Assembly: GCA_000824785.1 (NCBI GenBank)
Contig: CCNB01000004.1
Span: 110,563-174,562, forward strand
Length of the DNA stretch: 64,000 nucleotides
Direction of reading: 5' to 3'
DNA from: Mesorhizobium plurifarium
Lineage (GTDB): Bacteria > Pseudomonadota > Alphaproteobacteria > Rhizobiales > Rhizobiaceae
The notes beneath the pieces are model-generated. The model was given only the letters and a program-made list of their open reading frames with translations. It searched no databases and had not been told where the DNA came from. Positions 1 through 64,000 of this stretch are shown here, piece after piece (within the stretch, counting starts at the first letter, position 1; the number at the start of each line of letters is the position of its first letter). The translations under genes were made by a program, and so were the position numbers.

Positions 1-279
1 GTCCGTGCTCGGCGCGTTGAGAAACCGCTGCACCGACTTGCGCGCGTTCTCATAGGCGTCGGTCGCGGCATTCGACAGGAAATGCAGGCCGCGATGGACG
101 TTGGCGTATTCCTGGGAATAGGCGTGCTGGATCGTGTCGAGCACCACCTGCGGCTTCTGCGCCGAAGCGCCATTGTCGAGATAGACCAGCGGCTTGCCGT
201 AGACCTGGCGCGACAGGATCGGGAAGTCGCGGCGGATCGCCTCGACGTCATAGGGAGCGGTTTCGATCTTCTGGTCCAC
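1..279 (-). CDS. sufS: Cysteine desulfurase SufS, N-terminal part (gene runs off the left edge)
   Basis: PLP-dependent desulfurase that takes sulfur from cysteine for Fe-S cluster assembly by the SufBCD scaffold. Only the first 93 codons are in the window. The reading (YDVEAIRRDFPIL, then VYLDNGASAQKP, then NVHRGLHFLS) is the typical start of the SufS/CsdA group of class V aminotransferases. The start is a GTG at 279-277 with a GGAAGG ribosome site about 12 nt upstream; no ATG lies in a better place. It is the last visible gene of the minus-strand suf operon, separated from sufD by a repeat-bearing 167-bp gap. The PLP lysine and catalytic cysteine fall outside the window, so activity cannot be judged. 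Confidence 0.9.
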   Translation of the reverse strand, partial: MDQKIETAPYDVEAIRRDFPILSRQVYGKPLVYLDNGASAQKPQVVLDTIQHAYSQEYANVHRGLHFLSNAATDAYENARKSVQRFLNAPSTD

Positions 280-301
280 AGCAATCAACCTTCCAATGTG
301 G

Positions 302-432
302 CTCCCCCTCACCCGACCTCCGCTTCGCTCCGGCCACCCTCTCCCCGGTGGGGAGAGGAGGTCACCAACGTCGCACCCGCCTCTTCTCCCCTCGGGGAGA
401 AGGTGGCCGCGAAGCGGCCGGATGAGGGGGCC
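302..432. repeat. Composite palindromic intergenic repeat (RIME-like) between sufD and sufS
   Basis: Two hairpins sit in opposite orientation. The first has arms CCTCTCCCC/GGGGAGAGG (338-358); the second has CTTCTCCCC/GGGGAGAAG (383-402), followed by GGCCGC-GAA-GCGGCC. The outer ends CCCCCTCACCC and GATGAGGGGG are also mutually inverted. This is the layout of short mosaic repeats common between rhizobial genes (from memory of the RIME class; the assignment is by resemblance). A related shorter copy lies at 37390-37450. No protein is encoded. Confidence 0.75.
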
Positions 433-446
433 TGCGCCCTACGCCG

Positions 447-1727
447 CTACCCGTGCGTCGAAAACCAGCCGTCGAGCCGCTCTTCGAGCGCTTCGACCAG
501 CGCCTCGTCGTCCAGTTCCTCGATCACTTCGGCGACGAACGCCTTCACGAGAAGGCCCCGCGCCGACTTCTCGTCGATGCCGCGCGCCATCAGGTAGAAC
601 AGATGGTTGTGGTCGATCTCGGTGACGGTCGCGCCATGGCCGCAGACGACGTCGTCGGCGAAGATTTCCAGCTCCGGCTTGGTCGAGAACTCCCCGTCGT
701 CCGACAGGAGCAGCGTGTTGCAGGCCATCTTGGCGTTGGTCTTCTGCGCGTATTGATGCACGTTGATGCGGCCCTGGAACACGCCGCGCGCCTTGCCGGT
801 CACCACATTGCGGATCACTTCCGTTGAGGTCGTGTGCGGCACGGCATGGTCGAGCACCATGGTGGTGTCGGTATGGGTCTCGCCGGCCAGAAGGTTGATG
901 CCGCGCAATTTGAAATCGGCGCCCTCGCCCGTGGTCCTGACGACGACCTCCTGGCGCACCAGTCTGCCGCCGGCATTCATCACGAACAGCGTCAGCTTGG
1001 CATCCTTGCCGATATGCGCCTTGAACTGAGCGAGATGCGTTGCCGTGTCCGGCTGCTCCTGCACGATCAGCCAGGTCACTTCCGCGCCGTCGCCGACCAC
1101 GAGCTGGCTGACCGAAGAGACGAGCGCCTCGCCGTCTTCGCTCGCCTCGCCCGCCTGGCGCTCGACGACGATCGCCTTGGCGCCGGCACCGACACGCGCC
1201 AGGAGGCGCACATGCGACTGGCCGCCGGCCTGCAGGTTCTGCAATTCGACGGGCTTTTCCAGCACGGCGCCGTCGGCGATGTCGACGAAATAGCCGTCGG
1301 CGACGAAGGCGGTGTTCAAAGCGCCGATCGCGTCGTCGTCGCCATAGGGATCGAGCCCGGGCGCGACGCTGCCGTCGGTCAGCTTCTCTGACAGGCGCTG
1401 CACCGTGACGCCTTCGATCTCCGGCAACTTGGCGTTGGAGACGCCGTTCAGCACCGGCATGACGGCCGATCCTTCAAGAACCGGCGCAAGCGCCTTGACG
1501 ACGGCGCCGGCTTCGAAAGCCGGCACCTTGGTCAGCAGCCGGCGCAGGTCTGTATAGTGCCAGGATTCGACGCGGCGCGTCGGCAGGCCGTGCTTGATCG
1601 CCTCGATCGCGTCGTCGCGCTTGACCATCACCGCGCCGTCGCCCGGCAGCAGCGACAGCCGCTCGCCGAAGGCGTCGATCAGCGCCGTCTCCGCCAAGGT
1701 CCTTTGGGGCTGTGCGTGCATGTTCAT
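447..1727 (-). CDS. sufD: Fe-S cluster assembly protein SufD
   Basis: Scaffold subunit that forms the SufBC2D complex with SufB and SufC in the cytoplasm. The C-terminal half carries the beta-helix core typical of SufB/SufD, including the stretch VFQGRINVHQYAQKTNA and the conserved C-terminal CGHGATV...LFYLMARG. The reading frame opens at 1748, one base after the sufC stop, but I prefer the ATG at 1727 (MNMHAQPQ), which has a GAGGCAAGAG purine tract just before it; this gives 426 residues. It is co-directional and almost contiguous with sufC. Assignment to SufD rather than SufB rests on length, position after sufC and the presence of a separate, clearer SufB at 2775-4292. Confidence 0.93.
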   Translation of the reverse strand: MNMHAQPQRTLAETALIDAFGERLSLLPGDGAVMVKRDDAIEAIKHGLPTRRVESWHYTDLRRLLTKVPAFEAGAVVKALAPVLEGSAVMPVLNGVSNAKLPEIEGVTVQRLSEKLTDGSVAPGLDPYGDDDAIGALNTAFVADGYFVDIADGAVLEKPVELQNLQAGGQSHVRLLARVGAGAKAIVVERQAGEASEDGEALVSSVSQLVVGDGAEVTWLIVQEQPDTATHLAQFKAHIGKDAKLTLFVMNAGGRLVRQEVVVRTTGEGADFKLRGINLLAGETHTDTTMVLDHAVPHTTSTEVIRNVVTGKARGVFQGRINVHQYAQKTNAKMACNTLLLSDDGEFSTKPELEIFADDVVCGHGATVTEIDHNHLFYLMARGIDEKSARGLLVKAFVAEVIEELDDEALVEALEERLDGWFSTHG

Positions 1728-1749
1728 GGCTCTTGCCTCGACTGCCATC

Positions 1750-2505
1750 TCACGCCGCTTCGCCGATCACGCCGGCATAGCCGTTGGCCTCGAGATCGAG
1801 CGCCAGCGACTTGTCGCCCGACTTGATGACCTGGCCCTTGTAGAGCACGTGCACCGAGTCCGGCACGATGTGCTCGAGCAGGCGCTGGTAGTGGGTGATG
1901 ACGACGATGGCGCGGTCCGGCGAACGCAGCGCGTTGACGCCGTCCGAGACGATCTTCAGCGCATCGATGTCAAGGCCGGAATCGGTCTCGTCGAGCACGC
2001 AGAGTTTTGGCTCCAAGAGCTTCATCTGCAGGATCTCGGCGCGCTTCTTCTCGCCGCCCGAGAAGCCGACATTGAGCGGCCGCTTCAGCATGTTCATGTC
2101 CATGCTGAGCGAGGCGGCGGCCTCCTTCACGCGCTTCAGGAATTCCGGAACCTTCAGCGGCTCCTCGCCGCGCGCCTTGCGCTGCTCGTTCATGGCCACT
2201 TTCAGGAATTCCATCGTCGCCACGCCCGGTATCTCCATCGGATACTGGAAGGCGAGGAAGATGCCGGCGGTGGCGCGCTCGGCCGGATCCATTTCCAGGA
2301 TCGACTGGCCGTTGTAGAGGATGTCGCCCTCGGTCACCTCATAGTCCTCGCGACCGGCGAGGATATAGGACAGCGTCGACTTGCCCGAGCCATTCGGCCC
2401 CATGATGGCGGCGACTTCGCCGGCTTTCACCGTCAGGTTCAGGCCGCGGATGATCTCGGTGCCGTCATCGACGATGCGGGCATGCAAATTCTTGATCTCA
2501 AGCAT
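1750..2505 (-). CDS. sufC: Fe-S assembly ATPase SufC
   Basis: ABC-type ATPase that powers cluster assembly on the SufB/SufD scaffold; it is soluble and not a transporter. At 251 residues it has the usual SufC length. Walker A GPNGSGKST lies near residues 36-44, the signature FSGGEKKRAEI near residue 148, and Walker B LCVLDETDSGLD follows. The DETDSGLD form, in place of the importer-type DEPF, is characteristic of SufC. The gene lies between the small membrane-protein gene (33-bp gap) and sufD. Confidence 0.96.
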   Translation of the reverse strand: MLEIKNLHARIVDDGTEIIRGLNLTVKAGEVAAIMGPNGSGKSTLSYILAGREDYEVTEGDILYNGQSILEMDPAERATAGIFLAFQYPMEIPGVATMEFLKVAMNEQRKARGEEPLKVPEFLKRVKEAAASLSMDMNMLKRPLNVGFSGGEKKRAEILQMKLLEPKLCVLDETDSGLDIDALKIVSDGVNALRSPDRAIVVITHYQRLLEHIVPDSVHVLYKGQVIKSGDKSLALDLEANGYAGVIGEAA

Positions 2506-2538
2506 TTTCGTTCCGTTCCAAAATCTGTCCGCTCAAAT

Positions 2539-2778
2539 TCAATGCCAACGCCAGCGCCAGTCGCCGTCCGTCTTGGCCTTGATGAGCGGGATGGTTGCGC
2601 CCGTCAGGGCAACGACGACGAGGATGATCAGCCAGGCCGGGGCACCGAGATCGATCAGACCGGCCGACAGCGCGACAGCAATCAGGATCCAGGCGATCAC
2701 AAAAGCCCAGCCTTTCCAATTGTCGGGTGCCGCGCCATAGCCGTGGCGCTTCGGCCTGAACCACTTATCTCCGGTCAT
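2539..2778 (-). CDS. Small two-helix membrane protein inside the suf operon
   Basis: A 79-residue protein with no function I recognise. It has a short basic, aromatic N-terminus ([11 protein letters not shown]), then two hydrophobic segments of about 18-20 residues (starting at [10 protein letters not shown] and [11 protein letters not shown]), and a tryptophan/arginine-rich tail. Its ATG overlaps the sufB stop as ATGA (2778-2775), so it is probably translationally coupled to sufB and made in step with the Fe-S machinery. Classical suf operons go directly from sufB to sufC, so this is an insertion into the standard order. It could be a membrane tether or simply a lineage-specific passenger; the sequence does not decide. 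Confidence 0.75.
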
Positions 2779-4292
2779 CCGACGCTACCTTCAAGGCTGA
2801 TTCCGATCAGCTTCTGCGCCTCGACGGCGAACTCCATCGGCAGCTGCTGGATGACATCCTTGACGAAGCCGTTGACGATCAGCGCGATCGCTTCCTCCTC
2901 GGGGATGCCGCGCTGCATGACGTAGAACTTCTGGTCCTCGGAGATCTTCGACGTCGTCGCCTCGTGCTCGAACTTCGCCGTCGCGTTCTTGGCTTCCATG
3001 TAAGGCACGGTGTGCGCGCCGCACTGGTCGCCGATCAGAAGCGAATCGCAATTGGTGAAGTTGCGCGCGTTGGTCGCCTTGCGATGCGCCGAGACCTGGC
3101 CGCGATAGGTGTTCTGCGAGAAGCCGGCCGCGATGCCCTTGGAGATGATGCGGCTCGACGTGTTCTTGCCGAGATGGATCATCTTGGTGCCAGAGTCGAC
3201 CTGCTGGTAGCCGTTCGACACCGCGATCGAATAGAACTCGCCCGAGGAATCGTCGCCGCGCAGGATGCAGCTCGGATATTTCCAGGTGATGGCCGAGCCG
3301 GTCTCGACCTGCGTCCAGGAGATCTTGGAGCGATCGCCGCGGCAGTCGCCGCGCTTGGTGACGAAATTGTAGATGCCGCCCTTGCCCTCCGCATCGCCGG
3401 GGTACCAGTTCTGCACCGTCGAATATTTGATCTCGGCATCGTCGAGCGCGATCAGCTCGACCACGGCGGCATGCAGCTGGTTCTCGTCGCGCTGCGGCGC
3501 CGTGCAGCCTTCGAGATAGGAAACGTAAGCGCCCTCCTCGGCGATGATCAGCGTGCGCTCGAATTGGCCGGTATTCTTCTCGTTGATGCGGAAATAGGTC
3601 GACAGCTCCATCGGGCAGCGCACGCCCTTGGGCACGAAGACGAACGAGCCGTCGGTGAACACGGCCGAGTTCAGCGTCGCGTAGAAATTGTCCGAGGTCG
3701 GCACCACCGAGCCCAGATATTTCTGCACCAGCTCCGGATGCTCGCGGATCGCTTCCGAGATCGAGCAGAAGATGACGCCCGCCTTGGCGAGCTCTTCCTT
3801 GAAGGTGGTGACCACCGAGACGGAATCGAACACGGCATCGACCGCGACGCGGCCGGACTTGTAGACATTGTCGCCGATCTCGTCCTCGTCGGCGGCCGCG
3901 GGCTTCTGCACGCCGGCCAGGATTTCCTGCTCCTTGAGCGGGATGCCGAGCTTCTCATACACCTTGAGCAGCTCAGGATCGACCTCGCTTAGCGACTTCG
4001 GCCCCGGCGTGCTCTTCGGCGCGGCGTAGTAGTGGATGTCCTGAAAGTCGATCTTCGGATAGTGGACGCGGGCCCAGGTCGGTTCTTCCAGCGTCAGCCA
4101 GCGGCGATAGGCCCCTAGCCGCCACTCCAGCATCCAGTCCGGCTCGCCCTTCTTCTCGGAGATCAGACGGATGATGTCCTCGCTCAGGCCCTTGGGGGCC
4201 TTGTCCATCTCGATCTCTGTCTGGAATCCGTATTTATACTGGTCGACGTCGATCTTTCGGACTCGATCGATCGTCTCCTGCACAGCAGGCAT
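2775..4292 (-). CDS. sufB: Fe-S cluster assembly protein SufB
   Basis: Core scaffold of the SUF pathway, on which nascent Fe-S clusters are built. It is 505 residues, normal for alphaproteobacterial SufB. The signature block [21 protein letters not shown] is followed by [16 protein letters not shown] and the C-terminal [21 protein letters not shown] containing the conserved cysteines. The ATG at 4292 has GGAG seven bases upstream. It follows a cysteine desulfurase gene (5692-4532) with a 239-bp gap that may contain an extra promoter. Together with sufC, sufD and sufS it forms the complete assembly set. Confidence 0.97.
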
Positions 4293-4531
4293 AAGCGTTC
4301 TCCATCCTCGCCGGGGTCAAGGCCCGGCAGTTTTCAAACTATGGCACCGCTGTGATCGCTTCCCGGCAGGGCTGCGCAGCGGAGTAAGCTCCATATAGTG
4401 CGTGTCCGCCGGAAATTCACCCGGCCAGGACAAAACGCACGGCTCTACCAGGCCATAAGGCCTGAATTCGTCTTCGAGCAGCGGAAATCCGAAAACCGCA
4501 AGGCGTTTCTCGCTCCGATGCTTTGCCGCCG

Positions 4532-5692
4532 TCAGGCGGCTTCTTCCTTGCCCGCGCGGCGCGCGACGATGCCGGCCAGCGCCGCCCGGAAGACCTCGAT
4601 ATCCCCGGCGCCGGTCGCGTGGCCGATCGAGACGCGCAAGGCGCCCAGACTGTCGCCATGGCCCATGGCCTTGAGCACATGGCTTGGCCCGACCTTTCCC
4701 GACGAGCAGGCCGAGCCCGCCGATAGGGCGACGCCGGCAAGATCGAAAGCGATCTGCGCCGTCTCGGCCTTGATGCCGGGAATAGCGAAGAATGTCGTGT
4801 TGGCAAGCCTCGGAGCGGCATTTCCGAAGATTTCCGCGTCAGGCGCCAATTCGGTCACGATGGCCTCGATCTCGTCGCGCCGGCGCGCGATGGACTCCAT
4901 CCCGGCGAGACCCGCTAGCGCTGCCCGCGCGGCGGCGCCAAAACCGGCGATCCCGGCGACGTTCTCCGTGCCGGCGCGATGGCCCTTCTCCTGGCCGCCG
5001 CCATTGACCAGCGGCCGCGGCATCATCAGGTCGGACGCGGCTATGATCGCGCCGACGCCCTTTGACCCACCGATCTTGTGCGAGGACAGGACCAGATAAT
5101 CGGCATAAGAGCCTGACATATCGAGCGGAATCCGCCCGGCAGCCTGAACGGCATCGACAACCAGCACCCCGCCGGCGGCCTTGACGATTTCGCCGATGCG
5201 ACCGACCGGCTGGATCACGCCGGTCTCATTGTTGGCGGCGTGGATCGCCACCAGCGGCAGGCCGGCGGCCTTGTCATGCGCGGCGAGCGCGGCTGAAAGC
5301 GCCTCGAGATCGGCAATGCCGTTGCGATCGACGCCGATCCTCGTCACCTGCGCGGCCGCAAACCGCCCGCCACCAAGGATGCAGGGATGGTCGGCCGCCG
5401 AGACATAGAGGTGGCTCATGCGAACGGCGCCGCGCCCCATCTGCCAGTCGGGCGTAAGCAGCGTCGAGGCGGCCTCGGTGGCGCCGGAGGTGAAGACGAC
5501 ATGCTCGGGTCTGGCGTTGACCAGCCGCGCCACGTCGCGGCGCGCGTCCTCGACCAGCCGGCGTGCGGCACGGCCCTCGGTGTGGACCGATGACGGATTG
5601 GCGGCATCGAGCGCGGCGACCATCGCCGCGTGCGCTTCCGCAAGGAGCGGCGCGCTGGCGTTGTAGTCGAGATAGGCGCGGGTTGCGGCCAT
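4532..5692 (-). CDS. Cysteine desulfurase (class V aminotransferase), first gene of the suf operon
   Basis: A 386-residue PLP enzyme of the NifS/IscS branch, distinct from the SufS at the other end of the operon. It has the N-terminal YLDYNASAPLL, the substrate-binding NNETGV, the PLP lysine in LSSHKIGG and the catalytic cysteine in SAGSACSSGKVGPSHVL. Rhizobial suf operons often carry two desulfurases, one at each end (the sufS2-BCD-S1 arrangement as I recall it from Rhizobium leguminosarum), and this matches. It probably supplies sulfur for SufBCD. An ICE-like iron-control box lies about 135 bp upstream of the start. Confidence 0.92.
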   Translation of the reverse strand: MAATRAYLDYNASAPLLAEAHAAMVAALDAANPSSVHTEGRAARRLVEDARRDVARLVNARPEHVVFTSGATEAASTLLTPDWQMGRGAVRMSHLYVSAADHPCILGGGRFAAAQVTRIGVDRNGIADLEALSAALAAHDKAAGLPLVAIHAANNETGVIQPVGRIGEIVKAAGGVLVVDAVQAAGRIPLDMSGSYADYLVLSSHKIGGSKGVGAIIAASDLMMPRPLVNGGGQEKGHRAGTENVAGIAGFGAAARAALAGLAGMESIARRRDEIEAIVTELAPDAEIFGNAAPRLANTTFFAIPGIKAETAQIAFDLAGVALSAGSACSSGKVGPSHVLKAMGHGDSLGALRVSIGHATGAGDIEVFRAALAGIVARRAGKEEAA

Positions 5693-5718
5693 TTTCGCTC
5701 AGTTCGTCCTTTCGCCAA

Positions 5719-5761
5719 CTATCCCGCGAGGATAGCGCGTTATTTCCTTGAAATTGCAAGG
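5719..5761 (-). promoter_or_regulatory. Two dyads in the suf operon leader
   Basis: CTATCC-CGCGA-GGATAG (5719-5735, perfect 6-bp arms) and CCTTGAAATTGCAAGG (5746-5761, palindromic at 14 of 16 positions) lie 27 and 54 bp upstream of the first suf-operon ATG. Either could be an operator for an iron- or Fe-S-responsive regulator, or a leader hairpin. No known box is matched with certainty. Confidence 0.4.
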
Positions 5762-5826
5762 CAAGCCGTCCTATTTACCCGGCTTGCGGCGCGGGCGGCC
5801 CGAACCATCGGGTTTCGGCCTCCCAG

Positions 5827-5843
5827 TTTTGAACCATTCTAAA
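5827..5843 (-). promoter_or_regulatory. ICE-like (Irr) iron-control box upstream of the suf operon
   Basis: The sequence TTTTGAACCATTCTAAA (TTTAGAATGGTTCAAAA on the operon strand) is an interrupted palindrome, TTTAGAA-N3-TTCTAAA with one mismatch. That is the form of the iron control element bound by Irr in rhizobia, as I remember it. It lies 135 bp upstream of the first suf gene and 110 bp upstream of the divergent hydrolase gene. The suf operon is a known Irr target in Rhizobium; binding here is inferred. Confidence 0.6.
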
Positions 5844-5952
5844 CTAGCTTCTAGGAAGACGCTCGCCCGGCGTCAAGGCCACAGGTGGGCCGCAGCGGAG
5901 TTGGGCCGAAGAGTTCCGGGCTAGCGTATTCATATGCCACGTGGAGTATTTT

Positions 5953-6627
5953 ATGCCTGAGGTCATTTTCGCCGGTCCGGCTGGTCGCCTGGAGGGACGT
6001 TATCAGCCCTCGAAGGAAAAGAGCGCCCCGATCGCCATCGTGCTGCACCCGCATCCGCAATTCGGCGGCACGATGAACAACAAGATCGTCTACGACCTCT
6101 TCTACATGTTCCAGAAGCGCGATTTCACCGTGCTGCGCTTCAATTTCCGTGGCATCGGCCGCAGCCAGGGCGAATTCGACCACGGCACCGGTGAGTTGTC
6201 CGACGCGGCCGCGGCGCTCGACTGGGTTCAGTCGCTGCATCCGGATTCCAAGAGCTGCTGGGTCGCAGGCTATTCCTTCGGCTCGTGGATCGGCATGCAG
6301 CTTCTGATGCGCCGTCCGGAGATCGAAGGCTTCATCTCAGTCGCGCCGCAGCCCAACACCTATGATTTCTCGTTCCTGGCGCCCTGCCCGTCATCCGGCC
6401 TGATCATCCACGGTGACGCCGACAAGGTGGCGCCGCCTAAGGACGTGCAGGGCCTGGTCGACAAGCTGCACACGCAAAAGGGCATCACCATCACCCAGAA
6501 GACGCTGCCCGGCGCCAACCATTTCTTCGCGAACGACACCGAGCAGCTGATCCAGGAATGCGCCGACTATCTGGACCGCCGCCTGGCGGGCGAGCTTGCC
6601 GACCCGCGGCCGAAGCGGCTGCGCTAA
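5953..6627 (+). CDS. Alpha/beta hydrolase (dienelactone-hydrolase-like)
   Basis: A 224-residue cytoplasmic hydrolase. The nucleophile elbow is GYSFG (AGYSFGSWIG), the acid residue is in HGDADKVAP and the histidine in GANHFF, so the triad is complete. The N-terminal HPHPQFGGTMNN is a hallmark of a conserved bacterial family with no firmly known substrate. I choose the ATG at 5953, with GGAG seven bases upstream, over the GTG at 5941. It is divergent from the suf operon and shares its upstream region. Confidence 0.85.
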   Translation: MPEVIFAGPAGRLEGRYQPSKEKSAPIAIVLHPHPQFGGTMNNKIVYDLFYMFQKRDFTVLRFNFRGIGRSQGEFDHGTGELSDAAAALDWVQSLHPDSKSCWVAGYSFGSWIGMQLLMRRPEIEGFISVAPQPNTYDFSFLAPCPSSGLIIHGDADKVAPPKDVQGLVDKLHTQKGITITQKTLPGANHFFANDTEQLIQECADYLDRRLAGELADPRPKRLR

Positions 6628-6654
6628 GCACAGAAAACCGCCAGCCCAGGCGCC

Positions 6655-7524
6655 TTAAGGAGCCTGGGTTCGGTCGGCGCCGATCCCGCCGGCCTCGACC
6701 GGACCGGCCATCGACATCCGACTTCTCGGTGCGCGGAATGGCCCCAGCCGGAATGTCCGTTTGCGCACCGGCAGTTTCGAGCCTGTCTGGCCGAAGATGA
6801 ACCCGAGCCGGGCAAACATCAGCCCCGAGAGCGCCGCGAACGCCAGCCCCAGGCCGAAGCCCGCGACCGTGTCGCTGGGATAGTGCGCGCCAACGAAGAC
6901 GCGTGTCGAGGCGATGCAGGCGGTGACCGCCAGCGCGATATACCAGCGGCGCGGAAACAAAAGCAGCAGGATACCGAACACCGCGCCCATCGTCGTGGCA
7001 TGGCCTGACGGAAAGCCGGCGAAGCGCGCATCCATGGCGAAGGGGTGCAGCGAGAGCACGCCGAAACTGTCGAAATAGAGCGGCCGGGCCCGGCCAATGC
7101 CGTATTTCAACAGGTTGACCGCGAGACCGGACAGGCCCACGGCGCAGAGCACCAGGAAGGCGAAACAGGTCCAGTTGTAGACCAGCATCCGGCGTTGCCG
7201 GGACAGGCCGCGCCAATCCGTCAGATTGGCGGCGACGAGGCAGAGCGCGGCTGGAATGAGATACCAGCCGCCGAGGCCGAATTGCGTGAAGAAATCGGTG
7301 AAACGCACGAAGCCGGGCGGCCACTCGCCGCGCATCTCGCCCGCGCCGGCGTCGAGACGCAGGAAGGTCGCCACGGTGAGCAGCACCCAGGCCAGGAGCC
7401 AGACACTCCACAGAATTCTCGGATAGCGCGCCGGGCGCACGGCAAAGCGTCGCTTCACGATCGACATCGTGTCGCGGAAATTGCCGAGCGAGCGGCGGTA
7501 AAGGGCAAGGGGCGCGGCGGACAT
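6655..7524 (-). CDS. PAP2-family membrane phosphatase
   Basis: Integral membrane phosphatase of the PAP2 / LpxE type, likely acting on a lipid phosphate or pyrophosphate at the periplasmic face. The three catalytic motifs are present and in order: KYGIGRARP (K-x6-RP), FPSGHATT (PSGH) and STRVFVGAHYPSD (SR-x5-H-x3-D form, with TR for SR). About six hydrophobic helices surround them. The C-terminal 50 residues are basic and proline-rich. No clear ribosome site precedes the ATG at 7524; an internal ATG at 7467 is possible. The next gene on the same strand encodes a lipid-A-type glycosyltransferase, which fits a role in envelope lipid modification. Confidence 0.85.
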   Translation of the reverse strand: MSAAPLALYRRSLGNFRDTMSIVKRRFAVRPARYPRILWSVWLLAWVLLTVATFLRLDAGAGEMRGEWPPGFVRFTDFFTQFGLGGWYLIPAALCLVAANLTDWRGLSRQRRMLVYNWTCFAFLVLCAVGLSGLAVNLLKYGIGRARPLYFDSFGVLSLHPFAMDARFAGFPSGHATTMGAVFGILLLLFPRRWYIALAVTACIASTRVFVGAHYPSDTVAGFGLGLAFAALSGLMFARLGFIFGQTGSKLPVRKRTFRLGPFRAPRSRMSMAGPVEAGGIGADRTQAP

Positions 7525-7571
7525 GGCTTTAGCGCGTGCTTATAGGGACATTCGACGCCCGACGCTATTCA

Positions 7572-9215
7572 TCACGGAGCCACCCGGTAAAGCCCGAGCG
7601 ACAGCTTGTCTCCTGACGAATAGTTGATGCCGTCGATCTCGGTCAGGCGCTTGGCCGATTTCCCCTGGGCGGTCAGCACATCGGCAAGCTTCCGCTCGTC
7701 CTTGACCGGCGCCAACCCAAGCGCGCAGGACGGATCGTCAAGCAGGTGCCGCGCCACCCCCTCGACGTCGGTAAGCACCGTCTTGGTGCCGACCAGGAAG
7801 ACCAGGCTCGGCTCCTGGAATTTCGCCGAGGCGAGCACCGTGGTGTCGCAAAGCCGGTTGGCGTCGACGGCAGCCTTGATGGCGGGGCTCAGCCAGATCG
7901 GCTTCAGTGACGGCGCGATGACGCCGAACAGCAGGCTGAACGTGATGCCGGCGCCGGCCGCGATCGCGCCGATGCGCGGAAGCGGCACCTGCAACTGCCT
8001 GGGGAAAGCAAGATAGCCGGTGACCAGAGCGGCGATCGCCGCCGGTATGCTCCACCAGGAGAAGGTCCTGGCGAGATAGAGCGGCGCGCCGACGCAAACC
8101 ACGGCCAATCCGAGCGACACGACGACGACACCGAAAGCCGTCGCCCACCACAGCCATGTCTGCCAGCGCTTCAGCGGCGCGTTGGCCTGGTCCGCCGGCA
8201 AGGTGAGCAGCCAGCCGATCAGGAGCGCCATGCCCGGATAGGCCGGCATCACATAATGCGGCAGCTTGGTCGGGATCGCCTCGAACACCAGCCAGAACGG
8301 GATGTACCAGGCCAGGCAGAAGCGCAACCGCGGATCGTCCCAGAACCGGTTGATCGCCTGCAGCCCGGCGCCGACCGCGATCAGCCCGAAGGGCCACATG
8401 AACAGCGAATAGGTGAGCATATAGAAGCCGGGCGGCAGGCCGTGCGACTCCTCGCCCTGCGCCACCTTGTTCAGCATGTCTTTGCCGACCGCTTCCTGGA
8501 AAAAGGCGCCGCCGCTCTTCCAGGTGATCAGGATCAGCCAAGGCAGCACGATGACCAGCACGATGCCGACGCCGCGCACCAGCTTCATCTTCAGCAGCCA
8601 GCGCCAGTCGCGGTCGAAGGCAAAGAGGGCCGCGGCGGTCAGCAGCGACAAGAGCGGTGAGACTGGTCCCTTGATGAGGATGCCCAACCCTTGCGCGACC
8701 CAGAAGATCCACGGCAGATGCCCGGGAACCGGTTCATTGCGCTTCGAGGCCCAATAGACCTGCGCCAGCGCGCCTTGCGCCGCCACGCAGCAGGCGAGCA
8801 GCATCGCGTCGGTCTTGGCGTCACGCCCCTCGAAGGCGGTGGCGAAGATCGCCGCCATCATCAGGCCGGCGGCCAGTCCTGCATTGGCGCCGAAGAGTCT
8901 TGTCCCGGTCCAGCCGACGCCGACGACGGCCAGCGCAATGCCCAGCATCGAGACCAGGCGATAGACCCAGATCGGCGCCGCGGCCCTCTCGCCGCTCAAC
9001 GCGACCGCCACCGACTGCAGCCAGTAGATGCCGATCGGCTTCTTGTAGCGCGTGACGTCCTGCAGCCGGATATCGACATAGTCGCCCGTCTCGACCATCT
9101 GCTTGGTCGCCTGGACGAAGCGGGATTCATCGCGATCCACCGGCGGCAGGCTGGCCAGCCCGCTGACGGTCATGACGATGCTGAACAGAAAGAGGAAGAG
9201 GTAGTTCCTGTTCAT
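7572..9215 (-). CDS. ArnT/PMT-like membrane glycosyltransferase (GT83 type)
   Basis: A 547-residue multi-pass protein. The N-terminal LPPVDRDESRFVQATKQM holds the acidic Asp-Glu pair found in the first periplasmic loop of ArnT-like transferases. It is followed by RYKKPIGIYWLQS, about ten or more membrane helices, and a soluble C-terminal domain (about residues 440-547). ArnT enzymes move a sugar from undecaprenyl phosphate to lipid A; here the sugar and acceptor are unknown. It is followed on the same strand by the PAP2 phosphatase gene (47-bp gap), so the two may act together on outer-membrane lipids. Confidence 0.85.
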   Translation of the reverse strand: MNRNYLFLFLFSIVMTVSGLASLPPVDRDESRFVQATKQMVETGDYVDIRLQDVTRYKKPIGIYWLQSVAVALSGERAAAPIWVYRLVSMLGIALAVVGVGWTGTRLFGANAGLAAGLMMAAIFATAFEGRDAKTDAMLLACCVAAQGALAQVYWASKRNEPVPGHLPWIFWVAQGLGILIKGPVSPLLSLLTAAALFAFDRDWRWLLKMKLVRGVGIVLVIVLPWLILITWKSGGAFFQEAVGKDMLNKVAQGEESHGLPPGFYMLTYSLFMWPFGLIAVGAGLQAINRFWDDPRLRFCLAWYIPFWLVFEAIPTKLPHYVMPAYPGMALLIGWLLTLPADQANAPLKRWQTWLWWATAFGVVVVSLGLAVVCVGAPLYLARTFSWWSIPAAIAALVTGYLAFPRQLQVPLPRIGAIAAGAGITFSLLFGVIAPSLKPIWLSPAIKAAVDANRLCDTTVLASAKFQEPSLVFLVGTKTVLTDVEGVARHLLDDPSCALGLAPVKDERKLADVLTAQGKSAKRLTEIDGINYSSGDKLSLGLYRVAP

Positions 9216-9273
9216 CGCGGGAGCTCGTCCGATCTGAAACTGCGGGATGGCCCCGTCGCGGCGCGCCTGTCTA

Positions 9274-9322
9274 GAGCATGATGCCGAAAAGTGCGAAGCG
9301 GTTTTCGGACGACATCATGCTC
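9274..9322. repeat. Inverted-repeat element (GAGCATGATG...CATCATGCTC)
   Basis: Outer arms GAGCATGATG (9274-9283) and CATCATGCTC (9313-9322) are perfectly complementary, and inner CCGAAAAGTG/CGGTTTTCGG segments partly pair. It is a dispersed hairpin repeat related to the elements at 27751 and 57290. Confidence 0.7.
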
Positions 9323-9402
9323 CATGTCATTGATTTGCGCGGCGCTTCATTACGCCAGCAAGGAAGGTGAAGCAAGGACGGCTGCCCCACGCAACCAGGC
9401 CC

Positions 9403-9491
9403 AAAACCGGAAACCACTTTTGCTGACCGCATGTTTGTTGGTTAAAGCGCGATCGAACGCAAAACCGGAAACCACTTTTGCTGATCGCGCT
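9403..9491. repeat. Pair of 24-bp direct repeats with flanking inverted arms
   Basis: The 24 bases at 9403-9426 recur exactly at 9461-9484 (core AAAACCGGAAACCACTTTTG). The second copy is embedded in an inverted repeat, AGCGCGATC (9446-9454) with GATCGCGCT (9483-9491). This belongs to the same general hairpin-repeat class as 9274-9322. Confidence 0.75.
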
Positions 9492-9558
9492 TGGATGCTA
9501 AACGCGCGCCTTCATATCCAGCATGGCCAAAGTGCCCGGCGATCTCCAGGAAGAAAAA

Positions 9559-10812
9559 ATGTCCGCCTTCAAATCCGATTTCCTGCGCATCATGAGCGAG
9601 CGCGGCTTCATCCACCAGATTTCGGATGAATCAGCCCTCGACCAGCTTTTCGCCAAGGAAACGGTAAGCGCCTATATCGGCTTCGACGCCACGGCCCGGA
9701 GTCTGCATGCCGGATCGCTGATCCAGATCATGATGCTGCACTGGTTGCAGCAGACCGGCCACCGGCCGATCGCGCTGATGGGCGGCGGCACCTCGATGAT
9801 CGGCGACCCGTCCTTCAAGGACGAGGCGCGCAAGCTTTTGACTCCGCAGGACATCGACGACAATCTCGTCGGCATCCGCCGCAATTTCGCGCCTTACCTG
9901 AAGTTCGGCAGCGGTCCGGGCGACGCGGTCATGGTCAACAACGCCGACTGGCTGATGCAGATCAACTACGTCAACTTCCTGCGCGATGTCGGCCGGCATT
10001 TCTCCGTCAATCGCATGCTGGCCTTCGATAGCGTGAAGCTCAGGCTCGACCGCGAGCAGTCGCTGTCTTTCCTCGAATTCAACTACATGATCCTGCAGGC
10101 CTACGACTTCGTCGAACTCTACAAGCGCGTCGGCTGCCGGCTGCAGATGGGCGGCTCGGACCAGTGGGGCAACATCGTCAACGGCATCGATCTCGGCCAC
10201 CGCATGGAGGGCGTGCAGCTCTTCGCCATGACCACGCCGCTGCTCACCACCTCGTCCGGCGCCAAGATGGGCAAGTCGGCTTCCGGCGCGGTCTGGCTCG
10301 ATGGCGACATGCTGAGCCCCTATGAGTTCTGGCAGTACTGGCGCAACACCGAGGACGCCGATGTCGGCCGCTTCCTGAAGCTCTACACGACCCTGCCCTT
10401 GGACGAAGTCGCGCGCCTGGAAAAACTCGGCGGCTCAGAGATCAACGAGGCGAAGAAGATCCTCGCCACCGAGATCACCGCCATGCTGCACGGCCGCGAG
10501 GCGGCAGAGACGGCGAGTGAGACCGCGCGCAAGACCTTCGAGGAAGGCGCGCTCGCCGACACGCTTCCCAGCATCGAAGTGGCCAAATCGGATCTCGAAT
10601 CCGGCATCGGCATCCTGGCGCTGTTCGTGAGCGCCGGGCTGGCCGGCTCGAACGGCGAAGCGCGCCGGCATATCCAGGGCGGCGCCGTGCGCGTCAACGA
10701 CCAGCCGCTGACCGATGACCGACGCGTCGTCACGCTTCAGGATCTCGGTCCCGAAGGCGTCGTGAAGCTTTCGCTCGGCAAGAAGAAGCACGTGCTGGTG
10801 CGGCCGAGCTGA
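9559..10812 (+). CDS. tyrS: Tyrosine-tRNA ligase
   Basis: Class Ic aminoacyl-tRNA synthetase that charges tRNA-Tyr; cytoplasmic and essential. It is 417 residues, the normal bacterial size. The ATP-binding HIGH-equivalent is in [13 protein letters not shown], the tyrosine/tRNA region contains [14 protein letters not shown] and GGSDQWGN, and the KMSKS-equivalent is KMGKS. A C-terminal S4-like RNA-binding segment (residues about 350-410) ends the protein. The ATG at 9559 has AGGAAG eight bases upstream, so I prefer it to an in-frame ATG 36 bp earlier. It converges with the AsmA-like gene, with only 11 bp between stops. Confidence 0.97.
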
Positions 10813-10823
10813 TCGGCCGCACC

Positions 10824-13800
10824 CTACTGCGCGGTTTGGGACGGCTGCTGCCTGTACTCGAAGATCGAGCGGAATATCCCGGGCGCCACGACTGACAATG
10901 GGTTGATGTTGAGCGTCGGCTTGTTGGCGTTGCCGCGCAACCGGTAGGTGACGCCGATCAGGCCGCGGTCGCGCCCGTTGCCGAGCAGCGGCCCGAACAG
11001 CGGCAATTCGCCGAAGATGCGGTTGAGGCCATAGACCGGCATGAAGGTGCCGGTCATGTCCATGTTGTTGTTCGGATCGTAGAGCGTGCCCTGGAAGGTC
11101 GTGCCGATGCGCGGGCCGCGCAGCAGGCCGTTCGCCAGCCTCAGATAGCCGGAACCCTTGTCGATCTCGGCGAAGCCGCGCTCGAACTGCACCCTGGACG
11201 TATCGATATTGCCTTTGACGGCCTCGTTCAGGCTGCGTGTGTCGCCGGCCGGCGTCGTCGAAACGATCGAGGCGAGCTTGGGCTCGTTGACGATATAGAA
11301 ATTGCGGGCGTCCACCTGTCCCTTCATCGGCCCGTCTGCGGAGCCCGAGAGCGACAGCGTGATCGCGCCGCCTTCCATGTGCTCGTAGACGTTGAGGAAA
11401 CGCAGGATCGCGCCGGCATCGGCCGACTTCACCCTGAGCACGCGGCCGCCTTCACCGGTTGTGTTGTTGATCGTGATCGCCGCGCCCGAGCTTGCCGCGG
11501 CGGTGACGTTGAGCCCATTCACGCGCGATCCGGCGGCGCTGTATTCGAGTTTGAGATTGGACAGCACCTCGTCATGGAAGCCGATCAGCGATGCCACGTC
11601 GGCGCTCACCGAGACAGCGTCGCTGCCTGCGCCCTTCGTCGCGGTGTCGACATCCGAGGTGAATTGCTTGATCAGCGAGCGGGCATCGAGCGACGCGCCG
11701 CTGACGTCGACGGCATAGCTCTTGCCGGAGCGCTTCACCGAAACGGCGACGTCGTCACCCCGGTTCAACGAAACCTTGCTGAAGCGGGCCGTGGACAACG
11801 CGCCGTTGACCAAGGTCAGATTGCCGTCGATGGAAAAGCTTTTGCCGCCGAGATCGAAATCCGACAGCGTGGTGGTGCTGCCGGACTTCGCCATGTCGAA
11901 CGTAACCTTGGCGGGAATGCCGGCGCCTTTGCTCCAGCCCGCCCAGGGAATGTCGAGCCTGGCGTTGGTCAGGTCGGCCGAAACCTGCTGGGCGCCCTCG
12001 CCGCTCTTGTCGATCGCCACCTTGATGGTTCCCGAAAGCAGGTCCGACAGGCCAGGCATGCTGGCGTTACGCGTCTTATCGTCGAGGATCAGCGTAACCT
12101 TGCGGCTTCGCGCCGGCCCGTCATCTTCGAGCGGCTCGACGAGATCGAGCTCGGCTGGAATGCCGTTGAGCTTGGCTTCGGCGGAGATCACCGCCTGCTT
12201 GGGCCCGACGGTAATCGAGCCGTCGGCCTCGGTCACCGTCTGGTCCTCGAACGGTTTCGCTAGCGACAGATTCTGATAGTCGAGCGAAACCAGCCAATCG
12301 AGCGTCGAGGTGTCCATGCCTTTCGTCAGCGGAATGTCCGCCCTGACATGCCCGGTGACGGTGCCGGACAGATCCTCGGACGCCAGCCCAACATGGCGCA
12401 TGGCATTGATCGGCTCGTAGGAGGCAAGCTCCGCGATCGCCGGCGCCTCGCCCGCGACATCCATGTCGAGCTTGCCGACCACGATCGGCAGGTTCGCGTT
12501 CTTGATCGTCAAGGTGCCGCCGCTTGCCGCCACGGTGCGGCCGCTCGGCATATAGACGCTGCCGGAGGAGAGCGCGATGTCGACATCGTTGCCGTGGAAC
12601 GCGACGGCGCCGACGGCGTCACGCACCGGCGGGATGCGCCCAGCGGTATCGAAGCGCGATCCTTCGATCTGGAAACGGCCGAACACTTCGTCGCCGGTCA
12701 GCGGCACGCCGTTGCCCAGGCGACCCGGGACGACCTGGAACTGCAGATTTGCATCGGTCACCGTGCCGCCGAACAGATTGCCCAGCACCCAAAGCCGCGC
12801 GTTGCGGGCTGAGAACCACGGCCACAACTGCTTGACATGCGAGACCGGCATGTCGTGCACATTGAGGGAGAGCGATACGCCCGGCGGACCGTTGTCGACG
12901 AAAGCGACCGTGGCGGCGCCCAGCACCTCACCCGGTCCGCCGGAGCGCACGCCGATCTGCTCGGCGACGAGCTTGCGGCTCTTCGGCTGGTAAACGCCGG
13001 CGATACGGGCCAGGAATTGAAGCGCCGGTTCCGGCGATTCCGAAGGTGCCAGCGTCGAGCCATCGCTGGTGAGGTCATAGCGGTAGGCGGGTTCCTCTCC
13101 CGCCACTGCCGGCTTCGGTCCGATCGATCCGGCAAAATCGAAGCTGGAGCGGCCGCTTTTGATCAGCAGCCGGTCGACCGATATCTTGTTCGAACCGGCC
13201 ACCAGCGTGGCATCGGCATCGACATCGGTCGGCAGCAGCCCACGTTCGTCCAGGTCGAGCACCGAACCGTTGAGCGAGAGCGAGGCCGCCAGGCGCGATG
13301 GGCTGTCGCCCGACGCCTCTGAGCCCGAGAGCTTCAACGCGATCGACCCCACCTTCCCGCCCTCCTCGGACGAGCCGGCCTCGGTCGAATTCCCCTCGCC
13401 GGAGGGGCCGGCTATCTCGAGCTTGGCATCCAGCGACGAAATGCGCCTTGCCGTCGCATCGCGTGTCGCCGAGGCGACCAAGGTTGCGTGCCTGCCATCG
13501 ACATCGGCATCGTAGGAGGCCTGCATGCTTCCCGTGCCGGTCTGCGCGACGGTCGCCGAGGTGACGGTCACGCGCTTGACCGGCCCGGTGTCCGGCAGCT
13601 CGAACTCGACATTGCGCAGGTCGATCTGGCGCATGGAGTCCTCGCGCACGGCATCCAGCGCGTCGTTGACGCTGGCAAACACCGCCGTCGACACTTTCTC
13701 CGGATCGACAAGGCCGTCCTGGTTGCGCAGCGCCGCCGTCCAGTCGCCGCCGCCGGAGGGCATGGCGGCCACCACGATATGAGCGTCGGAAAATCTGGCG

Positions 13801-14249
13801 CTGGTCAGCCGCACATCACCGGAAAGCAGCGGCAGCAGGCGCATGCCGAAACGCACGCGTCCGATATCGGCCATGGGTTTGCCGTCAGCCGTCTTCAGGC
13901 TGACGTCGTTCACCTGCAGGGCAACGAAGCTCGACCCGTCGAGCGTCAACCGCGCCGCGCCGACGGCGACGTGGACGTCGACGCCGGCAAGCTTCTCGAT
14001 GGCGGTCTCCGCCTCGGCCCGGAGGCGCTCCGTGCCGATGCCCGAGGCGCCGAGCACATAGACGCCTGCCGCCGCCAGGAGCACGAGCGCGCAAAGCCCG
14101 GCAAACACGCGACCCAGAATGCGAAAGCGCCGCCGCACCGCCGCGCGGCCAAGCGGCGGCACGCTGCACGCGGACGGAAGCTTCGCCAGGTCGGTGATCT
14201 CGTCACGCCTGAACCTGATCTTCTCGTGCTGCGGGTCTTCCTGATCCAA
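10824..14249 (-). CDS. Large AsmA/YhdP-like envelope protein (DUF3971 type)
   Basis: About 1141 residues. After a cytoplasmic basic leader there is one N-terminal membrane helix (ILGRVFAGLCALVLLAAAGVY, split across residues about 45-65). The rest is a long beta-rich, serine/aspartate-rich region and ends with the AsmA-like C-terminal block (PVYGLNRIFGELPLFGPLLG, then GVTYRLRGNANKPTLNINPLS). Such proteins span the periplasm and are linked to phospholipid transport or outer-membrane assembly. The frame opens at 14330, only 14 bp from the divergent bcp start. I prefer the TTG at 14249 (LDQEDPQHEK), which has GGAAG five bases upstream; this leaves room for promoters. Confidence 0.8.
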   Translation of the reverse strand: MDQEDPQHEKIRFRRDEITDLAKLPSACSVPPLGRAAVRRRFRILGRVFAGLCALVLLAAAGVYVLGASGIGTERLRAEAETAIEKLAGVDVHVAVGAARLTLDGSSFVALQVNDVSLKTADGKPMADIGRVRFGMRLLPLLSGDVRLTSARFSDAHIVVAAMPSGGGDWTAALRNQDGLVDPEKVSTAVFASVNDALDAVREDSMRQIDLRNVEFELPDTGPVKRVTVTSATVAQTGTGSMQASYDADVDGRHATLVASATRDATARRISSLDAKLEIAGPSGEGNSTEAGSSEEGGKVGSIALKLSGSEASGDSPSRLAASLSLNGSVLDLDERGLLPTDVDADATLVAGSNKISVDRLLIKSGRSSFDFAGSIGPKPAVAGEEPAYRYDLTSDGSTLAPSESPEPALQFLARIAGVYQPKSRKLVAEQIGVRSGGPGEVLGAATVAFVDNGPPGVSLSLNVHDMPVSHVKQLWPWFSARNARLWVLGNLFGGTVTDANLQFQVVPGRLGNGVPLTGDEVFGRFQIEGSRFDTAGRIPPVRDAVGAVAFHGNDVDIALSSGSVYMPSGRTVAASGGTLTIKNANLPIVVGKLDMDVAGEAPAIAELASYEPINAMRHVGLASEDLSGTVTGHVRADIPLTKGMDTSTLDWLVSLDYQNLSLAKPFEDQTVTEADGSITVGPKQAVISAEAKLNGIPAELDLVEPLEDDGPARSRKVTLILDDKTRNASMPGLSDLLSGTIKVAIDKSGEGAQQVSADLTNARLDIPWAGWSKGAGIPAKVTFDMAKSGSTTTLSDFDLGGKSFSIDGNLTLVNGALSTARFSKVSLNRGDDVAVSVKRSGKSYAVDVSGASLDARSLIKQFTSDVDTATKGAGSDAVSVSADVASLIGFHDEVLSNLKLEYSAAGSRVNGLNVTAAASSGAAITINNTTGEGGRVLRVKSADAGAILRFLNVYEHMEGGAITLSLSGSADGPMKGQVDARNFYIVNEPKLASIVSTTPAGDTRSLNEAVKGNIDTSRVQFERGFAEIDKGSGYLRLANGLLRGPRIGTTFQGTLYDPNNNMDMTGTFMPVYGLNRIFGELPLFGPLLGNGRDRGLIGVTYRLRGNANKPTLNINPLSVVAPGIFRSIFEYRQQPSQTAQ

Positions 14250-14344
14250 GCAATCTTCCGTTGTGACGAACTCGTCGTGGACGAATCCCCGCCTCACGTT
14301 ATATCGATGCTCTCCCGCGCGTAACCGCAAACAAGGGCATCGAC

Positions 14345-14812
14345 ATGGCTGATCTCCAGGTGGGCGACACAGCCCCCCAATTCGATCTTCCGCGTGACGG
14401 CGGCGGCTCCCTCAGCCTCGCTGCCTTCTTGGGCAAGCCCGTCGTACTCTACTTCTATCCGCAGGACGACACCACAGGTTGCACCAACGAGGCGATCGGC
14501 TTCTCGCAGTTGAAGCCTGAGTTCGAAAAGGCCGGCGCCGTGGTGATCGGGCTCTCACCCGATAGCGTGAAGAAACACGACAAATTCAAGGCGAAGCACG
14601 ATCTTACCGTCGATCTCGTCGCCGACGAGGAGCGCAAGGTGATCGAGGCCTATCATCTGTGGGTCGAGAAGACGATGTATGGGCGCAAATATATGGGCGT
14701 CGAGCGCGCGACGTTCCTGATCGGCAACGACGGCCGCATCGCCCGCATCTGGCGCCAGGTTCGTGTCAAGGGCCATGCCGAGGCCGTGCTGGAAGCCGTT
14801 CGCGCGCTCTGA
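14345..14812 (+). CDS. bcp: Bcp-type peroxiredoxin, apparently 1-Cys
   Basis: Thiol peroxidase of the AhpC/TSA fold that reduces hydrogen peroxide and organic peroxides. It is 155 residues. The peroxidatic Cys46 sits in TTGCTNEAIGF. The position that holds the resolving cysteine in E. coli Bcp is isoleucine here, and the protein contains no other cysteine, so it should behave as a 1-Cys peroxiredoxin needing an external thiol. The ATG has AAGGGC upstream. It is divergent from the AsmA-like gene. Confidence 0.93.
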   Translation: MADLQVGDTAPQFDLPRDGGGSLSLAAFLGKPVVLYFYPQDDTTGCTNEAIGFSQLKPEFEKAGAVVIGLSPDSVKKHDKFKAKHDLTVDLVADEERKVIEAYHLWVEKTMYGRKYMGVERATFLIGNDGRIARIWRQVRVKGHAEAVLEAVRAL

Positions 14813-14853
14813 GCGTCGCAAAAGCCCCCCAAAGCAATCGACAACTATGGTCG

Positions 14854-15990
14854 TTACTCGTCAGGTGCCTCGGCCTTCGGCTGCCGTTGCGTCCTCCAGG
14901 ATTTCGAACGGTGGCTCACCTGATCGGCCAGCGCGGCAAGATGGCCACGCAAGCCGCGCGCGCCCATCATGGACGACAGCGTGACTGATTGCGTGGCGAA
15001 GCGCCGCTTGAAATCCTCGCCGCCGCAAAGAAAATCAACCATGGCAAGGCCGCAGTCGAACGACCATTGGATATAGTCCATCATCAGCACCATACCCGGC
15101 GAGGCGCGCTCGTATTCGGGATCATAGGTGGTGACGAAAGCCATCATCGTGCCGCGCTGCTCGAAATTGATCGAGACGGCGACGATCGTGTCGTCAAGCT
15201 CCAGCACAAAGATGCGCAACAGCCCGAGGTCGGCCAGCACCGAAATCAGCGCGGCGAGAACCGGCGAACCTTTGTCGAACAGATCCGAGGCGCGACCATG
15301 GCGAGCGAGCCAGAGGCGCTTCAACGTCGCGACGCGCTCGAGCACCGGCTCGCGCGGCTGCTCCGCATCCAGCAGCCGGAAACGCAATGCACCGCTTTCT
15401 TCCATGAACTTGCGGCCGCGACGATAGTTCTGCCGGCCCTTCTTGGACAACGTCTCGAACCATTCCGTCCCACGCTGCCAGGAGCCAGCGACACGATAGC
15501 TGATTTCAGTGCGGTGGTTGGGCCGAAGCGCCTTGCCATGAGCCGGTTCCAGCAGCGCATGAACACCGGCATCCGGTAGCAGACGGTTGAGATAGATCAG
15601 ATCGAAGCCACCCTGGTCAAAAACATACTGCCAGAGGCTGGAGATCGCCCGCGGGTCGGCATCAGGCGCAACCAGCGCGTCGCCATAGTCACTGTGATCC
15701 TTCGCCGCCCATTCGAGTATGCGGATGCCGGAACGCCTGAAGGTCGCGAGCGCTATCACGCCATCGAGCCGGTCGCCGTTCCAGGCAAGCCCGATCCTGA
15801 GCGCGCGCCTCTCCTGCTGCGGGGTCGTGCGCCACCAGGCCGCGATCCAGTCGGGGTGCTGGAAGACAAGCCCGTCAGCCCGCTGCCAGAGCGCGCTCCA
15901 GGCCGGTGCGATCTCGGCCAGGCGCGCCGCCGATGTCACGAGTTCGAAGGTGCGCGTGCGCGGGATTGCGAGCACAACGGGAGCGTTCAT
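14854..15990 (-). CDS. CelD/BcsL-like GNAT-fold acyltransferase
   Basis: A 378-residue protein of the CelD/BcsL family, found in cellulose and other exopolysaccharide or lipid modification loci. Features include WIAAWWRTTP near residue 60, WAAKDHSDYGDAL, and the C-terminal GNAT core (LDDTIVAVSINFEQ...SPGMVLMMDYIQW). I place the start at the ATG 15990, with GGAGGG about nine bases upstream; it overlaps the stop of the preceding gene as ATGA. It is therefore translationally coupled to the sterol-desaturase-family gene, and the two products probably work on one lipid or glycan. The substrate is unknown. Confidence 0.75.
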   Translation of the reverse strand: MNAPVVLAIPRTRTFELVTSAARLAEIAPAWSALWQRADGLVFQHPDWIAAWWRTTPQQERRALRIGLAWNGDRLDGVIALATFRRSGIRILEWAAKDHSDYGDALVAPDADPRAISSLWQYVFDQGGFDLIYLNRLLPDAGVHALLEPAHGKALRPNHRTEISYRVAGSWQRGTEWFETLSKKGRQNYRRGRKFMEESGALRFRLLDAEQPREPVLERVATLKRLWLARHGRASDLFDKGSPVLAALISVLADLGLLRIFVLELDDTIVAVSINFEQRGTMMAFVTTYDPEYERASPGMVLMMDYIQWSFDCGLAMVDFLCGGEDFKRRFATQSVTLSSMMGARGLRGHLAALADQVSHRSKSWRTQRQPKAEAPDE

Positions 15991-16988
15991 GGCCGTGTTC
16001 CCTCCGAGGCTTGCGAGGTGCGTGACCGTGGCTTTCCGGGCCGCATGCGCCTGGCGATATGTCCCCACATCCGCTTCAGCGGCATGACGTAAAGGCCTGC
16101 GAGCGACTGATAGTCGCGCACATCGCGGTCGACCAGCCCGAACTTGAAGTCCTCGTCAGGCCTCGGCACACACAATGTTCCGAAGAGCCGGTCCCAGAAC
16201 GAGAAGAGCAGCCCGAAGTTCTTGTCGTAGTGGCGCGGATCGACGCTGTGATGCAGCTGATGCCAGTGAGGACACAGGATCAAATGGTTGAGCGGGCCGA
16301 ACGAGATCTTGAAATGCGTGTGCCTGACGAAATCCATCATCAGGATGTTCCGCATGACATAGACGTTGACGCCAAAAACGGTCAGTTCGACAAGGTTCAG
16401 CGAAATCAGCGACCAGATGCCGAAGCAGAACCCCACGATGATGCCGTCCCAAGCTCGGTTCATCAACTCGTCGAGCGGGTGGACCCGGTCCTTGGTGATC
16501 CCGACCATCACCTCGGCCGAGTGATGCACCTTGTGCAGTTCCCAAAGCAGCGGATAGCGGTGCTGGGCGACGTGATAGAGATAATAGGAGATGTCGTAGG
16601 CGAGGAGCATGCTGACGGTGAAGATCAGAACCGTCACCGGCCCTGCCGGCCCCTCGGTCAGAGGCGGCTGGAAGTGGAACAGTGTCGAAAACAGCCAGTT
16701 GGTCCCGTATCCCACCGCCGTCACGAAGACGATTCCGGCGGGCAGCATCAGGAAAGGCATCAGGGCCTTCTTCGTGACCCAGAACAGAAGGTCGGCCTTC
16801 GCGGAGGGATGGGTGATGACCTCACGCGGGACGGCGAACTCGAAAAACTCCTTCCAGCTCTTCTCCTCGGCCGTGCGCCAATAGGCCACAAGCGCGCTGA
16901 CAAAGGCAGTCAGCAGCAAAAGCCCGGTCGCCAACAGACTGGTGCCCGAAATCTTGTCGAGGATCTTGCCAACCAGATCGTCCAGCAT
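15987..16988 (-). CDS. Sterol desaturase / fatty acid hydroxylase superfamily membrane protein
   Basis: Membrane di-iron oxygenase, about 333 residues. The histidine clusters expected for the non-heme diiron site are present: YHVAQHR (HxxxH), LHKVHHSAE (HxxHH), FVRHTHF, and HWHQLHHSVDPRHYDKNFG (HxxHH plus a further H). Four or five hydrophobic helices surround them. The frame is open from 17117, but residues upstream of MLDDLVGK look unlike coding sequence. The ATG 16988 or a GTG at 17000 (GGGA upstream) are the likely starts. It would hydroxylate or desaturate a lipid. It is coupled by a 4-bp overlap to the CelD-like acyltransferase. Confidence 0.82.
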   Translation of the reverse strand: MLDDLVGKILDKISGTSLLATGLLLLTAFVSALVAYWRTAEEKSWKEFFEFAVPREVITHPSAKADLLFWVTKKALMPFLMLPAGIVFVTAVGYGTNWLFSTLFHFQPPLTEGPAGPVTVLIFTVSMLLAYDISYYLYHVAQHRYPLLWELHKVHHSAEVMVGITKDRVHPLDELMNRAWDGIIVGFCFGIWSLISLNLVELTVFGVNVYVMRNILMMDFVRHTHFKISFGPLNHLILCPHWHQLHHSVDPRHYDKNFGLLFSFWDRLFGTLCVPRPDEDFKFGLVDRDVRDYQSLAGLYVMPLKRMWGHIARRMRPGKPRSRTSQASEGTRP

Positions 16989-17291
16989 TCCTACCGCCAC
17001 GGTGAATCCCAAATACCAACACGCCTTTACTCGAAAAACGTCAACTAAACGCAATCGAAGACAGTTAAGAAACCTGAGCCCTGCTCTGCGAGCTATAGGC
17101 TGCTGCTGGCAGAACATCGGTGTTCATGGCCACGATTTCCCGGCATGAGGTCCGCATCCTGGAGATTTTCGCACAACTTCTTGCCCGTGCTGCGTGCATT
17201 CGGCGCCGCGCAGTCGGCACGGCAAAACTTTGTTAACCCTAATAATGTGTAATCAGGCTTGTCGTTGATCCCGTAACGAAAGCTCCGTCCC

Positions 17292-18572
17292 GTGAAACAA
17301 ACCGGTCAGTCAGCGGTCTTCGGCAGGCGCAAGGAACCGCACACGGTCATCATCGCCCGGGGCAACGAGATAAGGCATTTCACCATCCGCCCTTGGCTCG
17401 CCGCGTTCATCGGCTCGGCCCTGGCGGCGATCGCCATCGGCTACTTGCTCGCGACGTCCTATCTGGTGCTGCGCGACGACCTGATCGGCGCCACGACGGC
17501 CAGGCAGGCGCGCATGCAGCAGGCCTATGAGGACCGCATCTCGGCGCTGCGCGCTCAGGTCGACCGCATCACCAGCCGCCAGCTTCTCGATCAGCAGTTG
17601 ATGGAAACCAAGGTCAGCGAGCTCTTGGCCAGGCAGACCCAGCTCAGCGAGCGCCACGGACGGCTTGGGCCGATCCTCGAGCGCGCCGAGAACGAGGTCG
17701 GCGAGGCGCAGGCGCCGGGGGCCGCGGCGCCCAAACCCGACGAGCACGCCGAGATCACCGGCAGCCTCTCGCAGGCGCCGACCTACTCGGTCGCGTCCTT
17801 GAGCGCCGGCGACACCAGGCCGTTTTCGCTCTGGTCGACACGATCCGATCCGCTTGACGGCGAAACGGCCGCAGATCGTGCGGACAAGCTGTTCGTCTCG
17901 ATCAATGCGTCGCTGAAGGCCATAGAGAACCAGCAGCTTTCCCGCATCACCACTCTGGCCGACAACGCCTACAAGAATGCGGATGGCATCGTACAAGCGC
18001 TGGAAGCGGCGGGGCTGCCGGTCGACAGCGAGTTCGACAAGGGCGATGTCGGCGGCCCGCTGGTTCCGCTTGATCCCTCAATGGCTTTCGACAGCAAGGT
18101 CAAGGAGTTGGACGAAGCGCTTGACGCGCTCGACCAGGTCAAGAAGGAGGCGCGCAAGCTGCCGCTCGCCAACCCCGCCCCGGGCCATACGGTGACCAGC
18201 CCGTTCGGCGTGCGCACCGACCCCATCCTTGGCAGCGCCGCCCTGCACACCGGCATGGATTTCAGGGCGCCGATCGGCATGCCGGCCAAGGTCACGGCCG
18301 CCGGCACCGTCACCAGGGCCGGCTGGGCCGGCGGCTACGGCCGCATGGTCGAGGTCGACCATGGCAACGGCTTTGCCACACGCTACGGGCATTTGAGTGA
18401 GATCGATGTCACCGTCGGCCAGAAGCTTGCCGCCGGCGAAATCATCGGCAAGACCGGCAGCAGCGGCCGCTCGACCGGCCCGCACCTTCACTACGAAGTG
18501 CGTCACGACGGCGAGGCGGTCGACCCGTTGCGCTTCCTGACCGTCGGCAAGAAGGTCGCGCAGTATCTTTGA
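17292..18572 (+). CDS. M23-family (LytM) peptidoglycan endopeptidase, membrane anchored
   Basis: A 426-residue envelope protein. It has a basic N-terminus, one membrane helix (about residues 37-60), then a coiled-coil-like stretch (RQARMQQAYEDRISALRAQVD and on) and a C-terminal LytM domain (about residues 295-410). The zinc motifs are HTGMDFRAP (H and D) and GPHLHYEV (HxH), with YGHL providing another catalytic histidine, so the domain should be active. The start is a GTG at 17292. Coiled coil plus LytM resembles cell-separation or shape factors (EnvC/ShyA-like architectures); the precise role is not clear. Confidence 0.88.
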   Translation: MKQTGQSAVFGRRKEPHTVIIARGNEIRHFTIRPWLAAFIGSALAAIAIGYLLATSYLVLRDDLIGATTARQARMQQAYEDRISALRAQVDRITSRQLLDQQLMETKVSELLARQTQLSERHGRLGPILERAENEVGEAQAPGAAAPKPDEHAEITGSLSQAPTYSVASLSAGDTRPFSLWSTRSDPLDGETAADRADKLFVSINASLKAIENQQLSRITTLADNAYKNADGIVQALEAAGLPVDSEFDKGDVGGPLVPLDPSMAFDSKVKELDEALDALDQVKKEARKLPLANPAPGHTVTSPFGVRTDPILGSAALHTGMDFRAPIGMPAKVTAAGTVTRAGWAGGYGRMVEVDHGNGFATRYGHLSEIDVTVGQKLAAGEIIGKTGSSGRSTGPHLHYEVRHDGEAVDPLRFLTVGKKVAQYL

Positions 18573-18604
18573 CCGGCTGATCCGACACCGGCTCCGGCGA
18601 AACG

Positions 18605-19831
18605 CTAAGCGCCGGGATCTTCCTGCCCGGCTAAGTACATCGTTGCCGCCGAAACCAGAGTAAGGACACCGCTCTTCAACGCGGCCTCGTCGACGCGGAA
18701 CCTGGCGTGGTGAAGCGGATAGACCGATCCGGCCTCCTCATTGCGGATGCCGAGTCGGAAATACACCGACGGGCGTTTCTCGCTGTAGTAACCGAAGTCG
18801 TCGGCAATGCTCCATCCCGGCATATTGATCGCATTGTCCGCGCCGATGCTGGCCTTGGCGCCGGCCATGATCAGGGCCGCCATCCCGGTATCGTTGATAA
18901 CGCCGGGTTCGCCCCGGTGGATGTCGATCTTTACGTTTGCGCCGTGGCTTGCAGCTATTCCTTCAAGCACCTCGCGAAGCCGGCGCCAGGCACGCTCACG
19001 GGTGGCGTCGCTGCCGCTGCGTATGGTGCCCTTGAACGCGACCTTTCCGGCTGTCACGTTGTAGGCATTGCCGCCATCGATGGCGGTTACCGAGATGACC
19101 AGCGGATCGTAAGGATCGGTCTCGCGCGAGACGATCTTCTGTAGCTCGCCCACCATGGAGCAGGCGATAGCCAGCGCGTCGATACCCTCATAGGGTTTTG
19201 CCGCATGCGCCGCCGAGCCGGTGACCAGCACGTCGAACGTATCGCACGCCAAAGTGTAGGGGCCGGAGCCGACGGCGACCTTGCCGGATGGCGTATAGGG
19301 GTCGACGTGGACGCAGATCGCGGCATCGACATCGTCGAGAAGCCCCTCCTCCACCACCCGTTTGCCGCCAGACGGCTCGTCCTCTTCTGCAGGTTGGAAG
19401 ATGAGGCGGACCGTTCCGCCGAAACTGTCGCGTGAGCGATTGAGATGCGCGGCCACCGCAAAGCCCATCGCGGCATGGGCATCGTGACCGCAGGCATGCA
19501 TCACGCCCGGATTTTCCGACGCGAAGTCGACGCCCGACTCTTCTTCGATCGGCAAGGCGTCGATATCGGCTCGGATAGCCACCTTGCGGTTCGAAGGCCG
19601 GCCGGTGCCGACGATATCGACGGCAAGCCCGTAGCCGGCCACATCGCGAATCTCGGCGATCCCCTCCTTTGCAAGCATCTCGCGCAAGTAGCGCTGCGTG
19701 CCCGCTTCGCGGTTCGAGAGCTCCGGGTGGCGGTGCAAATGGCGACGGATCTCGATCATCCGATCGAGAATCCCGGCATCGATGTCTGGAGCGGTGTCGC
19801 TCGCTGAAGACGGCCGGTCAGGATTTGACAT
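18605..19831 (-). CDS. M20-family amidohydrolase (aminoacylase/hippurate-hydrolase-like)
   Basis: A 408-residue cytoplasmic zinc amidohydrolase. The N-terminal RRHLHRHPELS, the zinc-binding HACGHDAHAAM and QPAEEDEPSGG, and the C-terminal PLHHARFRVDE identify the M20 hippurate-hydrolase/aminoacylase branch. Such enzymes release an acyl group from N-acyl amino acids. Its first 14 bases overlap the end of the M24 gene, so the two are one operon. In ectoine breakdown, a DoeA/EutD hydrolase opens the ring and a deacetylase then removes acetate; this enzyme could play the second role for another substrate. That is inference. Confidence 0.88.
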   Translation of the reverse strand: MSNPDRPSSASDTAPDIDAGILDRMIEIRRHLHRHPELSNREAGTQRYLREMLAKEGIAEIRDVAGYGLAVDIVGTGRPSNRKVAIRADIDALPIEEESGVDFASENPGVMHACGHDAHAAMGFAVAAHLNRSRDSFGGTVRLIFQPAEEDEPSGGKRVVEEGLLDDVDAAICVHVDPYTPSGKVAVGSGPYTLACDTFDVLVTGSAAHAAKPYEGIDALAIACSMVGELQKIVSRETDPYDPLVISVTAIDGGNAYNVTAGKVAFKGTIRSGSDATRERAWRRLREVLEGIAASHGANVKIDIHRGEPGVINDTGMAALIMAGAKASIGADNAINMPGWSIADDFGYYSEKRPSVYFRLGIRNEEAGSVYPLHHARFRVDEAALKSGVLTLVSAATMYLAGQEDPGA

Positions 19832-20996
19832 GGATGTCCCGCGGGAACTTCGTCAGCGTCTCGTTGCCGGTCTCGGTCACCAGAATGGTCTCGCTGATCT
19901 CGATGCCCCAGCCGTCCATCCACATGCCCAGGATGGAATGAACGACATTGCCGGGTTGCAGCACCGTCTTGTCGCCGGGCCTCAGGCTGATCGTATGCTC
20001 GCCCCAATCCGGCGGATAGGCAACGCCGATGGAATAGCCAATGCGCGATTCCTTCTTGAGCCCGTGACGCTCTATGACCTTGCGCCAGGCAGCTTCGACC
20101 GCTTCAGCGGTCGTGCCCGGGCATACAGTATCGAGCACAGCATCCATGCCTTCGATGACGGCCTTTGCCGTGTCCGCGACGCGCGCCGGCGTCTTGCCGA
20201 GCTGCATGGTCCTGGCGAGCCCGGCGGCATAGCGGCGGCAGACGCCGGCCAGCTCGAGCGCGATCGTTTCGTCCTTTCCGAACCGCCGGTCGCTCCACAT
20301 GATGTGCGGCGCGGAGGCGTTTTCGCCGCCGAGGATCGTCGGCGGCAGCGCGGTGATGTCGCCGGCAAAATCCGGGCTGCCGGCGATCTGCGCCGCCTGG
20401 ATGGCGGCGATCGCGTCGCACTCGCGTACACCCGGCGCAATGACTTCGTAGGCCCGCGCGACCGCCGCCTCGGCCAGCCTCGACGCCTTGCGCAGATAGG
20501 CGATTTCAGGCGACGATTTAACCGCGCGGATCCAGTTCACGAGCAGATCGGCATCGTGCCATTTCGCATTGGGCAGTCCGGCGACGAGCCGCACATGCGC
20601 CTTCGGTGAAAAATAATAGGCTTCGAGCTCGATGCCGATATGGCGATTGCCCCAGCCCTTGGCGACGATCCAGGCCGCGATCCAGTCCATCGGATGACGG
20701 TCGGCGCGCTGAACATGGTCTTCCGGGAAGCCGACCACATTTTCCGGCTTCATCCAGGCCGTCAGCAAGCCGCCGGCAGCATCCATGGCGCGGCCGATCC
20801 AGACCGGCTCGACCTCCTCGATCGGAACAAGCACCACCTGAGGCGTGTAGAACGACCAGCCGTCATAGCCGGTGATGTAATGCTGGTTGGCGACGTCGTT
20901 GACGATCAGGAGTTCGATGCCCCGCTTGGCCATCTCGGCGCGGATCTTTCCGAGCCGCTGCTGGTACTCTTCGCGGGCAAAAGGCAGTTCAATCAT
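19818..20996 (-). CDS. M24-fold hydrolase resembling ectoine hydrolase DoeA/EutD, metal ligands replaced
   Basis: A 392-residue pita-bread protein. Canonical M24 metallopeptidases carry DxG...YxSDxTRT; the equivalent segment here (about residues 248-263) is ELAGVCRRYAAGLART. The two metal-binding aspartates are thus replaced by Glu and Gly. Loss of the metal site is typical of the creatinase and EutD/DoeA branch, so it is unlikely to be a proline peptidase. His231 (in SAPHIMW) and the Glu residues in GIEISETI are kept. A strong GAGGAGAAAAG precedes the ATG. No other ectoine genes (eutBC, doeC, doeD) are near, so the substrate is probably not ectoine itself. Confidence 0.82.
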   Translation of the reverse strand: MIELPFAREEYQQRLGKIRAEMAKRGIELLIVNDVANQHYITGYDGWSFYTPQVVLVPIEEVEPVWIGRAMDAAGGLLTAWMKPENVVGFPEDHVQRADRHPMDWIAAWIVAKGWGNRHIGIELEAYYFSPKAHVRLVAGLPNAKWHDADLLVNWIRAVKSSPEIAYLRKASRLAEAAVARAYEVIAPGVRECDAIAAIQAAQIAGSPDFAGDITALPPTILGGENASAPHIMWSDRRFGKDETIALELAGVCRRYAAGLARTMQLGKTPARVADTAKAVIEGMDAVLDTVCPGTTAEAVEAAWRKVIERHGLKKESRIGYSIGVAYPPDWGEHTISLRPGDKTVLQPGNVVHSILGMWMDGWGIEISETILVTETGNETLTKFPRDIHVKS

Positions 20997-21187
20997 CTTT
21001 TCTCCTCACCGGATCGATCGGGTCGGGGCGGCTTCCCCTGCCGCCACCATCGCGGTGGTTTTGGCGGTCGGCAATCGGCCAGGACAACGCATAGGCAGGG
21101 CCTAGCACAACAGACAGGGCCTTCCCGACCGACACGGTCAGCTCCCTTACTTGAGCCGATGACGTGATCGCCGAACACGAGGGGCGA

Positions 21188-21224
21188 TTGACTTGAGGTA
21201 AGTTGTAGGATGATATGTATCACC
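21188..21224 (+). promoter_or_regulatory. Promoter with overlapping palindromic operator for the FAD-dehydrogenase operon
   Basis: A TTGACT -35 (21188-21193) and TGATAT -10 (21211-21216) are separated by exactly 17 bp. The -10 overlaps the dyad TGATA-TG-TATCA (21211-21222), which extends to GATGATATGTATCACC (21209-21224) with one mismatch. A repressor bound here would block the promoter. The FadR-type regulator encoded at 22680-23414 is the natural candidate. The ATG of the first gene is at 21247. Confidence 0.55.
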
Positions 21225-21246
21225 CAATATCCAGACATAGACGCTC

Positions 21247-22683
21247 ATGACTCTCCAACGCCTTTCACCGGAAATCCTCGGCGCCATGGAAAGCGCCGTC
21301 GGACAGAACGGCATAGCCGCCGATCCGGCCGGAATGGCGAAGTATCTGGGCGACTGGGCCGGCGACTATCGCGGCGGGGCTCTCGCCGTGCTGCGGCCAG
21401 CTTCGGTGGCCGAGGTTCAAGCGGTAATGCGTTTGTGCGGCGAACTTGGGCTCGGCGTGATCCCACAGGGCGGCAACACCGGACTGGTGTCAGGCGCCAT
21501 CGACAGCAAAGGCGGCGGCTTGGTCGTCGTCAGCCTGGAGCGGCTCAGCTCCATCCGGCAGATCGATACCGAGAATTTCACGCTGCAAGCCGATGCCGGC
21601 TGCGTGCTGCAGACGATCAAGGACGCGTGCGAGGCGCGGGATTGCCTCTTCCCGCTCGCGCTTGGTGCGCAGGGCAGCTGCCAGATCGGCGGCAATGCGG
21701 CCACCAACGCCGGCGGCGTCAACGTGTTGCGCTACGGCATGGCGCGCGACCTGATCCTGGGTCTCGAAGTGGTGCTGGCGGATGGCGAGCTCTGGAACGG
21801 CATCTGCGGCCTGCGCAAGAACAACAGCGGCTATGACCTCAAGCAGCTTTTCATCGGCTCGGAAGGCACGCTGGGCATCATCACCGGCGTCGAGGTCAAG
21901 CTGTTTCCGAAGCCGGCCAAAACAGAGACAGCCTATCTCGGCCTGGCCTCGTTCGAGGCGGCCGTCGCGCTTTTCAATCGGGCGCGCCGCGACTGTTCGG
22001 ATCTGATCTCCGCCTTCGAAATCATCGGCTCGGAATGCATCGAGCTTGCCCGGCTGGTCGACCCCGCAATGAGAGCGCCGGTCTCGGCGCCAGTCCATGT
22101 GCTGATCGAACTATCGTCCAGCGCCGCCATCGATCTCAACGGCTTGCTGGCCGGCTTTCTCGGCGACGCGCTGGAGAGCGGCCTGGTCACCGACGCGGTC
22201 CTCGCCGCCAGCACCGCGCAGGCCCGGAGTTTTTGGGCGATCCGCGAGGGCCTTGTCGAAGGCCAGGCGAAGCGCGGCCATCATGTGCGCACCGATCTGT
22301 CGGTAAAGATTTCCGGCATCCCTGCCTTGATCGAGCAAGCCCGCCGCTTAGTCGCGAACGACCACTCCGGCTGGATTCCTCTCGCCTACGGCCACGCCGG
22401 CGACGGCAACATCCATTTCAACGTGCTGCCGCCGCTCGAACTTGCCGAGCGCGAGGCTCGAGCACGTGGCGCTGAGATCATCGCCGGGCTCTATGAAATC
22501 GCCATCGGTCTCGGCGGCTCGATCAGCGCGGAGCACGGAATCGGCCGCAGCCGCCGAAAGGAATTCTGGGCCGGGCTTTCGCCGACGCATCGCCGCATGG
22601 TCGCGGCACTGAAGAGCGCCCTCGACCCCAAGGGCCTGATGAATCCCGGCTGTCTATTGCCCGCGACGGAGACTTTTCCATGA
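21247..22683 (+). CDS. FAD-linked oxidoreductase (GlcD / D-2-hydroxyacid dehydrogenase family)
   Basis: A 478-residue flavoenzyme of the VAO/PCMH type with a FAD-oxidase C-terminal domain. The FAD-binding blocks are PQGGNTGLVSGA, GSCQIGGNAATNAGG and GSEGTLGIITGVEVKL; the C-terminal domain has YGHAGDGNIHFNV and SAEHGIGRSRR, which bind metal and substrate in D-lactate and D-2-hydroxyglutarate dehydrogenases. It probably oxidises a D-2-hydroxyacid produced in the island's catabolic route. It is divergent from the M24/M20 operon and overlaps the FadR-type regulator gene by ATGA. Confidence 0.9.
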   Translation: MTLQRLSPEILGAMESAVGQNGIAADPAGMAKYLGDWAGDYRGGALAVLRPASVAEVQAVMRLCGELGLGVIPQGGNTGLVSGAIDSKGGGLVVVSLERLSSIRQIDTENFTLQADAGCVLQTIKDACEARDCLFPLALGAQGSCQIGGNAATNAGGVNVLRYGMARDLILGLEVVLADGELWNGICGLRKNNSGYDLKQLFIGSEGTLGIITGVEVKLFPKPAKTETAYLGLASFEAAVALFNRARRDCSDLISAFEIIGSECIELARLVDPAMRAPVSAPVHVLIELSSSAAIDLNGLLAGFLGDALESGLVTDAVLAASTAQARSFWAIREGLVEGQAKRGHHVRTDLSVKISGIPALIEQARRLVANDHSGWIPLAYGHAGDGNIHFNVLPPLELAEREARARGAEIIAGLYEIAIGLGGSISAEHGIGRSRRKEFWAGLSPTHRRMVAALKSALDPKGLMNPGCLLPATETFP

Positions 22684-23414
22684 AGCAGAGACTGGCCGCC
22701 ATCGGCACCGTCGAAACGCTGCCGCACCGGGTCGCGGCCTTCCTCAGCCGCGAGATCGAATCCGGCGAACTGAACCCCGGCGCGCGGCTGCCGACCGAGC
22801 AGGAGCTGTCGGAAAAATTCGGCGTCAGCCGCAACGTGGTGCGCGAGGCGATCGCCCAGCTTCGTGCCGACGGCATGATCGAGGCGCGCCAAGGCGTCGG
22901 TGCCTTCGTGTTGGCGCCCGAGCAGCGCGCCGCGATCCGCATCGACCGCGAGGCGCTCAAGGACACGCACAATATGGAGCGGCTGTTCGAGCTGCGCTGT
23001 ATTCTCGAGGCCGAATCGGCAGCCCTTGCCGCGGCACGACGCAATCAGGGCCACCTCGATTCGATCAAGGCTGCGCTCGACCGCATGGGCGGCGAGGAGC
23101 GTTGGGAGGAAGGCAGCATCGACGCCGACCTGCTCTTCCACCGCGAGATCGCGCGCGCCACCGGCAACAGCTACATCCACACCTTCATCTCCTTCGTCTG
23201 CGAGCAGATCCGTCACTCGATCCATTACGCGCGCATGACCAACCCGCTGCACGACCTCGTCGAGATCAATGTCGGCGAGCATGTGCGCATCTACGAGGCG
23301 CTTGTGGCGGGCGATCCTGCGGCCGCAGAAGCAGCAATGCGCGCTCACATCGTCGGCGCCGCCAACCGCGTCGGCGTCAAGTTGCCTATTCACAAAGCTG
23401 GCGGAGCGAAATAG
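22680..23414 (+). CDS. FadR-subfamily GntR transcriptional regulator
   Basis: A 244-residue regulator. The N-terminal winged helix has LPTEQELSEKFGVSRNVVREAI (residues about 37-58), and the C-terminal FCD ligand domain has LLFHREIARATGN and later histidines (MRAHIV) that could bind a metal. It starts inside the stop of the FAD-dehydrogenase gene (ATGA), so it is made with the enzymes and probably autoregulates. The palindrome at 21209-21224 is its best operator candidate. Confidence 0.92.
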   Translation: MKQRLAAIGTVETLPHRVAAFLSREIESGELNPGARLPTEQELSEKFGVSRNVVREAIAQLRADGMIEARQGVGAFVLAPEQRAAIRIDREALKDTHNMERLFELRCILEAESAALAAARRNQGHLDSIKAALDRMGGEERWEEGSIDADLLFHREIARATGNSYIHTFISFVCEQIRHSIHYARMTNPLHDLVEINVGEHVRIYEALVAGDPAAAEAAMRAHIVGAANRVGVKLPIHKAGGAK

Positions 23415-23416
23415 CC

Positions 23417-23851
23417 ATGTCGGCAAGCATCACGCGTATCTCCGACGTCTGTCTGCTGGTGGAAGACATCGAGCGCACCGTTGACTTCTACGTCGACAAG
23501 CTCGGCTTCCGCCTGCGCCGCCGCGCCGAGGGCTTTGCCGATTTCCATGGCGAGGGCGTGACGCTCGCCGCCTGGGAACTCGACCACATCAACCGCCATA
23601 CAGGCGTGTCGAACCTGAAGTCGCCGCGCGGCGCGCATAAGGTCTGCGTCGCCGTGCAGCTCGACACGCCGGCCGACATCGACCGCATGCATGCCGAACT
23701 CAGCGCCAGGGGCGTGCCCTTCTACGGCCCGCCCGAAGACTACGTCTGGAATGCGCGCTGCGCCTATTTCACCGACCCGGACGATACGCTCTGGGAGCTT
23801 TACGCCTGGCTCGACGGCGGCCCTGGCGACTACCACGACGAACAGCCGTAG
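23417..23851 (+). CDS. VOC-family protein (glyoxalase/dioxygenase fold)
   Basis: A 144-residue, two-module VOC protein. It begins ITRISDVCLLVEDIERTVDFYVDKLGF and ends with YFTDPDDTLWELYAW, the usual place of the last glutamate ligand. The first-strand His/Gln metal ligand is not obvious, so catalysis is uncertain. It starts two bases after the regulator stop and precedes the transporter, so it belongs to the operon. It could be an isomerase, lyase or dioxygenase acting on the imported compound. Confidence 0.8.
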   Translation: MSASITRISDVCLLVEDIERTVDFYVDKLGFRLRRRAEGFADFHGEGVTLAAWELDHINRHTGVSNLKSPRGAHKVCVAVQLDTPADIDRMHAELSARGVPFYGPPEDYVWNARCAYFTDPDDTLWELYAWLDGGPGDYHDEQP

Positions 23852-23918
23852 ACGACGCCGCGCCGAAGGGAGCGGCGCCTGGAGAAGAGACGAGAAAAGT
23901 CTGCAACAGGAGCGAAAA

Positions 23919-24971
23919 ATGAGTGGGAACAGTGACTTCGAATTGAATCGTCGCGCTTTTGTAAAAGGCGGCATGGCAGCCGTGGCGGCTGCGTCCGCCA
24001 GCATGCAGCTGGTGTTGACCCCCGGCGCGAAAGCCGCCGGCAAGGTCGTCATCCAGTATGACTGGCTGATGTCCAACGGCCAGATCGGCGATATCGCGGC
24101 CGTCGCCAACGGCTATTTCAAGGATGCCGGGCTGGAGGTCGAGTTCAGCCCCGGCGGCCCCAACGCTTCGACCGTTCCGCCTGTCATTTCGGGGGCCGCG
24201 CAGCTTGGACAGTTCTCGGAAACGCCACAGCTTTATTCGGCCCGCGCCAGCGGCGTGCCGATCAAGATCATCGCCTGCGGCTTCCGCACCGGTCCTTACG
24301 CACTGACGTCCAAGCCCGCAAAACCGATCCGCGGCGTCGCCGATCTCAAGGGCAAGAAGATCGGCATCCAGCCGACGGCGCGCTTCGTCATCGACGAGAT
24401 CCTGGCCAAGAACGGCATCGACCCGTCGGAGGTGACCATCGTCAATGTCGGCTTCGACAAGGCGCCGCTGGTGCGCGGCGACGTCGACGCGATCGGCGGC
24501 TGGATCACCAACACCCAGGCGCTCAGCGTCGTCGGCGACGACCGCATCGACCTGCTGACGCGCGATCTCGGGCTGAGCTCCTACGCCGATGTCTATTTCG
24601 CGACCGACGCGGCGATCGAAAAGGATCCCGAGACCCTGGCGAAGTTCATTGGCGCTGTCGGCAAGGGTTGGGGCTGGGTGCACGCCAACCCGCAGGAAGC
24701 GGTGAAGAAGATGGTCGCCGCCTATCCGGAAATGGATCTCGGCTGGGAGGAAAAGACCGTCAACCTGGTGCTGAAGCTCTCCTTCGACGGCGCGACCGCC
24801 AAGGACGGCTGGGGTACGTTCGATCCAGCCTCGATCGAGGAGCAACTGGCGCTGCTCGACAAGGTCGGCCAGTATCCGAACGGTCGCCCGGCAGCCAAGG
24901 ATGTCTACACCACCAAGATCCTGGAGCTTTCGGCCGCCGACCGGCCCAAGCTCGACGCGCCCGCCGCGTGA
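23919..24971 (+). CDS. ABC transporter substrate-binding protein, NMT1/ThiY-like, Tat-exported
   Basis: A 350-residue periplasmic binding protein. The N-terminus (NRRAFVKGG followed by a hydrophobic stretch to GAKA) is a twin-arginine signal. The mature part (VIQYDWLMSNGQIGDIAAV...ADLKGKKIGIQP) is of the NMT1/ThiY/SsuA type, which binds pyrimidines, sulfonates and similar small N- or S-organic compounds. AGGAG lies just upstream of the ATG. The stop overlaps the start of the ATPase gene by one base (TGATG). Confidence 0.88.
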   Translation: MSGNSDFELNRRAFVKGGMAAVAAASASMQLVLTPGAKAAGKVVIQYDWLMSNGQIGDIAAVANGYFKDAGLEVEFSPGGPNASTVPPVISGAAQLGQFSETPQLYSARASGVPIKIIACGFRTGPYALTSKPAKPIRGVADLKGKKIGIQPTARFVIDEILAKNGIDPSEVTIVNVGFDKAPLVRGDVDAIGGWITNTQALSVVGDDRIDLLTRDLGLSSYADVYFATDAAIEKDPETLAKFIGAVGKGWGWVHANPQEAVKKMVAAYPEMDLGWEEKTVNLVLKLSFDGATAKDGWGTFDPASIEEQLALLDKVGQYPNGRPAAKDVYTTKILELSAADRPKLDAPAA

Positions 24972-25744
24972 TGCCAAGCGCGATCGAAGCGCGACGACTG
25001 GATGTCGGCTATGGCGGCCGGCAGACGCCCGTCAAAGTGCTCGCCGGCCTCGATTTGACCGTCGCGGCCGGTTCCTTCCTGTCGATCCTGGGGCCGTCCG
25101 GCTGCGGCAAGTCGACCTTGCTCCGCGTGGTGGCCGACCTGCTCGATCCGCTCGGAGGTACGATCAGCGTGCTTGGCGCAACACCGCACACGGTGCGCTC
25201 GCGCCGCGATGTCGGCTTCGTCTTCCAGGATGCGACCCTGCTGCCCTGGCGCACGGTGCGCGATAATGTGCGCCTGCCGCTCGGTGTCGGCCAGGGCAGG
25301 CTGACGCGCAAGATCGAGGACCGCAGCGCGGAACTGCTGGAATTGATGGGCCTCGGCGGCCTCAGTGAGCGCCTGCCGCATCAGCTCTCCGGTGGCCAAC
25401 GCCAGCGCGTGGCGATCGCGCGTGCCTTGCTCGGCGAGCCCAAATTGCTGTTGATGGACGAACCCTTCGGCGCACTCGACGAGATCACGCGCGACCGATT
25501 GAACGACGAGCTTCTCGCGCTCTGGCGGCGCGCCGGCACGACTATCCTTTTCGTCACGCATTCCATCGCCGAGGCCGCCTATCTCGGCGAACGCGTCATC
25601 GTGCTGGCCGCCAATCCGGGACGCGTCGTCAAGGACCTCGACATGCGGCCCTTCAAGCAGGAAGGCAATCGCTGCAAGCGCGAGGATCCGGCGATCGTCG
25701 CCGCCATGGCCGATCTGCGCATGGCGCTGGAGCGCGCATCGTGA
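24971..25744 (+). CDS. ABC transporter ATP-binding protein (SsuB/ThiZ type)
   Basis: A 257-residue cytoplasmic ATPase that powers the neighbouring importer. Walker A is GPSGCGKST, the signature [14 protein letters not shown] and Walker B LLLMDEPFGALDE; the H-loop is in LFVTHSIAEA. The start ATG overlaps the binding-protein stop by one base and the end overlaps the permease start as GTGA, so the three transporter genes are tightly coupled. Confidence 0.93.
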   Translation: MPSAIEARRLDVGYGGRQTPVKVLAGLDLTVAAGSFLSILGPSGCGKSTLLRVVADLLDPLGGTISVLGATPHTVRSRRDVGFVFQDATLLPWRTVRDNVRLPLGVGQGRLTRKIEDRSAELLELMGLGGLSERLPHQLSGGQRQRVAIARALLGEPKLLLMDEPFGALDEITRDRLNDELLALWRRAGTTILFVTHSIAEAAYLGERVIVLAANPGRVVKDLDMRPFKQEGNRCKREDPAIVAAMADLRMALERAS

Positions 25745-26496
25745 GACAGGCGCCGCTCTCTCCGCAAATGACCATTGCGCTCCCCGTCCTTGGCGCGGCT
25801 TCGATCCTGCTCGCCTGGCAATACTTGCTGCCGCTGCTCGGCGTGCCGGCCTATATCGTGCCGACGCCGACGGCGATATTCGGCGTCTTCCAGAAGAACT
25901 TTTCGCTCCTCATCGACAATCTGCGGCCGACCTTGATCGAGGCGCTGGCCGGTTTCGTCATCGGCAATCTGGCTGCCGTGCTGCTGGCCGTGCTCTTCGT
26001 CCACAGCCGCGTGCTTCAGGCCGCCTATTTCCCGATCGTGCTGTTCTTCAACACCATTCCGATCCTGGCGCTGTCGCCGATCATCATCCTGATCTTCGGT
26101 CTCGGCATGACGCCGAAGATCGTCATCGCCGCGGTGATCTGCTTCTTCCCGACGCTGGTGAACATGATCCGTGGCCTCGATTCGGCCAGCGACAACGAAC
26201 ACGAGCTGTTTCGGGTGCTGTCGGCGACACGCTCGGAGATTTTCTGGAGCCTGCGCCTGCCGCGCGCGCTGCCGATGCTGTTCTCCTCGCTCAGGATCGC
26301 GTCGGCCACCGCCGTCATCGGCGCCATCGTCGGCGAGTGGATCGGCTCGGACAAAGGGCTCGGCGCGCTGATCATCCAGGCGACCTTCAACTACCAGTCC
26401 GACCGGCTTTATGCGGCGATCGTGCTGTCGTCGTCGCTGTCGATCGCGCTGTTCTGCCTCGTCGTCCTGATCGAGCGGCGAATCATCAAATACTGA
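25741..26496 (+). CDS. ABC transporter permease (SsuC/ThiX type)
   Basis: A 251-residue inner-membrane permease with about six helices. The cytoplasmic coupling loop is the stretch ending in LRLPRALPMLFSSLRIASA, which follows NEHELFRVLSATRSE. It starts with a GTG inside the ATPase stop. It is the last gene of the operon that begins at 21247; no strong terminator hairpin follows. Confidence 0.92.
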   Translation: MRQAPLSPQMTIALPVLGAASILLAWQYLLPLLGVPAYIVPTPTAIFGVFQKNFSLLIDNLRPTLIEALAGFVIGNLAAVLLAVLFVHSRVLQAAYFPIVLFFNTIPILALSPIIILIFGLGMTPKIVIAAVICFFPTLVNMIRGLDSASDNEHELFRVLSATRSEIFWSLRLPRALPMLFSSLRIASATAVIGAIVGEWIGSDKGLGALIIQATFNYQSDRLYAAIVLSSSLSIALFCLVVLIERRIIKY

Positions 26497-26622
26497 GCAA
26501 GACGGCAGCCGCGCCGCGTGCTTACATATCGAGATAGGAACAGCCTCCCGATCAGGCATTCATCGCGCATTTAATCCGCCTGCGGTAGGATGCCGGCGCA
26601 CAACCAAACCGGGAGACAATTC

Positions 26623-27162
26623 GTGTTAAAAACTTTTCACGTCTCGATCCGGGCGACGCTGGCCTTGATATGCCTGGCCGGACTGGTCGCCGCGGCGTCC
26701 GCCCTTTTCCCCGCCTCCGCCTCGGCGCAGCAGCTGCGGCGATGCGCCAATGAAGGCGGCATATGCCGCTTGCCCTATCCCACCGAAGTGGTCTACGGCG
26801 CCCGGGGCCGAACAACCTCGCGGTTTTTCGACCGTCAGGCCGTGCCGTGCTCGAATCGCCTTTTTGGCGACCCCGCTCCCGGCCGCGAGAAGGCCTGTTA
26901 TTTCGTCGCGCGTGGCGGCGGCTATGGCGATAACGACAATTACGGAGACAATGACTACGGCTCACGCCCGGATCGCGGCGAATGGGTCGCCTGCGCCAGG
27001 GAGGGTGAGTTCTGCGATTTCCGCGGCCGCGCGATGGTCAGATACGGCGCACGGGGTCAGTACACGCAGGATGTTTTCAGGAACGGCGTTCGCTGCGGCA
27101 ACAACGCTTTCGGCGATGATCCCGCCCCGGGCGCTCACAAGCGCTGCTACGTCCGGCAATAG
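26623..27162 (+). CDS. Secreted protein with two tandem four-cysteine repeats
   Basis: About 179 residues, starting at a GTG with GGGAGA eight bases upstream; an ATG 33 bp earlier lacks such a site. A hydrophobic signal peptide ends near SASAQQ. The mature protein is two copies of one module: C-x6-C (CANEGGIC, CAREGEFC), then VxYGARGxxT...F, then C-x2-N-x-x-FGD-x-PG...K-x-CY. A glycine/aspartate-rich linker (GGGYGDNDNYGDN) joins them. The spacing implies two disulfides per module. Similar modules occur on secreted enzymes in other bacteria, from memory, but I cannot name a function. Confidence 0.7.
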   Translation: MLKTFHVSIRATLALICLAGLVAAASALFPASASAQQLRRCANEGGICRLPYPTEVVYGARGRTTSRFFDRQAVPCSNRLFGDPAPGREKACYFVARGGGYGDNDNYGDNDYGSRPDRGEWVACAREGEFCDFRGRAMVRYGARGQYTQDVFRNGVRCGNNAFGDDPAPGAHKRCYVRQ

Positions 27163-27241
27163 CGGCCTGAACCCGGCTCATGACGGGGTGGCGGCTCTGC
27201 AAGGCCGCTGCCCCATTCTACTTCCTGCTTGTCCAGCGGGT

Positions 27242-27317
<76 letters not shown>

Positions 27318-27535
27318 GCTTGAGCGCGGACCTTTAAGCAGTTAGGGCCGCATTCGCAAGGCCAAATGAAGGGATCGCGTGCGCCCTGCAATGCGGATTT
27401 CCCCAGGCTCGATGGCGCTGTCAAAAAACCTTCTCCTGATTGCTATAATGCTTGAATGCCGCGCTTGACACCCGCAGGCGAACCCCTTATCCAGCGCCCC
27501 AACGACGAACACGGCTGACACGTGCTCGTCAGTGC

Positions 27536-27612
27536 GCGGGTGTAGCTCAGTCGGTTAGAGTGCCGGCCTGTCACGCCGGAGGTCGCGGGTTCGAGCCCCG
27601 TCACTCGCGCCA
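27536..27612 (+). tRNA. tRNA-Asp (anticodon GTC)
   Basis: The cloverleaf starts GCGGGTGTAGCTCAGTCGG, the anticodon stem-loop is CCGGC-CTGTCAC-GCCGG with anticodon GTC, and the T arm is CGCGGGTTCGAGCCCCG. The acceptor CACTCGC is followed by G and an encoded CCA. It is 77 bases. Confidence 0.97.
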
Positions 27613-27750
27613 TTAGCTTCTTGAAATATTGTATTTTCTGAACTCCCTGCTGACAATCCGACAGCGCCCGCCACCGCGTTGGTCGCCGCCGCTGCCGCCA
27701 CCTGAGAAAGTCGCAGTGAGGACCCGGGTCCGCGATTGATCTGCTCGCCT

Positions 27751-27800
27751 AAAGCGTGTCTCCCGAAAGTGGGAACCGGTTTCGGGACAAAGACATGCGC
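27751..27800. repeat. Hairpin repeat (AAAGCGTGTCTCCCGAAAGTGGG...)
   Basis: Inner arms CCCGAAA/TTTCGGG flank AGTGGGAACCGG, and outer GCGTGTCT/AGACATGC partly pair. It is of the same family as 9274-9322 and 57290-57336. Confidence 0.65.
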
Positions 27801-27811
27801 AAAGTCAAAAG

Positions 27812-27856
27812 CCTAAAGCGCAGGGAGGAATCTGAAAGGTCGCGACGCGCTTTAGG
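27812..27856. repeat. Hairpin repeat with arms CCTAAAGCGC/GCGCTTTAGG
   Basis: Perfect 10-bp complementary ends at 27812-27821 and 27847-27856 enclose a purine-rich centre (AGGGAGGAATCTGAAAGG). It is adjacent to another repeat, as is typical of clustered intergenic repeats. Confidence 0.7.
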
Positions 27857-28125
27857 TCAAAAGGGCTTACCCTGCTGCCATTCTTGCCCTGGCCAGACCG
27901 AGCTGCCCCTACGGAATAAGGGGCTATATCTTTTCGTTATTCGGACCTATGCCATTGGAAGCGAGGACCTCGGTCGATTGCGGACTTGCTGGCAAATCGA
28001 CAGTCTGCGCCCGCGCCGGCTGATAAACCCCAAGCCCCCGCCCATCGGTCGGTGCATAGCCCGGCTTGCGAACCTGAAAAACAAAGCAAGCCGGGCTCGC
28101 TTGGACCGAAACTTAGTAGCGCCGC

Positions 28126-28212
28126 ATGATCACTAGCATCCTCATAGCATGGCTCATCCTCCAGCCTGCCAGCATCATCGTCGGCAAGTCCATCGCCTTC
28201 GGGAGCGAGTGA
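28126..28212 (+). CDS. Possible 28-residue membrane micropeptide
   Basis: An ATG opens a 28-codon frame reading MITSILIAWLILQPASIIVG and ending KSIAFGSE. It could form a single short membrane helix. There is no ribosome-binding site and no known family, so it may be chance. It lies in the otherwise empty stretch between tRNA-Asp and the dioxygenase gene. Confidence 0.25.
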   Translation: MITSILIAWLILQPASIIVGKSIAFGSE

Positions 28213-28305
28213 TCGTAATCAGCACCCCGGTAATTGGCGGGAAGAAAAGTCAGCTCGGTCGGCGACGCAACGGCGGGCACATCCCGCCGTCTCGATCTCC
28301 CGCCA

Positions 28306-29262
28306 TCACCCGTTCCAGCTGACCAGCCCCAGCAGCCTTTCGCCGAGCGGCGTCAGCTTTGCCGTCTCGGCGTTTCTCTTCTCCCAGCCGCGCGGATCAC
28401 CCGCAAAGCCGGCGCGCTGCGGCGCCTCGCGCTCGCGCCAGGATCGGATTCGTGCTTCGCGCTCGACGAGATTGCCCTCATCGGCGGGGAACATGGAGAT
28501 GTACTGCGCCATCCGCACCTTGTCGTCGGACGTGTTCGGCGCCACGCCATGCGCCAGCAGCGAGTTGAAGATCATCAGGTCGCCCGGGAAAAGCTCGAGC
28601 TTCTCGATCCTGTCCTCGATTCCCCTCATGTCCGGATGATGCGGATCGCGGTCGGCGGGTTGCGTCTTCACCCACTCGTCGAAATGCTCGAACAGATAGG
28701 GCACGCATTGGAAGCCACCTATGTCGCCGCCGTCCTGGTGGACCAGCGAGAGCACACCCTGCACCGAGATCGGCTTGGGCTCGAGCGAGGTATCGGCATC
28801 CCAGTGGATGAAGCCGGGAGACGCGCGCTTGCCTTTGTTGGGCGTGTTGAGGTTGGCGCGGTCGATGGCGACCCACAGATCCTCCATGTCCCATATGTCG
28901 ACGAAAGCGTCGTAGACGCGGCGCGCCATGCGGTTGTCCCACAGGAACTGATGGTTGTAGATCTCGACCATGCCGGCATTGTTGATTTCCTTCAGCGCGT
29001 AATCGCGCCGCTGGGTGACGTCCCAGGTCGCCGGATCGCTGGGGTCTTTCTCCTCGAATTGCCAAAGCAGCGCCTTGAGACGCTCGACATTTTCCTGCGG
29101 CACCGCATTGCGCACAATCACGAAGCCCCGCTTCTGCCAGTGTGCGAAATCCGCGTCTGATAGCACACGCAGCGGAAGCGTTTTCTTGATTCTGGACAGT
29201 TGGGTCGTCGCCCGGCTGGATGTCGGATGATCGTCCTTCGTGATGTCTTTCGCGTGGGCCAT
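28306..29262 (-). CDS. Phytanoyl-CoA dioxygenase (PhyH)-family Fe(II)/2-oxoglutarate oxygenase
   Basis: A 318-residue cytoplasmic oxygenase. The N-terminal LSDADFAHWQKRGFVIVRNAV is typical of PhyH-like enzymes. The Fe(II) facial triad is supplied by IHWDADT (HxD) and the distal histidine in LLAHGVAPN. The ATG at 29262 has GGAGGAAA seven bases upstream; upstream in-frame codons are not supported. It is divergent from an AraC regulator gene 145 bp away, which probably controls it. The hydroxylation substrate is unknown; relatives act on fatty acids, ectoine or other small molecules. Confidence 0.85.
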   Translation of the reverse strand: MAHAKDITKDDHPTSSRATTQLSRIKKTLPLRVLSDADFAHWQKRGFVIVRNAVPQENVERLKALLWQFEEKDPSDPATWDVTQRRDYALKEINNAGMVEIYNHQFLWDNRMARRVYDAFVDIWDMEDLWVAIDRANLNTPNKGKRASPGFIHWDADTSLEPKPISVQGVLSLVHQDGGDIGGFQCVPYLFEHFDEWVKTQPADRDPHHPDMRGIEDRIEKLELFPGDLMIFNSLLAHGVAPNTSDDKVRMAQYISMFPADEGNLVEREARIRSWREREAPQRAGFAGDPRGWEKRNAETAKLTPLGERLLGLVSWNG

Positions 29263-29407
29263 CGATTTCCTCCTCGACCTTGTCTTGCCGCACATGAGGC
29301 TAACCGAACGACGGGCATGCATGTTGTCCCTGACAGGCCTGAAATGATACTATTCTGGCGTCCATCGTCGTCCTAACGCCGTTCGAGGCGATTTTTGGAG
29401 GCCGGCC

Positions 29408-30271
29408 GTGAAGCCATATCTGGAGAAAGTCACCGTCGCCGATGACGCGTCATGGTCGATGGTAAGGGTGCCGCGCGACCCGACCATTCCGTTCGAATGG
29501 CACCATCATCCGGAATATGAGCTGACGCTCACCCTGAACTCGCGCGGACGTCGCTTCGTCGGCGACCATGTCGGCGACTATGACGATGGCGATCTCGTGC
29601 TGCTCGGCCCTAACCTGCCGCACACATGGTCGTCGACGAGCAAGCTCGATGGCGGTAGGCCGCATCTGGTCATGGTCATCTGGTTCCGACCCGAATGGGC
29701 GCGTGGATTGACCGGGCTTCTGACGGAACTGCGGCCGGTTGCCGGCTTGTTGGACCGATCGGCGCGCGGGCTGAAATTCTCCCAAGGCGCGACGGAGCGC
29801 GTCAGGGCGCGGATCGAAGCGATCTTCGACAAGCCGCCCGCGGACCGGCTGCTCGACCTGATCTCGGTGCTGCTGACGCTCGCCGAGGACGACGCGGCCG
29901 AGCCGCTTACGGCGCCGTCCCGTTCGCCCCAGTCCACTCTCGCCTTGAGCGGCGCGCGCATAGACCGCGTCCTGGACTATCTGCACGCGCACTACACTGA
30001 CGATCTCAGGATCGATCACCTCGCGCGCCTCGCCGCGCTCAGCCCGTCGGGCTTTCACCGCATGTTCACGCGGCACACGCGCCTGACTCTGGTTGAGTAT
30101 GTGACGCGGCTGCGCATCGGCGAAGCATGCGCCCTCCTCGCGGAACAGGACAAGCCGATAGCCCACATCGCCGAACTGGTCGGCTATCGATCGCTGGCCA
30201 ATTTCGGGCGCCAATTCAAGGCGTTGAAGGGGCTGACGCCGCGCGAATACCGCAACCGTTTTGCCGGCTGA
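29408..30271 (+). CDS. AraC-family transcriptional regulator
   Basis: A 287-residue regulator with an N-terminal cupin (PFEWHHHPEYELTLTL, then DLVLLGPNLPHTW, the usual metal/ligand-like histidines) and a C-terminal double helix-turn-helix (IDHLARLAALSPSGFHRMF and IAHIAELVGYRSLANFGRQF). The GTG start has TTGGAGG upstream. It is divergent from the PhyH-like gene, the most likely target. Confidence 0.92.
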   Translation: MKPYLEKVTVADDASWSMVRVPRDPTIPFEWHHHPEYELTLTLNSRGRRFVGDHVGDYDDGDLVLLGPNLPHTWSSTSKLDGGRPHLVMVIWFRPEWARGLTGLLTELRPVAGLLDRSARGLKFSQGATERVRARIEAIFDKPPADRLLDLISVLLTLAEDDAAEPLTAPSRSPQSTLALSGARIDRVLDYLHAHYTDDLRIDHLARLAALSPSGFHRMFTRHTRLTLVEYVTRLRIGEACALLAEQDKPIAHIAELVGYRSLANFGRQFKALKGLTPREYRNRFAG

Positions 30272-30338
30272 AGCCTTTCTCGGAACCATTCCAACCTTGT
30301 CCCGTTCCGCCCTCGGGCGAAAAAACGGGAGAGATCAG

Positions 30339-30542
30339 ATGGCTGTGAGATGCCGTATTTCCATCGACGATGCCAGGGATGTGGACGAGTTGGCGTTCCA
30401 GGAATTGCCGCGCGTCGGCGAAAGCGTTTCGATGCCGGTTGAAGGGTCGAACCAAGACCTCAGGGTTCTGCGCGTCGTGCATATGCCCAGCAGCGAGCAA
30501 GGCGCGACGACGATGCTGGAGCTGACCAGCAGGATTCTGTAA
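30339..30542 (+). CDS. Small protein of unknown function (67 residues)
   Basis: It starts at ATG 30339 with GAGAGA upstream and reads MAVRCRISIDDARDVDELAF onward, a soluble alpha/beta-looking protein with no cysteines beyond Cys5 and no membrane segment. It ends TTMLELTSRIL. The pattern (basic start, beta strand, LPRVGESV, second strand VLRVVHM) suggests a small barrel such as those that bind nucleic acid or partner proteins, but this is only an impression. It follows the AraC gene in the same direction by 67 bp. Confidence 0.6.
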   Translation: MAVRCRISIDDARDVDELAFQELPRVGESVSMPVEGSNQDLRVLRVVHMPSSEQGATTMLELTSRIL

Positions 30543-30751
30543 CAACCATCCGAGATCATTCGCCCAATATGACGCCGGAAGCGATAATCTGGGCCGTCCG
30601 CGCGGTGAGCTTCTGGCGCTTTACGAGCGTGGGTTTTTCGTATGGTTTTTTCATCCTGCCGTTCCGGTGTCGCCGACCAGGAGGATGAACGCGCTCGGCC
30701 CAGCTGCGTTCCGGGTCAAGAAGCCGCTAATAGACCGCGCGAACCATGAGT

Positions 30752-31696
30752 TCACGCCTTAACGAGCAGCGCCTCGACCTCCTGCAGCGTCGGCATCGAC
30801 GGCGCGGTGCCGTGGCGCGTCACCGAAATGCCGGCGACCGCGCAGGCAAAGCGCACGGCCTCGAGTGGCTCGACGCCCTTTGCCAAAGCGGCGGCGAGAC
30901 CGCCATTGAACGCATCGCCCGCCCCCGTCGTCTCAACCACCGGACCGGCATTGAACGCGTCGACATGTTCGGATCGGTCCCTGGTGTGCAGCAGCGCGCC
31001 TTTTTCGCCGAGCGTCACGATGACGGCGCCGACACCCTTGGCCAGCAGCGCGTCGGCGGCGCGACGGGCATCGTCGATCGAGGAGACGTTGATGCCGGTC
31101 AAACCTTCGGCCTCGGTCTCGTTGGGCGTGACATAGTCGCAGAGCGTATAGATCCGGTCGGGCAGGCTGGCGGCCGGCGCGGGATTGAGGATGGTCGTCA
31201 CCCCTGCCCCGCGCGCGATTTCCAGCGCCTTCAGGGCCGCATCGATCGGCTGTTCGAGCTGGGTAACGAAGACGCCGGCGGAGCGAATGAGCTCGGCATG
31301 CGCCTCGATGTCGGCCGGAGAGATCAGCATTGCCGCGCCCGGACTGACGATGATGGCATTGTTGCCGGTGCCTTCCTCGACGAAGATATAGGCAGCGCCC
31401 GTATAGCTGTCCGGCGTGTCGATGACGGCGCTTTTCACGCCCGCGTCATTCCAGGTCTGTTTGGCCATGTCGGCGAAAGCGTCGACGCCGAGACGCGTCA
31501 GGAAGGTGATGTCGGCGCCAAGCTTGCCTGCCGCCACCGCCTGGTTCGAGCCCTTGCCGCCCGGTCCGAGCTTGAAGGAATTGCCGAGGATCGTCTCGCC
31601 CATCCGCGGCTGGCGATCGGCGCGATACGCCGTGTCGGCGACGAACACGCCCAAAATCACGACAGGCTTCATGACGACGGGCTTGCCGGTGGCCAT
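30752..31696 (-). CDS. rbsK: Ribokinase-like PfkB sugar kinase
   Basis: A 314-residue carbohydrate kinase. PfkB signature 1 is GPGGKGSNQAVAAGKLG (near residue 44) and signature 2 is TTGAGDAFNGG with the catalytic aspartate. NPAPA and TPNETEA are typical of ribokinase. It phosphorylates ribose or a related sugar in the cytoplasm. GGAGTAAGAC lies before the ATG. The RbsD/FucU gene ends three bases upstream, so the mutarotase and kinase form a unit downstream of the transporter ATPase. Confidence 0.88.
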   Translation of the reverse strand: MATGKPVVMKPVVILGVFVADTAYRADRQPRMGETILGNSFKLGPGGKGSNQAVAAGKLGADITFLTRLGVDAFADMAKQTWNDAGVKSAVIDTPDSYTGAAYIFVEEGTGNNAIIVSPGAAMLISPADIEAHAELIRSAGVFVTQLEQPIDAALKALEIARGAGVTTILNPAPAASLPDRIYTLCDYVTPNETEAEGLTGINVSSIDDARRAADALLAKGVGAVIVTLGEKGALLHTRDRSEHVDAFNAGPVVETTGAGDAFNGGLAAALAKGVEPLEAVRFACAVAGISVTRHGTAPSMPTLQEVEALLVKA

Positions 31697-31699
31697 GTC

Positions 31700-32152
31700 T
31701 TACTCCGCATCCGGCGGCACGACGCCCTTGCGGAAGGCAAAGCAGCCATAGAAGCGGCGCTCGCCGGTCTGGATCACGCAATAGGCCTTCTTGGAGCGCT
31801 CGTAGAAGGCGTAGCGCTCGATGGAGATCATCGGCCAGGGCTTGCCCTCGGCCGCGTCGATCTCCTTCTGCACCTCCTTCTGCACCGGCGGGATTTCGTT
31901 CGGCTTGCCGACGATCTCCATACGCGCCGCCGCATCGTTGACGAAAGTATCCAGCGGCAAGACCGACAGCACCGCCTTCACCACGTCGGCCGCCGTCGCA
32001 TCGATGCGCAACAGCTTGCCGAGCACGGTCTGCCGCGCCACCGAATCGGACGGGAAATTGGTATCGGCGATGATCAGGTCGTCGCCGTGGCCCATCGCCC
32101 GCAGCGCCTGGAGCACATCGGCATTAAGCAGCGGATTGATCCCTTTGAGCAT
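31700..32152 (-). CDS. RbsD/FucU-family sugar mutarotase
   Basis: A 150-residue protein that interconverts sugar anomers or ring forms. MLKGINPLLNADVLQALRAM is the RbsD/FucU N-terminus, with MGHGDDLIIADTNFP holding the active-site His and Asp and the C-terminal AYCVIQTGERRFYGCFAFRKG like FucU. The fucose mutarotase group seems closer than ribose pyranase. The ATG at 32152 has AGAGGAAACC upstream, preferred to a frame opening 36 bp earlier. Confidence 0.85.
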   Translation of the reverse strand: MLKGINPLLNADVLQALRAMGHGDDLIIADTNFPSDSVARQTVLGKLLRIDATAADVVKAVLSVLPLDTFVNDAAARMEIVGKPNEIPPVQKEVQKEIDAAEGKPWPMISIERYAFYERSKKAYCVIQTGERRFYGCFAFRKGVVPPDAE

Positions 32153-32184
32153 GGTTTCCTCTTGAAGGGTTGATGCGGTCTGGA

Positions 32185-32221
32185 GCAATTCCAGGAAAGG
32201 CGGTTTTCCGTTCGGAATTGC
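32185..32221. repeat. Hairpin repeat (GCAATTCC...GGAATTGC)
   Basis: Arms GCAATTCC (32185-32192) and GGAATTGC (32214-32221) flank AGGAAAGGCGGTTTTCCG. It is one of four copies in the window (also 46394, 55370 and a half copy at 40017) and lies between the ABC ATPase and mutarotase genes. Confidence 0.75.
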
Positions 32222-32229
32222 GTAAAGTT

Positions 32230-33288
<1,059 letters not shown>

Positions 33289-33375
33289 CGTCTCCCCTTT
33301 TATCTTTTGCGGTGAAGCTAGCCATTGCCGGCGGCAACGGCAAGTCGGTATCTTATAGATAAAAAGCCAATCTTG

Positions 33376-33404
33376 TTGACAAGGTAATCGATTACGCGAA
33401 TAGT
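33376..33404. promoter_or_regulatory. Divergent promoters with perfect LacI-type operator
   Basis: The 12-bp palindrome GTAATCGATTAC (33384-33395) has the central CG of LacI-family operators. Rightward it lies between TTGACA (33376-33381) and AATAGT (33399-33404), spacing 17, so it fills the -35/-10 spacer of the binding-protein promoter. Leftward, TTGTCA (33381-33376) and TCTATA 17 bp on could drive the ATPase operon. One repressor here could silence both directions. Confidence 0.65.
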
Positions 33405-33571
33405 GGCGAGTGCCAATCCGAGAGCAGGCCTGTTACCCTGAGATCGGAGCTCCGGCGACGCAGGGTGGGGTCCCACGTCCCCGTATGATCGAGGAGAACC
33501 GAGAGACGTTTCGACGTCCGAGAGATTGGCCACTTCAATTCAATCGCTGTTGTTCTGGGAGGAACCTGTAG

Positions 33572-35248
33572 ATGAGAGTCGACCTGTATGAAAAACTAAT
33601 GCGAGCCGGCGCGAGCCGCCGCGATGTGCTGAAGGGTGCTGCCTCGATGGCGGCAATCGCCGCCGCCTCCGGCGCCGGACTCGGTGCGCTGACGAGGCCG
33701 GCCGCGGCCGATGACAGCCTGCGTGCGAAAATCCTGCAGATCCCAGGCGTCGGCAAGGGCCAGCCGACCGATGCCGACTTCCAGAAGGTCGGTGAGCTCT
33801 GTCTCGAAGCGACCAAGGCCAATGTCAAGGAAGGCGAGTTCGCCGGTGTCGAGCTCACCTTCATGGGCCTCAACAACCAGAACCTGCACAACGTGCTGTT
33901 CCGCGGCTTCCTGAAGCCGTGGGAGGCCTATACGGGCGCCAAGATCAGCTGGATCGACCTCGCCCAGGCCGACTACAACGCCCGCCTGCAGCAGTCCATC
34001 GCAACCAAGACCGTCGACTTCGACATCATCGAGATGGGCGCGCCTTTCGAAGGCGACGTCTGCGGCAAGGGCCTGACCTCCGAGATGCCCGACTGGGTCA
34101 AGAAGCAGATCGACTTCGACGACCTCGTCAACTACCTGAAACCGCCGGTCGGCACCTGGGACGGCAAGCAGTATCGCGTGACCATCGACGGCGACACGCA
34201 CAATTTCAACTACCGCACCGACGTGTTCTCCGACGCCGAGCTGGCGGCGGCGTGGAAAGCCGACGGCGGCGACAAGGCCGGCCTGACGGAATGGGGCGTG
34301 CCCAAGACCTGGCAGCAGGTGCAGGCCGTGACCAAGTTCCTGAAGGGCAAGAAGTTCAAGGGCCAGGACGTCTACGGCTACCTCGACGCGCCCAAGCCCT
34401 GGGGCGGTTTCGGCTTCTATTTCCTCGGCAGCCGCGCCACAGCCTATGCCAAGCATCCCGATGACAAGGCCTGGCTGTTCGATGCCGACACGATGAAGCC
34501 CCGCATCAACAATCCGGCCTGGGTGCGCGCCATCCAGGACGTGATCGACGCCTTGCCGTCCGAACCCGCTGACCAGATCAACGCCGATCCGAACACGACC
34601 GCCTTCCAGCAGTTCCTGGCCGGCACCGGCTCGATGATCCCCTGGTGGGGCGACGTCGGCTCGAACGTGAAGACCAATGACTCTTCGGTCATCGGCGATG
34701 TCACCGGCTTCTCGATCCTGCCAGGCTCCGACGACGTCTACAATTCCAAGACCGGCAAGTGGGACAAGCTCGCCAGCGGTCCGAACTATGCGCCGAACTG
34801 CGCCTATCTCGGCTGGGGCGTCTATGTCATGGCCCGCGTCGATTCCGACGAGAAGAAGAAGAAGGCCGCATGGTCGGCCGCCGCCCATCTCGGCGGTAAG
34901 GACCTGTCGATCTGGACGGCGATGTATCCGTCGGGCTTCCAGCCGTACCGCAACTCCCATTTCAACATTCCCGAATGGGTGGCGGCAGGCTATGACGAGG
35001 CCTTCATCACCTCCTATCTCAAGTCGGAAGGCGACAGCTACAACCATCCGAACGCGGCGATCGAGCCGCGCATCCCCGGCATCTTCCAGTACTATTCAGC
35101 CGCCGAGGACATCCTGGCCAACACCTTCGCCGGCAAGATGAAGGCGCAGGAAGGCGCCGACGCCATCGCGGCGGCCTGGGAAAAGCTGACCGACCAGATC
35201 GGCCGCGAAAACCAGATCAAGCTCTACAAAGCCTCGCTCGGCATGTAG
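33572..35248 (+). CDS. Sugar ABC transporter substrate-binding protein, Tat-exported, unusually long
   Basis: A 558-residue extracellular solute-binding protein (family 1 type). The N-terminus has a twin-arginine motif (SRRDVLKG) and a hydrophobic stretch ending PAAADD. Binding-protein features include VELTFMGLNN, IIEMGAPFEGDV, NYRTDVFSD and GWGVYVMARVDSD. Most CUT1 binding proteins have 400-450 residues, so this is about 110 longer, with a longer N-terminal portion before the first strand. GGGAGGA precedes the ATG. It is followed by a strong hairpin before the permease genes. Confidence 0.9.
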   Translation: MRVDLYEKLMRAGASRRDVLKGAASMAAIAAASGAGLGALTRPAAADDSLRAKILQIPGVGKGQPTDADFQKVGELCLEATKANVKEGEFAGVELTFMGLNNQNLHNVLFRGFLKPWEAYTGAKISWIDLAQADYNARLQQSIATKTVDFDIIEMGAPFEGDVCGKGLTSEMPDWVKKQIDFDDLVNYLKPPVGTWDGKQYRVTIDGDTHNFNYRTDVFSDAELAAAWKADGGDKAGLTEWGVPKTWQQVQAVTKFLKGKKFKGQDVYGYLDAPKPWGGFGFYFLGSRATAYAKHPDDKAWLFDADTMKPRINNPAWVRAIQDVIDALPSEPADQINADPNTTAFQQFLAGTGSMIPWWGDVGSNVKTNDSSVIGDVTGFSILPGSDDVYNSKTGKWDKLASGPNYAPNCAYLGWGVYVMARVDSDEKKKKAAWSAAAHLGGKDLSIWTAMYPSGFQPYRNSHFNIPEWVAAGYDEAFITSYLKSEGDSYNHPNAAIEPRIPGIFQYYSAAEDILANTFAGKMKAQEGADAIAAAWEKLTDQIGRENQIKLYKASLGM

Positions 35249-35266
35249 GCTGCCTTTTGAGACGTC

Positions 35267-35304
35267 GCGGCCCGGTGGCACATCGTCATCGGGCCGCATC
35301 TTTA
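35267..35304 (+). terminator. Intercistronic hairpin after the binding-protein gene
   Basis: Arms GCGGCCCGGTG (35267-35277) and CATCGGGCCGC (35287-35297) form an 11-bp stem with one wobble pair, then ATCTTT. Hairpins at this place in ABC operons stabilise the binding-protein message and weaken read-through into the permease genes. The T tract is short, so termination is likely partial. Confidence 0.6.
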
Positions 35305-35339
35305 CCGGCCCGGCCGGTTTGATGCTTTAAGAGGCGAGA

Positions 35340-36455
35340 GTGGCTGAGCAGACTTCGACCGCGAATGCGTGGCCGGCAAATCCGGCCGACCTGATCCCGG
35401 CAGGCCGCAAGCGCCTCGGCTGGGGCCTGCTGGCCATCGCGACCCTTGGCCTGCTGGCGATCATCATCGTGCAGGTCCTCTACAAGACCGAGATGTCCAC
35501 GGTCGGTTTCGACACCTGGCGCCCTGTGGTCTATGCCTACATCTTGTGGGGCATCGCGCTTGGCGCCTGGCAGGTGCTGACGCGCGGCGAGGACGGGCAG
35601 CGCGCGCTGTTCCTTTTGCCGGCCCTGCTCTTCACCATCGCCATGGTGATCTTCCCGACGCTGTTCGGCTTCTACATCGCGCTAACCGACTGGAACCTCA
35701 GTTCCTTCACCGGCCGCCGCTTCAACGGCCTCGACAATTTCTGGCAGATGCTTGCCGACCCCTATTACCGCAACGCGCTGTTCAACATGGTGCTCTATGT
35801 GCTTGCGGTGCTGGTCGAATATGTCATCGCCTTCGGCCTGGCGCTGCTGCTCAATGCGCAGATCAAGGCTCGCAAATTCTTCCGCGTCGTCTTTCTTTTG
35901 CCGCTGATGCTGTCGCCGGTCGCCGTGTCCTGGATGGTCGGCAAATCGCTGATGGAATACCGGTTCGGACCCGCGGCGACGCTGGCGCGTCATCTCGGCT
36001 GGGACAATCCCGCCTTCTTCTCCGACCCGATCACCGCCCGCATCTCGATCATGATGCTCGACGCCTGGACCTTCATCCCGTTCATGATGATCATGCTGCT
36101 GGCCGGCCTGCAGGCGATGTCGCGCGAGGTGCTTGAAGCCGCCCGCGTCGACGGCGCGACCGCGTGGCAGACCTTCTGGCAGGTCACCTTCCCGCTGATG
36201 CTGCCGGTATCCGTGACGGCCGTGATCCTGCGCATCATCTTCAAGCTGAAGCTCGCCGACATCATCATCACCCTGACCTCCGGCGGCCCCGGCGGCGCCA
36301 CCGATTCCGTGTCGAGCTTCATCTATCGCGAGTATCGCGACCGCTCGAATGTCGGCTATGGCACCATGTTGGCCATGGCCTATCTGATCATCATCGTCGT
36401 GTTCGTGACCTGGCTGTTGAAAGTCGCCAGTCGCTTCGTGCGCAACGTCAACTGA
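35340..36455 (+). CDS. Sugar ABC transporter permease (MalF/UgpA type)
   Basis: A 371-residue inner-membrane permease. There are two extra N-terminal helices, then the six-helix core. The coupling EAA loop is EAARVDGATAWQTFWQVTFP. The start is GTG with GAGGCGAGA upstream. It probably pairs with the next permease and with the ATPase encoded at 32230. Confidence 0.93.
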   Translation: MAEQTSTANAWPANPADLIPAGRKRLGWGLLAIATLGLLAIIIVQVLYKTEMSTVGFDTWRPVVYAYILWGIALGAWQVLTRGEDGQRALFLLPALLFTIAMVIFPTLFGFYIALTDWNLSSFTGRRFNGLDNFWQMLADPYYRNALFNMVLYVLAVLVEYVIAFGLALLLNAQIKARKFFRVVFLLPLMLSPVAVSWMVGKSLMEYRFGPAATLARHLGWDNPAFFSDPITARISIMMLDAWTFIPFMMIMLLAGLQAMSREVLEAARVDGATAWQTFWQVTFPLMLPVSVTAVILRIIFKLKLADIIITLTSGGPGGATDSVSSFIYREYRDRSNVGYGTMLAMAYLIIIVVFVTWLLKVASRFVRNVN

Positions 36456-36463
36456 GCGGCATC

Positions 36464-37381
36464 ATGAGCGTCCAGACCACCGACTACACCGTTTCCGAGA
36501 TCCGCTCGCCGGCGGCCTTCATCACCAGCCGCGTTTTCATCTACGGCGCGCTTGTCTTCTGGGCATTCGTGTGCCTGTTCCCGATCTACTGGACGATCAC
36601 CACCTCGTTCAAGTCGGCGGTCGACGTCACGCAAGGCCATCTCATTCCCTTCGTCGACTTTACGCCCGACTGGAAGGGCTGGCGTTCGCTCGGCCTGTCG
36701 CCGGATTCGATCTTCCAGACATCGACCGTGCGCGACGAATTCCTCAAACGCTTCATGAACTCCGTCATCACCTCGGTCGGCGCATCGAGCCTCGCCATCA
36801 TCATCGGCAGCCTCGCCGCCTATGGCCTCGTTCGCTACCGCTACAAATTCGCCTGGTTCAAGAACGAGGACATCTCCTTCTTCTTCCTGTCGCAACTGAT
36901 CCTGCCGCCGGTCGTGCTGGCGCTGCCTTTCCTGGTGCTCTACCGGGAAGTGGCCCTCCTCGACACGCGTATCGGGCTCGTGCTCCTCTACACGCTGATG
37001 GTGCTGCCGATCGTGATCTGGATCATGCGCGACCAGTTCAACTCCATTCCCGTCGAATTGGAGGAGGCGGCTTTGGTCGACGGGCTGTCGATCTGGGGCG
37101 CCTTTTTCCGCATCGTCATGCCGATCGCGCTGCCCGGCATGGTCGCCGCCTTCATCCTGGCGATGGTGCTGTGCTGGAACGAGTATTTCTTCGCCGCGCT
37201 CCTGACCTCGACCGATGCGAAAACCATCCCCGTCATGGTGGCGAGCCAGACCGGCTCGCAAGGCATCAACTGGTGGTCGATGGCGGCTCTCGCCACGGCG
37301 GCGATCGCGCCCCTAGCCATCATCGGCATCGCGCTCGAACGCTATCTGATCATGGGGATGACGGCCGGCTCGGTGAAGTAG
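36464..37381 (+). CDS. Sugar ABC transporter permease (MalG/UgpE type)
   Basis: A 305-residue permease with about six helices. The EAA loop is EEAALVDGLSIWGAFFRIVMP. The ATG at 36464 lies eight bases after the previous stop. It completes the binding protein plus two-permease set of a CUT1 importer. Confidence 0.93.
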   Translation: MSVQTTDYTVSEIRSPAAFITSRVFIYGALVFWAFVCLFPIYWTITTSFKSAVDVTQGHLIPFVDFTPDWKGWRSLGLSPDSIFQTSTVRDEFLKRFMNSVITSVGASSLAIIIGSLAAYGLVRYRYKFAWFKNEDISFFFLSQLILPPVVLALPFLVLYREVALLDTRIGLVLLYTLMVLPIVIWIMRDQFNSIPVELEEAALVDGLSIWGAFFRIVMPIALPGMVAAFILAMVLCWNEYFFAALLTSTDAKTIPVMVASQTGSQGINWWSMAALATAAIAPLAIIGIALERYLIMGMTAGSVK

Positions 37382-37389
37382 CTGGACCT

Positions 37390-37450
37390 CTCCTTCTCCC
37401 CTTGTGGGAGAAGGTGGATCGGCGCGTTAGCGCCGAGACGGATGAGGGGT
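37390..37450. repeat. Palindromic repeat, short relative of the 302-432 element
   Basis: CTCCTTCTCCCC-TTGT-GGGAGAAGG is followed by a GGCGCGTTAGCGCC hairpin and GATGAGGGG. Order and ends match one half of the repeat at 302-432. It separates convergent genes and might also serve as a terminator. Confidence 0.7.
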
Positions 37451-37492
37451 GTTCCAGCGGAGTGAGGCGTCGGCGTTCCCTGGAAGAGGGTG

Positions 37493-38236
37493 CTAGGCCT
37501 GCAATATCGCCCTTAAATGATCGAGGATCATCGCGACGCCGATCTTGCCGAGGCCCGCCGAGGCCTCCGCCGCGTCTTTCGTGTACCAGCCGATGTTATC
37601 GGCCAAATGCTTCTCGTCCACCGCCTCCGGGCATAGTGCCAGCATCAGCGAGGTTTCGCCTTTGCCGGCGTGGTCGAAGGGATATTTGGCGTTCATCGCG
37701 GCCGGCATCAGCGGGTGCACCTGCACCCAGTTGAAGACATTCTCGCCCTGCGCATGGCCGGCATAGTAATCGGCCATGCTGTTCGATCCCCACCAGCCCT
37801 CGCCGCGCTCCTTCTCCAGGAAACGGAAGATCGCCTGCCGGCCGGCGGTCTTGAAGGCGAGATCGGTCGGCATGCCGGCCACGAAATTCTCGGTCTGGTG
37901 GTGGATGATGGCGTGGATGTTGCGGAAGCCGATGCGCAGCAGGCCGTAGAACAATTCCTCTGCGAAGGGCGAAAGCACGGGGCCGCCGACCTGCACCGAG
38001 CCGTTGCCTTCCGGCGGAGCCACCGCATAGCTTGCCGCGCCGTAATAGAAGGGCGGCAGGATGACGATATCCCTCTCCTTCTCGATCAGTTCCACCGTCT
38101 TGATGACCGCCAGCGTGTCCATGCCGACCGCCATGTGCTCGCCATGGTATTCGAGCACGCCGAGCGGCAGCACGACCGGCCAGTTCTCCCCGATCGCCTT
38201 GCGGATCTGGTGCGGCAGCATGAGCTCGTAGCGCAT
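37493..38236 (-). CDS. Creatininase-superfamily hydrolase (sugar/cyclitol locus)
   Basis: A 247-residue protein with the creatininase fold. Metal-binding motifs are visible: LEYHGEHMAVGMDT (His and Asp ligands) and IIHHQTEN in place of the usual GHGGN. The superfamily includes creatinine amidohydrolase, a formylamide hydrolase and, as I recall, 3-dehydro-scyllo-inosose hydrolase; a sugar-lactone or cyclic-ketone substrate would suit this locus better than creatinine. GGAGTAGGGG precedes the ATG. It begins three bases after the SIS gene stop, so the two are one operon. Confidence 0.75.
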   Translation of the reverse strand: MRYELMLPHQIRKAIGENWPVVLPLGVLEYHGEHMAVGMDTLAVIKTVELIEKERDIVILPPFYYGAASYAVAPPEGNGSVQVGGPVLSPFAEELFYGLLRIGFRNIHAIIHHQTENFVAGMPTDLAFKTAGRQAIFRFLEKERGEGWWGSNSMADYYAGHAQGENVFNWVQVHPLMPAAMNAKYPFDHAGKGETSLMLALCPEAVDEKHLADNIGWYTKDAAEASAGLGKIGVAMILDHLRAILQA

Positions 38237-38239
38237 CCC

Positions 38240-38806
38240 CTACTCCATATTGGTGTGCCTGGCGCGCATCGCCTCCGGCGTGGCTTTTGTAAGCGCCTTG
38301 AGCTTCAGCACCATGATCTCGAACAAGAGGAACAGCGCGCCCTCGAACAGCGAGCCCATCGGCAGCACCGAGGTCCTTGCCGCGCCCTGGTCGCTGGCCA
38401 TCGTCTGCGCCGGGATGAGCAGGGTGAAGTCGGCGAGCTTGACGGCGCTGGCTGCCGGCTCCGCCGTCAAGAGCAGCACCTTAGCGCCAGCCGCGCGGGC
38501 AACCCGCATCAAGGTCAGCACCGTGGTGGTCTCGCCCGGCCCTGAACTCGCGAGGAAGACGTCTCCCTGCCCCAGCGGCGGCGTGGTCATGTCGCCGACG
38601 ACCGACACCGGCAGGCCGAGATGATAAAGCCGCATGGCGAAGCCCTTCAGCTGCAGCGCCTCGCGGCCGCAGCCATAGACGGCGATCCTGCCGGCGCCGG
38701 CCAGCATTGCACAGGCGGCATCGATCCGCGCTTCATCCGTGCGCGCCAGAACCGCGCCGAGCTCGTCCAGCGCGGTCGCGAACATGCCGGATCCGGCTTT
38801 GGTCAT
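38240..38806 (-). CDS. SIS-domain protein (phosphosugar isomerase-like)
   Basis: A 188-residue single SIS domain. YGCGREALQLKGFAMRLYHLG and VFLASSGPGETTTVLTLMRVA are the sugar-phosphate binding parts; the size and pattern resemble 6-phospho-3-hexuloisomerase. It could isomerise the phosphosugar made by the kinase at 30752. It is divergent from the aldo-keto reductase gene and upstream of the creatininase-fold gene. Confidence 0.82.
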   Translation of the reverse strand: MTKAGSGMFATALDELGAVLARTDEARIDAACAMLAGAGRIAVYGCGREALQLKGFAMRLYHLGLPVSVVGDMTTPPLGQGDVFLASSGPGETTTVLTLMRVARAAGAKVLLLTAEPAASAVKLADFTLLIPAQTMASDQGAARTSVLPMGSLFEGALFLLFEIMVLKLKALTKATPEAMRARHTNME

Positions 38807-38993
38807 GACGGTTCACCCCTGTCTGCGCGATATCGCTTGTCTCTACGGATTTGGCGCCTCGCCGGCCGCGAACGGCTTGTTTTTGTTCATGCTATCATTG
38901 CGAAAATCGCTGTCCAACGAGCCTCGGCACTTTTGCTGGGCCACGGGCGTGATAGTGTCATGTCAGACAAATCACTCCGGGACATCGTCAGAC

Positions 38994-40016
38994 ATGAAGA
39001 CACGGCATTTCGACCGCATCGGCAATGGCGGCATCACCTTCACCGAGCTCGGCTTCGGCACCGCGCCGCTCGGCAATCTCTACCGCGCCGTCTCCGACGA
39101 GGACGCCAACGCCACCTTGGAAGCGGCATGGGCGACCGGCTGCCGTTACTACGATACGGCGCCGCTTTACGGCCTTGGCCTGTCGGAAACCCGCCTCAAC
39201 CCCTTCCTGCGCGCCAGGAAGCGCGACGATTATGTGCTGTCGAGCAAAGTCGGCCGCATCATGCGCGTCGCCCCGCCGGACCAGCGCACCGGCATCGGCA
39301 AGTTCTTCGAGACGCCGTCACGCCGGGAAGTCTACGACTACTCCTATGACGGCGTCATGCGCTCCTTCGAGGCCTCGCTGGAGCGCCTGGGCGTCGACCG
39401 CATCGACATCCTCTTCGTCCACGACGTCGACATCTTCACCCATGGCAGCAAGCAAGCCTCCGACGCCCGCATCGAGGAGTTCATGTCGTCCGGCTATTAC
39501 GGGCTGCTTTCGCTGCGCGACCAGGGCGTGATCAAGGCCTTCGGCGGTGGCATCAACGAATGGCAAGTTGCTCAGACGCTCGCCGAGCGCGGCGACTTCG
39601 ACCTGTTCCTGCTCGCCGGCCGCTACACGCTGCTTGAGCAGGAAGCGCTTCAATCCTTCCTGCCGCTTTGCCAGAAGCGCGGCATCGGCATCGTGCTGGG
39701 CGGCCCCTACAATTCCGGCGTGCTGGCCACCGGCCCGAAGCCCGGCGCCTTCTACAATTACAGCGAGGCGCCGAAGGAGATCCTCGACCGCGTGGCGCGC
39801 ATCGAGGCCGTCTGCACGCGCCACAATGTGCGGCTGATCGAGGCGGCGCTGCAATTCCCGCTGCAGCACCCTTCGGTGATGTCGGTGATCCCCGGCGGCC
39901 AGCGGCCGGCCGAAGTCGAAAGCAACCGCGCGCTGCTCGACACCAAGATACCGGCGGCGCTCTGGGCGGATCTGAAACAGGAAGGCTTGATGCGCGCGGA
40001 CGCGCCGACAGCCTGA
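38994..40016 (+). CDS. Aldo/keto reductase (fucose/threo-aldose dehydrogenase-like)
   Basis: A 340-residue NAD(P)-linked enzyme. The AKR catalytic tetrad is visible: Asp in YYDTAPLYG, Tyr in the same block, Lys in LSSKVGR and His in LFVHDVD. The family branch includes L-fucose and D-threo-aldose 1-dehydrogenases and pyridoxal 4-dehydrogenase. With a RbsD/FucU mutarotase nearby, oxidation of an aldose to a lactone is a reasonable role. The ATG at 38994 begins the conserved part (MKTRHFDRIGNGGITFTELG). Confidence 0.85.
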   Translation: MKTRHFDRIGNGGITFTELGFGTAPLGNLYRAVSDEDANATLEAAWATGCRYYDTAPLYGLGLSETRLNPFLRARKRDDYVLSSKVGRIMRVAPPDQRTGIGKFFETPSRREVYDYSYDGVMRSFEASLERLGVDRIDILFVHDVDIFTHGSKQASDARIEEFMSSGYYGLLSLRDQGVIKAFGGGINEWQVAQTLAERGDFDLFLLAGRYTLLEQEALQSFLPLCQKRGIGIVLGGPYNSGVLATGPKPGAFYNYSEAPKEILDRVARIEAVCTRHNVRLIEAALQFPLQHPSVMSVIPGGQRPAEVESNRALLDTKIPAALWADLKQEGLMRADAPTA

Positions 40017-40035
40017 GCAATTCCAGGAAAAGTGC
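40017..40035. repeat. Half copy of the GCAATTCC hairpin repeat
   Basis: GCAATTCCAGGAAAAGTGCGG directly follows the aldo-keto reductase stop. The right arm seen at 32185 and 55370 is missing, so this is a degenerate or truncated copy. Confidence 0.5.
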
Positions 40036-40056
40036 GGGTTCGATCGCCGCAAAAAG

Positions 40057-40080
40057 AAAAGCCGGGCAAGCCCGGCTTTT
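40057..40080. terminator. Bidirectional terminator between aldo-keto reductase and hupB
   Basis: AAAAGCCGGG-CAAG-CCCGGCTTTT is a symmetric stem with A and T runs on either side, between two convergent genes. It should stop transcription in both directions. Confidence 0.85.
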
Positions 40081-40100
40081 CTGCTCTTAAAGAAAAGGTC

Positions 40101-40373
40101 TTAGTTGACCGCGTCCTTGAGGCCCTTGCCGGCCGAGAACTTCGGCACGGTGCGCGCTGGAATCTTCACTTCCGCGCCGGTCTGCGGATTGCGGCCGGTC
40201 GAAGCAGCGCGTTTTGACACGGTGAAATTTCCGAAGCCGACAAGCCGGACATCGCCGCCCTTCTTCAGTTCGCCAGTGATCACGGAGAACACCGCATCGA
40301 CGGCCGACTGCGCATCAGCCTTCGAAATGCTTGCGGAGTCGGCGACAGCAGACACCAGTTCGTTCTTGTTCAT
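40101..40373 (-). CDS. hupB: DNA-binding protein HU
   Basis: A 90-residue histone-like protein that bends and packages DNA. The hallmark arm GRNPQTGAEVKIPARTVPKFSAGK and the N-terminal MNKNELVSAVAD are typical. GGAAGGG precedes the ATG. It follows lon on the same strand, the usual order in Rhizobiales, and ends before a bidirectional terminator. Confidence 0.97.
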   Translation of the reverse strand: MNKNELVSAVADSASISKADAQSAVDAVFSVITGELKKGGDVRLVGFGNFTVSKRAASTGRNPQTGAEVKIPARTVPKFSAGKGLKDAVN

Positions 40374-40513
40374 AAAAATTCCCTTCCATGAGAAAACCGG
40401 AACTTACGACTCATCCGGCAGGAAACGGACTTTAGAAAGAAGCGATCCGGAACCCAAGCCAAAAACCGCGGAATTCCGGGCTTTTTTGAATTTTTTCGTG
40501 GCTTTTTCACATG

Positions 40514-40538
40514 AAAAAGCCGGGCTCGAAGCCCGGCT
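40514..40538 (-). terminator. Rho-independent terminator of lon
   Basis: Read on the minus strand, GCCGGGC-TTCGA-GCCCGGC is followed by TTTTTC. It lies about 30 bp after the lon stop and separates lon from hupB transcription. Confidence 0.8.
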
Positions 40539-40569
40539 CTCTCATTGTGCACTGCAACTTTAACTTTTG

Positions 40570-42981
40570 TTAGTGCGCGAGCGACTTTCCGGCATCGTCG
40601 CCGGTGTCGACCGGAGCCGGCGCATTGACCGGTTCGACCCATTCGATCGGCTCCGGCATCCGCGTCAGCGCGTGCGCGAGCACCTCGCCGACCCGCGAGA
40701 CCGGGACGATCTCCATGCCGTTCTTCACGTTGTCCGGAATGTCCGCCAGATCCTTGACGTTCTCTTCCGGGATCAGGACCTTCTTGATGCCGCCGCGCAG
40801 CGCCGCGAGCAGCTTCTCCTTCAGGCCGCCGATCGGCAGGATACGGCCGCGCAGCGTGATCTCGCCCGTCATCGCCACATCGGCCCGGACCGGGATACCC
40901 GTCAGCACCGACACGATAGCCGTGGCCATGGCGGCACCGGCGGACGGGCCATCCTTGGGAGTCGCGCCTTCCGGCAAGTGGACATGGATGTCGCGCTTGT
41001 CGAACAGCGGCGGCTCGATGCCGAAATCGAGCGCCCGGGAGCGGACGTAAGAAGCCGCCGCCGAGATCGATTCCTTCATCACGTCGCGCAGATTGCCGGT
41101 CACCGTCATGCGGCCCTTGCCGGGCATCATGACGCCTTCGATCGTCAGCAGCTCGCCGCCGACTTCCGTCCAGGCAAGCCCCGTGACAACGCCGACCTGA
41201 TCGTCGGCCTCGACCTGGCCGAAGCGGAAGCGCGGCACGCCGAGATAATCGGCGAGGTTGTCCGCCGTTATCTTCACCGTCTTCTTCTTCGTCCGCAGGA
41301 TCTCGGTCACCGCCTTGCGCCCGAGCTTCATCAGCTCGCGCTCCAGGCTGCGCACGCCGGCTTCCCGCGTGTAGGTCTGGATGATGCCGCGGATCGCGTC
41401 CTCGCCGACCGAGAACTCGTTCGGCTGCAGGGCATGGTCGCGGATCACCTTGGGCATCAGGTGACGCTTGGCGATCTCGATCTTCTCGTCCTCGGTGTAA
41501 CCGGCGATACGGATGATCTCCATGCGATCCATCAGCGGCGCAGGGATGTTCAGCGTGTTCGCCGTCGTCACGAACATCACGCTCGACAGGTCGTATTCGA
41601 CCTCGAGGTAGTGGTCCATGAACGTCGAGTTCTGCTCCGGATCGAGCACCTCGAGCAGGGCCGATGACGGATCGCCGCGGAAGTCCTGGCCCATCTTGTC
41701 GATCTCGTCGAGCAGGAAGAGCGGGTTGGACTTCTTGGCCTTCTTCATCGACTGGATGACCTTGCCGGGCATCGAGCCGATATAGGTCCGCCGGTGACCA
41801 CGGATCTCGGCCTCGTCACGCACGCCGCCGAGCGCCATGCGGATGAACTCGCGGCCGGTCGCCTTGGCGATCGACTTGCCGAGCGAGGTCTTGCCGACGC
41901 CGGGCGGGCCGACGAGGCACAGGATCGGCCCCTTGATCTTCTTCTGGCGGCTCTGCACGGCGAGATACTCGACGATGCGCTCCTTGACCTTGTCGAGGCC
42001 GAAATGGTCGGCGTCGAGCACATCCTGCGCATAGTTCAGGTCCTGCTTGACCTTGGAGTTCTTGCCCCACGGGATCGACAGCAGCCAGTCGAGATAGTTG
42101 CGCACCACCGTCGATTCAGCCGACATCGGCGACATCGAGCGCAGCTTCTTCAATTCGGCCTCCGCCTTCTCGCGGGCCTCCTTGGAGAGCTTGGTCTTCT
42201 TGATGCGCGCCTCGATCTCGGCGGCCTCGTCGCGGCCGTCCTCGCCCTCGCCGAGCTCCTTCTGGATCGCCTTCATCTGCTCGTTGAGGTAGTACTCGCG
42301 CTGCGTCTTCTCCATCTGGCGCTTGACGCGCGAGCGGATGCGCTTTTCCACCTGGAGCACGGAGATCTCGGCCTCCATGAAGCCCATCGCCTTCTCGAGC
42401 CGTTCCTTGACGGAAAGCGTGGCGAGCATCTCCTGCTTCTCGGGGATCTTGATGGCGAGATGCGAGGCAACCGTATCGGCGAGCTTTGAATAGTCGTCGA
42501 TCTGGCTGGCCGCGCCCACCACTTCGGGCGAGATCTTCTTGTTCAGCTTGACGTAATTCTCGAAGTCGGTGACGACCGAGCGGGCAAGCGCCTCGATCTC
42601 GACCTCCTCCTCTTCCGGCTCCGCAAGCGCGGTGGCGCGGGCCTCATGGAAGTCGGGGCGATCGGTGAACGAGACGATCTTGGCGCGCGAGGCGCCCTCG
42701 ACCAGAACCTTCACGGTGCCGTCGGGCAGCTTCAAAAGCTGCAGCACATTGGCGAGCGTGCCGATGTCGAAAATCGCATCGGGTTCAGGATCGTCGTCGG
42801 CTGCATTCATCTGGGTGGCGAGCAGGATCTGCTTTTCCTGACCCATCACCTCTTCCAGCGCCTTGATCGACTTTTCACGGCCCACGAAGAGCGGAACGAT
42901 CATATGCGGGAACACGACGATATCGCGCAGTGGGAGGACTGCGAAAACGCCGTCGCCGGAAGCCTTGGATATCTTGGCCAT
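40570..42981 (-). CDS. lon: ATP-dependent protease Lon
   Basis: About 803 residues, the normal LonA size. Domains in order are the N-terminal substrate domain ([20 protein letters not shown]), AAA+ module with Walker [10 protein letters not shown] and Walker B FLLDEIDK, and the C-terminal protease with the Ser in [13 protein letters not shown] and a downstream catalytic Lys. It degrades damaged and regulatory proteins in the cytoplasm. The frame opens at 43020, but the ATG at 42981 with AAGG upstream starts the conserved sequence. It lies downstream of clpX, with a clpX terminator between. Confidence 0.97.
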
Positions 42982-43202
42982 TGTCCAACCTTTCATGTCG
43001 CGGCCGCTTATTTTAGCCAACCGCGAATCTCATATTAACGACCGAGTGTCGTTCCGCCTACCACCGTTTGTGACGGGAGTTTTACAGCACAGAATTCGGC
43101 GCCTCGGCCTTCTGCTGTTAGGTGGATGCAGCCGGGGCAAAGATCAAGGGTTAGCATGGTCGCTCGAGCCGTTCCATCGCCCGCCTCCCCGCCTTTGACA
43201 AC

Positions 43203-43228
43203 AAAACGGCGCCACGCGGGCGCCGTTC
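43203..43228 (-). terminator. Rho-independent terminator of clpX
   Basis: On the minus strand, AACGGCGCC-CGCGT-GGCGCCGTT runs into TTGTTGTC, about 30 bp after the clpX stop. This implies lon has its own promoter in the 220 bp before its start. Confidence 0.8.
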
Positions 43229-43256
43229 CGTGAAAATTGACAGGTCCAGTGCCATT

Positions 43257-44531
<1,275 letters not shown>

Positions 44532-44821
44532 TTTTCTGTCCTTTCACCAACGCCCGCCGATCGCCTGGCTTCGAGTGACGTCTCACCAATCTATCGCGGG
44601 AATCCGCCACCGCCAGTATCCCGGCTCACACAGCGCATTCCTTACGAAACACAATTCAGAAAACGCGGCAATGATTCGCAGCAACCCCACGCAAAGCTAA
44701 GCCGTCGAAAATCAACATAGCCTTAACGTAGGCAATCCCAACGCCTGAGGGAACAGCCAATTGTGGCCGAAATGCCGCAAGACGCGCCAAAACCGCGTTA
44801 TGCTGTCATTTGCCGCCGATG

Positions 44822-45457
44822 TCAGGCTGAAGCCGTGATTGCCTCGGCGGCCTCGCGGCTCGATATGACCTTGTCGATCAGACCGAAGTCCCTGGCCTCG
44901 TCCGCGGTCATGAAGTGGTCGCGGTCGAGCGTCCTCTCGATCTCTTCATAGCTCTTGCCGGTGTGCTTGACATAGACCTCGTTCAAGCGGCGCTTCAGCT
45001 TGATGATGTCCTGCGCATGACGTTCGATGTCCGAAGCCTGACCCTGGAAGCCGCCCGACGGCTGGTGGACCATGATCCGGGCGTTCGGCGTGGCGAAACG
45101 CATGTCCTTGTGGCCCGCGGTCAGAAGCAGCGAACCCATCGACGCGGCCTGGCCGATGCAAAGCGTCGACACCGCCGGCTTGATGAACTGCATGGTGTCG
45201 TAGATCGCCATGCCCGACGTGACGACGCCGCCCGGCGAATTGATGTAGAGGTTGATTTCCTTCTTGGGGTTCTCGGCCTCGAGGAACAAAAGCTGTGCAC
45301 AAACCAGCGTCGCCATCCCATCCTCGACCGGACCGGTGATGAAGATGATGCGTTCCTTTAAGAGGCGCGAGAAGATGTCGTAAGCGCGCTCGCCGCGATT
45401 GGTCTGCTCGACCACCATCGGAACGAGGTTCATGTAGGTTTCAACGGGGTTCTTCAT
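44822..45457 (-). CDS. clpP: ClpP protease proteolytic subunit
   Basis: A 211-residue serine protease that assembles as a double heptamer. The catalytic serine is in [10 protein letters not shown], the histidine in [11 protein letters not shown] and the aspartate in [11 protein letters not shown]. It partners with ClpX encoded downstream and is cytoplasmic. A heat-shock-like promoter may precede it (45540-45569). Confidence 0.97.
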
Positions 45458-45804
45458 GGACTACCCTTGTTGGAGATGGATTCCGGCACCTTGGCATTAT
45501 CGGCAATCGCGCGGAATCGTTCTGGATCGGTTACGACCTAAATAGGATGCCGGCTCACCCTAGCGCAAGGCCGCCTCTCCTAGCCATCTGGTTAAGTCGA
45601 GTAAAGCGCTGCGGCGCCGGCGAAGCCCAGGCGGATTGGCCCTGTGAGGCGGGCTCGGTCCGGTTGGCCGAACCGAAGCCACTGGCAAGGTAGCAATTCC
45701 TTAACCGCGCCGCTTAACGAAAAGCCTCGAAATCGCTGTCGGCTCCCGGACCTTCCGCTACAGTCCTGCGTTGTGAAGGCGTCCTTTTTCAACGGGGGAA
45801 TGTC
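45458..45804. other. Intergenic region between clpP and a divergent secreted-protein gene
   Basis: This 347-bp gap holds the clpP leader and a possible sigma-32-like promoter (45540-45569) plus the GGGGGAA ribosome site of the right-hand gene at its end. A 66-codon minus-strand frame within it has no supporting features. Nothing else is recognised. Confidence 0.5.
45540..45569 (-). promoter_or_regulatory. Possible RpoH-type promoter of clpP
   Basis: On the minus strand CTTGCG (45569-45564) and CTATTT (45545-45540) are 18 bp apart, loosely like the CTTG...CTATNT heat-shock promoters of alphaproteobacteria. It is 83 bp from the clpP ATG. The match is weak. Confidence 0.3.
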
Positions 45805-46392
45805 ATGATCCGCAAAAGCTCCGCATCGCTGGCGGCCGTCGCGATGCTTGCCAGCGTCTCAGGAACCGCCGCCGGCGGCCGCGCGCTCGAATGCTATGAG
45901 CCGATCCATAGGCCGGCGCTTTACGACACCGTCTACGAGGATGTGATGCTGAACCCCGGCGGGCAGGTGGTCGATTACGACGCGCCGATCTACGGCACCT
46001 ATCAGGGCGTGGAGCAGATCGCACCGCCGCGCGTCACCTACGAGGCTGTGCCTGCGGTGACACGCACGGTCTACCACACGGTCAAGGTCGACGATGGCGG
46101 CTATGCCTGGGAATGGCGCGTAATCCATGGCCGCAAGGTGCTGTGCAAGGTATGGCGCAAGGCCCGCTATGCGCGCGTGGCGGAAACGGTGGTAGTCCAG
46201 CCGGAGCGCGTCCGGCGCGTGGTCCTGCCGGCGGAATATGAAGCGGTTGCCCACGAAGTGCTGGTGCGGCCGCAGCAGGTACGCATCCGGCAAATCCCGC
46301 CCTCATACGGGACAGTGGCGCGCCGGGTTGTAGTGCGGGAAGGTTCGACAAGCTGGCGGCGGGTGCATATCCCGCGGCATTGCCCGGATTAA
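45805..46392 (+). CDS. Exported protein of unknown function, rich in valine, arginine and tyrosine
   Basis: A 195-residue protein with a signal peptide (MIRKSSASLAAVAMLASVSG, cleaved near TAAGG) and a strong GGGGGAATGTC before the ATG. The mature part has several repeats of the form P-x-x-Y-x-x-V (HRPALYDTVYEDV, VTYEAVPAVTRTVYHTV, LPAEYEAVAHEVLV, IPPSYGTVARRVVV), about four units, each a short beta-like stretch. Three cysteines (CYEP, LCKVW, HCPD) could form a disulfide. Function is unknown; a periplasmic or surface protein is likely. Confidence 0.7.
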   Translation: MIRKSSASLAAVAMLASVSGTAAGGRALECYEPIHRPALYDTVYEDVMLNPGGQVVDYDAPIYGTYQGVEQIAPPRVTYEAVPAVTRTVYHTVKVDDGGYAWEWRVIHGRKVLCKVWRKARYARVAETVVVQPERVRRVVLPAEYEAVAHEVLVRPQQVRIRQIPPSYGTVARRVVVREGSTSWRRVHIPRHCPD

Positions 46393-46393
46393 A

Positions 46394-46437
46394 GCAATTC
46401 CAGGAAACGTGCTTCGCGGTTTTCCGTCCGGAATTGC
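46394..46437. repeat. Hairpin repeat (GCAATTCC...GGAATTGC)
   Basis: GCAATTCC (46394-46401) and GGAATTGC (46430-46437) flank AGGAAACGTGCTTCGCGGTTTTCCG-like inner arms. Same family as 32185 and 55370; it lies between convergent genes. Confidence 0.75.
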
Positions 46438-46517
46438 GTCGGAACAGAGCCCCGCGGTCTGCGCCTGCAGGCCAACTCGGCGGGCGGCGGCACCGCCCGG
46501 CCGGAAACCGGTATGAA

Positions 46518-46721
46518 TTAAGCCAGATCGATGTCGAGAATGGCCATCGAGAAATTATAGTCGCCGTCGTCCTCATCCTTGAAGACGATGCCGAGGAACT
46601 CGTCGCCGACATAGACTTCGGCCGAGTCTTCCTTGCGCGGACGCGCCTTCACCTGCAGCTTGGGGTTCTGGAAGACGCGCTTGAAATAGGCGTCCAGCTT
46701 TCTGATCTCGTCAGGCTTCAA
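46518..46721 (-). CDS. DUF3126 family protein
   Basis: A 67-residue protein with the family pattern KPDEIRKLDAYFKRVF, then VKARPRKEDSAEVYVGDEFLGI and an acidic, aromatic end (DEDDGDYNFSMAILDIDL). The start is a TTG at 46721 with GGAGAAG correctly spaced; the upstream arginine-rich frame is not credible. Function is unknown; it is common in alphaproteobacteria and here sits downstream of cysE. Confidence 0.82.
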   Translation of the reverse strand: MKPDEIRKLDAYFKRVFQNPKLQVKARPRKEDSAEVYVGDEFLGIVFKDEDDGDYNFSMAILDIDLA

Positions 46722-46816
46722 AAATCTTCTCCGAAATGTCGGCCTCGTTCGATGGAACGCGCTTCTGACACGCCAACGATGGCCATGTAAAGGCAAGCCG
46801 GGACAATTGCATAGGA

Positions 46817-46841
46817 CAAAAGCGGCCGAACCTAGCGGCCG
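46817..46841 (-). terminator. Possible terminator after cysE
   Basis: On the minus strand CGGCCG-CTAGGTT-CGGCCG is followed by CTTTTG, 30 bp after the cysE stop. The stem is short and the T run is only four bases. Confidence 0.35.
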
Positions 46842-46871
46842 GATTTCGGCGGTTTCCGAGGATGGCGGAGG

Positions 46872-47720
46872 TCAGATGTCGAAGCTGACCACGTGGTCCA
46901 TGCTCTGCGACGGCAGAAGCTGGTCCATCTGCCGCGAAGGCTGGTCGCAACCTGTCTCGCCGACGACGCGCGCGGGCACCCCGGCGACCGTCTTGTTGTG
47001 CGGCACGGGCGACAGCACCACCGAGCCGGCCGCGATCTTGGAGCAATGGCCGATCTCGATATTGCCGAGGATCTTGGCGCCGGCGCCGATCAGCACGCCG
47101 CGGCGGATCTTCGGGTGGCGGTCGCCATTGGCCTTGCCGGTGCCGCCCAAAGTCACGCCATGGAGGATCGAGACATCATCCTCGATAACGGCCGTCTGGC
47201 CGACGACCAGGCCCGTGGCATGGTCGAGGAAGATGCCCTTGCCGATGCGGGCGGCCGGATTGATGTCGGTCTGGAACACCGAAGACGAGCGGCTCTGCAG
47301 GTAGAGCGCGAAGTCCCTGCGGCCTTGGTTCCACAGCCAATGCGCCAGCCGGTGCGTCTGGATGGCGTGAAAACCCTTGAAATAGAGAACCGGCATGATG
47401 AAGCGGTCGCAGGCCGGGTCGCGGTCGTAATACGCCTGGATGTCGACGCGAACCGTCGAGCTCCACTCCGGATCGTCGTCCAGCATCGCCTTGAAGGTCT
47501 GGCGGATGAGGTCGGAACCGATATCCTGATGCGCCAGGCGCTCGGCCAGCCGGTGGATCACAGCCTCTTCCAGGCTGTCCTGGTTGAGAATGGTCGAATA
47601 GAGGAAGGCCGCGAGCAGCGGATCGCGGTTCACCGCCTCCATCGCCTCGTCGCGGATCGACCGCCAGATCGGGTCGACCGGCTGCACCATGCTGGGGCGG
47701 GCAATCGTAACGCTGTTCAT
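46872..47720 (-). CDS. cysE: Serine O-acetyltransferase
   Basis: A 282-residue enzyme that makes O-acetylserine from serine and acetyl-CoA, the first step of cysteine synthesis. It has the N-terminal SATase helical domain (IWRSIRDEAMEAVNRDPLLA) and the left-handed beta-helix hexapeptide repeats around ATGLVVGQTAVIEDDVSILHGVTLGGTGK. The ATG at 47720 has GGAGAG six bases upstream, preferred to a frame opening 69 bp earlier. Feedback by cysteine is typical of the family and would act through the C-terminal tail. Confidence 0.95.
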   Translation of the reverse strand: MNSVTIARPSMVQPVDPIWRSIRDEAMEAVNRDPLLAAFLYSTILNQDSLEEAVIHRLAERLAHQDIGSDLIRQTFKAMLDDDPEWSSTVRVDIQAYYDRDPACDRFIMPVLYFKGFHAIQTHRLAHWLWNQGRRDFALYLQSRSSSVFQTDINPAARIGKGIFLDHATGLVVGQTAVIEDDVSILHGVTLGGTGKANGDRHPKIRRGVLIGAGAKILGNIEIGHCSKIAAGSVVLSPVPHNKTVAGVPARVVGETGCDQPSRQMDQLLPSQSMDHVVSFDI

Positions 47721-47841
47721 CGACGCTCTCCGGCCTTGCTCATTCTCCGGCGGCACATATAGGCCAGATCGTAGCACGGTTGAACTCAATTTTCCTTAGT
47801 GCTTTGTCAAATGGACCTGGTTCACGCAAATTCAAGCGACG

Positions 47842-48447
47842 ATGGAAAACGAACCCTTGATCGACGAAACGCTGAAAAGCGAGCTTGCGGCGCTCTACCA
47901 GGCCGCGGATCGCCACTATCACGGCTTGGCCCATATCGACGCGATGCTGGCGCTGGCAAGGGAATACCGGCACCTTCTCGATGATCCGCAGGCGGTTGAA
48001 GCGGCAATCTGGTTCCACGACGCCATCTATGACAGCCGCGCCAAGGACAATGAGGCAAAAAGCGCCGAATTGGCCGAGAAAAGGCTCGCCGGGCGCGTCG
48101 CTCCCCATCGCCTGGCCCGCATCGCGGCAATGATCAACGCCACCGCCACGCATCAACTGCCGCCCTTCCGGGACAAGGGCGCGCTCAGCGATGCGGCTTT
48201 TTTGCTCGACATGGATCTGGCGATCCTCGGCGCCGAACCGGCGGTCTTCGATGCTTACGAGAAGGCGGTCCGGCTGGAATATGGCTGGGTCGAGGAGCCG
48301 ATGTGGCGCGCCGGCCGCTCGGCCGTCCTGCAGAATTTCCTCGCCCGGTCGCATATTTTCTACACGCAAGCGTTCCGCGACAGGTTCGAGGCACACGCCA
48401 GAAAGAACCTGAGCCGATCGCTGCAGGCTCTGCAAAATCCGGCCTGA
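47842..48447 (+). CDS. HD-domain metal-dependent phosphohydrolase-like protein
   Basis: A 201-residue cytoplasmic protein. The metal-binding HD motif is in AIWFHDAIYD; the upstream YHGLAHI and downstream NATATHQLP and LLDMDLAILG supply further ligands. Such proteins hydrolyse phosphate esters or nucleotides, but the substrate is not known. It ends four bases before the convergent LysR gene. Confidence 0.8.
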   Translation: MENEPLIDETLKSELAALYQAADRHYHGLAHIDAMLALAREYRHLLDDPQAVEAAIWFHDAIYDSRAKDNEAKSAELAEKRLAGRVAPHRLARIAAMINATATHQLPPFRDKGALSDAAFLLDMDLAILGAEPAVFDAYEKAVRLEYGWVEEPMWRAGRSAVLQNFLARSHIFYTQAFRDRFEAHARKNLSRSLQALQNPA

Positions 48448-48451
48448 TCGA

Positions 48452-49390
48452 TCAAGGACGGACTGCCGGATCGCGCGTCGTCCCGGATTTCGTCGCCCGC
48501 GCCGGGTCGAAGAGCGCCTCGAGAAAGGCTTGGACCAGCAAACTCTGGGCATCGGCCTTGCGGTAGGCGACGCGGTGGACGGAGCTGAATGCGTAGGCTC
48601 TCGGCCGGATCGCCCGCATTTCGCCCTTTGCCACCCATGGATCCGCGAAATGGCAAGGCAGGAAGCCGATGAAGTTGCCCGAAAGGATCAGCATCAATTG
48701 TGCCTCCATATGGACCACGGACGCGCTCGCGCGCGGATGGCCGACAAGATAGAGGTCGTCGAAATGCCGGTAGCTGCGGACAGAAAAACGGGCGGTGTCG
48801 ATAGCCGCCTTGTCGATCGTTGAATCCGGCACGGCAAATAGAGGGTGGCGCCGCCCGCAGTAGAGGAGATGCGGCTCTCCGCAATAATCGCGGTAGACGA
48901 CGCCCGGCGCCTTTTGTGACAGCGGTCCGATGACAACGTCCCGGCCACCGTCCGCGACCTGTTGTTCGAGCTCGGATGGCGTGCCCACCGTCAGGTCGAT
49001 GAAAACATCGGAATCCGGTCCCATGAAGCGGCTGAGGGCATGTTGGATGCCGAGCTCCGCGCTGGTGAACACGCCGTCGGAGGTGCCGAGCCGCAATCGC
49101 CCCGACAGGCTGCCGCTGGCCGCACTGATGCGATGCCCGAAATCGTCAAGGTCGCGAAACAGCTTCTGCGCGGCATCGTAGGTGGCTCGGCCGACCTCGG
49201 TCAGCCGGAATTGCTTGCGCCCGCGATGGCAGAGCTGCGCGCCAATGCGCTTTTCCAGCTCGGCCAGATGCGTGCTCAGCGTCGGCTGCGACAGATTGAG
49301 CGTGATCTGGGCGGCCGCGAAACCGCCGCAGTCGGCCAGCGCCACGAAGACGCGAAGCAGGCGGATATCGATATTGTCCAGCCGGCGCAT
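48452..49390 (-). CDS. LysR-family transcriptional regulator
   Basis: A 312-residue regulator. The N-terminal winged helix is LRVFVALADCGGFAAAQITL, then LNLSQPTLSTHLAELEKRIG; the C-terminal part is the periplasmic-binding-protein-like inducer domain. It is divergent from the SsuABC-like operon (119-bp gap), the probable target. The dyad ATCGA-N6-TCGAT in the gap could be its binding site. Confidence 0.93.
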   Translation of the reverse strand: MRRLDNIDIRLLRVFVALADCGGFAAAQITLNLSQPTLSTHLAELEKRIGAQLCHRGRKQFRLTEVGRATYDAAQKLFRDLDDFGHRISAASGSLSGRLRLGTSDGVFTSAELGIQHALSRFMGPDSDVFIDLTVGTPSELEQQVADGGRDVVIGPLSQKAPGVVYRDYCGEPHLLYCGRRHPLFAVPDSTIDKAAIDTARFSVRSYRHFDDLYLVGHPRASASVVHMEAQLMLILSGNFIGFLPCHFADPWVAKGEMRAIRPRAYAFSSVHRVAYRKADAQSLLVQAFLEALFDPARATKSGTTRDPAVRP

Positions 49391-49408
49391 GCCACTCCCC
49401 TCGGCTAC

Positions 49409-49424
49409 ATCGACATTCTTCGAT
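49409..49424. promoter_or_regulatory. Candidate LysR operator between divergent genes
   Basis: ATCGA-CATTCT-TCGAT (49409-49424) is a perfect 5-bp dyad in an A+T-richer stretch, located 19 bp before the LysR ATG and about 85 bp before the operon ATG. LysR sites are typically short interrupted dyads; the assignment is positional. Confidence 0.4.
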
Positions 49425-49509
49425 ATATGCTTCTAAATAAACTCATTTACATCAATGTTGAAAGCCGCGAGCCTGCGCAAAACAAAACACAAAACATTGG
49501 GGAACAATC

Positions 49510-50502
49510 ATGAAATCATCCAAGGCCTTCGCCTTGTCCGCCGCGCTCGTACTCGCCGGCGCGCAATCCGCCTTCAGCGCCGACCAGATCCGCATCCTGG
49601 CGCCCACATGGTTGGGATTCGCACCCGTCCACATTGCGTCCGACCTTGGCTGTTTCGCCAAGAAGGATCTCGATGTCAGCATCAAGTTCGAAGACGACCT
49701 GACGAACGTCATGGCGGCGATGGCGCGCGGCGACATCGAACTGCAGATGCGTTCGGTCGGCGAATATCAGGGCCGGCCGCGCGATGCCTCGACCCCCGGG
49801 ATCATCATCGGCACGATCGATGAATCGGTTGGCGGCGACGGCGTGATCACCGACGACAACGTCAAGTCGGTGGCCGACCTCAAGGGCAAGGTGGTGGCCG
49901 CGGAGCCCAATATTCCCGCGCGCCTGCTGCTGCAGATGGAGCTGAAGCAGGCGGGCCTGTCGCTGAAAGACCTTCAGATCAAGGATATCGCGTCCGCCGA
50001 CACCGGCGCGGTGTTCGTCGATCCCTCGATCGCCGCGATCGCCACCTATGAGCCGTTCATGTCGCAGGCGCTCAAGGCCTCGACCCGACCGGGCGCGCGC
50101 ATGCTGATCTCATCCAAGGATCATCGCGGCATCATCATCGACGCGATCATCGTGCGCAACGATGATCTCAAGGCCAACGCGGACAAATATGCCCGTTTCC
50201 TCGGCTGCATCTATGAAGCCGTCGATTTCATCAAGGCCGAGCCGGACAAGTTCGCCGAGATGGCGTCCAAGCATTTCGGGCTGACGCCGGATGAGGTGAA
50301 GGGGATCGTCAACGGCTCGCTCTCCTACACCACGCTTTCCGAGTCGCTCGCCTATATGGGCAAGCCGGGCGAGAAAGGCACCCTGCACGGCATCTTCGAC
50401 ACCGTCATGCAGCTCAACCTGGAAAACGGCGCCGCCGACAACAAGCTGATCGCCGCCGATCAGATCGACAACTCGGTGATCAACAAAGTGCCTGCGAAGT
50501 AG
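49510..50502 (+). CDS. ABC transporter substrate-binding protein (NMT1/SsuA-like)
   Basis: A 330-residue periplasmic protein with a Sec signal (MKSSKAFALSAALVLAGAQ, cleaved after AFS). The mature N-terminus IRILAPTWLGFAPVHIASDLG, then MAAMARGDIELQMRS and VADLKGKVVAAEP, are typical of NMT1/SsuA-like proteins, which bind sulfonates, taurine, guanidino or heterocyclic compounds. GGGGAAC lies before the ATG. It is the first gene of a seven-gene operon whose enzymes suggest a nitrogen-rich substrate. Confidence 0.9.
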   Translation: MKSSKAFALSAALVLAGAQSAFSADQIRILAPTWLGFAPVHIASDLGCFAKKDLDVSIKFEDDLTNVMAAMARGDIELQMRSVGEYQGRPRDASTPGIIIGTIDESVGGDGVITDDNVKSVADLKGKVVAAEPNIPARLLLQMELKQAGLSLKDLQIKDIASADTGAVFVDPSIAAIATYEPFMSQALKASTRPGARMLISSKDHRGIIIDAIIVRNDDLKANADKYARFLGCIYEAVDFIKAEPDKFAEMASKHFGLTPDEVKGIVNGSLSYTTLSESLAYMGKPGEKGTLHGIFDTVMQLNLENGAADNKLIAADQIDNSVINKVPAK

Positions 50503-50552
50503 GTCTTCCGATACGCGCCGCAGCCTCCCCCATCACCCCAGGGATAGCGATT

Positions 50553-51335
50553 TTGTTCAGCAATCTGTTCGTCTTCCGCGGCCGTGTTGCGCCGATGGTG
50601 GAACTTTCGGTCGGCATCGCCGCGGCTTTCCTGGTGGTGGCGGCCTGGGAGGCGGCCGCGCGCTCCGGCATCATCGCGCCGCAATTCCTGCCCTCGCCCA
50701 CCCGCGTGGTCGCCGCCCTGTGGACGATGCTGACCGAACAGAACCTCGTCTGGCACGTTGCCGTGTCGACCGCTCGCGTCTGGATCGCGTTCCTGCTGGC
50801 GGCGGCGATGGCGATCCCGATCGGCATCATGATGAGCTCCTATCGCATCATCGGCGCCGCGCTGGAGCCGATGATCGACTTCATCCGCTACCTCCCGGTC
50901 CCGGCGCTGGTGCCGTTGTCGATAATCTGGTTCGGCGTCGGCGAGGAAACCAAGGTCTTCCTGTTGTGGCTGGGCACATTCTTCCAGCTCGTGCTGCTGG
51001 TGGCCGACGACATGCGGCGGGTGCCGCAAGAATTCGTCGAGGTGGCCCGCACCGTCGGCGCCAACTCGCGGCAGGTGATGACGGACGTCGCCCTGCGCTG
51101 GATGGGACCGACGCTCATCGACAACCTGCGCATCACGCTCGGCTGGTGCTGGACCTACCTGATCATCGCCGAGATCGTCGCCGCCGATTCCGGCATCGGC
51201 TACGTGATCTGGACGGCGCGCCGCTTCGTCAAGACGCCCGAGGTCATGGCCGGAGTCGTGGTCATCGGGCTGATCGGCCTCGTCACCGACCAGTTGCTTC
51301 GCCTGCTTCACCGCCGGCTGTTCCGGTATCTGTGA
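50553..51335 (+). CDS. ABC transporter permease (SsuC-like)
   Basis: A 260-residue inner-membrane permease with about six helices. The coupling loop is in EFVEVARTVGANSRQVMTDVALRW. The start is a TTG at 50553 with AGGGATAG upstream; the first ATG is 42 bp further. It is the membrane partner of the binding protein and ATPase on either side. Confidence 0.9.
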   Translation: MFSNLFVFRGRVAPMVELSVGIAAAFLVVAAWEAAARSGIIAPQFLPSPTRVVAALWTMLTEQNLVWHVAVSTARVWIAFLLAAAMAIPIGIMMSSYRIIGAALEPMIDFIRYLPVPALVPLSIIWFGVGEETKVFLLWLGTFFQLVLLVADDMRRVPQEFVEVARTVGANSRQVMTDVALRWMGPTLIDNLRITLGWCWTYLIIAEIVAADSGIGYVIWTARRFVKTPEVMAGVVVIGLIGLVTDQLLRLLHRRLFRYL

Positions 51336-51345
51336 GGGCACGACG

Positions 51346-52116
51346 ATGAGCGCATATGTCCAGTTCGCCGATACGGCGAAGTCTTTCGGCCCTGTCGAAG
51401 TGGTGCGGAAAACCAATCTAGGCCTAGAGCGCAACTCGCTGGTCGTCTTTCTCGGCCCGTCGGGCTGCGGCAAGACCACGCTGATGAGGATGGTCGGCGG
51501 GCTCGACGAACCAACCTCCGGCTCCATCCTGCTTGGCGGCGAGAAGGTCGTGCGGCCCGACCGGCGGCGCGGCATGGTGTTCCAGTCCTACTCGTCCTTC
51601 CCCTGGCTGACGGTCGAACGCAACATCGCCTTCGGCATGCGCTACCGCAACGACATCACGTCGGCGCAAAAGTCGGAGCGCACACGCCATTATCTGGACC
51701 TGTTCGGCCTTGCGGATTTTGCCGCTTCCTATCCGAACCGGATTTCAGGCGGCATGCGCCAGCGTGTCGCCATCGCGCGCACGCTTGCCGCCGGCTCCGA
51801 CGTGCTCCTCATGGACGAGCCTTTCGGCGCTCTCGACGCGCTGACGCGCGAGCGTCTGCAGGTCGAATTGCGGCTGATCCAGATCCGCGAGGAAAAGACC
51901 GTCATCTTCGTCACTCACGACGTCGAGGAAGCGGTGTTCCTGGCCGATCGGATCATCCTGTTCTCGCGCCGGCCCGCCTCGGTGGTCGCCGATATCGACG
52001 TGGCGGCCGAGCTCGGGCCGCAGCGGCCGCTGGAAATCCGCGAAACGCAGAAGTTCTTCGAGCTGCGCAACAAGGTGCTGCATCTGATCCGCAACGAAAC
52101 CGGGACAGCGGTATGA
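51346..52116 (+). CDS. ABC transporter ATP-binding protein (SsuB-like)
   Basis: A 256-residue ATPase. Walker A is GPSGCGKTT, the signature ISGGMRQRVAIARTLA, Walker B VLLMDEPFGALDA and the His loop is in FVTHDVEEAVF. Its stop overlaps the first dehydrogenase gene as ATGA. Confidence 0.93.
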   Translation: MSAYVQFADTAKSFGPVEVVRKTNLGLERNSLVVFLGPSGCGKTTLMRMVGGLDEPTSGSILLGGEKVVRPDRRRGMVFQSYSSFPWLTVERNIAFGMRYRNDITSAQKSERTRHYLDLFGLADFAASYPNRISGGMRQRVAIARTLAAGSDVLLMDEPFGALDALTRERLQVELRLIQIREEKTVIFVTHDVEEAVFLADRIILFSRRPASVVADIDVAAELGPQRPLEIRETQKFFELRNKVLHLIRNETGTAV

Positions 52117-52868
52117 GCCTCTCCTTCTCCGGCAGGGTCGTGGTGATCACGGGGGCGAGCCGAGGCATCGGGCTCGGCATAGCGCACCGCTTCGCGCAGG
52201 CCGGCGCCACGCTGCACCTGATCGCCAACGATGCAGCCATCCATGAGCGGGCGCGTGAACTGAATGCCACCGGCGCCGAGGCCGACATTGCCGATCGCGA
52301 GGCGGTTGCGGCGGCGCTCGCCTCCCTCGCCCGCATCGACGTGCTCGTCAACAATGCCGGGCTCGAGCTGATGACGCCGGTCGATGACGCCGGCGACGAC
52401 AATGAGGCTGCGTTCCGCCGCATCGTCGAGATCAATGTGATCGGAACCGCCCTGGTCACGGCGCGAGCCTTGCCGCGCATGCCGGCCGGCGGTTCGATCG
52501 TCAACACGGCCTCGATCTGGGGGCGCGTCGCCGAAGCGAGGTTCGGCGCCTATGTGGCCTCCAAGCACGCCATCATCGGCCTGACGAAAACCTGGGCCAG
52601 GGAGCTCGGCCCGAAAGGCATTCGCGTCAACGCCGTTTGCCCTGGCTGGGTGCGCACGGAGGCTTCCATGCGCTCGCTCGGCCGCATGGCCGAGCACGAC
52701 GGCCGCGGCGAGGCCGAGCTGCTCGACGCGATTGTCGATGGACAGGCGCTGCCCGGTCTCATGGTGCCGGATGACGTCGCCGGCACCTACCTCTTCCTGG
52801 CCTCGGACCTTGCCGCCAACATCACCGGACAATCGCTCGGCGTCGACAGGGGAGAAGTGCCTTGGTAG
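52113..52868 (+). CDS. Short-chain dehydrogenase/reductase, first of a pair
   Basis: A 251-residue NAD(P)-dependent oxidoreductase. The cofactor motif is TGASRGIGLG, the NNAG segment is VNNAGLEL, and the catalytic Ser and YxxxK are in VNTASIWG and AYVASKHAII. It is coupled by ATGA to the ATPase gene and by overlap to the next dehydrogenase gene. It likely oxidises a hydroxyl or reduces a carbonyl of the imported compound. Confidence 0.88.
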   Translation: MSLSFSGRVVVITGASRGIGLGIAHRFAQAGATLHLIANDAAIHERARELNATGAEADIADREAVAAALASLARIDVLVNNAGLELMTPVDDAGDDNEAAFRRIVEINVIGTALVTARALPRMPAGGSIVNTASIWGRVAEARFGAYVASKHAIIGLTKTWARELGPKGIRVNAVCPGWVRTEASMRSLGRMAEHDGRGEAELLDAIVDGQALPGLMVPDDVAGTYLFLASDLAANITGQSLGVDRGEVPW

Positions 52869-53569
52869 CTGCACTGCATGGAAGGCGCGCGCTCGTCACC
52901 GGCGCCGCCAGCGGAATCGGGCGGGCGACGGCGCTGGCGCTGCGGGAAGCCGGCGCCACCGTCATCGGGCTGGATCTGATCGGATCCGAGCGGGACCTGC
53001 CCATCCTTACCTGTGACCTCGCGAGGGAAGGCGATATCGTCGGTGCCGCCGCCGAAGGCGCGCGCCGGCTCGGCGGCTGCGATATACTGGTCAACAATGC
53101 CGGCATCCTTCAGGAAGCACCGCTCGGCCGGATCTCGACTGAACACGTGGACCGCATGTTCGCGGTCAACGTCCGCGGCGCCATCCTGATGACGCGGGAA
53201 ATGCTGCCTCACCTCGCCGATGGTGGCCGCATCATCAACATCGCCTCGGAACTCGCCTATCTCGGCCGCGCCGAGGCTTCGGTCTATTGCGCCACCAAGG
53301 CCGCTTTGCTCGGCCTCACCCGTTCCTGGGCGCGGGAACTCGCGCCGCGCATCCTGGTCAACGCCGTGGCGCCGGGACCGACTGACACCCCGCTGCTGGG
53401 CTTCGACGTCCTCAGCGAGAACCAGCAGGCACAGGAGACTATGCATCCGCTGCGCCGGATAGGCAGGCCTGAGGAAATCGCGTCAGCCGTCGTCTTCCTC
53501 GCTGGTCCTGGCTCGACGTTCTTCACCGGACAATGCCTCGGCGCCAATGGCGGCGCGGCCATGCTTTGA
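52862..53569 (+). CDS. Short-chain dehydrogenase/reductase, second of a pair
   Basis: A 235-residue enzyme with TGAASGIGRATALALREAG, VNNAGIL, INIASELAY and the active-site VYCATKAAL. The start is a TTG overlapping the previous stop by seven bases, with GGGGAGAAG well placed. It is only moderately similar to its neighbour, so the two probably act on successive intermediates or stereoisomers. Confidence 0.85.
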   Translation: MVAALHGRRALVTGAASGIGRATALALREAGATVIGLDLIGSERDLPILTCDLAREGDIVGAAAEGARRLGGCDILVNNAGILQEAPLGRISTEHVDRMFAVNVRGAILMTREMLPHLADGGRIINIASELAYLGRAEASVYCATKAALLGLTRSWARELAPRILVNAVAPGPTDTPLLGFDVLSENQQAQETMHPLRRIGRPEEIASAVVFLAGPGSTFFTGQCLGANGGAAML

Positions 53570-53585
53570 GATGGGAAAGATGATG

Positions 53586-54353
53586 ATGGACAGCGTTTTC
53601 CTGGCCGAGCTGCCTTGGCCCGAAGCCCAAAGAAGGATAGCCGCCGGCGCGCCGATTTTCCTGCCGCTTGGCTCGACCGAGCAGCATGGCCACCATATGG
53701 CGATGAACGTCGATGTCGTGATCCCGACCGCCATTGCCGCGAGTGTGGCGTCGGAAGTGGGAGGCCTCGTCGCGCCGACGATCGCCTACGGCAATCGCTC
53801 GCAGCCGAGAACCGGCGGCGGGCCGGCCTTTCCCGGCACGGTCAACATCACCGCGCACACCTTTTCGCTTCTGGTCAAGGACGTCATCTGCGACCTGCAT
53901 CGTCAGAAGGTACGGCGCATCGTGGTGCTCAACGGCCATTACGAAAACATCGGCCCGTCGATCGAGGGCATCGAACTGGCGCTCGACGCGATCGGTCGCG
54001 ACCGCGCCGCGGACGTGACCATCCTGCGTATCGATCATTGGGAGATGGTACGCGCCGAAACCCTCGCCAGGGTATTTCCCGACGGCTATCCCGGCATCGA
54101 ACTGGAACATGCAAGCGTGATCGAAACCTCGATGATGCTGGCGCTGCGCCCGGAACTCGTCGATCTCGACCGGGCCTTGCATGACGGCCCGGCCCGCTTC
54201 AAGCCCTATGACCGTTATCCTCGCCCAGCCGAAGAAGTGCCGCCCTCGGGCGTGCTGTCGCTCACCGAAGGCTCCTCTGCCGAGAAGGGCCGCTGGCTGC
54301 TGAGCGACTGCGAAACGCGCATCGCCGAAATCGTCAAACGTGAATTCGCCTGA
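53586..54353 (+). CDS. Creatininase-family amidohydrolase
   Basis: A 255-residue cytoplasmic metal hydrolase. Ligand motifs are STEQHGHHMAMNVDVV (Glu, His and Asp) and VVLNGHYENIG; GIELEHASVIETS supplies a further Glu/His. Creatinine amidohydrolase opens a cyclic guanidine; other members cleave formamides and cyclic ketones. Three tandem ATG codons lie at 53580-53588; only the last has GGGAAA at proper distance. It precedes a ureohydrolase gene, which supports a guanidino-type pathway. Confidence 0.85.
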   Translation: MDSVFLAELPWPEAQRRIAAGAPIFLPLGSTEQHGHHMAMNVDVVIPTAIAASVASEVGGLVAPTIAYGNRSQPRTGGGPAFPGTVNITAHTFSLLVKDVICDLHRQKVRRIVVLNGHYENIGPSIEGIELALDAIGRDRAADVTILRIDHWEMVRAETLARVFPDGYPGIELEHASVIETSMMLALRPELVDLDRALHDGPARFKPYDRYPRPAEEVPPSGVLSLTEGSSAEKGRWLLSDCETRIAEIVKREFA

Positions 54354-54354
54354 G

Positions 54355-55332
54355 ATGACCAACACCATGCAGAACAGCTTCCACCAACCCGTCGACGCCG
54401 CGCAGGTGCCGCGCTTTGCCGGACTTTCCACCTTCATGCGGTTGCCGGCCGTGCCGACGGCGAAGGGGCTCGACATCGCGCTTGTCGGGATTCCCTGGGA
54501 CGGCGGCACGACGAACCGGGCCGGCGCCCGCCACGGTCCGCGCGAAATCAGGAACCAGTCGAGCCTGATGCGCCGCGTCCACCACGTCTCGGGAACGGAG
54601 CCGTTCAGCATCGCCAACATTGCCGATGTCGGCGACCTGTCGGTCAATCCCATCAATCTGCTCGACGGGTTGAAGCGCATCGAGGACGGCATTGCGGCCA
54701 TCGTCGCCGAGGGAGCGCTCCCCCTGGCCGCCGGCGGCGATCATCTGACGACGCTGCCGGTGCTGCGCGCGGTGGCCCGCAAGGCGCCGGTCGGCATGAT
54801 CCACTTCGACGCCCATTCCGACACCAACGACCGCTACTTCGGCGACAATCCCTATACGCACGGAACGCCTTTCCGGCGCGCGATCGAGGAAGGCCTTCTC
54901 GACCCCAAGCGGGTCATCCAGATCGGCATCAGAGGTTCGATCTATGAGCCCGGCGAGCACGACTGGGCGAGAGCCCAAGGAATTCGTATCGTCTATATGG
55001 AGGAATTCATCAAACGCGGCGCCGCTTCGGTCATGCAGGAAGCGCGCGATCTCGTCGGCGACAGCCCGACTTATGTGACGTTCGACATCGACTGCATCGA
55101 TCCGTCCATGGCGCCCGGCACCGGCACACCGGAACTCGGCGGCTTCACCACGCGCGAGGCGCAGGAAATGGTCCGCCTGCTGGACGGATTGAATTTCGCC
55201 GGCGCCGATGTCGTCGAGGTCTCGCCTCCGTTCGATCTTGCCGGCATGACGGCGCTGGCCGGCGCGACGATGATGTTCGAGCTGCTGTGCGTCATGGCGA
55301 GATCCCTGGCCGATGGGAGAGCCCGCGCCTAG
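54355..55332 (+). CDS. Agmatinase/arginase-family ureohydrolase
   Basis: A 325-residue manganese (or nickel) enzyme that removes urea from a guanidino compound. The metal-binding motifs are GGDHL, HFDAHSDT and FDIDCIDPSMAPGTGTPE. The latter, with PGTGTPE, matches the agmatinase/guanidinobutyrase group rather than arginase. The ATG at 54355 follows the creatininase-family stop by one base; a GTG at 54340 is an alternative. Because it is co-transcribed with transporter and dehydrogenases, its substrate is probably the imported compound or its product. Confidence 0.88.
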   Translation: MTNTMQNSFHQPVDAAQVPRFAGLSTFMRLPAVPTAKGLDIALVGIPWDGGTTNRAGARHGPREIRNQSSLMRRVHHVSGTEPFSIANIADVGDLSVNPINLLDGLKRIEDGIAAIVAEGALPLAAGGDHLTTLPVLRAVARKAPVGMIHFDAHSDTNDRYFGDNPYTHGTPFRRAIEEGLLDPKRVIQIGIRGSIYEPGEHDWARAQGIRIVYMEEFIKRGAASVMQEARDLVGDSPTYVTFDIDCIDPSMAPGTGTPELGGFTTREAQEMVRLLDGLNFAGADVVEVSPPFDLAGMTALAGATMMFELLCVMARSLADGRARA

Positions 55333-55369
55333 ATGGTTACGGGAAAGCGCGCGGCGCCTTCCGACTAGA

Positions 55370-55412
55370 GCAATTCCAGGAAAAGTGTGAGCGGTTTTCC
55401 GTCCGGAATTGC
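55370..55412. repeat. Hairpin repeat (GCAATTCC...GGAATTGC)
   Basis: GCAATTCC (55370-55377) and GGAATTGC (55405-55412) flank AGGAAAAGTGTGAGCGGTTTTCC. It is the most complete copy of the family in the window. Confidence 0.8.
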
Positions 55413-55427
55413 GTAAAAACAAAGAGA

Positions 55428-55468
55428 TAGAGCGGTTCGCCGTTTCCGTGAAACGGTGAAACGCTCTA
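55428..55468. repeat. Hairpin repeat TAGAGCG...CGCTCTA overlapping the GNAT stop codon
   Basis: Outer arms TAGAGCG (55428-55434) and CGCTCTA (55462-55468) and inner arms CCGTTTC/GAAACGG form a long interrupted stem. The final three bases are the stop codon of the GNAT gene. Confidence 0.75.
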
Positions 55469-55966
55469 GTCTGGAAAGGTCTCGATCCTCTCCGCGTAAC
55501 CTCTGAAACCCGCGCGCTCGTAAACCGACCGGGCCGCCGGATGATCATAGGTGTCGGTGTGAAGCCACAGCCTTTGCGGCCGATGCGACCACGCCGCGCG
55601 CAACGCCTGATCGAGCAGGAACGGACCCAAGCGCTTGCCTTGAAAGGCCGGGACCAGCCCGAAGTGGACGAGCTCGATAGCCGCTTCGCCGACATTGTTG
55701 AACTCGCAGAAGCCCGCGGCCTCGCCATCGACGCGCAGCACATGGATATGCGTAGAAGCGCCGGCAAGCAGCGTTTCGAGGTCCGCTTCCGGCATGCGCA
55801 GGCGCTGATCCCATTGCACCGGTCCGCCGACCGAGCGGTAGAGATCGAGATAACTGGCAGGATCGAGCCTTTCGCGCGTCACGATCGCGTCCGGCGACGG
55901 TGACGCAAGCGGCGCGCCCTGCGGCGGCGCCAGCATCTCCATATAGGTGACGAGAAGATCGACCAT
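55466..55966 (-). CDS. GNAT-family N-acetyltransferase
   Basis: A 166-residue acetyltransferase. The acetyl-CoA motif A is LVPAFQGKRLGPFLLDQAL, close to the V-x-x-x-x-Q/R-G-x-G/A pattern, and motif B contains ARSVYERAGF. The acceptor is unknown. It lies 24 bp downstream of the alpha/beta hydrolase gene on the same strand. Its 3' end runs into a hairpin repeat. Confidence 0.85.
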   Translation of the reverse strand: MVDLLVTYMEMLAPPQGAPLASPSPDAIVTRERLDPASYLDLYRSVGGPVQWDQRLRMPEADLETLLAGASTHIHVLRVDGEAAGFCEFNNVGEAAIELVHFGLVPAFQGKRLGPFLLDQALRAAWSHRPQRLWLHTDTYDHPAARSVYERAGFRGYAERIETFPD

Positions 55967-55990
55967 TGCGAGCCGAGGAGCGCCGCGCGC

Positions 55991-56758
55991 TCAGAGCGGG
56001 TTCTCGGCGTAGAACTCGAGCACGCGCTGCTTGAAGCTCTTGTCGCCGACGGCGAGCATGTGGTCGCGGCCCTCGATGTGGAAGGCCCTGGCGTTGGGCA
56101 TCAAAGCGGCAAGCTCGTCCGGCGAGCCGCCGATATCGTCCTTCGTGCCGACGGCGATCAGTGTCGGTTGGGCGATGCGGGCCATGTCGTCCTCGCTGAG
56201 CAGCTCGCGCGACTTTGCGATGCAAGCCGCGAGCGCGCGGCGGTCGCTGCGCGTCTGGTCGGCGAAGGCGCGGAAGGAACGACCGCGCGGATGCGTGGTC
56301 TGGGAGGGATCCTCCGCCAGCAGGGCGGCCGCGATCGGGTCCCAGTCGCCGACGCCGTCGACCATGCCGATGCCGAGGCCGCCGAACACCAGCGTCGCGA
56401 CTTTCTGAGGATCGGACAACGCCAGGAAAGCCGAAACGCGCGCGCCCATGGAATAGCCCATGACATGCGCGCGCTCGATGCCGAGATGATCGAGCAGCGC
56501 GGCCGCGTCGGATGCCATCTTTTGCGGCGTGTAGTCGGCCTCGTCATAGCTCTTGGACGACGAGCCGTGGCCGCGGTGGTCGAAAGCGATCGCCCGGTAG
56601 CCGGCGTCGTTCAGCGTCTTGAACCAGCCCGGCGAGACCCAGTTGACATAGTGGCTGGAGGCAAAGCCATGGATCATCAGCACCGGGTCGCCCTGCCCCG
56701 AGGCCGGCTGGCGATCGAGATAGGCGAGCTCGAAACCGTGATGCGAAAAGAATTGCAT
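55991..56758 (-). CDS. Alpha/beta hydrolase
   Basis: A 255-residue hydrolase. The nucleophile elbow is GYSMG, the oxyanion-hole region is MIHGFASSHYVNW, and the histidine is in IEGRDHMLAVGD. Cap and substrate are undefined; it resembles esterases or haloperoxidase-like enzymes. It is 10 bp after the DUF192 gene and probably co-transcribed with it. Confidence 0.85.
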   Translation of the reverse strand: MQFFSHHGFELAYLDRQPASGQGDPVLMIHGFASSHYVNWVSPGWFKTLNDAGYRAIAFDHRGHGSSSKSYDEADYTPQKMASDAAALLDHLGIERAHVMGYSMGARVSAFLALSDPQKVATLVFGGLGIGMVDGVGDWDPIAAALLAEDPSQTTHPRGRSFRAFADQTRSDRRALAACIAKSRELLSEDDMARIAQPTLIAVGTKDDIGGSPDELAALMPNARAFHIEGRDHMLAVGDKSFKQRVLEFYAENPL

Positions 56759-56768
56759 CGAACCGCTT

Positions 56769-57263
56769 TCAGTTGGAACCGGCGCTGATGGCCGGATGGC
56801 GCAAGAGATCGCCTTCCTTGATGCCGTCCCTGGCGGCCGTGCCTGCCTTCAGTTCAAGCACGAAGCGTACCGGCTGTCCGGGCGAGATGATCGCTTCGGA
56901 TTCGGGCTCGCCGCGCTTGATGGCCTTGATCCTGCCGTCCTCGCCGATGAAGATGAGGTCGAGCGCCATCGGCGTGTTCTTCATCCAGAAATCCACCTCG
57001 CCGGTTCTTTCGAAGACGAACAACATGCCGTGATCGTCGGCCATCGTCCGGCGAAACATCAGTCCCGCCTCCCGCTCGGCGGAGGTGTCGGCGATCTCGA
57101 TGGAGAAGGAACGCTCGCCCGAGCCGGTCGCCACCACCAGCGGCGCCCGGTCGATGGGCAGCAGCATCGCATCCGCCGAACTCGGTCTCGCGGCGATGAA
57201 ACAGGCGGCGAAAACGATCGCGGCGCAGAGCGCGCCCGCGGTCAGCCAATTGCGATGAGCCAT
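56769..57263 (-). CDS. DUF192-family exported protein
   Basis: A 164-residue protein. An N-terminal hydrophobic signal (NWLTAGALCAAIVFAACFIA) is followed by the DUF192 domain with FSIEIADTSAEREAGLMFR, MLFVFERTGEVDFWMKNTP and LDLIFIGEDGRI. Function is unknown. The ATG at 57263 is preferred; the frame stays open upstream only because it runs antisense-like through repeat and cold-shock DNA. Confidence 0.85.
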   Translation of the reverse strand: MAHRNWLTAGALCAAIVFAACFIAARPSSADAMLLPIDRAPLVVATGSGERSFSIEIADTSAEREAGLMFRRTMADDHGMLFVFERTGEVDFWMKNTPMALDLIFIGEDGRIKAIKRGEPESEAIISPGQPVRFVLELKAGTAARDGIKEGDLLRHPAISAGSN

Positions 57264-57289
57264 GGGGTACCTCGTCCAGACCCTCGTCC

Positions 57290-57336
57290 TAGACCATGAT
57301 CCGGAGAAGTGGAACCGGCTTTCGGACAATATGCTC
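57290..57336. repeat. Hairpin repeat related to 9274-9322
   Basis: TAGACCATGATCCGGAGAAG and CGGACAATATGCTCGATC-like arms pair imperfectly around GTGGAACCGGCTTTCGG. It lies between the cold-shock and DUF192 genes. Confidence 0.55.
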
Positions 57337-57376
57337 GATCCACGGCGCAGGGACTGTCGACGGCGTCGAGAGGCCC

Positions 57377-57970
57377 TTAGTGCGAGACCGACAAGGTACC
57401 CATATCGGGGTGGATTTCGGCGGCCATAAGGCCTTTGTCGCCGCGTCCGAAGCGGACGAGCACGACCTGGCCCGGCCGGAGCTCGGTTATACCGTAGCGC
57501 CGCAGCGTCTCCATGTGGACGAAGATGTCTTCCGTTCCCTCGCCCCGCGTCAGGAAGCCGAAACCCTTGGTGCGGTTGAACCACTTGACCAGGGCCCGCT
57601 CGAGACCGCTCTCCGCGCTGACGGTAACGTGGGTGCGCTGTTCCTGCTCCGCCGGGTGCACGGCCGTCGAGGCATCCATGGAAAGGACCCGGAAAGCCTG
57701 CAGCCCGCGCTCGCCCTGTTTCACAAGGCAGACGACCCGCGCGCCCTCGAGCGCCGTCTGGAAGCCGTCCTTTCGAAGACAAGTCACATGGAGGAGGATA
57801 TCACCCGAGACACCGTCGTCCGGAAGAATGAAGCCGTAGCCCTTGGCCACGTCGAACCATTTGATAGCGCCGGCGATTTCGACAAGCTCGGCGGGGTCGC
57901 CGCCATTGTCCCGTCTCAAGGCGTCGTCAAGGCTTCCGTCCCGCCTCGTAAAAGAGGCCTTTTCCCCCAT
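57377..57970 (-). CDS. Cold-shock protein with two CSD domains
   Basis: About 197 residues with two nucleic-acid-binding cold-shock domains, at roughly residues 36-105 and 123-190. RNP1-like motifs are [10 protein letters not shown] and KGFGFLTRG; the second RNP2-like is [10 protein letters not shown]. Single-domain Csp proteins are about 70 residues; the two-domain form is common in Rhizobiales. The ATG at 57970 has AGGGGGC before it. Confidence 0.88.
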
Positions 57971-58231
57971 AAGAATGCCCCCTTTTTCCAACCGAACCGC
58001 AACTGATTCTTGCCAAGAGATTAACACTGCGGCTTCCGGGGTGTGCAAGGGCTGACGTGCCTTTTTTCACCGTTCAGCACCGGAAAGGCTGAAATGTTGT
58101 TTGCCGGCGCTTGCCGAACACGAATGGCGAGGCCGAAAATCGATCGCGCCGCCGCTATTGTCGGACGATTGCCCTTTCGCCGAACGGCTCCTATGGTGCC
58201 TGGCAACCCCAACAATCCCGAGGAAGCCGCC

Positions 58232-58672
58232 ATGCGCTATCTGCACACAATGGTCCGCGTCGCCGATATCGACCAGTCTCTCGATTTCTACTGCAACAAG
58301 CTCGGCCTGAAGGAGGTGCGCCGTTACGAAAACGAGCAGGGCCGCTATACGCTGATCTTCCTCGCCGCGCCCGAAGACGAGCAGAGCGGCATCAATGAGA
58401 AGGCGCCGCTGGTTGAGCTGACCTACAATTGGGACCCGGAGGATTATAAGGGCGGCCGCAATTTCGGCCACCTCGCCTATGAGGTCGACGACATCTATGC
58501 CACCTGCCAGAAGCTGATGGACAATGGCGTGACCATCAATCGTCCACCGCGCGACGGCAACATGGCCTTCATCCGCTCGCCGGACGGCATCTCGATCGAG
58601 TTGCTGCAGAAGGGCCCCGCCAAGGCGAAGGCCGAACCGTGGGCCTCGATGGCGAACACGGGCGTCTGGTAA
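58232..58672 (+). CDS. gloA: Lactoylglutathione lyase (glyoxalase I)
   Basis: A 146-residue VOC enzyme that turns the methylglyoxal-glutathione adduct into S-lactoylglutathione. The metal ligands are visible: His in YLHTMVRV, Glu in VELTYNW, His in [11 protein letters not shown] and Glu in ISIELLQKG. The ATG at 58232 has GAGGAAG upstream; the longer open frame begins in non-coding sequence. Confidence 0.93.
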
Positions 58673-58792
58673 GCCGGCGATCCATGCCGATTTGACCGGC
58701 GCCCGCTGGCGTTTCGCCGGGCATTGCCTATCTATCGGGAATTGGCGCCAGCCTCATCCAGGCTGGCGTTCTTCATCCGTCAGGAGAATTTC

Positions 58793-59080
58793 ATGCCGAC
58801 CAGCCGCGCCGATGTCGCCACCGAACATGCCAGCCGCTATCTGCAGCAGCTCTGCAAGCACTGGTCGCACAAATTCCCGGTCGAGTTCGACCCGCGGCAT
58901 GGCGCCATTCAGCTCTCGATCGGCCGCACCGTGATGGATGCCGACGACCAGGCGCTGCACATTGCGTTGGCCGCCGACGATACGGCTTCGCTGGAGCGGC
59001 TGGAGAGCGTGGTCGCCGACCACATCAAGCGCTTCGCCTTCCGCGAGGAATTGAGCTTCGACTGGCAAAAGGCTGCTTAG
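58793..59080 (+). CDS. DUF2218-family protein
   Basis: A 95-residue protein (MPTSRADVATEHASRYLQQL onward, then WSHKFPVEFDPRHGAIQL). The pattern of an alpha helix, then strands and a helix ending HIKRFAFREEL, matches DUF2218, a small alpha/beta protein of unknown function. CAGGAG precedes the ATG at 58793. It ends ten bases before the convergent DUF1697 stop. Confidence 0.8.
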   Translation: MPTSRADVATEHASRYLQQLCKHWSHKFPVEFDPRHGAIQLSIGRTVMDADDQALHIALAADDTASLERLESVVADHIKRFAFREELSFDWQKAA

Positions 59081-59090
59081 CTCTACGGCT

Positions 59091-59654
59091 TCAGGCGCCG
59101 CCGGCCTTGCCGGCCATTTCCAGCAGCGCCAGCACGCTGCGCCAGTTGCGCGCCGTGCCCGGCACCTTCAAGGTGCGCGGAATGAGGTTGGCGAACACCG
59201 ATTTACCGAGCCCATCCGGCGCATGCAGGTAAAGCACGTCACCCTTGATCTCGAAGCGCTCGGGGCCGGTGCATTTGTCGGCGAGCCGCTGCGCCTCCTC
59301 GGCGGTCGGCTCGCGCTCCAGCGCATAGGCGTGCAGCTTGGTCGGCTCGCCGGCGACCTCGGGATAGGGATTGTCCCTCACCAGCCGCTCGAACCAGCCG
59401 GCGTCGCGCACCAGGATGCGCGAATTGAACCCCCACTTCGTCTCGAAGGCTGTCTCGAGTTCCTTGGTCAGCGCCGCCGCATCCCCGTTCTTGGCCCGGA
59501 ACACGACGTTGCCGCTCTGGACATAGGTCGCGACACCGCTGAAGCCGAGACCTTCGAAGAAGGCCTTGAGCTCCGCCATTTTGACGATGCGGTTGCCGCC
59601 GACATTGATGCCGGAAAACAGCGCCACGAAAACCGTGCTTTGTTTTGCGCTCAT
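59091..59654 (-). CDS. DUF1697-family protein
   Basis: A 187-residue protein. It begins TVFVALFSGINVGGNRIVKM, then GFSGVATYVQSGNVVFR, the conserved N-terminus of DUF1697. Function is unknown. Its ATG overlaps the ilvA stop as ATGA, so it is translationally coupled to threonine dehydratase. Confidence 0.88.
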   Translation of the reverse strand: MSAKQSTVFVALFSGINVGGNRIVKMAELKAFFEGLGFSGVATYVQSGNVVFRAKNGDAAALTKELETAFETKWGFNSRILVRDAGWFERLVRDNPYPEVAGEPTKLHAYALEREPTAEEAQRLADKCTGPERFEIKGDVLYLHAPDGLGKSVFANLIPRTLKVPGTARNWRSVLALLEMAGKAGGA

Positions 59655-60907
59655 ATGATGAATCCCGCCAGCGTCTCGTTGTCGGTGATGTCCTGATATT
59701 GCACGCCCTCGGCGTCGAAATTGGCCTTCAGCAGGTCGAAATTGCGCCTGTCCTTGGTCTCGATGCCGATCAGCACCGAACCGAAATTGCGCGCTGACTT
59801 CTTCAGGTACTCGAAGCGGGCGATGTCGTCGTCGGGACCGAGCATTTCAAGGAAATCGCGCAGCGCGCCCGGCCGCTGCGGAAAGCGGATGATGAAGTAT
59901 TTCTTCAGCCCCTCGAAGCGCAGCGCCCGCTCCTTCACGTCCGGCAGCCGCTCGAAGTCGAAATTGCCGCCCGAGACGACGGCGACGATCGTCTTGCCCC
60001 TGATCTCCTTGCGCGAAAAATCCTTGAGCGCGTCGATCGCCAGCGCTCCGGCCGGCTCCAGCACGACGCCCTCGACATTGAGCATCTCGATCATGGTGGC
60101 GCAGAGCCGGTTCTCCGGCACCAGGCGCACGGCGTCCGCGGTGAACTCCTTGAGATGGCGCAGCGGCTCGCGGCCGATCTCGGCCACCGCGGCTCCATCG
60201 ACGAAATTATCGACCTTGGCGAGCTTGACCCGCTTGCCGTTGGCAAGGCTCTCGGCGAGGCTCGGCGCGCCCGCCGGCTCGCAGAACACGAAACGCGGCT
60301 CGCGATGCTGGTCGGCGAAATAATGCGTCACCCCGGCGGCAAGGCCGCCGCCGCCAACCGGCAGCATGACGATGTCGGGCACGCGCCCGCCCGGCATCTG
60401 CGCCGCGATCTCACAGGCAACCGTCGCCTGGCCCTCGATGATGTCCCTGTGGTCGAAAGGCGGCACCATATGCGCGCCGGCGCTCTCGGTGAATTCGAAG
60501 GCGGCGCGGTAGCAATCGTCGAAGAAGTCGCCGACCAGCCTGATCTCGACGAAATCGCCACCGAACAGCCGCGTCTTGTCGATCTTCTGCTGCGGCGTCG
60601 TCACCGGCATGAACACGACGCCCCTTTTGCCGAAATGCCGGCAGACGAAGGCGAAGCCCTGCGCATGGTTGCCGGCAGAGGCGCAGACGAACAGCTCGGC
60701 ATTGTTGCCTGCGGCGAGCGCCTTACGGAAGAAGTTGAAGGCGCCCCTGATCTTGTAGGAACGCACCGGTGTCAGGTCCTCGCGCTTCAAAAGCACGCGG
60801 GCACCGGTCTTCTTCGACAGATAATCGTTCTCCTGCAGCGGCGTTTCCGGAAAGATTCCGCGGATCGCCTCGGCAGCCACGGCCACGCGGGCGGAAAAGC
60901 TGTTCAC
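59651..60907 (-). CDS. ilvA: Threonine ammonia-lyase (threonine dehydratase)
   Basis: PLP enzyme that deaminates threonine to 2-oxobutyrate for isoleucine synthesis. It has 418 residues: PLP lysine in VRSYKIRGAFNFF, glycine-rich loop VGGGGLAAGV, and an ACT-like C-terminal domain (FPQRPGALRDFLEMLG onward) for feedback control, the single-domain short form. The start is a GTG at 60907 (VNSFSARV) with GAGGG seven bases away. The frame stays open for another 1.9 kb opposite the DUF900 genes, but that part is not coding. Confidence 0.92.
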   Translation of the reverse strand: MNSFSARVAVAAEAIRGIFPETPLQENDYLSKKTGARVLLKREDLTPVRSYKIRGAFNFFRKALAAGNNAELFVCASAGNHAQGFAFVCRHFGKRGVVFMPVTTPQQKIDKTRLFGGDFVEIRLVGDFFDDCYRAAFEFTESAGAHMVPPFDHRDIIEGQATVACEIAAQMPGGRVPDIVMLPVGGGGLAAGVTHYFADQHREPRFVFCEPAGAPSLAESLANGKRVKLAKVDNFVDGAAVAEIGREPLRHLKEFTADAVRLVPENRLCATMIEMLNVEGVVLEPAGALAIDALKDFSRKEIRGKTIVAVVSGGNFDFERLPDVKERALRFEGLKKYFIIRFPQRPGALRDFLEMLGPDDDIARFEYLKKSARNFGSVLIGIETKDRRNFDLLKANFDAEGVQYQDITDNETLAGFII

Positions 60908-61138
60908 CACAAGTCCCTCATTTTCGACCTCGCCGGCACGCGGCAGCCCCCTGCCGTGCCCGCAAACCTTCCTGCCGCCCTTTTGGCTTTCGCGCAACAC
61001 TAGGATGGTCCTCGCCCGGCGCTGAGCCAATTTCCGCTGGACACGACTTACTTTAGCCGCACTTCGGCTGTCCGGGAGATTTTCGCGGAGGTGGACGGCC
61101 AATTGTGGCCGCGGTGGAATTGCAGTGAAAGTGTCGAC

Positions 61139-62215
61139 GTGCGGTTGAAGACAATTCTGATCATTGCCCTTGCCCTGCTGACGGCAGGCTGCGCGGGCCA
61201 CCCGGCGCAGGAAATACTGGGCAGCGTCGTCGTGCCGACGCAGGCGACCGAGATCGCCGGCAACCATTCGATCTTCATCGCCACCACGCGCAAGCGGTCC
61301 GACGACCCGAACAAGGTCTTCGACGGCGAACGCTCCGCGACGCTCAACTACGCCCGCGTCAACGTCACGGTTCCGCCGGTTCACCAGACGGGCCAGATCG
61401 AGCGCCGCTCGCGCGGCAAGTCGAACGACCCGACGAAGTATTTCATGGCCTCCGAAGTCGTCGGCTACGACACGCAGCCGAAATTCGTCAACGCCCTCAA
61501 CGCCGACATCGACGCCCGCGGCGGCCGCGTGATGGTCTTCGTCCATGGCTACAACACCGGCTTCGACGATGCGGTCTACCGGCTGACCCAGATCGTCCAC
61601 GATTCCGGTTATCCGGGCACGCCGGTTCTGTTCTCCTGGGCGTCCGGCGCCAAGACCACCGACTATGTCTACGACAAGGAAAGCGCCGCGGCGGCTCGCG
61701 ACCAGTTGGAAGTGACGCTCAGGATGCTGGCGCAGACCGGCGCCCGGCGTATCGACATCGTTGCCCATTCGATGGGCACCTGGGTGACGATGGAAACGCT
61801 GCGCCAGCTCGCCATCACCGGCGACCGCGATCTCAGCGGCAAGCTGGGCGACGTGGTGCTCGCCTCGCCAGACATCGATGTCGACGTCTTCAAGAGCCAG
61901 ATGCGCCGCTACGGCAAGCCGGACAAGCCCTTCATCCTGCTTCTGTCGGACGACGACCGGGCGCTGCGGCTCTCCGGCCTGATCGCCGGATCGCGGCCGC
62001 GCGTCGGCGACTATAGGGATGCCGCCGACCTCGCCTCCTACGGCGTCACGGTGGTCGACCTCTCCAAGATCAAGGGCGCCGACAGCTTCAATCATACCAA
62101 ATTCGCCGACAACCCGATGATGGTGCAGATGATCGGGCAGCGGCTGCGCGAGGACGACGGCTTTGCCAGCGATCGCGATGTGACGGACCGCATCCGCCAA
62201 CTGGCCGCGCAGTAA
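61139..62215 (+). CDS. Lipoprotein alpha/beta hydrolase, DUF900 type (first of a tandem pair)
   Basis: About 358 residues. A short hydrophobic signal ends in a lipobox (LLTAGC), so it is probably an outer- or inner-membrane lipoprotein. The DUF900 hydrolase domain has VFVHGYNTGFDDAVYR and the nucleophile motif AHSMGTW, followed by PDIDVDVFKSQM with an acidic residue and a histidine in FNHTKFADNP. The start is uncertain: GTG 61139 or TTG 61145. It is a close paralog of the next gene. The substrate is unknown. Confidence 0.78.
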   Translation: MRLKTILIIALALLTAGCAGHPAQEILGSVVVPTQATEIAGNHSIFIATTRKRSDDPNKVFDGERSATLNYARVNVTVPPVHQTGQIERRSRGKSNDPTKYFMASEVVGYDTQPKFVNALNADIDARGGRVMVFVHGYNTGFDDAVYRLTQIVHDSGYPGTPVLFSWASGAKTTDYVYDKESAAAARDQLEVTLRMLAQTGARRIDIVAHSMGTWVTMETLRQLAITGDRDLSGKLGDVVLASPDIDVDVFKSQMRRYGKPDKPFILLLSDDDRALRLSGLIAGSRPRVGDYRDAADLASYGVTVVDLSKIKGADSFNHTKFADNPMMVQMIGQRLREDDGFASDRDVTDRIRQLAAQ

Positions 62216-62320
62216 CCCTATCGGTGCGGGTTTCCGCGTCGCATGGACTTTGAACTGGACCCGGCAGCCCTCTGGCTTTATCGGAGTAATAGAGAGTTTG
62301 CCGCCCTTGGGGGACCCCGG

Positions 62321-63484
62321 GTGACTGTGCACGTGAAGATCGTTGTCGGCCTTGCCTTCGCGCTCGCCCTCGCCGGCTGTGCCGGTCCCACGCACGATCT
62401 GCTCAACCGCAAGGCGGTTGCGGCGCCGGCCTCTGACATTGCCGCCAGGCATGAGATCTTCGTAGCCACCACCCGCCAGCAGGCGACCAAGGATCCCCGC
62501 CAGGTGTTCGACGGCGACCGTTCGCTGACCACCAGCTATGCCCGCGTGGACGTCACCGTGCCGAAGATCCATCAGGTCGGCGCGATCGAGCGCGCCAAGG
62601 GCTCGGCCGACTCCAACCCGGCCAAGCAGTTCACCGCCACCGATGTCGTCCACTATGGCGACGCGCGGCAATTCGCCAAGGCGGTTGGCGCCGACGTTTC
62701 CATGCGCGGCGACCGCGCTTTGGTGTTCGTGCACGGCTTCAACAATGGTTTTGACGACGGCGTCTACCGCATCACGCAGATCGCGCACGACACCAAATAT
62801 CCCGGAACGCCGGTGCTGTTCTCATGGGCATCGAGCGCCAAGGCGACCGGCTACATCTACGACAAGGACAGCTCGACCGCCGCGCGAGACGACCTCGAGG
62901 CGACGCTCAGGATGCTTGCCAAGACGCGCGTCAAGAGCATCGACATCATCGCCCATTCGATGGGCACCTGGCTCACGATGGAAGCTTTGCGTCAGCTCGC
63001 CATCACCGGCGACCGCGATCTCGGCGGCAAGCTCGGCTATGTCATCCTCGCCTCGCCCGACATCGACGTCGATGTCTTCAAGAAGCAGATGATCCGCTAC
63101 GGCAAGCCCGACAAGCCCTTCGCCATCCTGCTTTCGGGCGACGACCGCGCGCTGAAGCTGTCGAGCTTCATTTCCGGCGACAAGCCGCGCGTCGGCGATT
63201 ACGGCAACGCCGCCGATCTGGCCAATTACGGCGTGACGGTCGTCGACCTGACCCAGGCCAAGGGCGGCGACGGCGGCCTGAACCATGCCAAATTCGCCGA
63301 CAACCCTTTCCTGGTGCAATTGCTGGGCAACCGGCTGCGCACCCCAGCAGGCCTTGCCTCGGACGAGCCCGACCCGACGCAGCTCAACAATATCGGCCAG
63401 GGCCTGGGCAAGGCGGTCGGTTCAGTTGCGGAGGTCGTCATCACCACGCCGTTCAAGGTGCTGACCATCGCGACCGGCGGATAG
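62321..63484 (+). CDS. Lipoprotein alpha/beta hydrolase, DUF900 type (second of a tandem pair)
   Basis: About 387 residues, with a GTG start and GGGGGA upstream. Signal and lipobox (ALALAGC) are followed by a DUF900 domain matching its neighbour nearly throughout (VFVHGFNNGFDDGVYR, AHSMGTWLTMEALRQLAITG, SPDIDVDVFKKQM). It differs by a C-terminal extension of about 40 residues ending VLTIATGG. The pair arose by local duplication; the conserved Ser in HSMGT and the His near the C-terminus are kept in both. Confidence 0.8.
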   Translation: MTVHVKIVVGLAFALALAGCAGPTHDLLNRKAVAAPASDIAARHEIFVATTRQQATKDPRQVFDGDRSLTTSYARVDVTVPKIHQVGAIERAKGSADSNPAKQFTATDVVHYGDARQFAKAVGADVSMRGDRALVFVHGFNNGFDDGVYRITQIAHDTKYPGTPVLFSWASSAKATGYIYDKDSSTAARDDLEATLRMLAKTRVKSIDIIAHSMGTWLTMEALRQLAITGDRDLGGKLGYVILASPDIDVDVFKKQMIRYGKPDKPFAILLSGDDRALKLSSFISGDKPRVGDYGNAADLANYGVTVVDLTQAKGGDGGLNHAKFADNPFLVQLLGNRLRTPAGLASDEPDPTQLNNIGQGLGKAVGSVAEVVITTPFKVLTIATGG

Positions 63485-63491
63485 CTGGCAC

Positions 63492-64000
63492 TCAGATAAA
63501 AAGATCGACCTTCTGGAACGTCGTCACGTCGACCAGGCCGACATCCGAAATCCTGAGCTCCGGAATGACCACCAGCGCCAGCAGCGAGTGCTGCATATAG
63601 GCGTTGTTGAGCGAGCAGCCGACCTTGCGCATGGCCTCGGTCAATTGCTCGGCCTTGGCGGCGACGATCTCGGCGCGTTCGTCGGACATCAGGCCGGCGA
63701 TCGGCATCTCGACCAACGCCAACTCCGTGCCCCTGGAATAGAGCACGACGCCGCCGCCCACCTCGCTCAGCCGGTTGACGGCCAAGGCCATGTCCTCCTT
63801 GTTGGTGCCAACGACGATGATGTGGTGCGCGTCATGCGCGACGCTGGACGCCATCGCGCAGTCCTCCACGTAACCAAATCCGGAAACGAAGGCGTTGGTG
63901 ACGCCGCCCGTGCCGCGATGGCGCTCGACCAGCGCGATCTGGCAGATGTCGTTGCGGCGATCCATGGCGACCAACCCGTCCTCGACGGCGAGATCGGCCT
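63492..64000 (-). CDS. Adenine deaminase-like protein, C-terminal part (gene runs off the right edge)
   Basis: The last 169 residues of an amidohydrolase. HRGTGGVTNAFVSGFG, SSVAHDAHHIIVVGTN and the C-terminal GCSLNNAYMQHSLLALVVIPELRIS are the Ade C-terminal domain pattern. Adenine deaminase converts adenine to hypoxanthine. The N-terminal metal-binding domain is outside the window. It converges with the second DUF900 gene. Confidence 0.8.
   Translation of the reverse strand, partial: ADLAVEDGLVAMDRRNDICQIALVERHRGTGGVTNAFVSGFGYVEDCAMASSVAHDAHHIIVVGTNKEDMALAVNRLSEVGGGVVLYSRGTELALVEMPIAGLMSDERAEIVAAKAEQLTEAMRKVGCSLNNAYMQHSLLALVVIPELRISDVGLVDVTTFQKVDLFI

Follow-up and report, generated by a model that had tools for sequence, protein, structure and literature searches.

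A conserved gene cluster of two dehydrogenases, a creatininase-fold enzyme and a guanidinopropionase-like ureohydrolase in Mesorhizobium plurifarium: a possible route for guanidino compounds

Several described systems resemble parts of the locus analysed here. The creatininase of P. putida (PDB 1j2t/3a6e family) opens a cyclic guanidine; we take E34, H36, D45, H120 and E122 to be its metal ligands and Trp174 to lie at its active site. Clusters of creatininase and creatinase are present in Mesorhizobium and Shinella (L088-L092, L100, L101; L numbers denote the loci compared), with a LysR gene, an ABC importer annotated as spermidine/putrescine type, a creatininase-family enzyme that has Trp174, and an M24/creatinase-type protein. 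Another creatininase-fold enzyme, the 3-dehydro-scyllo-inosose hydrolase IolN, acts after dehydrogenases. The gene of the 3-guanidinopropionase GpuA of P. aeruginosa (3nip) presumably lies together with a permease gene and a LysR gene. In the part of PMC9772407 covered here, a human relative of GbuA that was named agmatinase is a guanidino-acid hydrolase inactive on agmatine; a negatively charged group is essential for its efficient catalysis, guanidinoethanol being one poor substrate that lacks such a group. Finally, the guanidine carboxylase/GdmH systems join ABC import to the use of guanidine nitrogen, in the case of GdmH through an arginase-family enzyme (PMC12186494, in the part covered here).

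The window, a stretch of 64,000 nucleotides of M. plurifarium, contains an eight-gene locus (48452-55332; Table 1) in which a divergent minus-strand LysR gene precedes seven tightly spaced plus-strand genes (49510-55332). These encode an NMT1-type ABC importer (three genes), two short-chain dehydrogenases (SDR1 and SDR2), a creatininase-fold amidohydrolase (CRN) and a ureohydrolase (URH), so that every gene named in the preliminary description of a seven-gene operon is present by Pfam and NCBIfam. According to the ORF table, 50 bp separate the genes of the substrate-binding protein (SBP) and the permease and 10 bp those of the permease and the ATPase, the reading frames of the ATPase and SDR1 overlap by 4 bases, and those of SDR1 and SDR2 by 7 bases; the SDR2/CRN and CRN/URH junctions are overlaps or short gaps, depending on the start codons chosen for CRN (53547 or 53586) and URH (54340 or 54367). 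ABC import, an arginase-family enzyme and, if our reading is correct, guanidine nitrogen are held in common with the guanidine carboxylase/GdmH systems, but no carboxylase is found among the operon genes, and we rejected a riboswitch-controlled guanidine system because an Rfam scan at gathering scores gave two tRNAs and no guanidine riboswitch in the window. We propose, with a probability of roughly 0.45, that the locus is a LysR-controlled catabolic operon through which a guanidino compound is taken up and degraded.

Table 1. Features of the locus; positions are those of the window.
Feature	Position	Strand	Basis
LysR-type regulator, divergently transcribed	48452..49390	-	Pfam HTH_1 and LysR_substrate
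Imperfect palindrome, candidate LysR site	49407..49426		Intergenic alignment
SBP, NMT1-type substrate-binding protein	49510..50502	+	Pfam NMT1, E 7e-15
ABC permease	50553..51335	+	Pfam BPD_transp_1
ABC ATPase	51346..52116	+	Pfam ABC_tran
SDR1, short-chain dehydrogenase	52113..52868	+	Pfam adh_short_C2
SDR2, short-chain dehydrogenase	52862..53569	+	Pfam adh_short_C2
CRN, creatininase-fold amidohydrolase	53547..54353 (likely start 53586)	+	TIGR04448, fold, metal ligands
URH, guanidinopropionase-like ureohydrolase	54340..55332 (likely start 54367)	+	Pfam Arginase, E 9.5e-95

From the gene content and its conservation, the families, the residues and the clades, we infer a route of four parts: 1) the importer would take up either a guanidino alcohol or a cyclic compound that behaves like one; 2) this substrate would undergo two oxidations by SDR1 and SDR2, in the second of which a cyclic hemiaminal would become a cyclic acyl-guanidine (lactam), a step that we model, purely by analogy, on the oxidation of lactol to lactone by aldose dehydrogenase; 3) hydrolysis of this lactam by CRN would yield a guanidino acid, for which 3-guanidinopropionate or something closely analogous is the likeliest candidate; and 4) URH would cleave this acid, releasing urea together with beta-alanine or an analogous amino acid. 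Opening of the lactam by CRN would supply a carboxylate, and a negative group is what the human GbuA relative requires for efficient catalysis in the account of PMC9772407, as far as covered here. A guanidino compound, already suggested in the preliminary description, is still the best guess for the substrate, because the closest relative of URH is a guanidino-acid hydrolase and CRN is of the same family as creatininase, which opens a cyclic guanidine. Isocytosine-type, divicine-type, lombricine-derived and creatol-type substrates were considered and dropped, nothing being found in their support. The earlier statement that no described pathway has exactly this gene set also holds for the open-licence literature, among the matches listed (several of the listings being capped, at 30 of 224, 20 of 112, 15 of 64,453 and 5 of 344,950). 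If the proposed route is true, it adds a way of recycling organic nitrogen in root-nodule, soil and water bacteria, and indicates a naturally occurring guanidino substrate still without a name.

The end of the route is suggested by URH, whose closest solved relative is GpuA (64% identity, against 48% to GbuA and 41% to PAH), with an identical Tyr157 loop and the same surroundings; the difference from GpuA is one of context, URH being encoded alongside SDRs and CRN in a locus of eight genes. As for the label "agmatinase-like", URH exceeds the cut-off of the agmatinase model TIGR01230 (196.3 vs 174.3), but the protein is nearer to 3-guanidinopropionase, and GpuA and GbuA outscore the solved agmatinases by far. 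Oxidation of a ring carbon is favoured by the resemblance of SDR2 to glucose/aldose 1-dehydrogenases, which oxidise such a carbon: its closest PDB match is glucose 1-dehydrogenase, and the NCBIfam aldose dehydrogenase is among its top models, but under the cut-off. The closest PDB match of SDR1 is D-3-hydroxybutyrate dehydrogenase. Both sequences carry NNAG and YxxxK, together with TGASRGIG in SDR1 and TGAASGIG in SDR2, stretches that we take to be the SDR motifs. Against the proposed oxidations, SDR families are promiscuous.

The comparison of neighbourhoods shows all four of SDR1, SDR2, CRN and URH in 37 of the 40 related loci found with CRN alone as query, which is more than chance even though these loci are not independent (14 of the records carry the name Mesorhizobium). 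The locus counts, like the labels of the CRN tree below, rest on BLAST matches, rows under set length and identity limits being dropped from counts, alignments and tree; the gene calls of individual loci come from a simple ORF picker and include wrong-strand or merged frames in places (e.g., L085). One row (ATP58) was translated out of frame, and no conclusion of weight draws on it. The set is shared by many other alpha-proteobacteria, and at least three importer types accompany it. The window represents the type with LysR and an NMT1 importer; 8 of the 24 divergent loci compared have a different NMT1 binding protein beside a different minus-strand gene (TetR-like in L058, the one examined of those eight), and amino-acid type ABC genes take the place of the NMT1 importer in L038 and L086. 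Since the four enzymes stay together despite these changes of importer and regulator, they are, on the evidence of their neighbourhoods, one module.

This association is also an argument against the alternative that survives best, namely that the two SDRs and CRN degrade an unrelated cyclic amide, the operon having merely picked up URH as a bystander at its end. We think this unlikely, although L104 and L140-L143 show the SDRs and CRN but no visible URH, and URH survives by itself: it is retained alone, with an open frame, in six loci of the same genus and in L084 of M. loti, and thus does not necessarily depend on CRN. In some genomes of the genus, the operon site has URH without LysR, SBP, SDRs and CRN, and the lone URH genes of the genus are under purifying selection (dN/dS 0.06-0.13). 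Yet in L085 CRN is paired with URH where no SDR is seen, which speaks against a bystander. For the proposed route, the same locus is a point against, since the SDRs may be dispensable. CRN, which in these gene neighbourhoods pairs separately with URH or with the SDRs, is thus the hub of the module. As the SDRs accompany CRN where no URH is seen, and as URH persists alone, oxidation and ring opening would belong together and urea release most likely comes last; the order first put forward (ring opening, urea release, oxidation) is less likely in placing oxidation at the end.

Other enzymes stand where URH would be in several loci: an FMN monooxygenase in L104, a Rieske oxygenase in L120, and a desaturase-family protein with an isochorismatase in L140-L143. 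The SDR-SDR-CRN triad need not, therefore, act on guanidines, and the chemistry of CRN may itself differ in L104, where the metal ligand His120 is replaced by Asn. It is possible, if doubtful, that SDR1-SDR2-CRN is a widespread unrecognised module that oxidises and then opens cyclic nitrogen compounds, the window carrying its guanidine version. A cyclic hemiaminal would become a lactam, to be opened by a creatininase-like lactamase without Trp174; the front end would be absent or consist of an FMN monooxygenase, a membrane desaturase-type oxygenase or a Rieske enzyme, and nitrogen would be released by a ureohydrolase from guanidino acids or by an isochorismatase-type amidase from ureido acids. 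Among 12 of 22 plasmid records listed in a search with the CRN of L142, none was a named carrier of that cluster; the best match was from Ancylobacter (53.7%), in a cluster annotated with creatininase, nucleoside deaminase, hydantoinase subunits and isochorismatase, and with no SDR among the entries listed. In favour of the main reading, a DUF1989 gene, of a family that we assume to be linked to urea or guanidine carboxylase, follows URH, directly in L087 and after an amino-acid ABC set in L119.

We consider it quite unlikely that the locus serves creatinine by a route with a new last step, in which CRN would convert creatinine to creatine and URH, replacing creatinase, would release sarcosine and urea, the SDRs acting elsewhere. 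CRN scores 317.9 bits against the NCBIfam creatininase model TIGR04448 (cut-off 235), matches the creatininase fold with a TM of 0.95, and keeps E34, H36, D45, H120 and E122, as does every other aligned row (L104 lies outside this alignment). The model does not discriminate, because a relative with Phe at position 174 and another gene context (L142) also passes it, at 372.8. CRN has Ile where creatininase has Trp174, a position at which W174F creatininase mutants have been deposited, according to PDB titles among the fold matches. In a tree of 55 CRN rows (drawn from the loci of this comparison rather than sampled at random), Trp174 is found in 13/13 creatinase-linked or characterised rows, in 0/25 SDR-linked rows and in 13 of the 17 rows outside both groups; the grouping of the window and of the PDB row was done by hand. 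Branches with support 99/98 separate the two labelled sets, under a midpoint root only; L102, unlabelled and with Trp at 174, falls on the SDR side (86/88), and the placement of L104 on its long branch (0.87) is unsure. Creatinine is thus an unlikely substrate of CRN, judging from the lack of Trp174 and the separation from characterised creatininase. The genome has no creatinase (a single protein matches at E 1e-10, with 23% identity), which favours the main reading but, like the pairing of CRN with URH in L085, also speaks for a replaced creatinase. But other strains of the genus have the creatininase-creatinase cluster, which differs from the window in having an M24/creatinase-type protein in place of URH and the SDRs, the SDRs would be left without a role, and human guanidino acid hydrolase did not hydrolyse creatine (PMC9772407, in the part covered here). 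Because of Trp174, the tree and the absent creatinase, we did not adopt ordinary breakdown of creatinine as the main reading. CRN and URH look like relatives of creatininase and agmatinase with substrates other than these database names imply; if this is true, a group is marked out in a family whose curated model says creatininase, though its members probably act otherwise.

In another alternative, the SDRs would make a ring diketone, CRN would cleave a C-C bond in the manner of IolN in inositol breakdown, and URH would trim a guanidino side group. CRN is detectably similar to IolN, with which it shares the creatininase-fold likeness and a place among dehydrogenases, but its 76.2 bits are far below the cut-off of 245 for NF041098, when that for creatininase is passed, the importer is not of sugar type, and URH retains the loop found in an enzyme that acts on small guanidino acids, all of which makes this reading very unlikely.

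The AF2 model of SBP (pLDDT 80.6) has TauA, SsuA and a formylaminopyrimidine-binding protein as its nearest solved folds; the fold search singled out no guanidine binder and did not narrow the ligand. The term "SsuABC-like" applies to the importer at the level of the family and not beyond, SBP scoring 78.8 against SsuA_fam (TIGR01728; cut-off 163.5). Import of a sulfonate such as taurocyamine, followed by its hydrolysis by URH, is highly improbable even though the ABC parts have SsuA/TauA as their closest counterparts in family and fold, since SBP falls under that cut-off, Pfam recognises no product of the operon as a desulfonating enzyme, there would be nothing for CRN and the SDRs to do, and NMT1 proteins bind many ligands, as the spread of the SBP fold matches also illustrates.

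The LysR gene has an orthologue of at least 55% identity in 23 of the 40 related loci. Between the LysR and SBP genes, an alignment of the window with 20 loci reveals a conserved palindrome, ACATCGA...TTCGATaT in its window form, which is a probable LysR binding site; it is clearest in the Mesorhizobium rows and fainter in distant ones.

The genes of the operon are closely packed, several of them overlapping, and the operon is bounded on both sides, because the next downstream open frame with orthologues (55466-55966) is convergent to it and the LysR gene upstream lies on the opposite strand. The preliminary description had taken 48452-55332 for a seven-gene operon of guanidino breakdown; all seven plus-strand genes are present, and, counting the regulator, the span has eight genes. 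The region between the LysR gene and the gene of the substrate-binding protein (SBP) contains a palindrome, ACATCGA...TTCGATGT, conserved in an alignment of the window with 20 loci, clear among the Mesorhizobium rows and less so in distant ones. An Rfam scan of the window found no riboswitch.

Coordinates of the operon and its regulatory region in the window
Feature	Position or length	Strand	Content
LysR gene	48452-49390	minus	regulator
LysR-to-SBP intergenic region	119 bp		
Operon	49510-55332	plus	seven genes: NMT1-type binding protein (SBP), permease, ATPase, two short-chain dehydrogenases (SDR1, SDR2), creatininase-fold amidohydrolase (CRN), ureohydrolase (URH)

There is strong evidence that the four enzymes form one pathway, because the same enzymes are kept while the importers change. 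The neighbourhood comparison proposed in the preliminary description came out in favour of such a unit: among 40 loci found by matches to CRN alone (one genome per species, presence of each gene scored at identity limits of 55-65%), SDR1, SDR2, CRN and URH each occur in 38 and all four jointly in 37, these counts not being independent since 14 loci are named Mesorhizobium and many are close relatives. The exceptions are a creatinase-linked creatininase (L083), a locus with URH only (L084) and one with SDR fragments and without URH (L060); in L080 the contig end falls inside URH. The window-type regulator and ATPase were found in 23/40 loci each, the binding protein and permease in 22/40 each. 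Of the 24 divergent loci compared, 8 have another NMT1 binding protein, next to a conserved minus-strand gene other than the window-type regulator; that gene is TetR-like in L058, the one locus of the eight that was checked, the L058 and L072 binding proteins have matches in NMT1 families, and five of the eight records bear names that we take to belong to Rhodobacterales. Amino-acid type ABC genes occur in two further loci (L038 and L086). The SBP model (pLDDT 80.6) has TauA, SsuA and a formylaminopyrimidine-binding protein as best matches, so its fold does not single out a ligand. In NCBIfam, the SBP has a putative urea binding protein as second match (62 bits; cut-off 333.9); given that many genes annotated as urea carboxylase proved guanidine-using (PMC12186494), this resemblance is suggestive only.

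CRN is not a typical creatininase. It scores over the NCBIfam creatininase cut-off (317.9 vs 235), its predicted structure gives TM 0.95 against a solved creatininase and all five metal ligands are conserved, but it has Ile at residue 174, where the characterised enzyme has Trp. We built a tree of 55 rows, calling SDR-linked those with an SDR1 or SDR2 relative at at least 42% identity in the locus. The 25 SDR-linked rows have I (17), F (4), T (3) or Y (1) and never W, and W174 is found in 13/13 rows that are creatinase-linked or the characterised enzyme. Each labelled set corresponds to one change on the tree (support 99/98; shuffles average 11), where L104 sits on a long branch and L102, unlabelled and with W, is placed on the SDR side but weakly supported there. 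The other 17 rows have 13 W, 3 L and 1 I (L085, with URH), so the loss of Trp174 is not limited to SDR-linked rows. Creatinase was not found in the window's genome, the sole match having 23% identity; other strains of the genus carry a creatininase-creatinase cluster. The CRN of L142, a locus outside the window's class, is also over the NCBIfam TIGR04448 cut-off (372.8), so this model over-calls if the two types differ in substrate. TIGR04448 thus passes proteins with another residue 174 and other neighbours (window, L142), which makes creatininase names unsafe in these genera. A further pathway for cyclic nitrogen compounds may be encoded at L094 (9071-11170) and L097, where creatininase-family genes whose residue 174 is W or L have ABC genes and another arginase-family gene nearby.

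By sequence, URH resembles guanidinopropionase: its identity is 64% to GpuA (3nip), 48% to GbuA and 41% to proclavaminate amidinohydrolase, and the window has the same residues as GpuA at and around Tyr157. This Tyr is kept in the SDR/CRN-linked URH rows of an alignment that did not include L119 and L135, except the deeper L019 (Phe). URH also passes the agmatinase-model cut-off (196.3 vs 174.3), but in a published study (PMC9772407) a human GbuA-like enzyme, named agmatinase, hydrolyses guanidino acids and needs a negatively charged group (guanidinoethanol, with one variant, being a poor exception), and acts on neither agmatine nor creatine.

We infer all steps of a guanidino-lactam route, to which we give slightly less than even odds (about 0.45). 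The SDRs would act next to CRN, because they stay with it where URH is gone. SDR2 has glucose 1-dehydrogenase as its nearest solved chain and scores well with the aldose dehydrogenase model, yet under cut-off; by analogy with lactone-making aldose dehydrogenases, its oxidation product from a cyclic hemiaminal would be a lactam. CRN would open the lactam to a free acid group, and URH would then hydrolyse that acid, a natural order because URH-type enzymes favour free-acid substrates, which CRN can produce by opening a lactam. With Trp174 replaced, CRN would be suited to a non-creatinine ring, e.g., the six-membered lactam of 3-guanidinopropionate.

Four observations help to keep the route at these odds. 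First, the enzymes in URH's place differ in chemistry, so the SDR1-SDR2-CRN triad may act on other cyclic amides. A Salipiger plasmid (L104, 2095-9233) encodes TetR, an NMT1-type importer, an FMN monooxygenase (Bac_luciferase), CRN, SDR1 and SDR2, and no URH was seen there. A sister cluster of SDR1-SDR2-CRN relatives, L140-L143, comes from beyond the window's class. Its four loci have an F174-type CRN, SDR relatives at 43-46% and a desaturase-family protein (Pfam match in L140 and L142), and no URH was seen in the stretch; Pfam also identifies an EamA transporter in L141 and, in L142, a hydrolase of the isochorismatase family that comes closest to biuret amidohydrolase but stays under that cut-off; no description of this cluster was found in the literature searched. 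In L120, SDR2 and CRN precede a Rieske oxygenase and no SDR1 was seen, and in the 3.8-kb contig of L118 the place after CRN is taken by a LysR fragment instead of URH. Second, metal ligand 120 is Asn in the L104 CRN. Third, in the 19.9-kb stretch of L085 CRN and URH are both present and no SDR was seen. Fourth, URH can stand alone. CRN is thus the hub of these combinations.

The lone URH genes lie at the operon site, between an HD-domain gene and GNAT or hydrolase genes. Among 30 same-genus loci (the best 30 of 59 matching genomes, 61 searched), six have the operon LysR and SBP, six have URH directly after the HD gene and 18 have neither. These six genes, like the URH of M. loti (L084), are open across the aligned part, with pairwise dN/dS of 0.06 to 0.13 among the seven and against the window. 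Remnants of the CRN 3' end precede the open URH in two of the seven loci, L157 and L084 (9960-10082), so that in these Mesorhizobium lines the operon was lost and its last gene retained; the other five have no recognisable CRN remnant. URH appears to be a last step that also has an independent use.

The window operon joins known enzyme families in an arrangement of which we found no description in the open-licence literature; guanidino-compound catabolism is itself a known kind. The operon is an accessory trait in the genus, since its CRN occurs at at least 70% identity in 9 of 89 other genomes; in wider samples, 11/385 genomes of the class and 12/398 of the phylum had strong matches to CRN, of mixed kinds. 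On a plasmid of Rhizobium CIAT894 (L038:4200-11414), an HpcH/HpaI aldolase, a cysteine desulfurase-like protein and an M20 amidohydrolase surround the same four enzymes. A contig binned as Arenimonas (L082) has operon identities nearly those of the Ciceribacter-like L062-L064, and its assignment may be a binning error.
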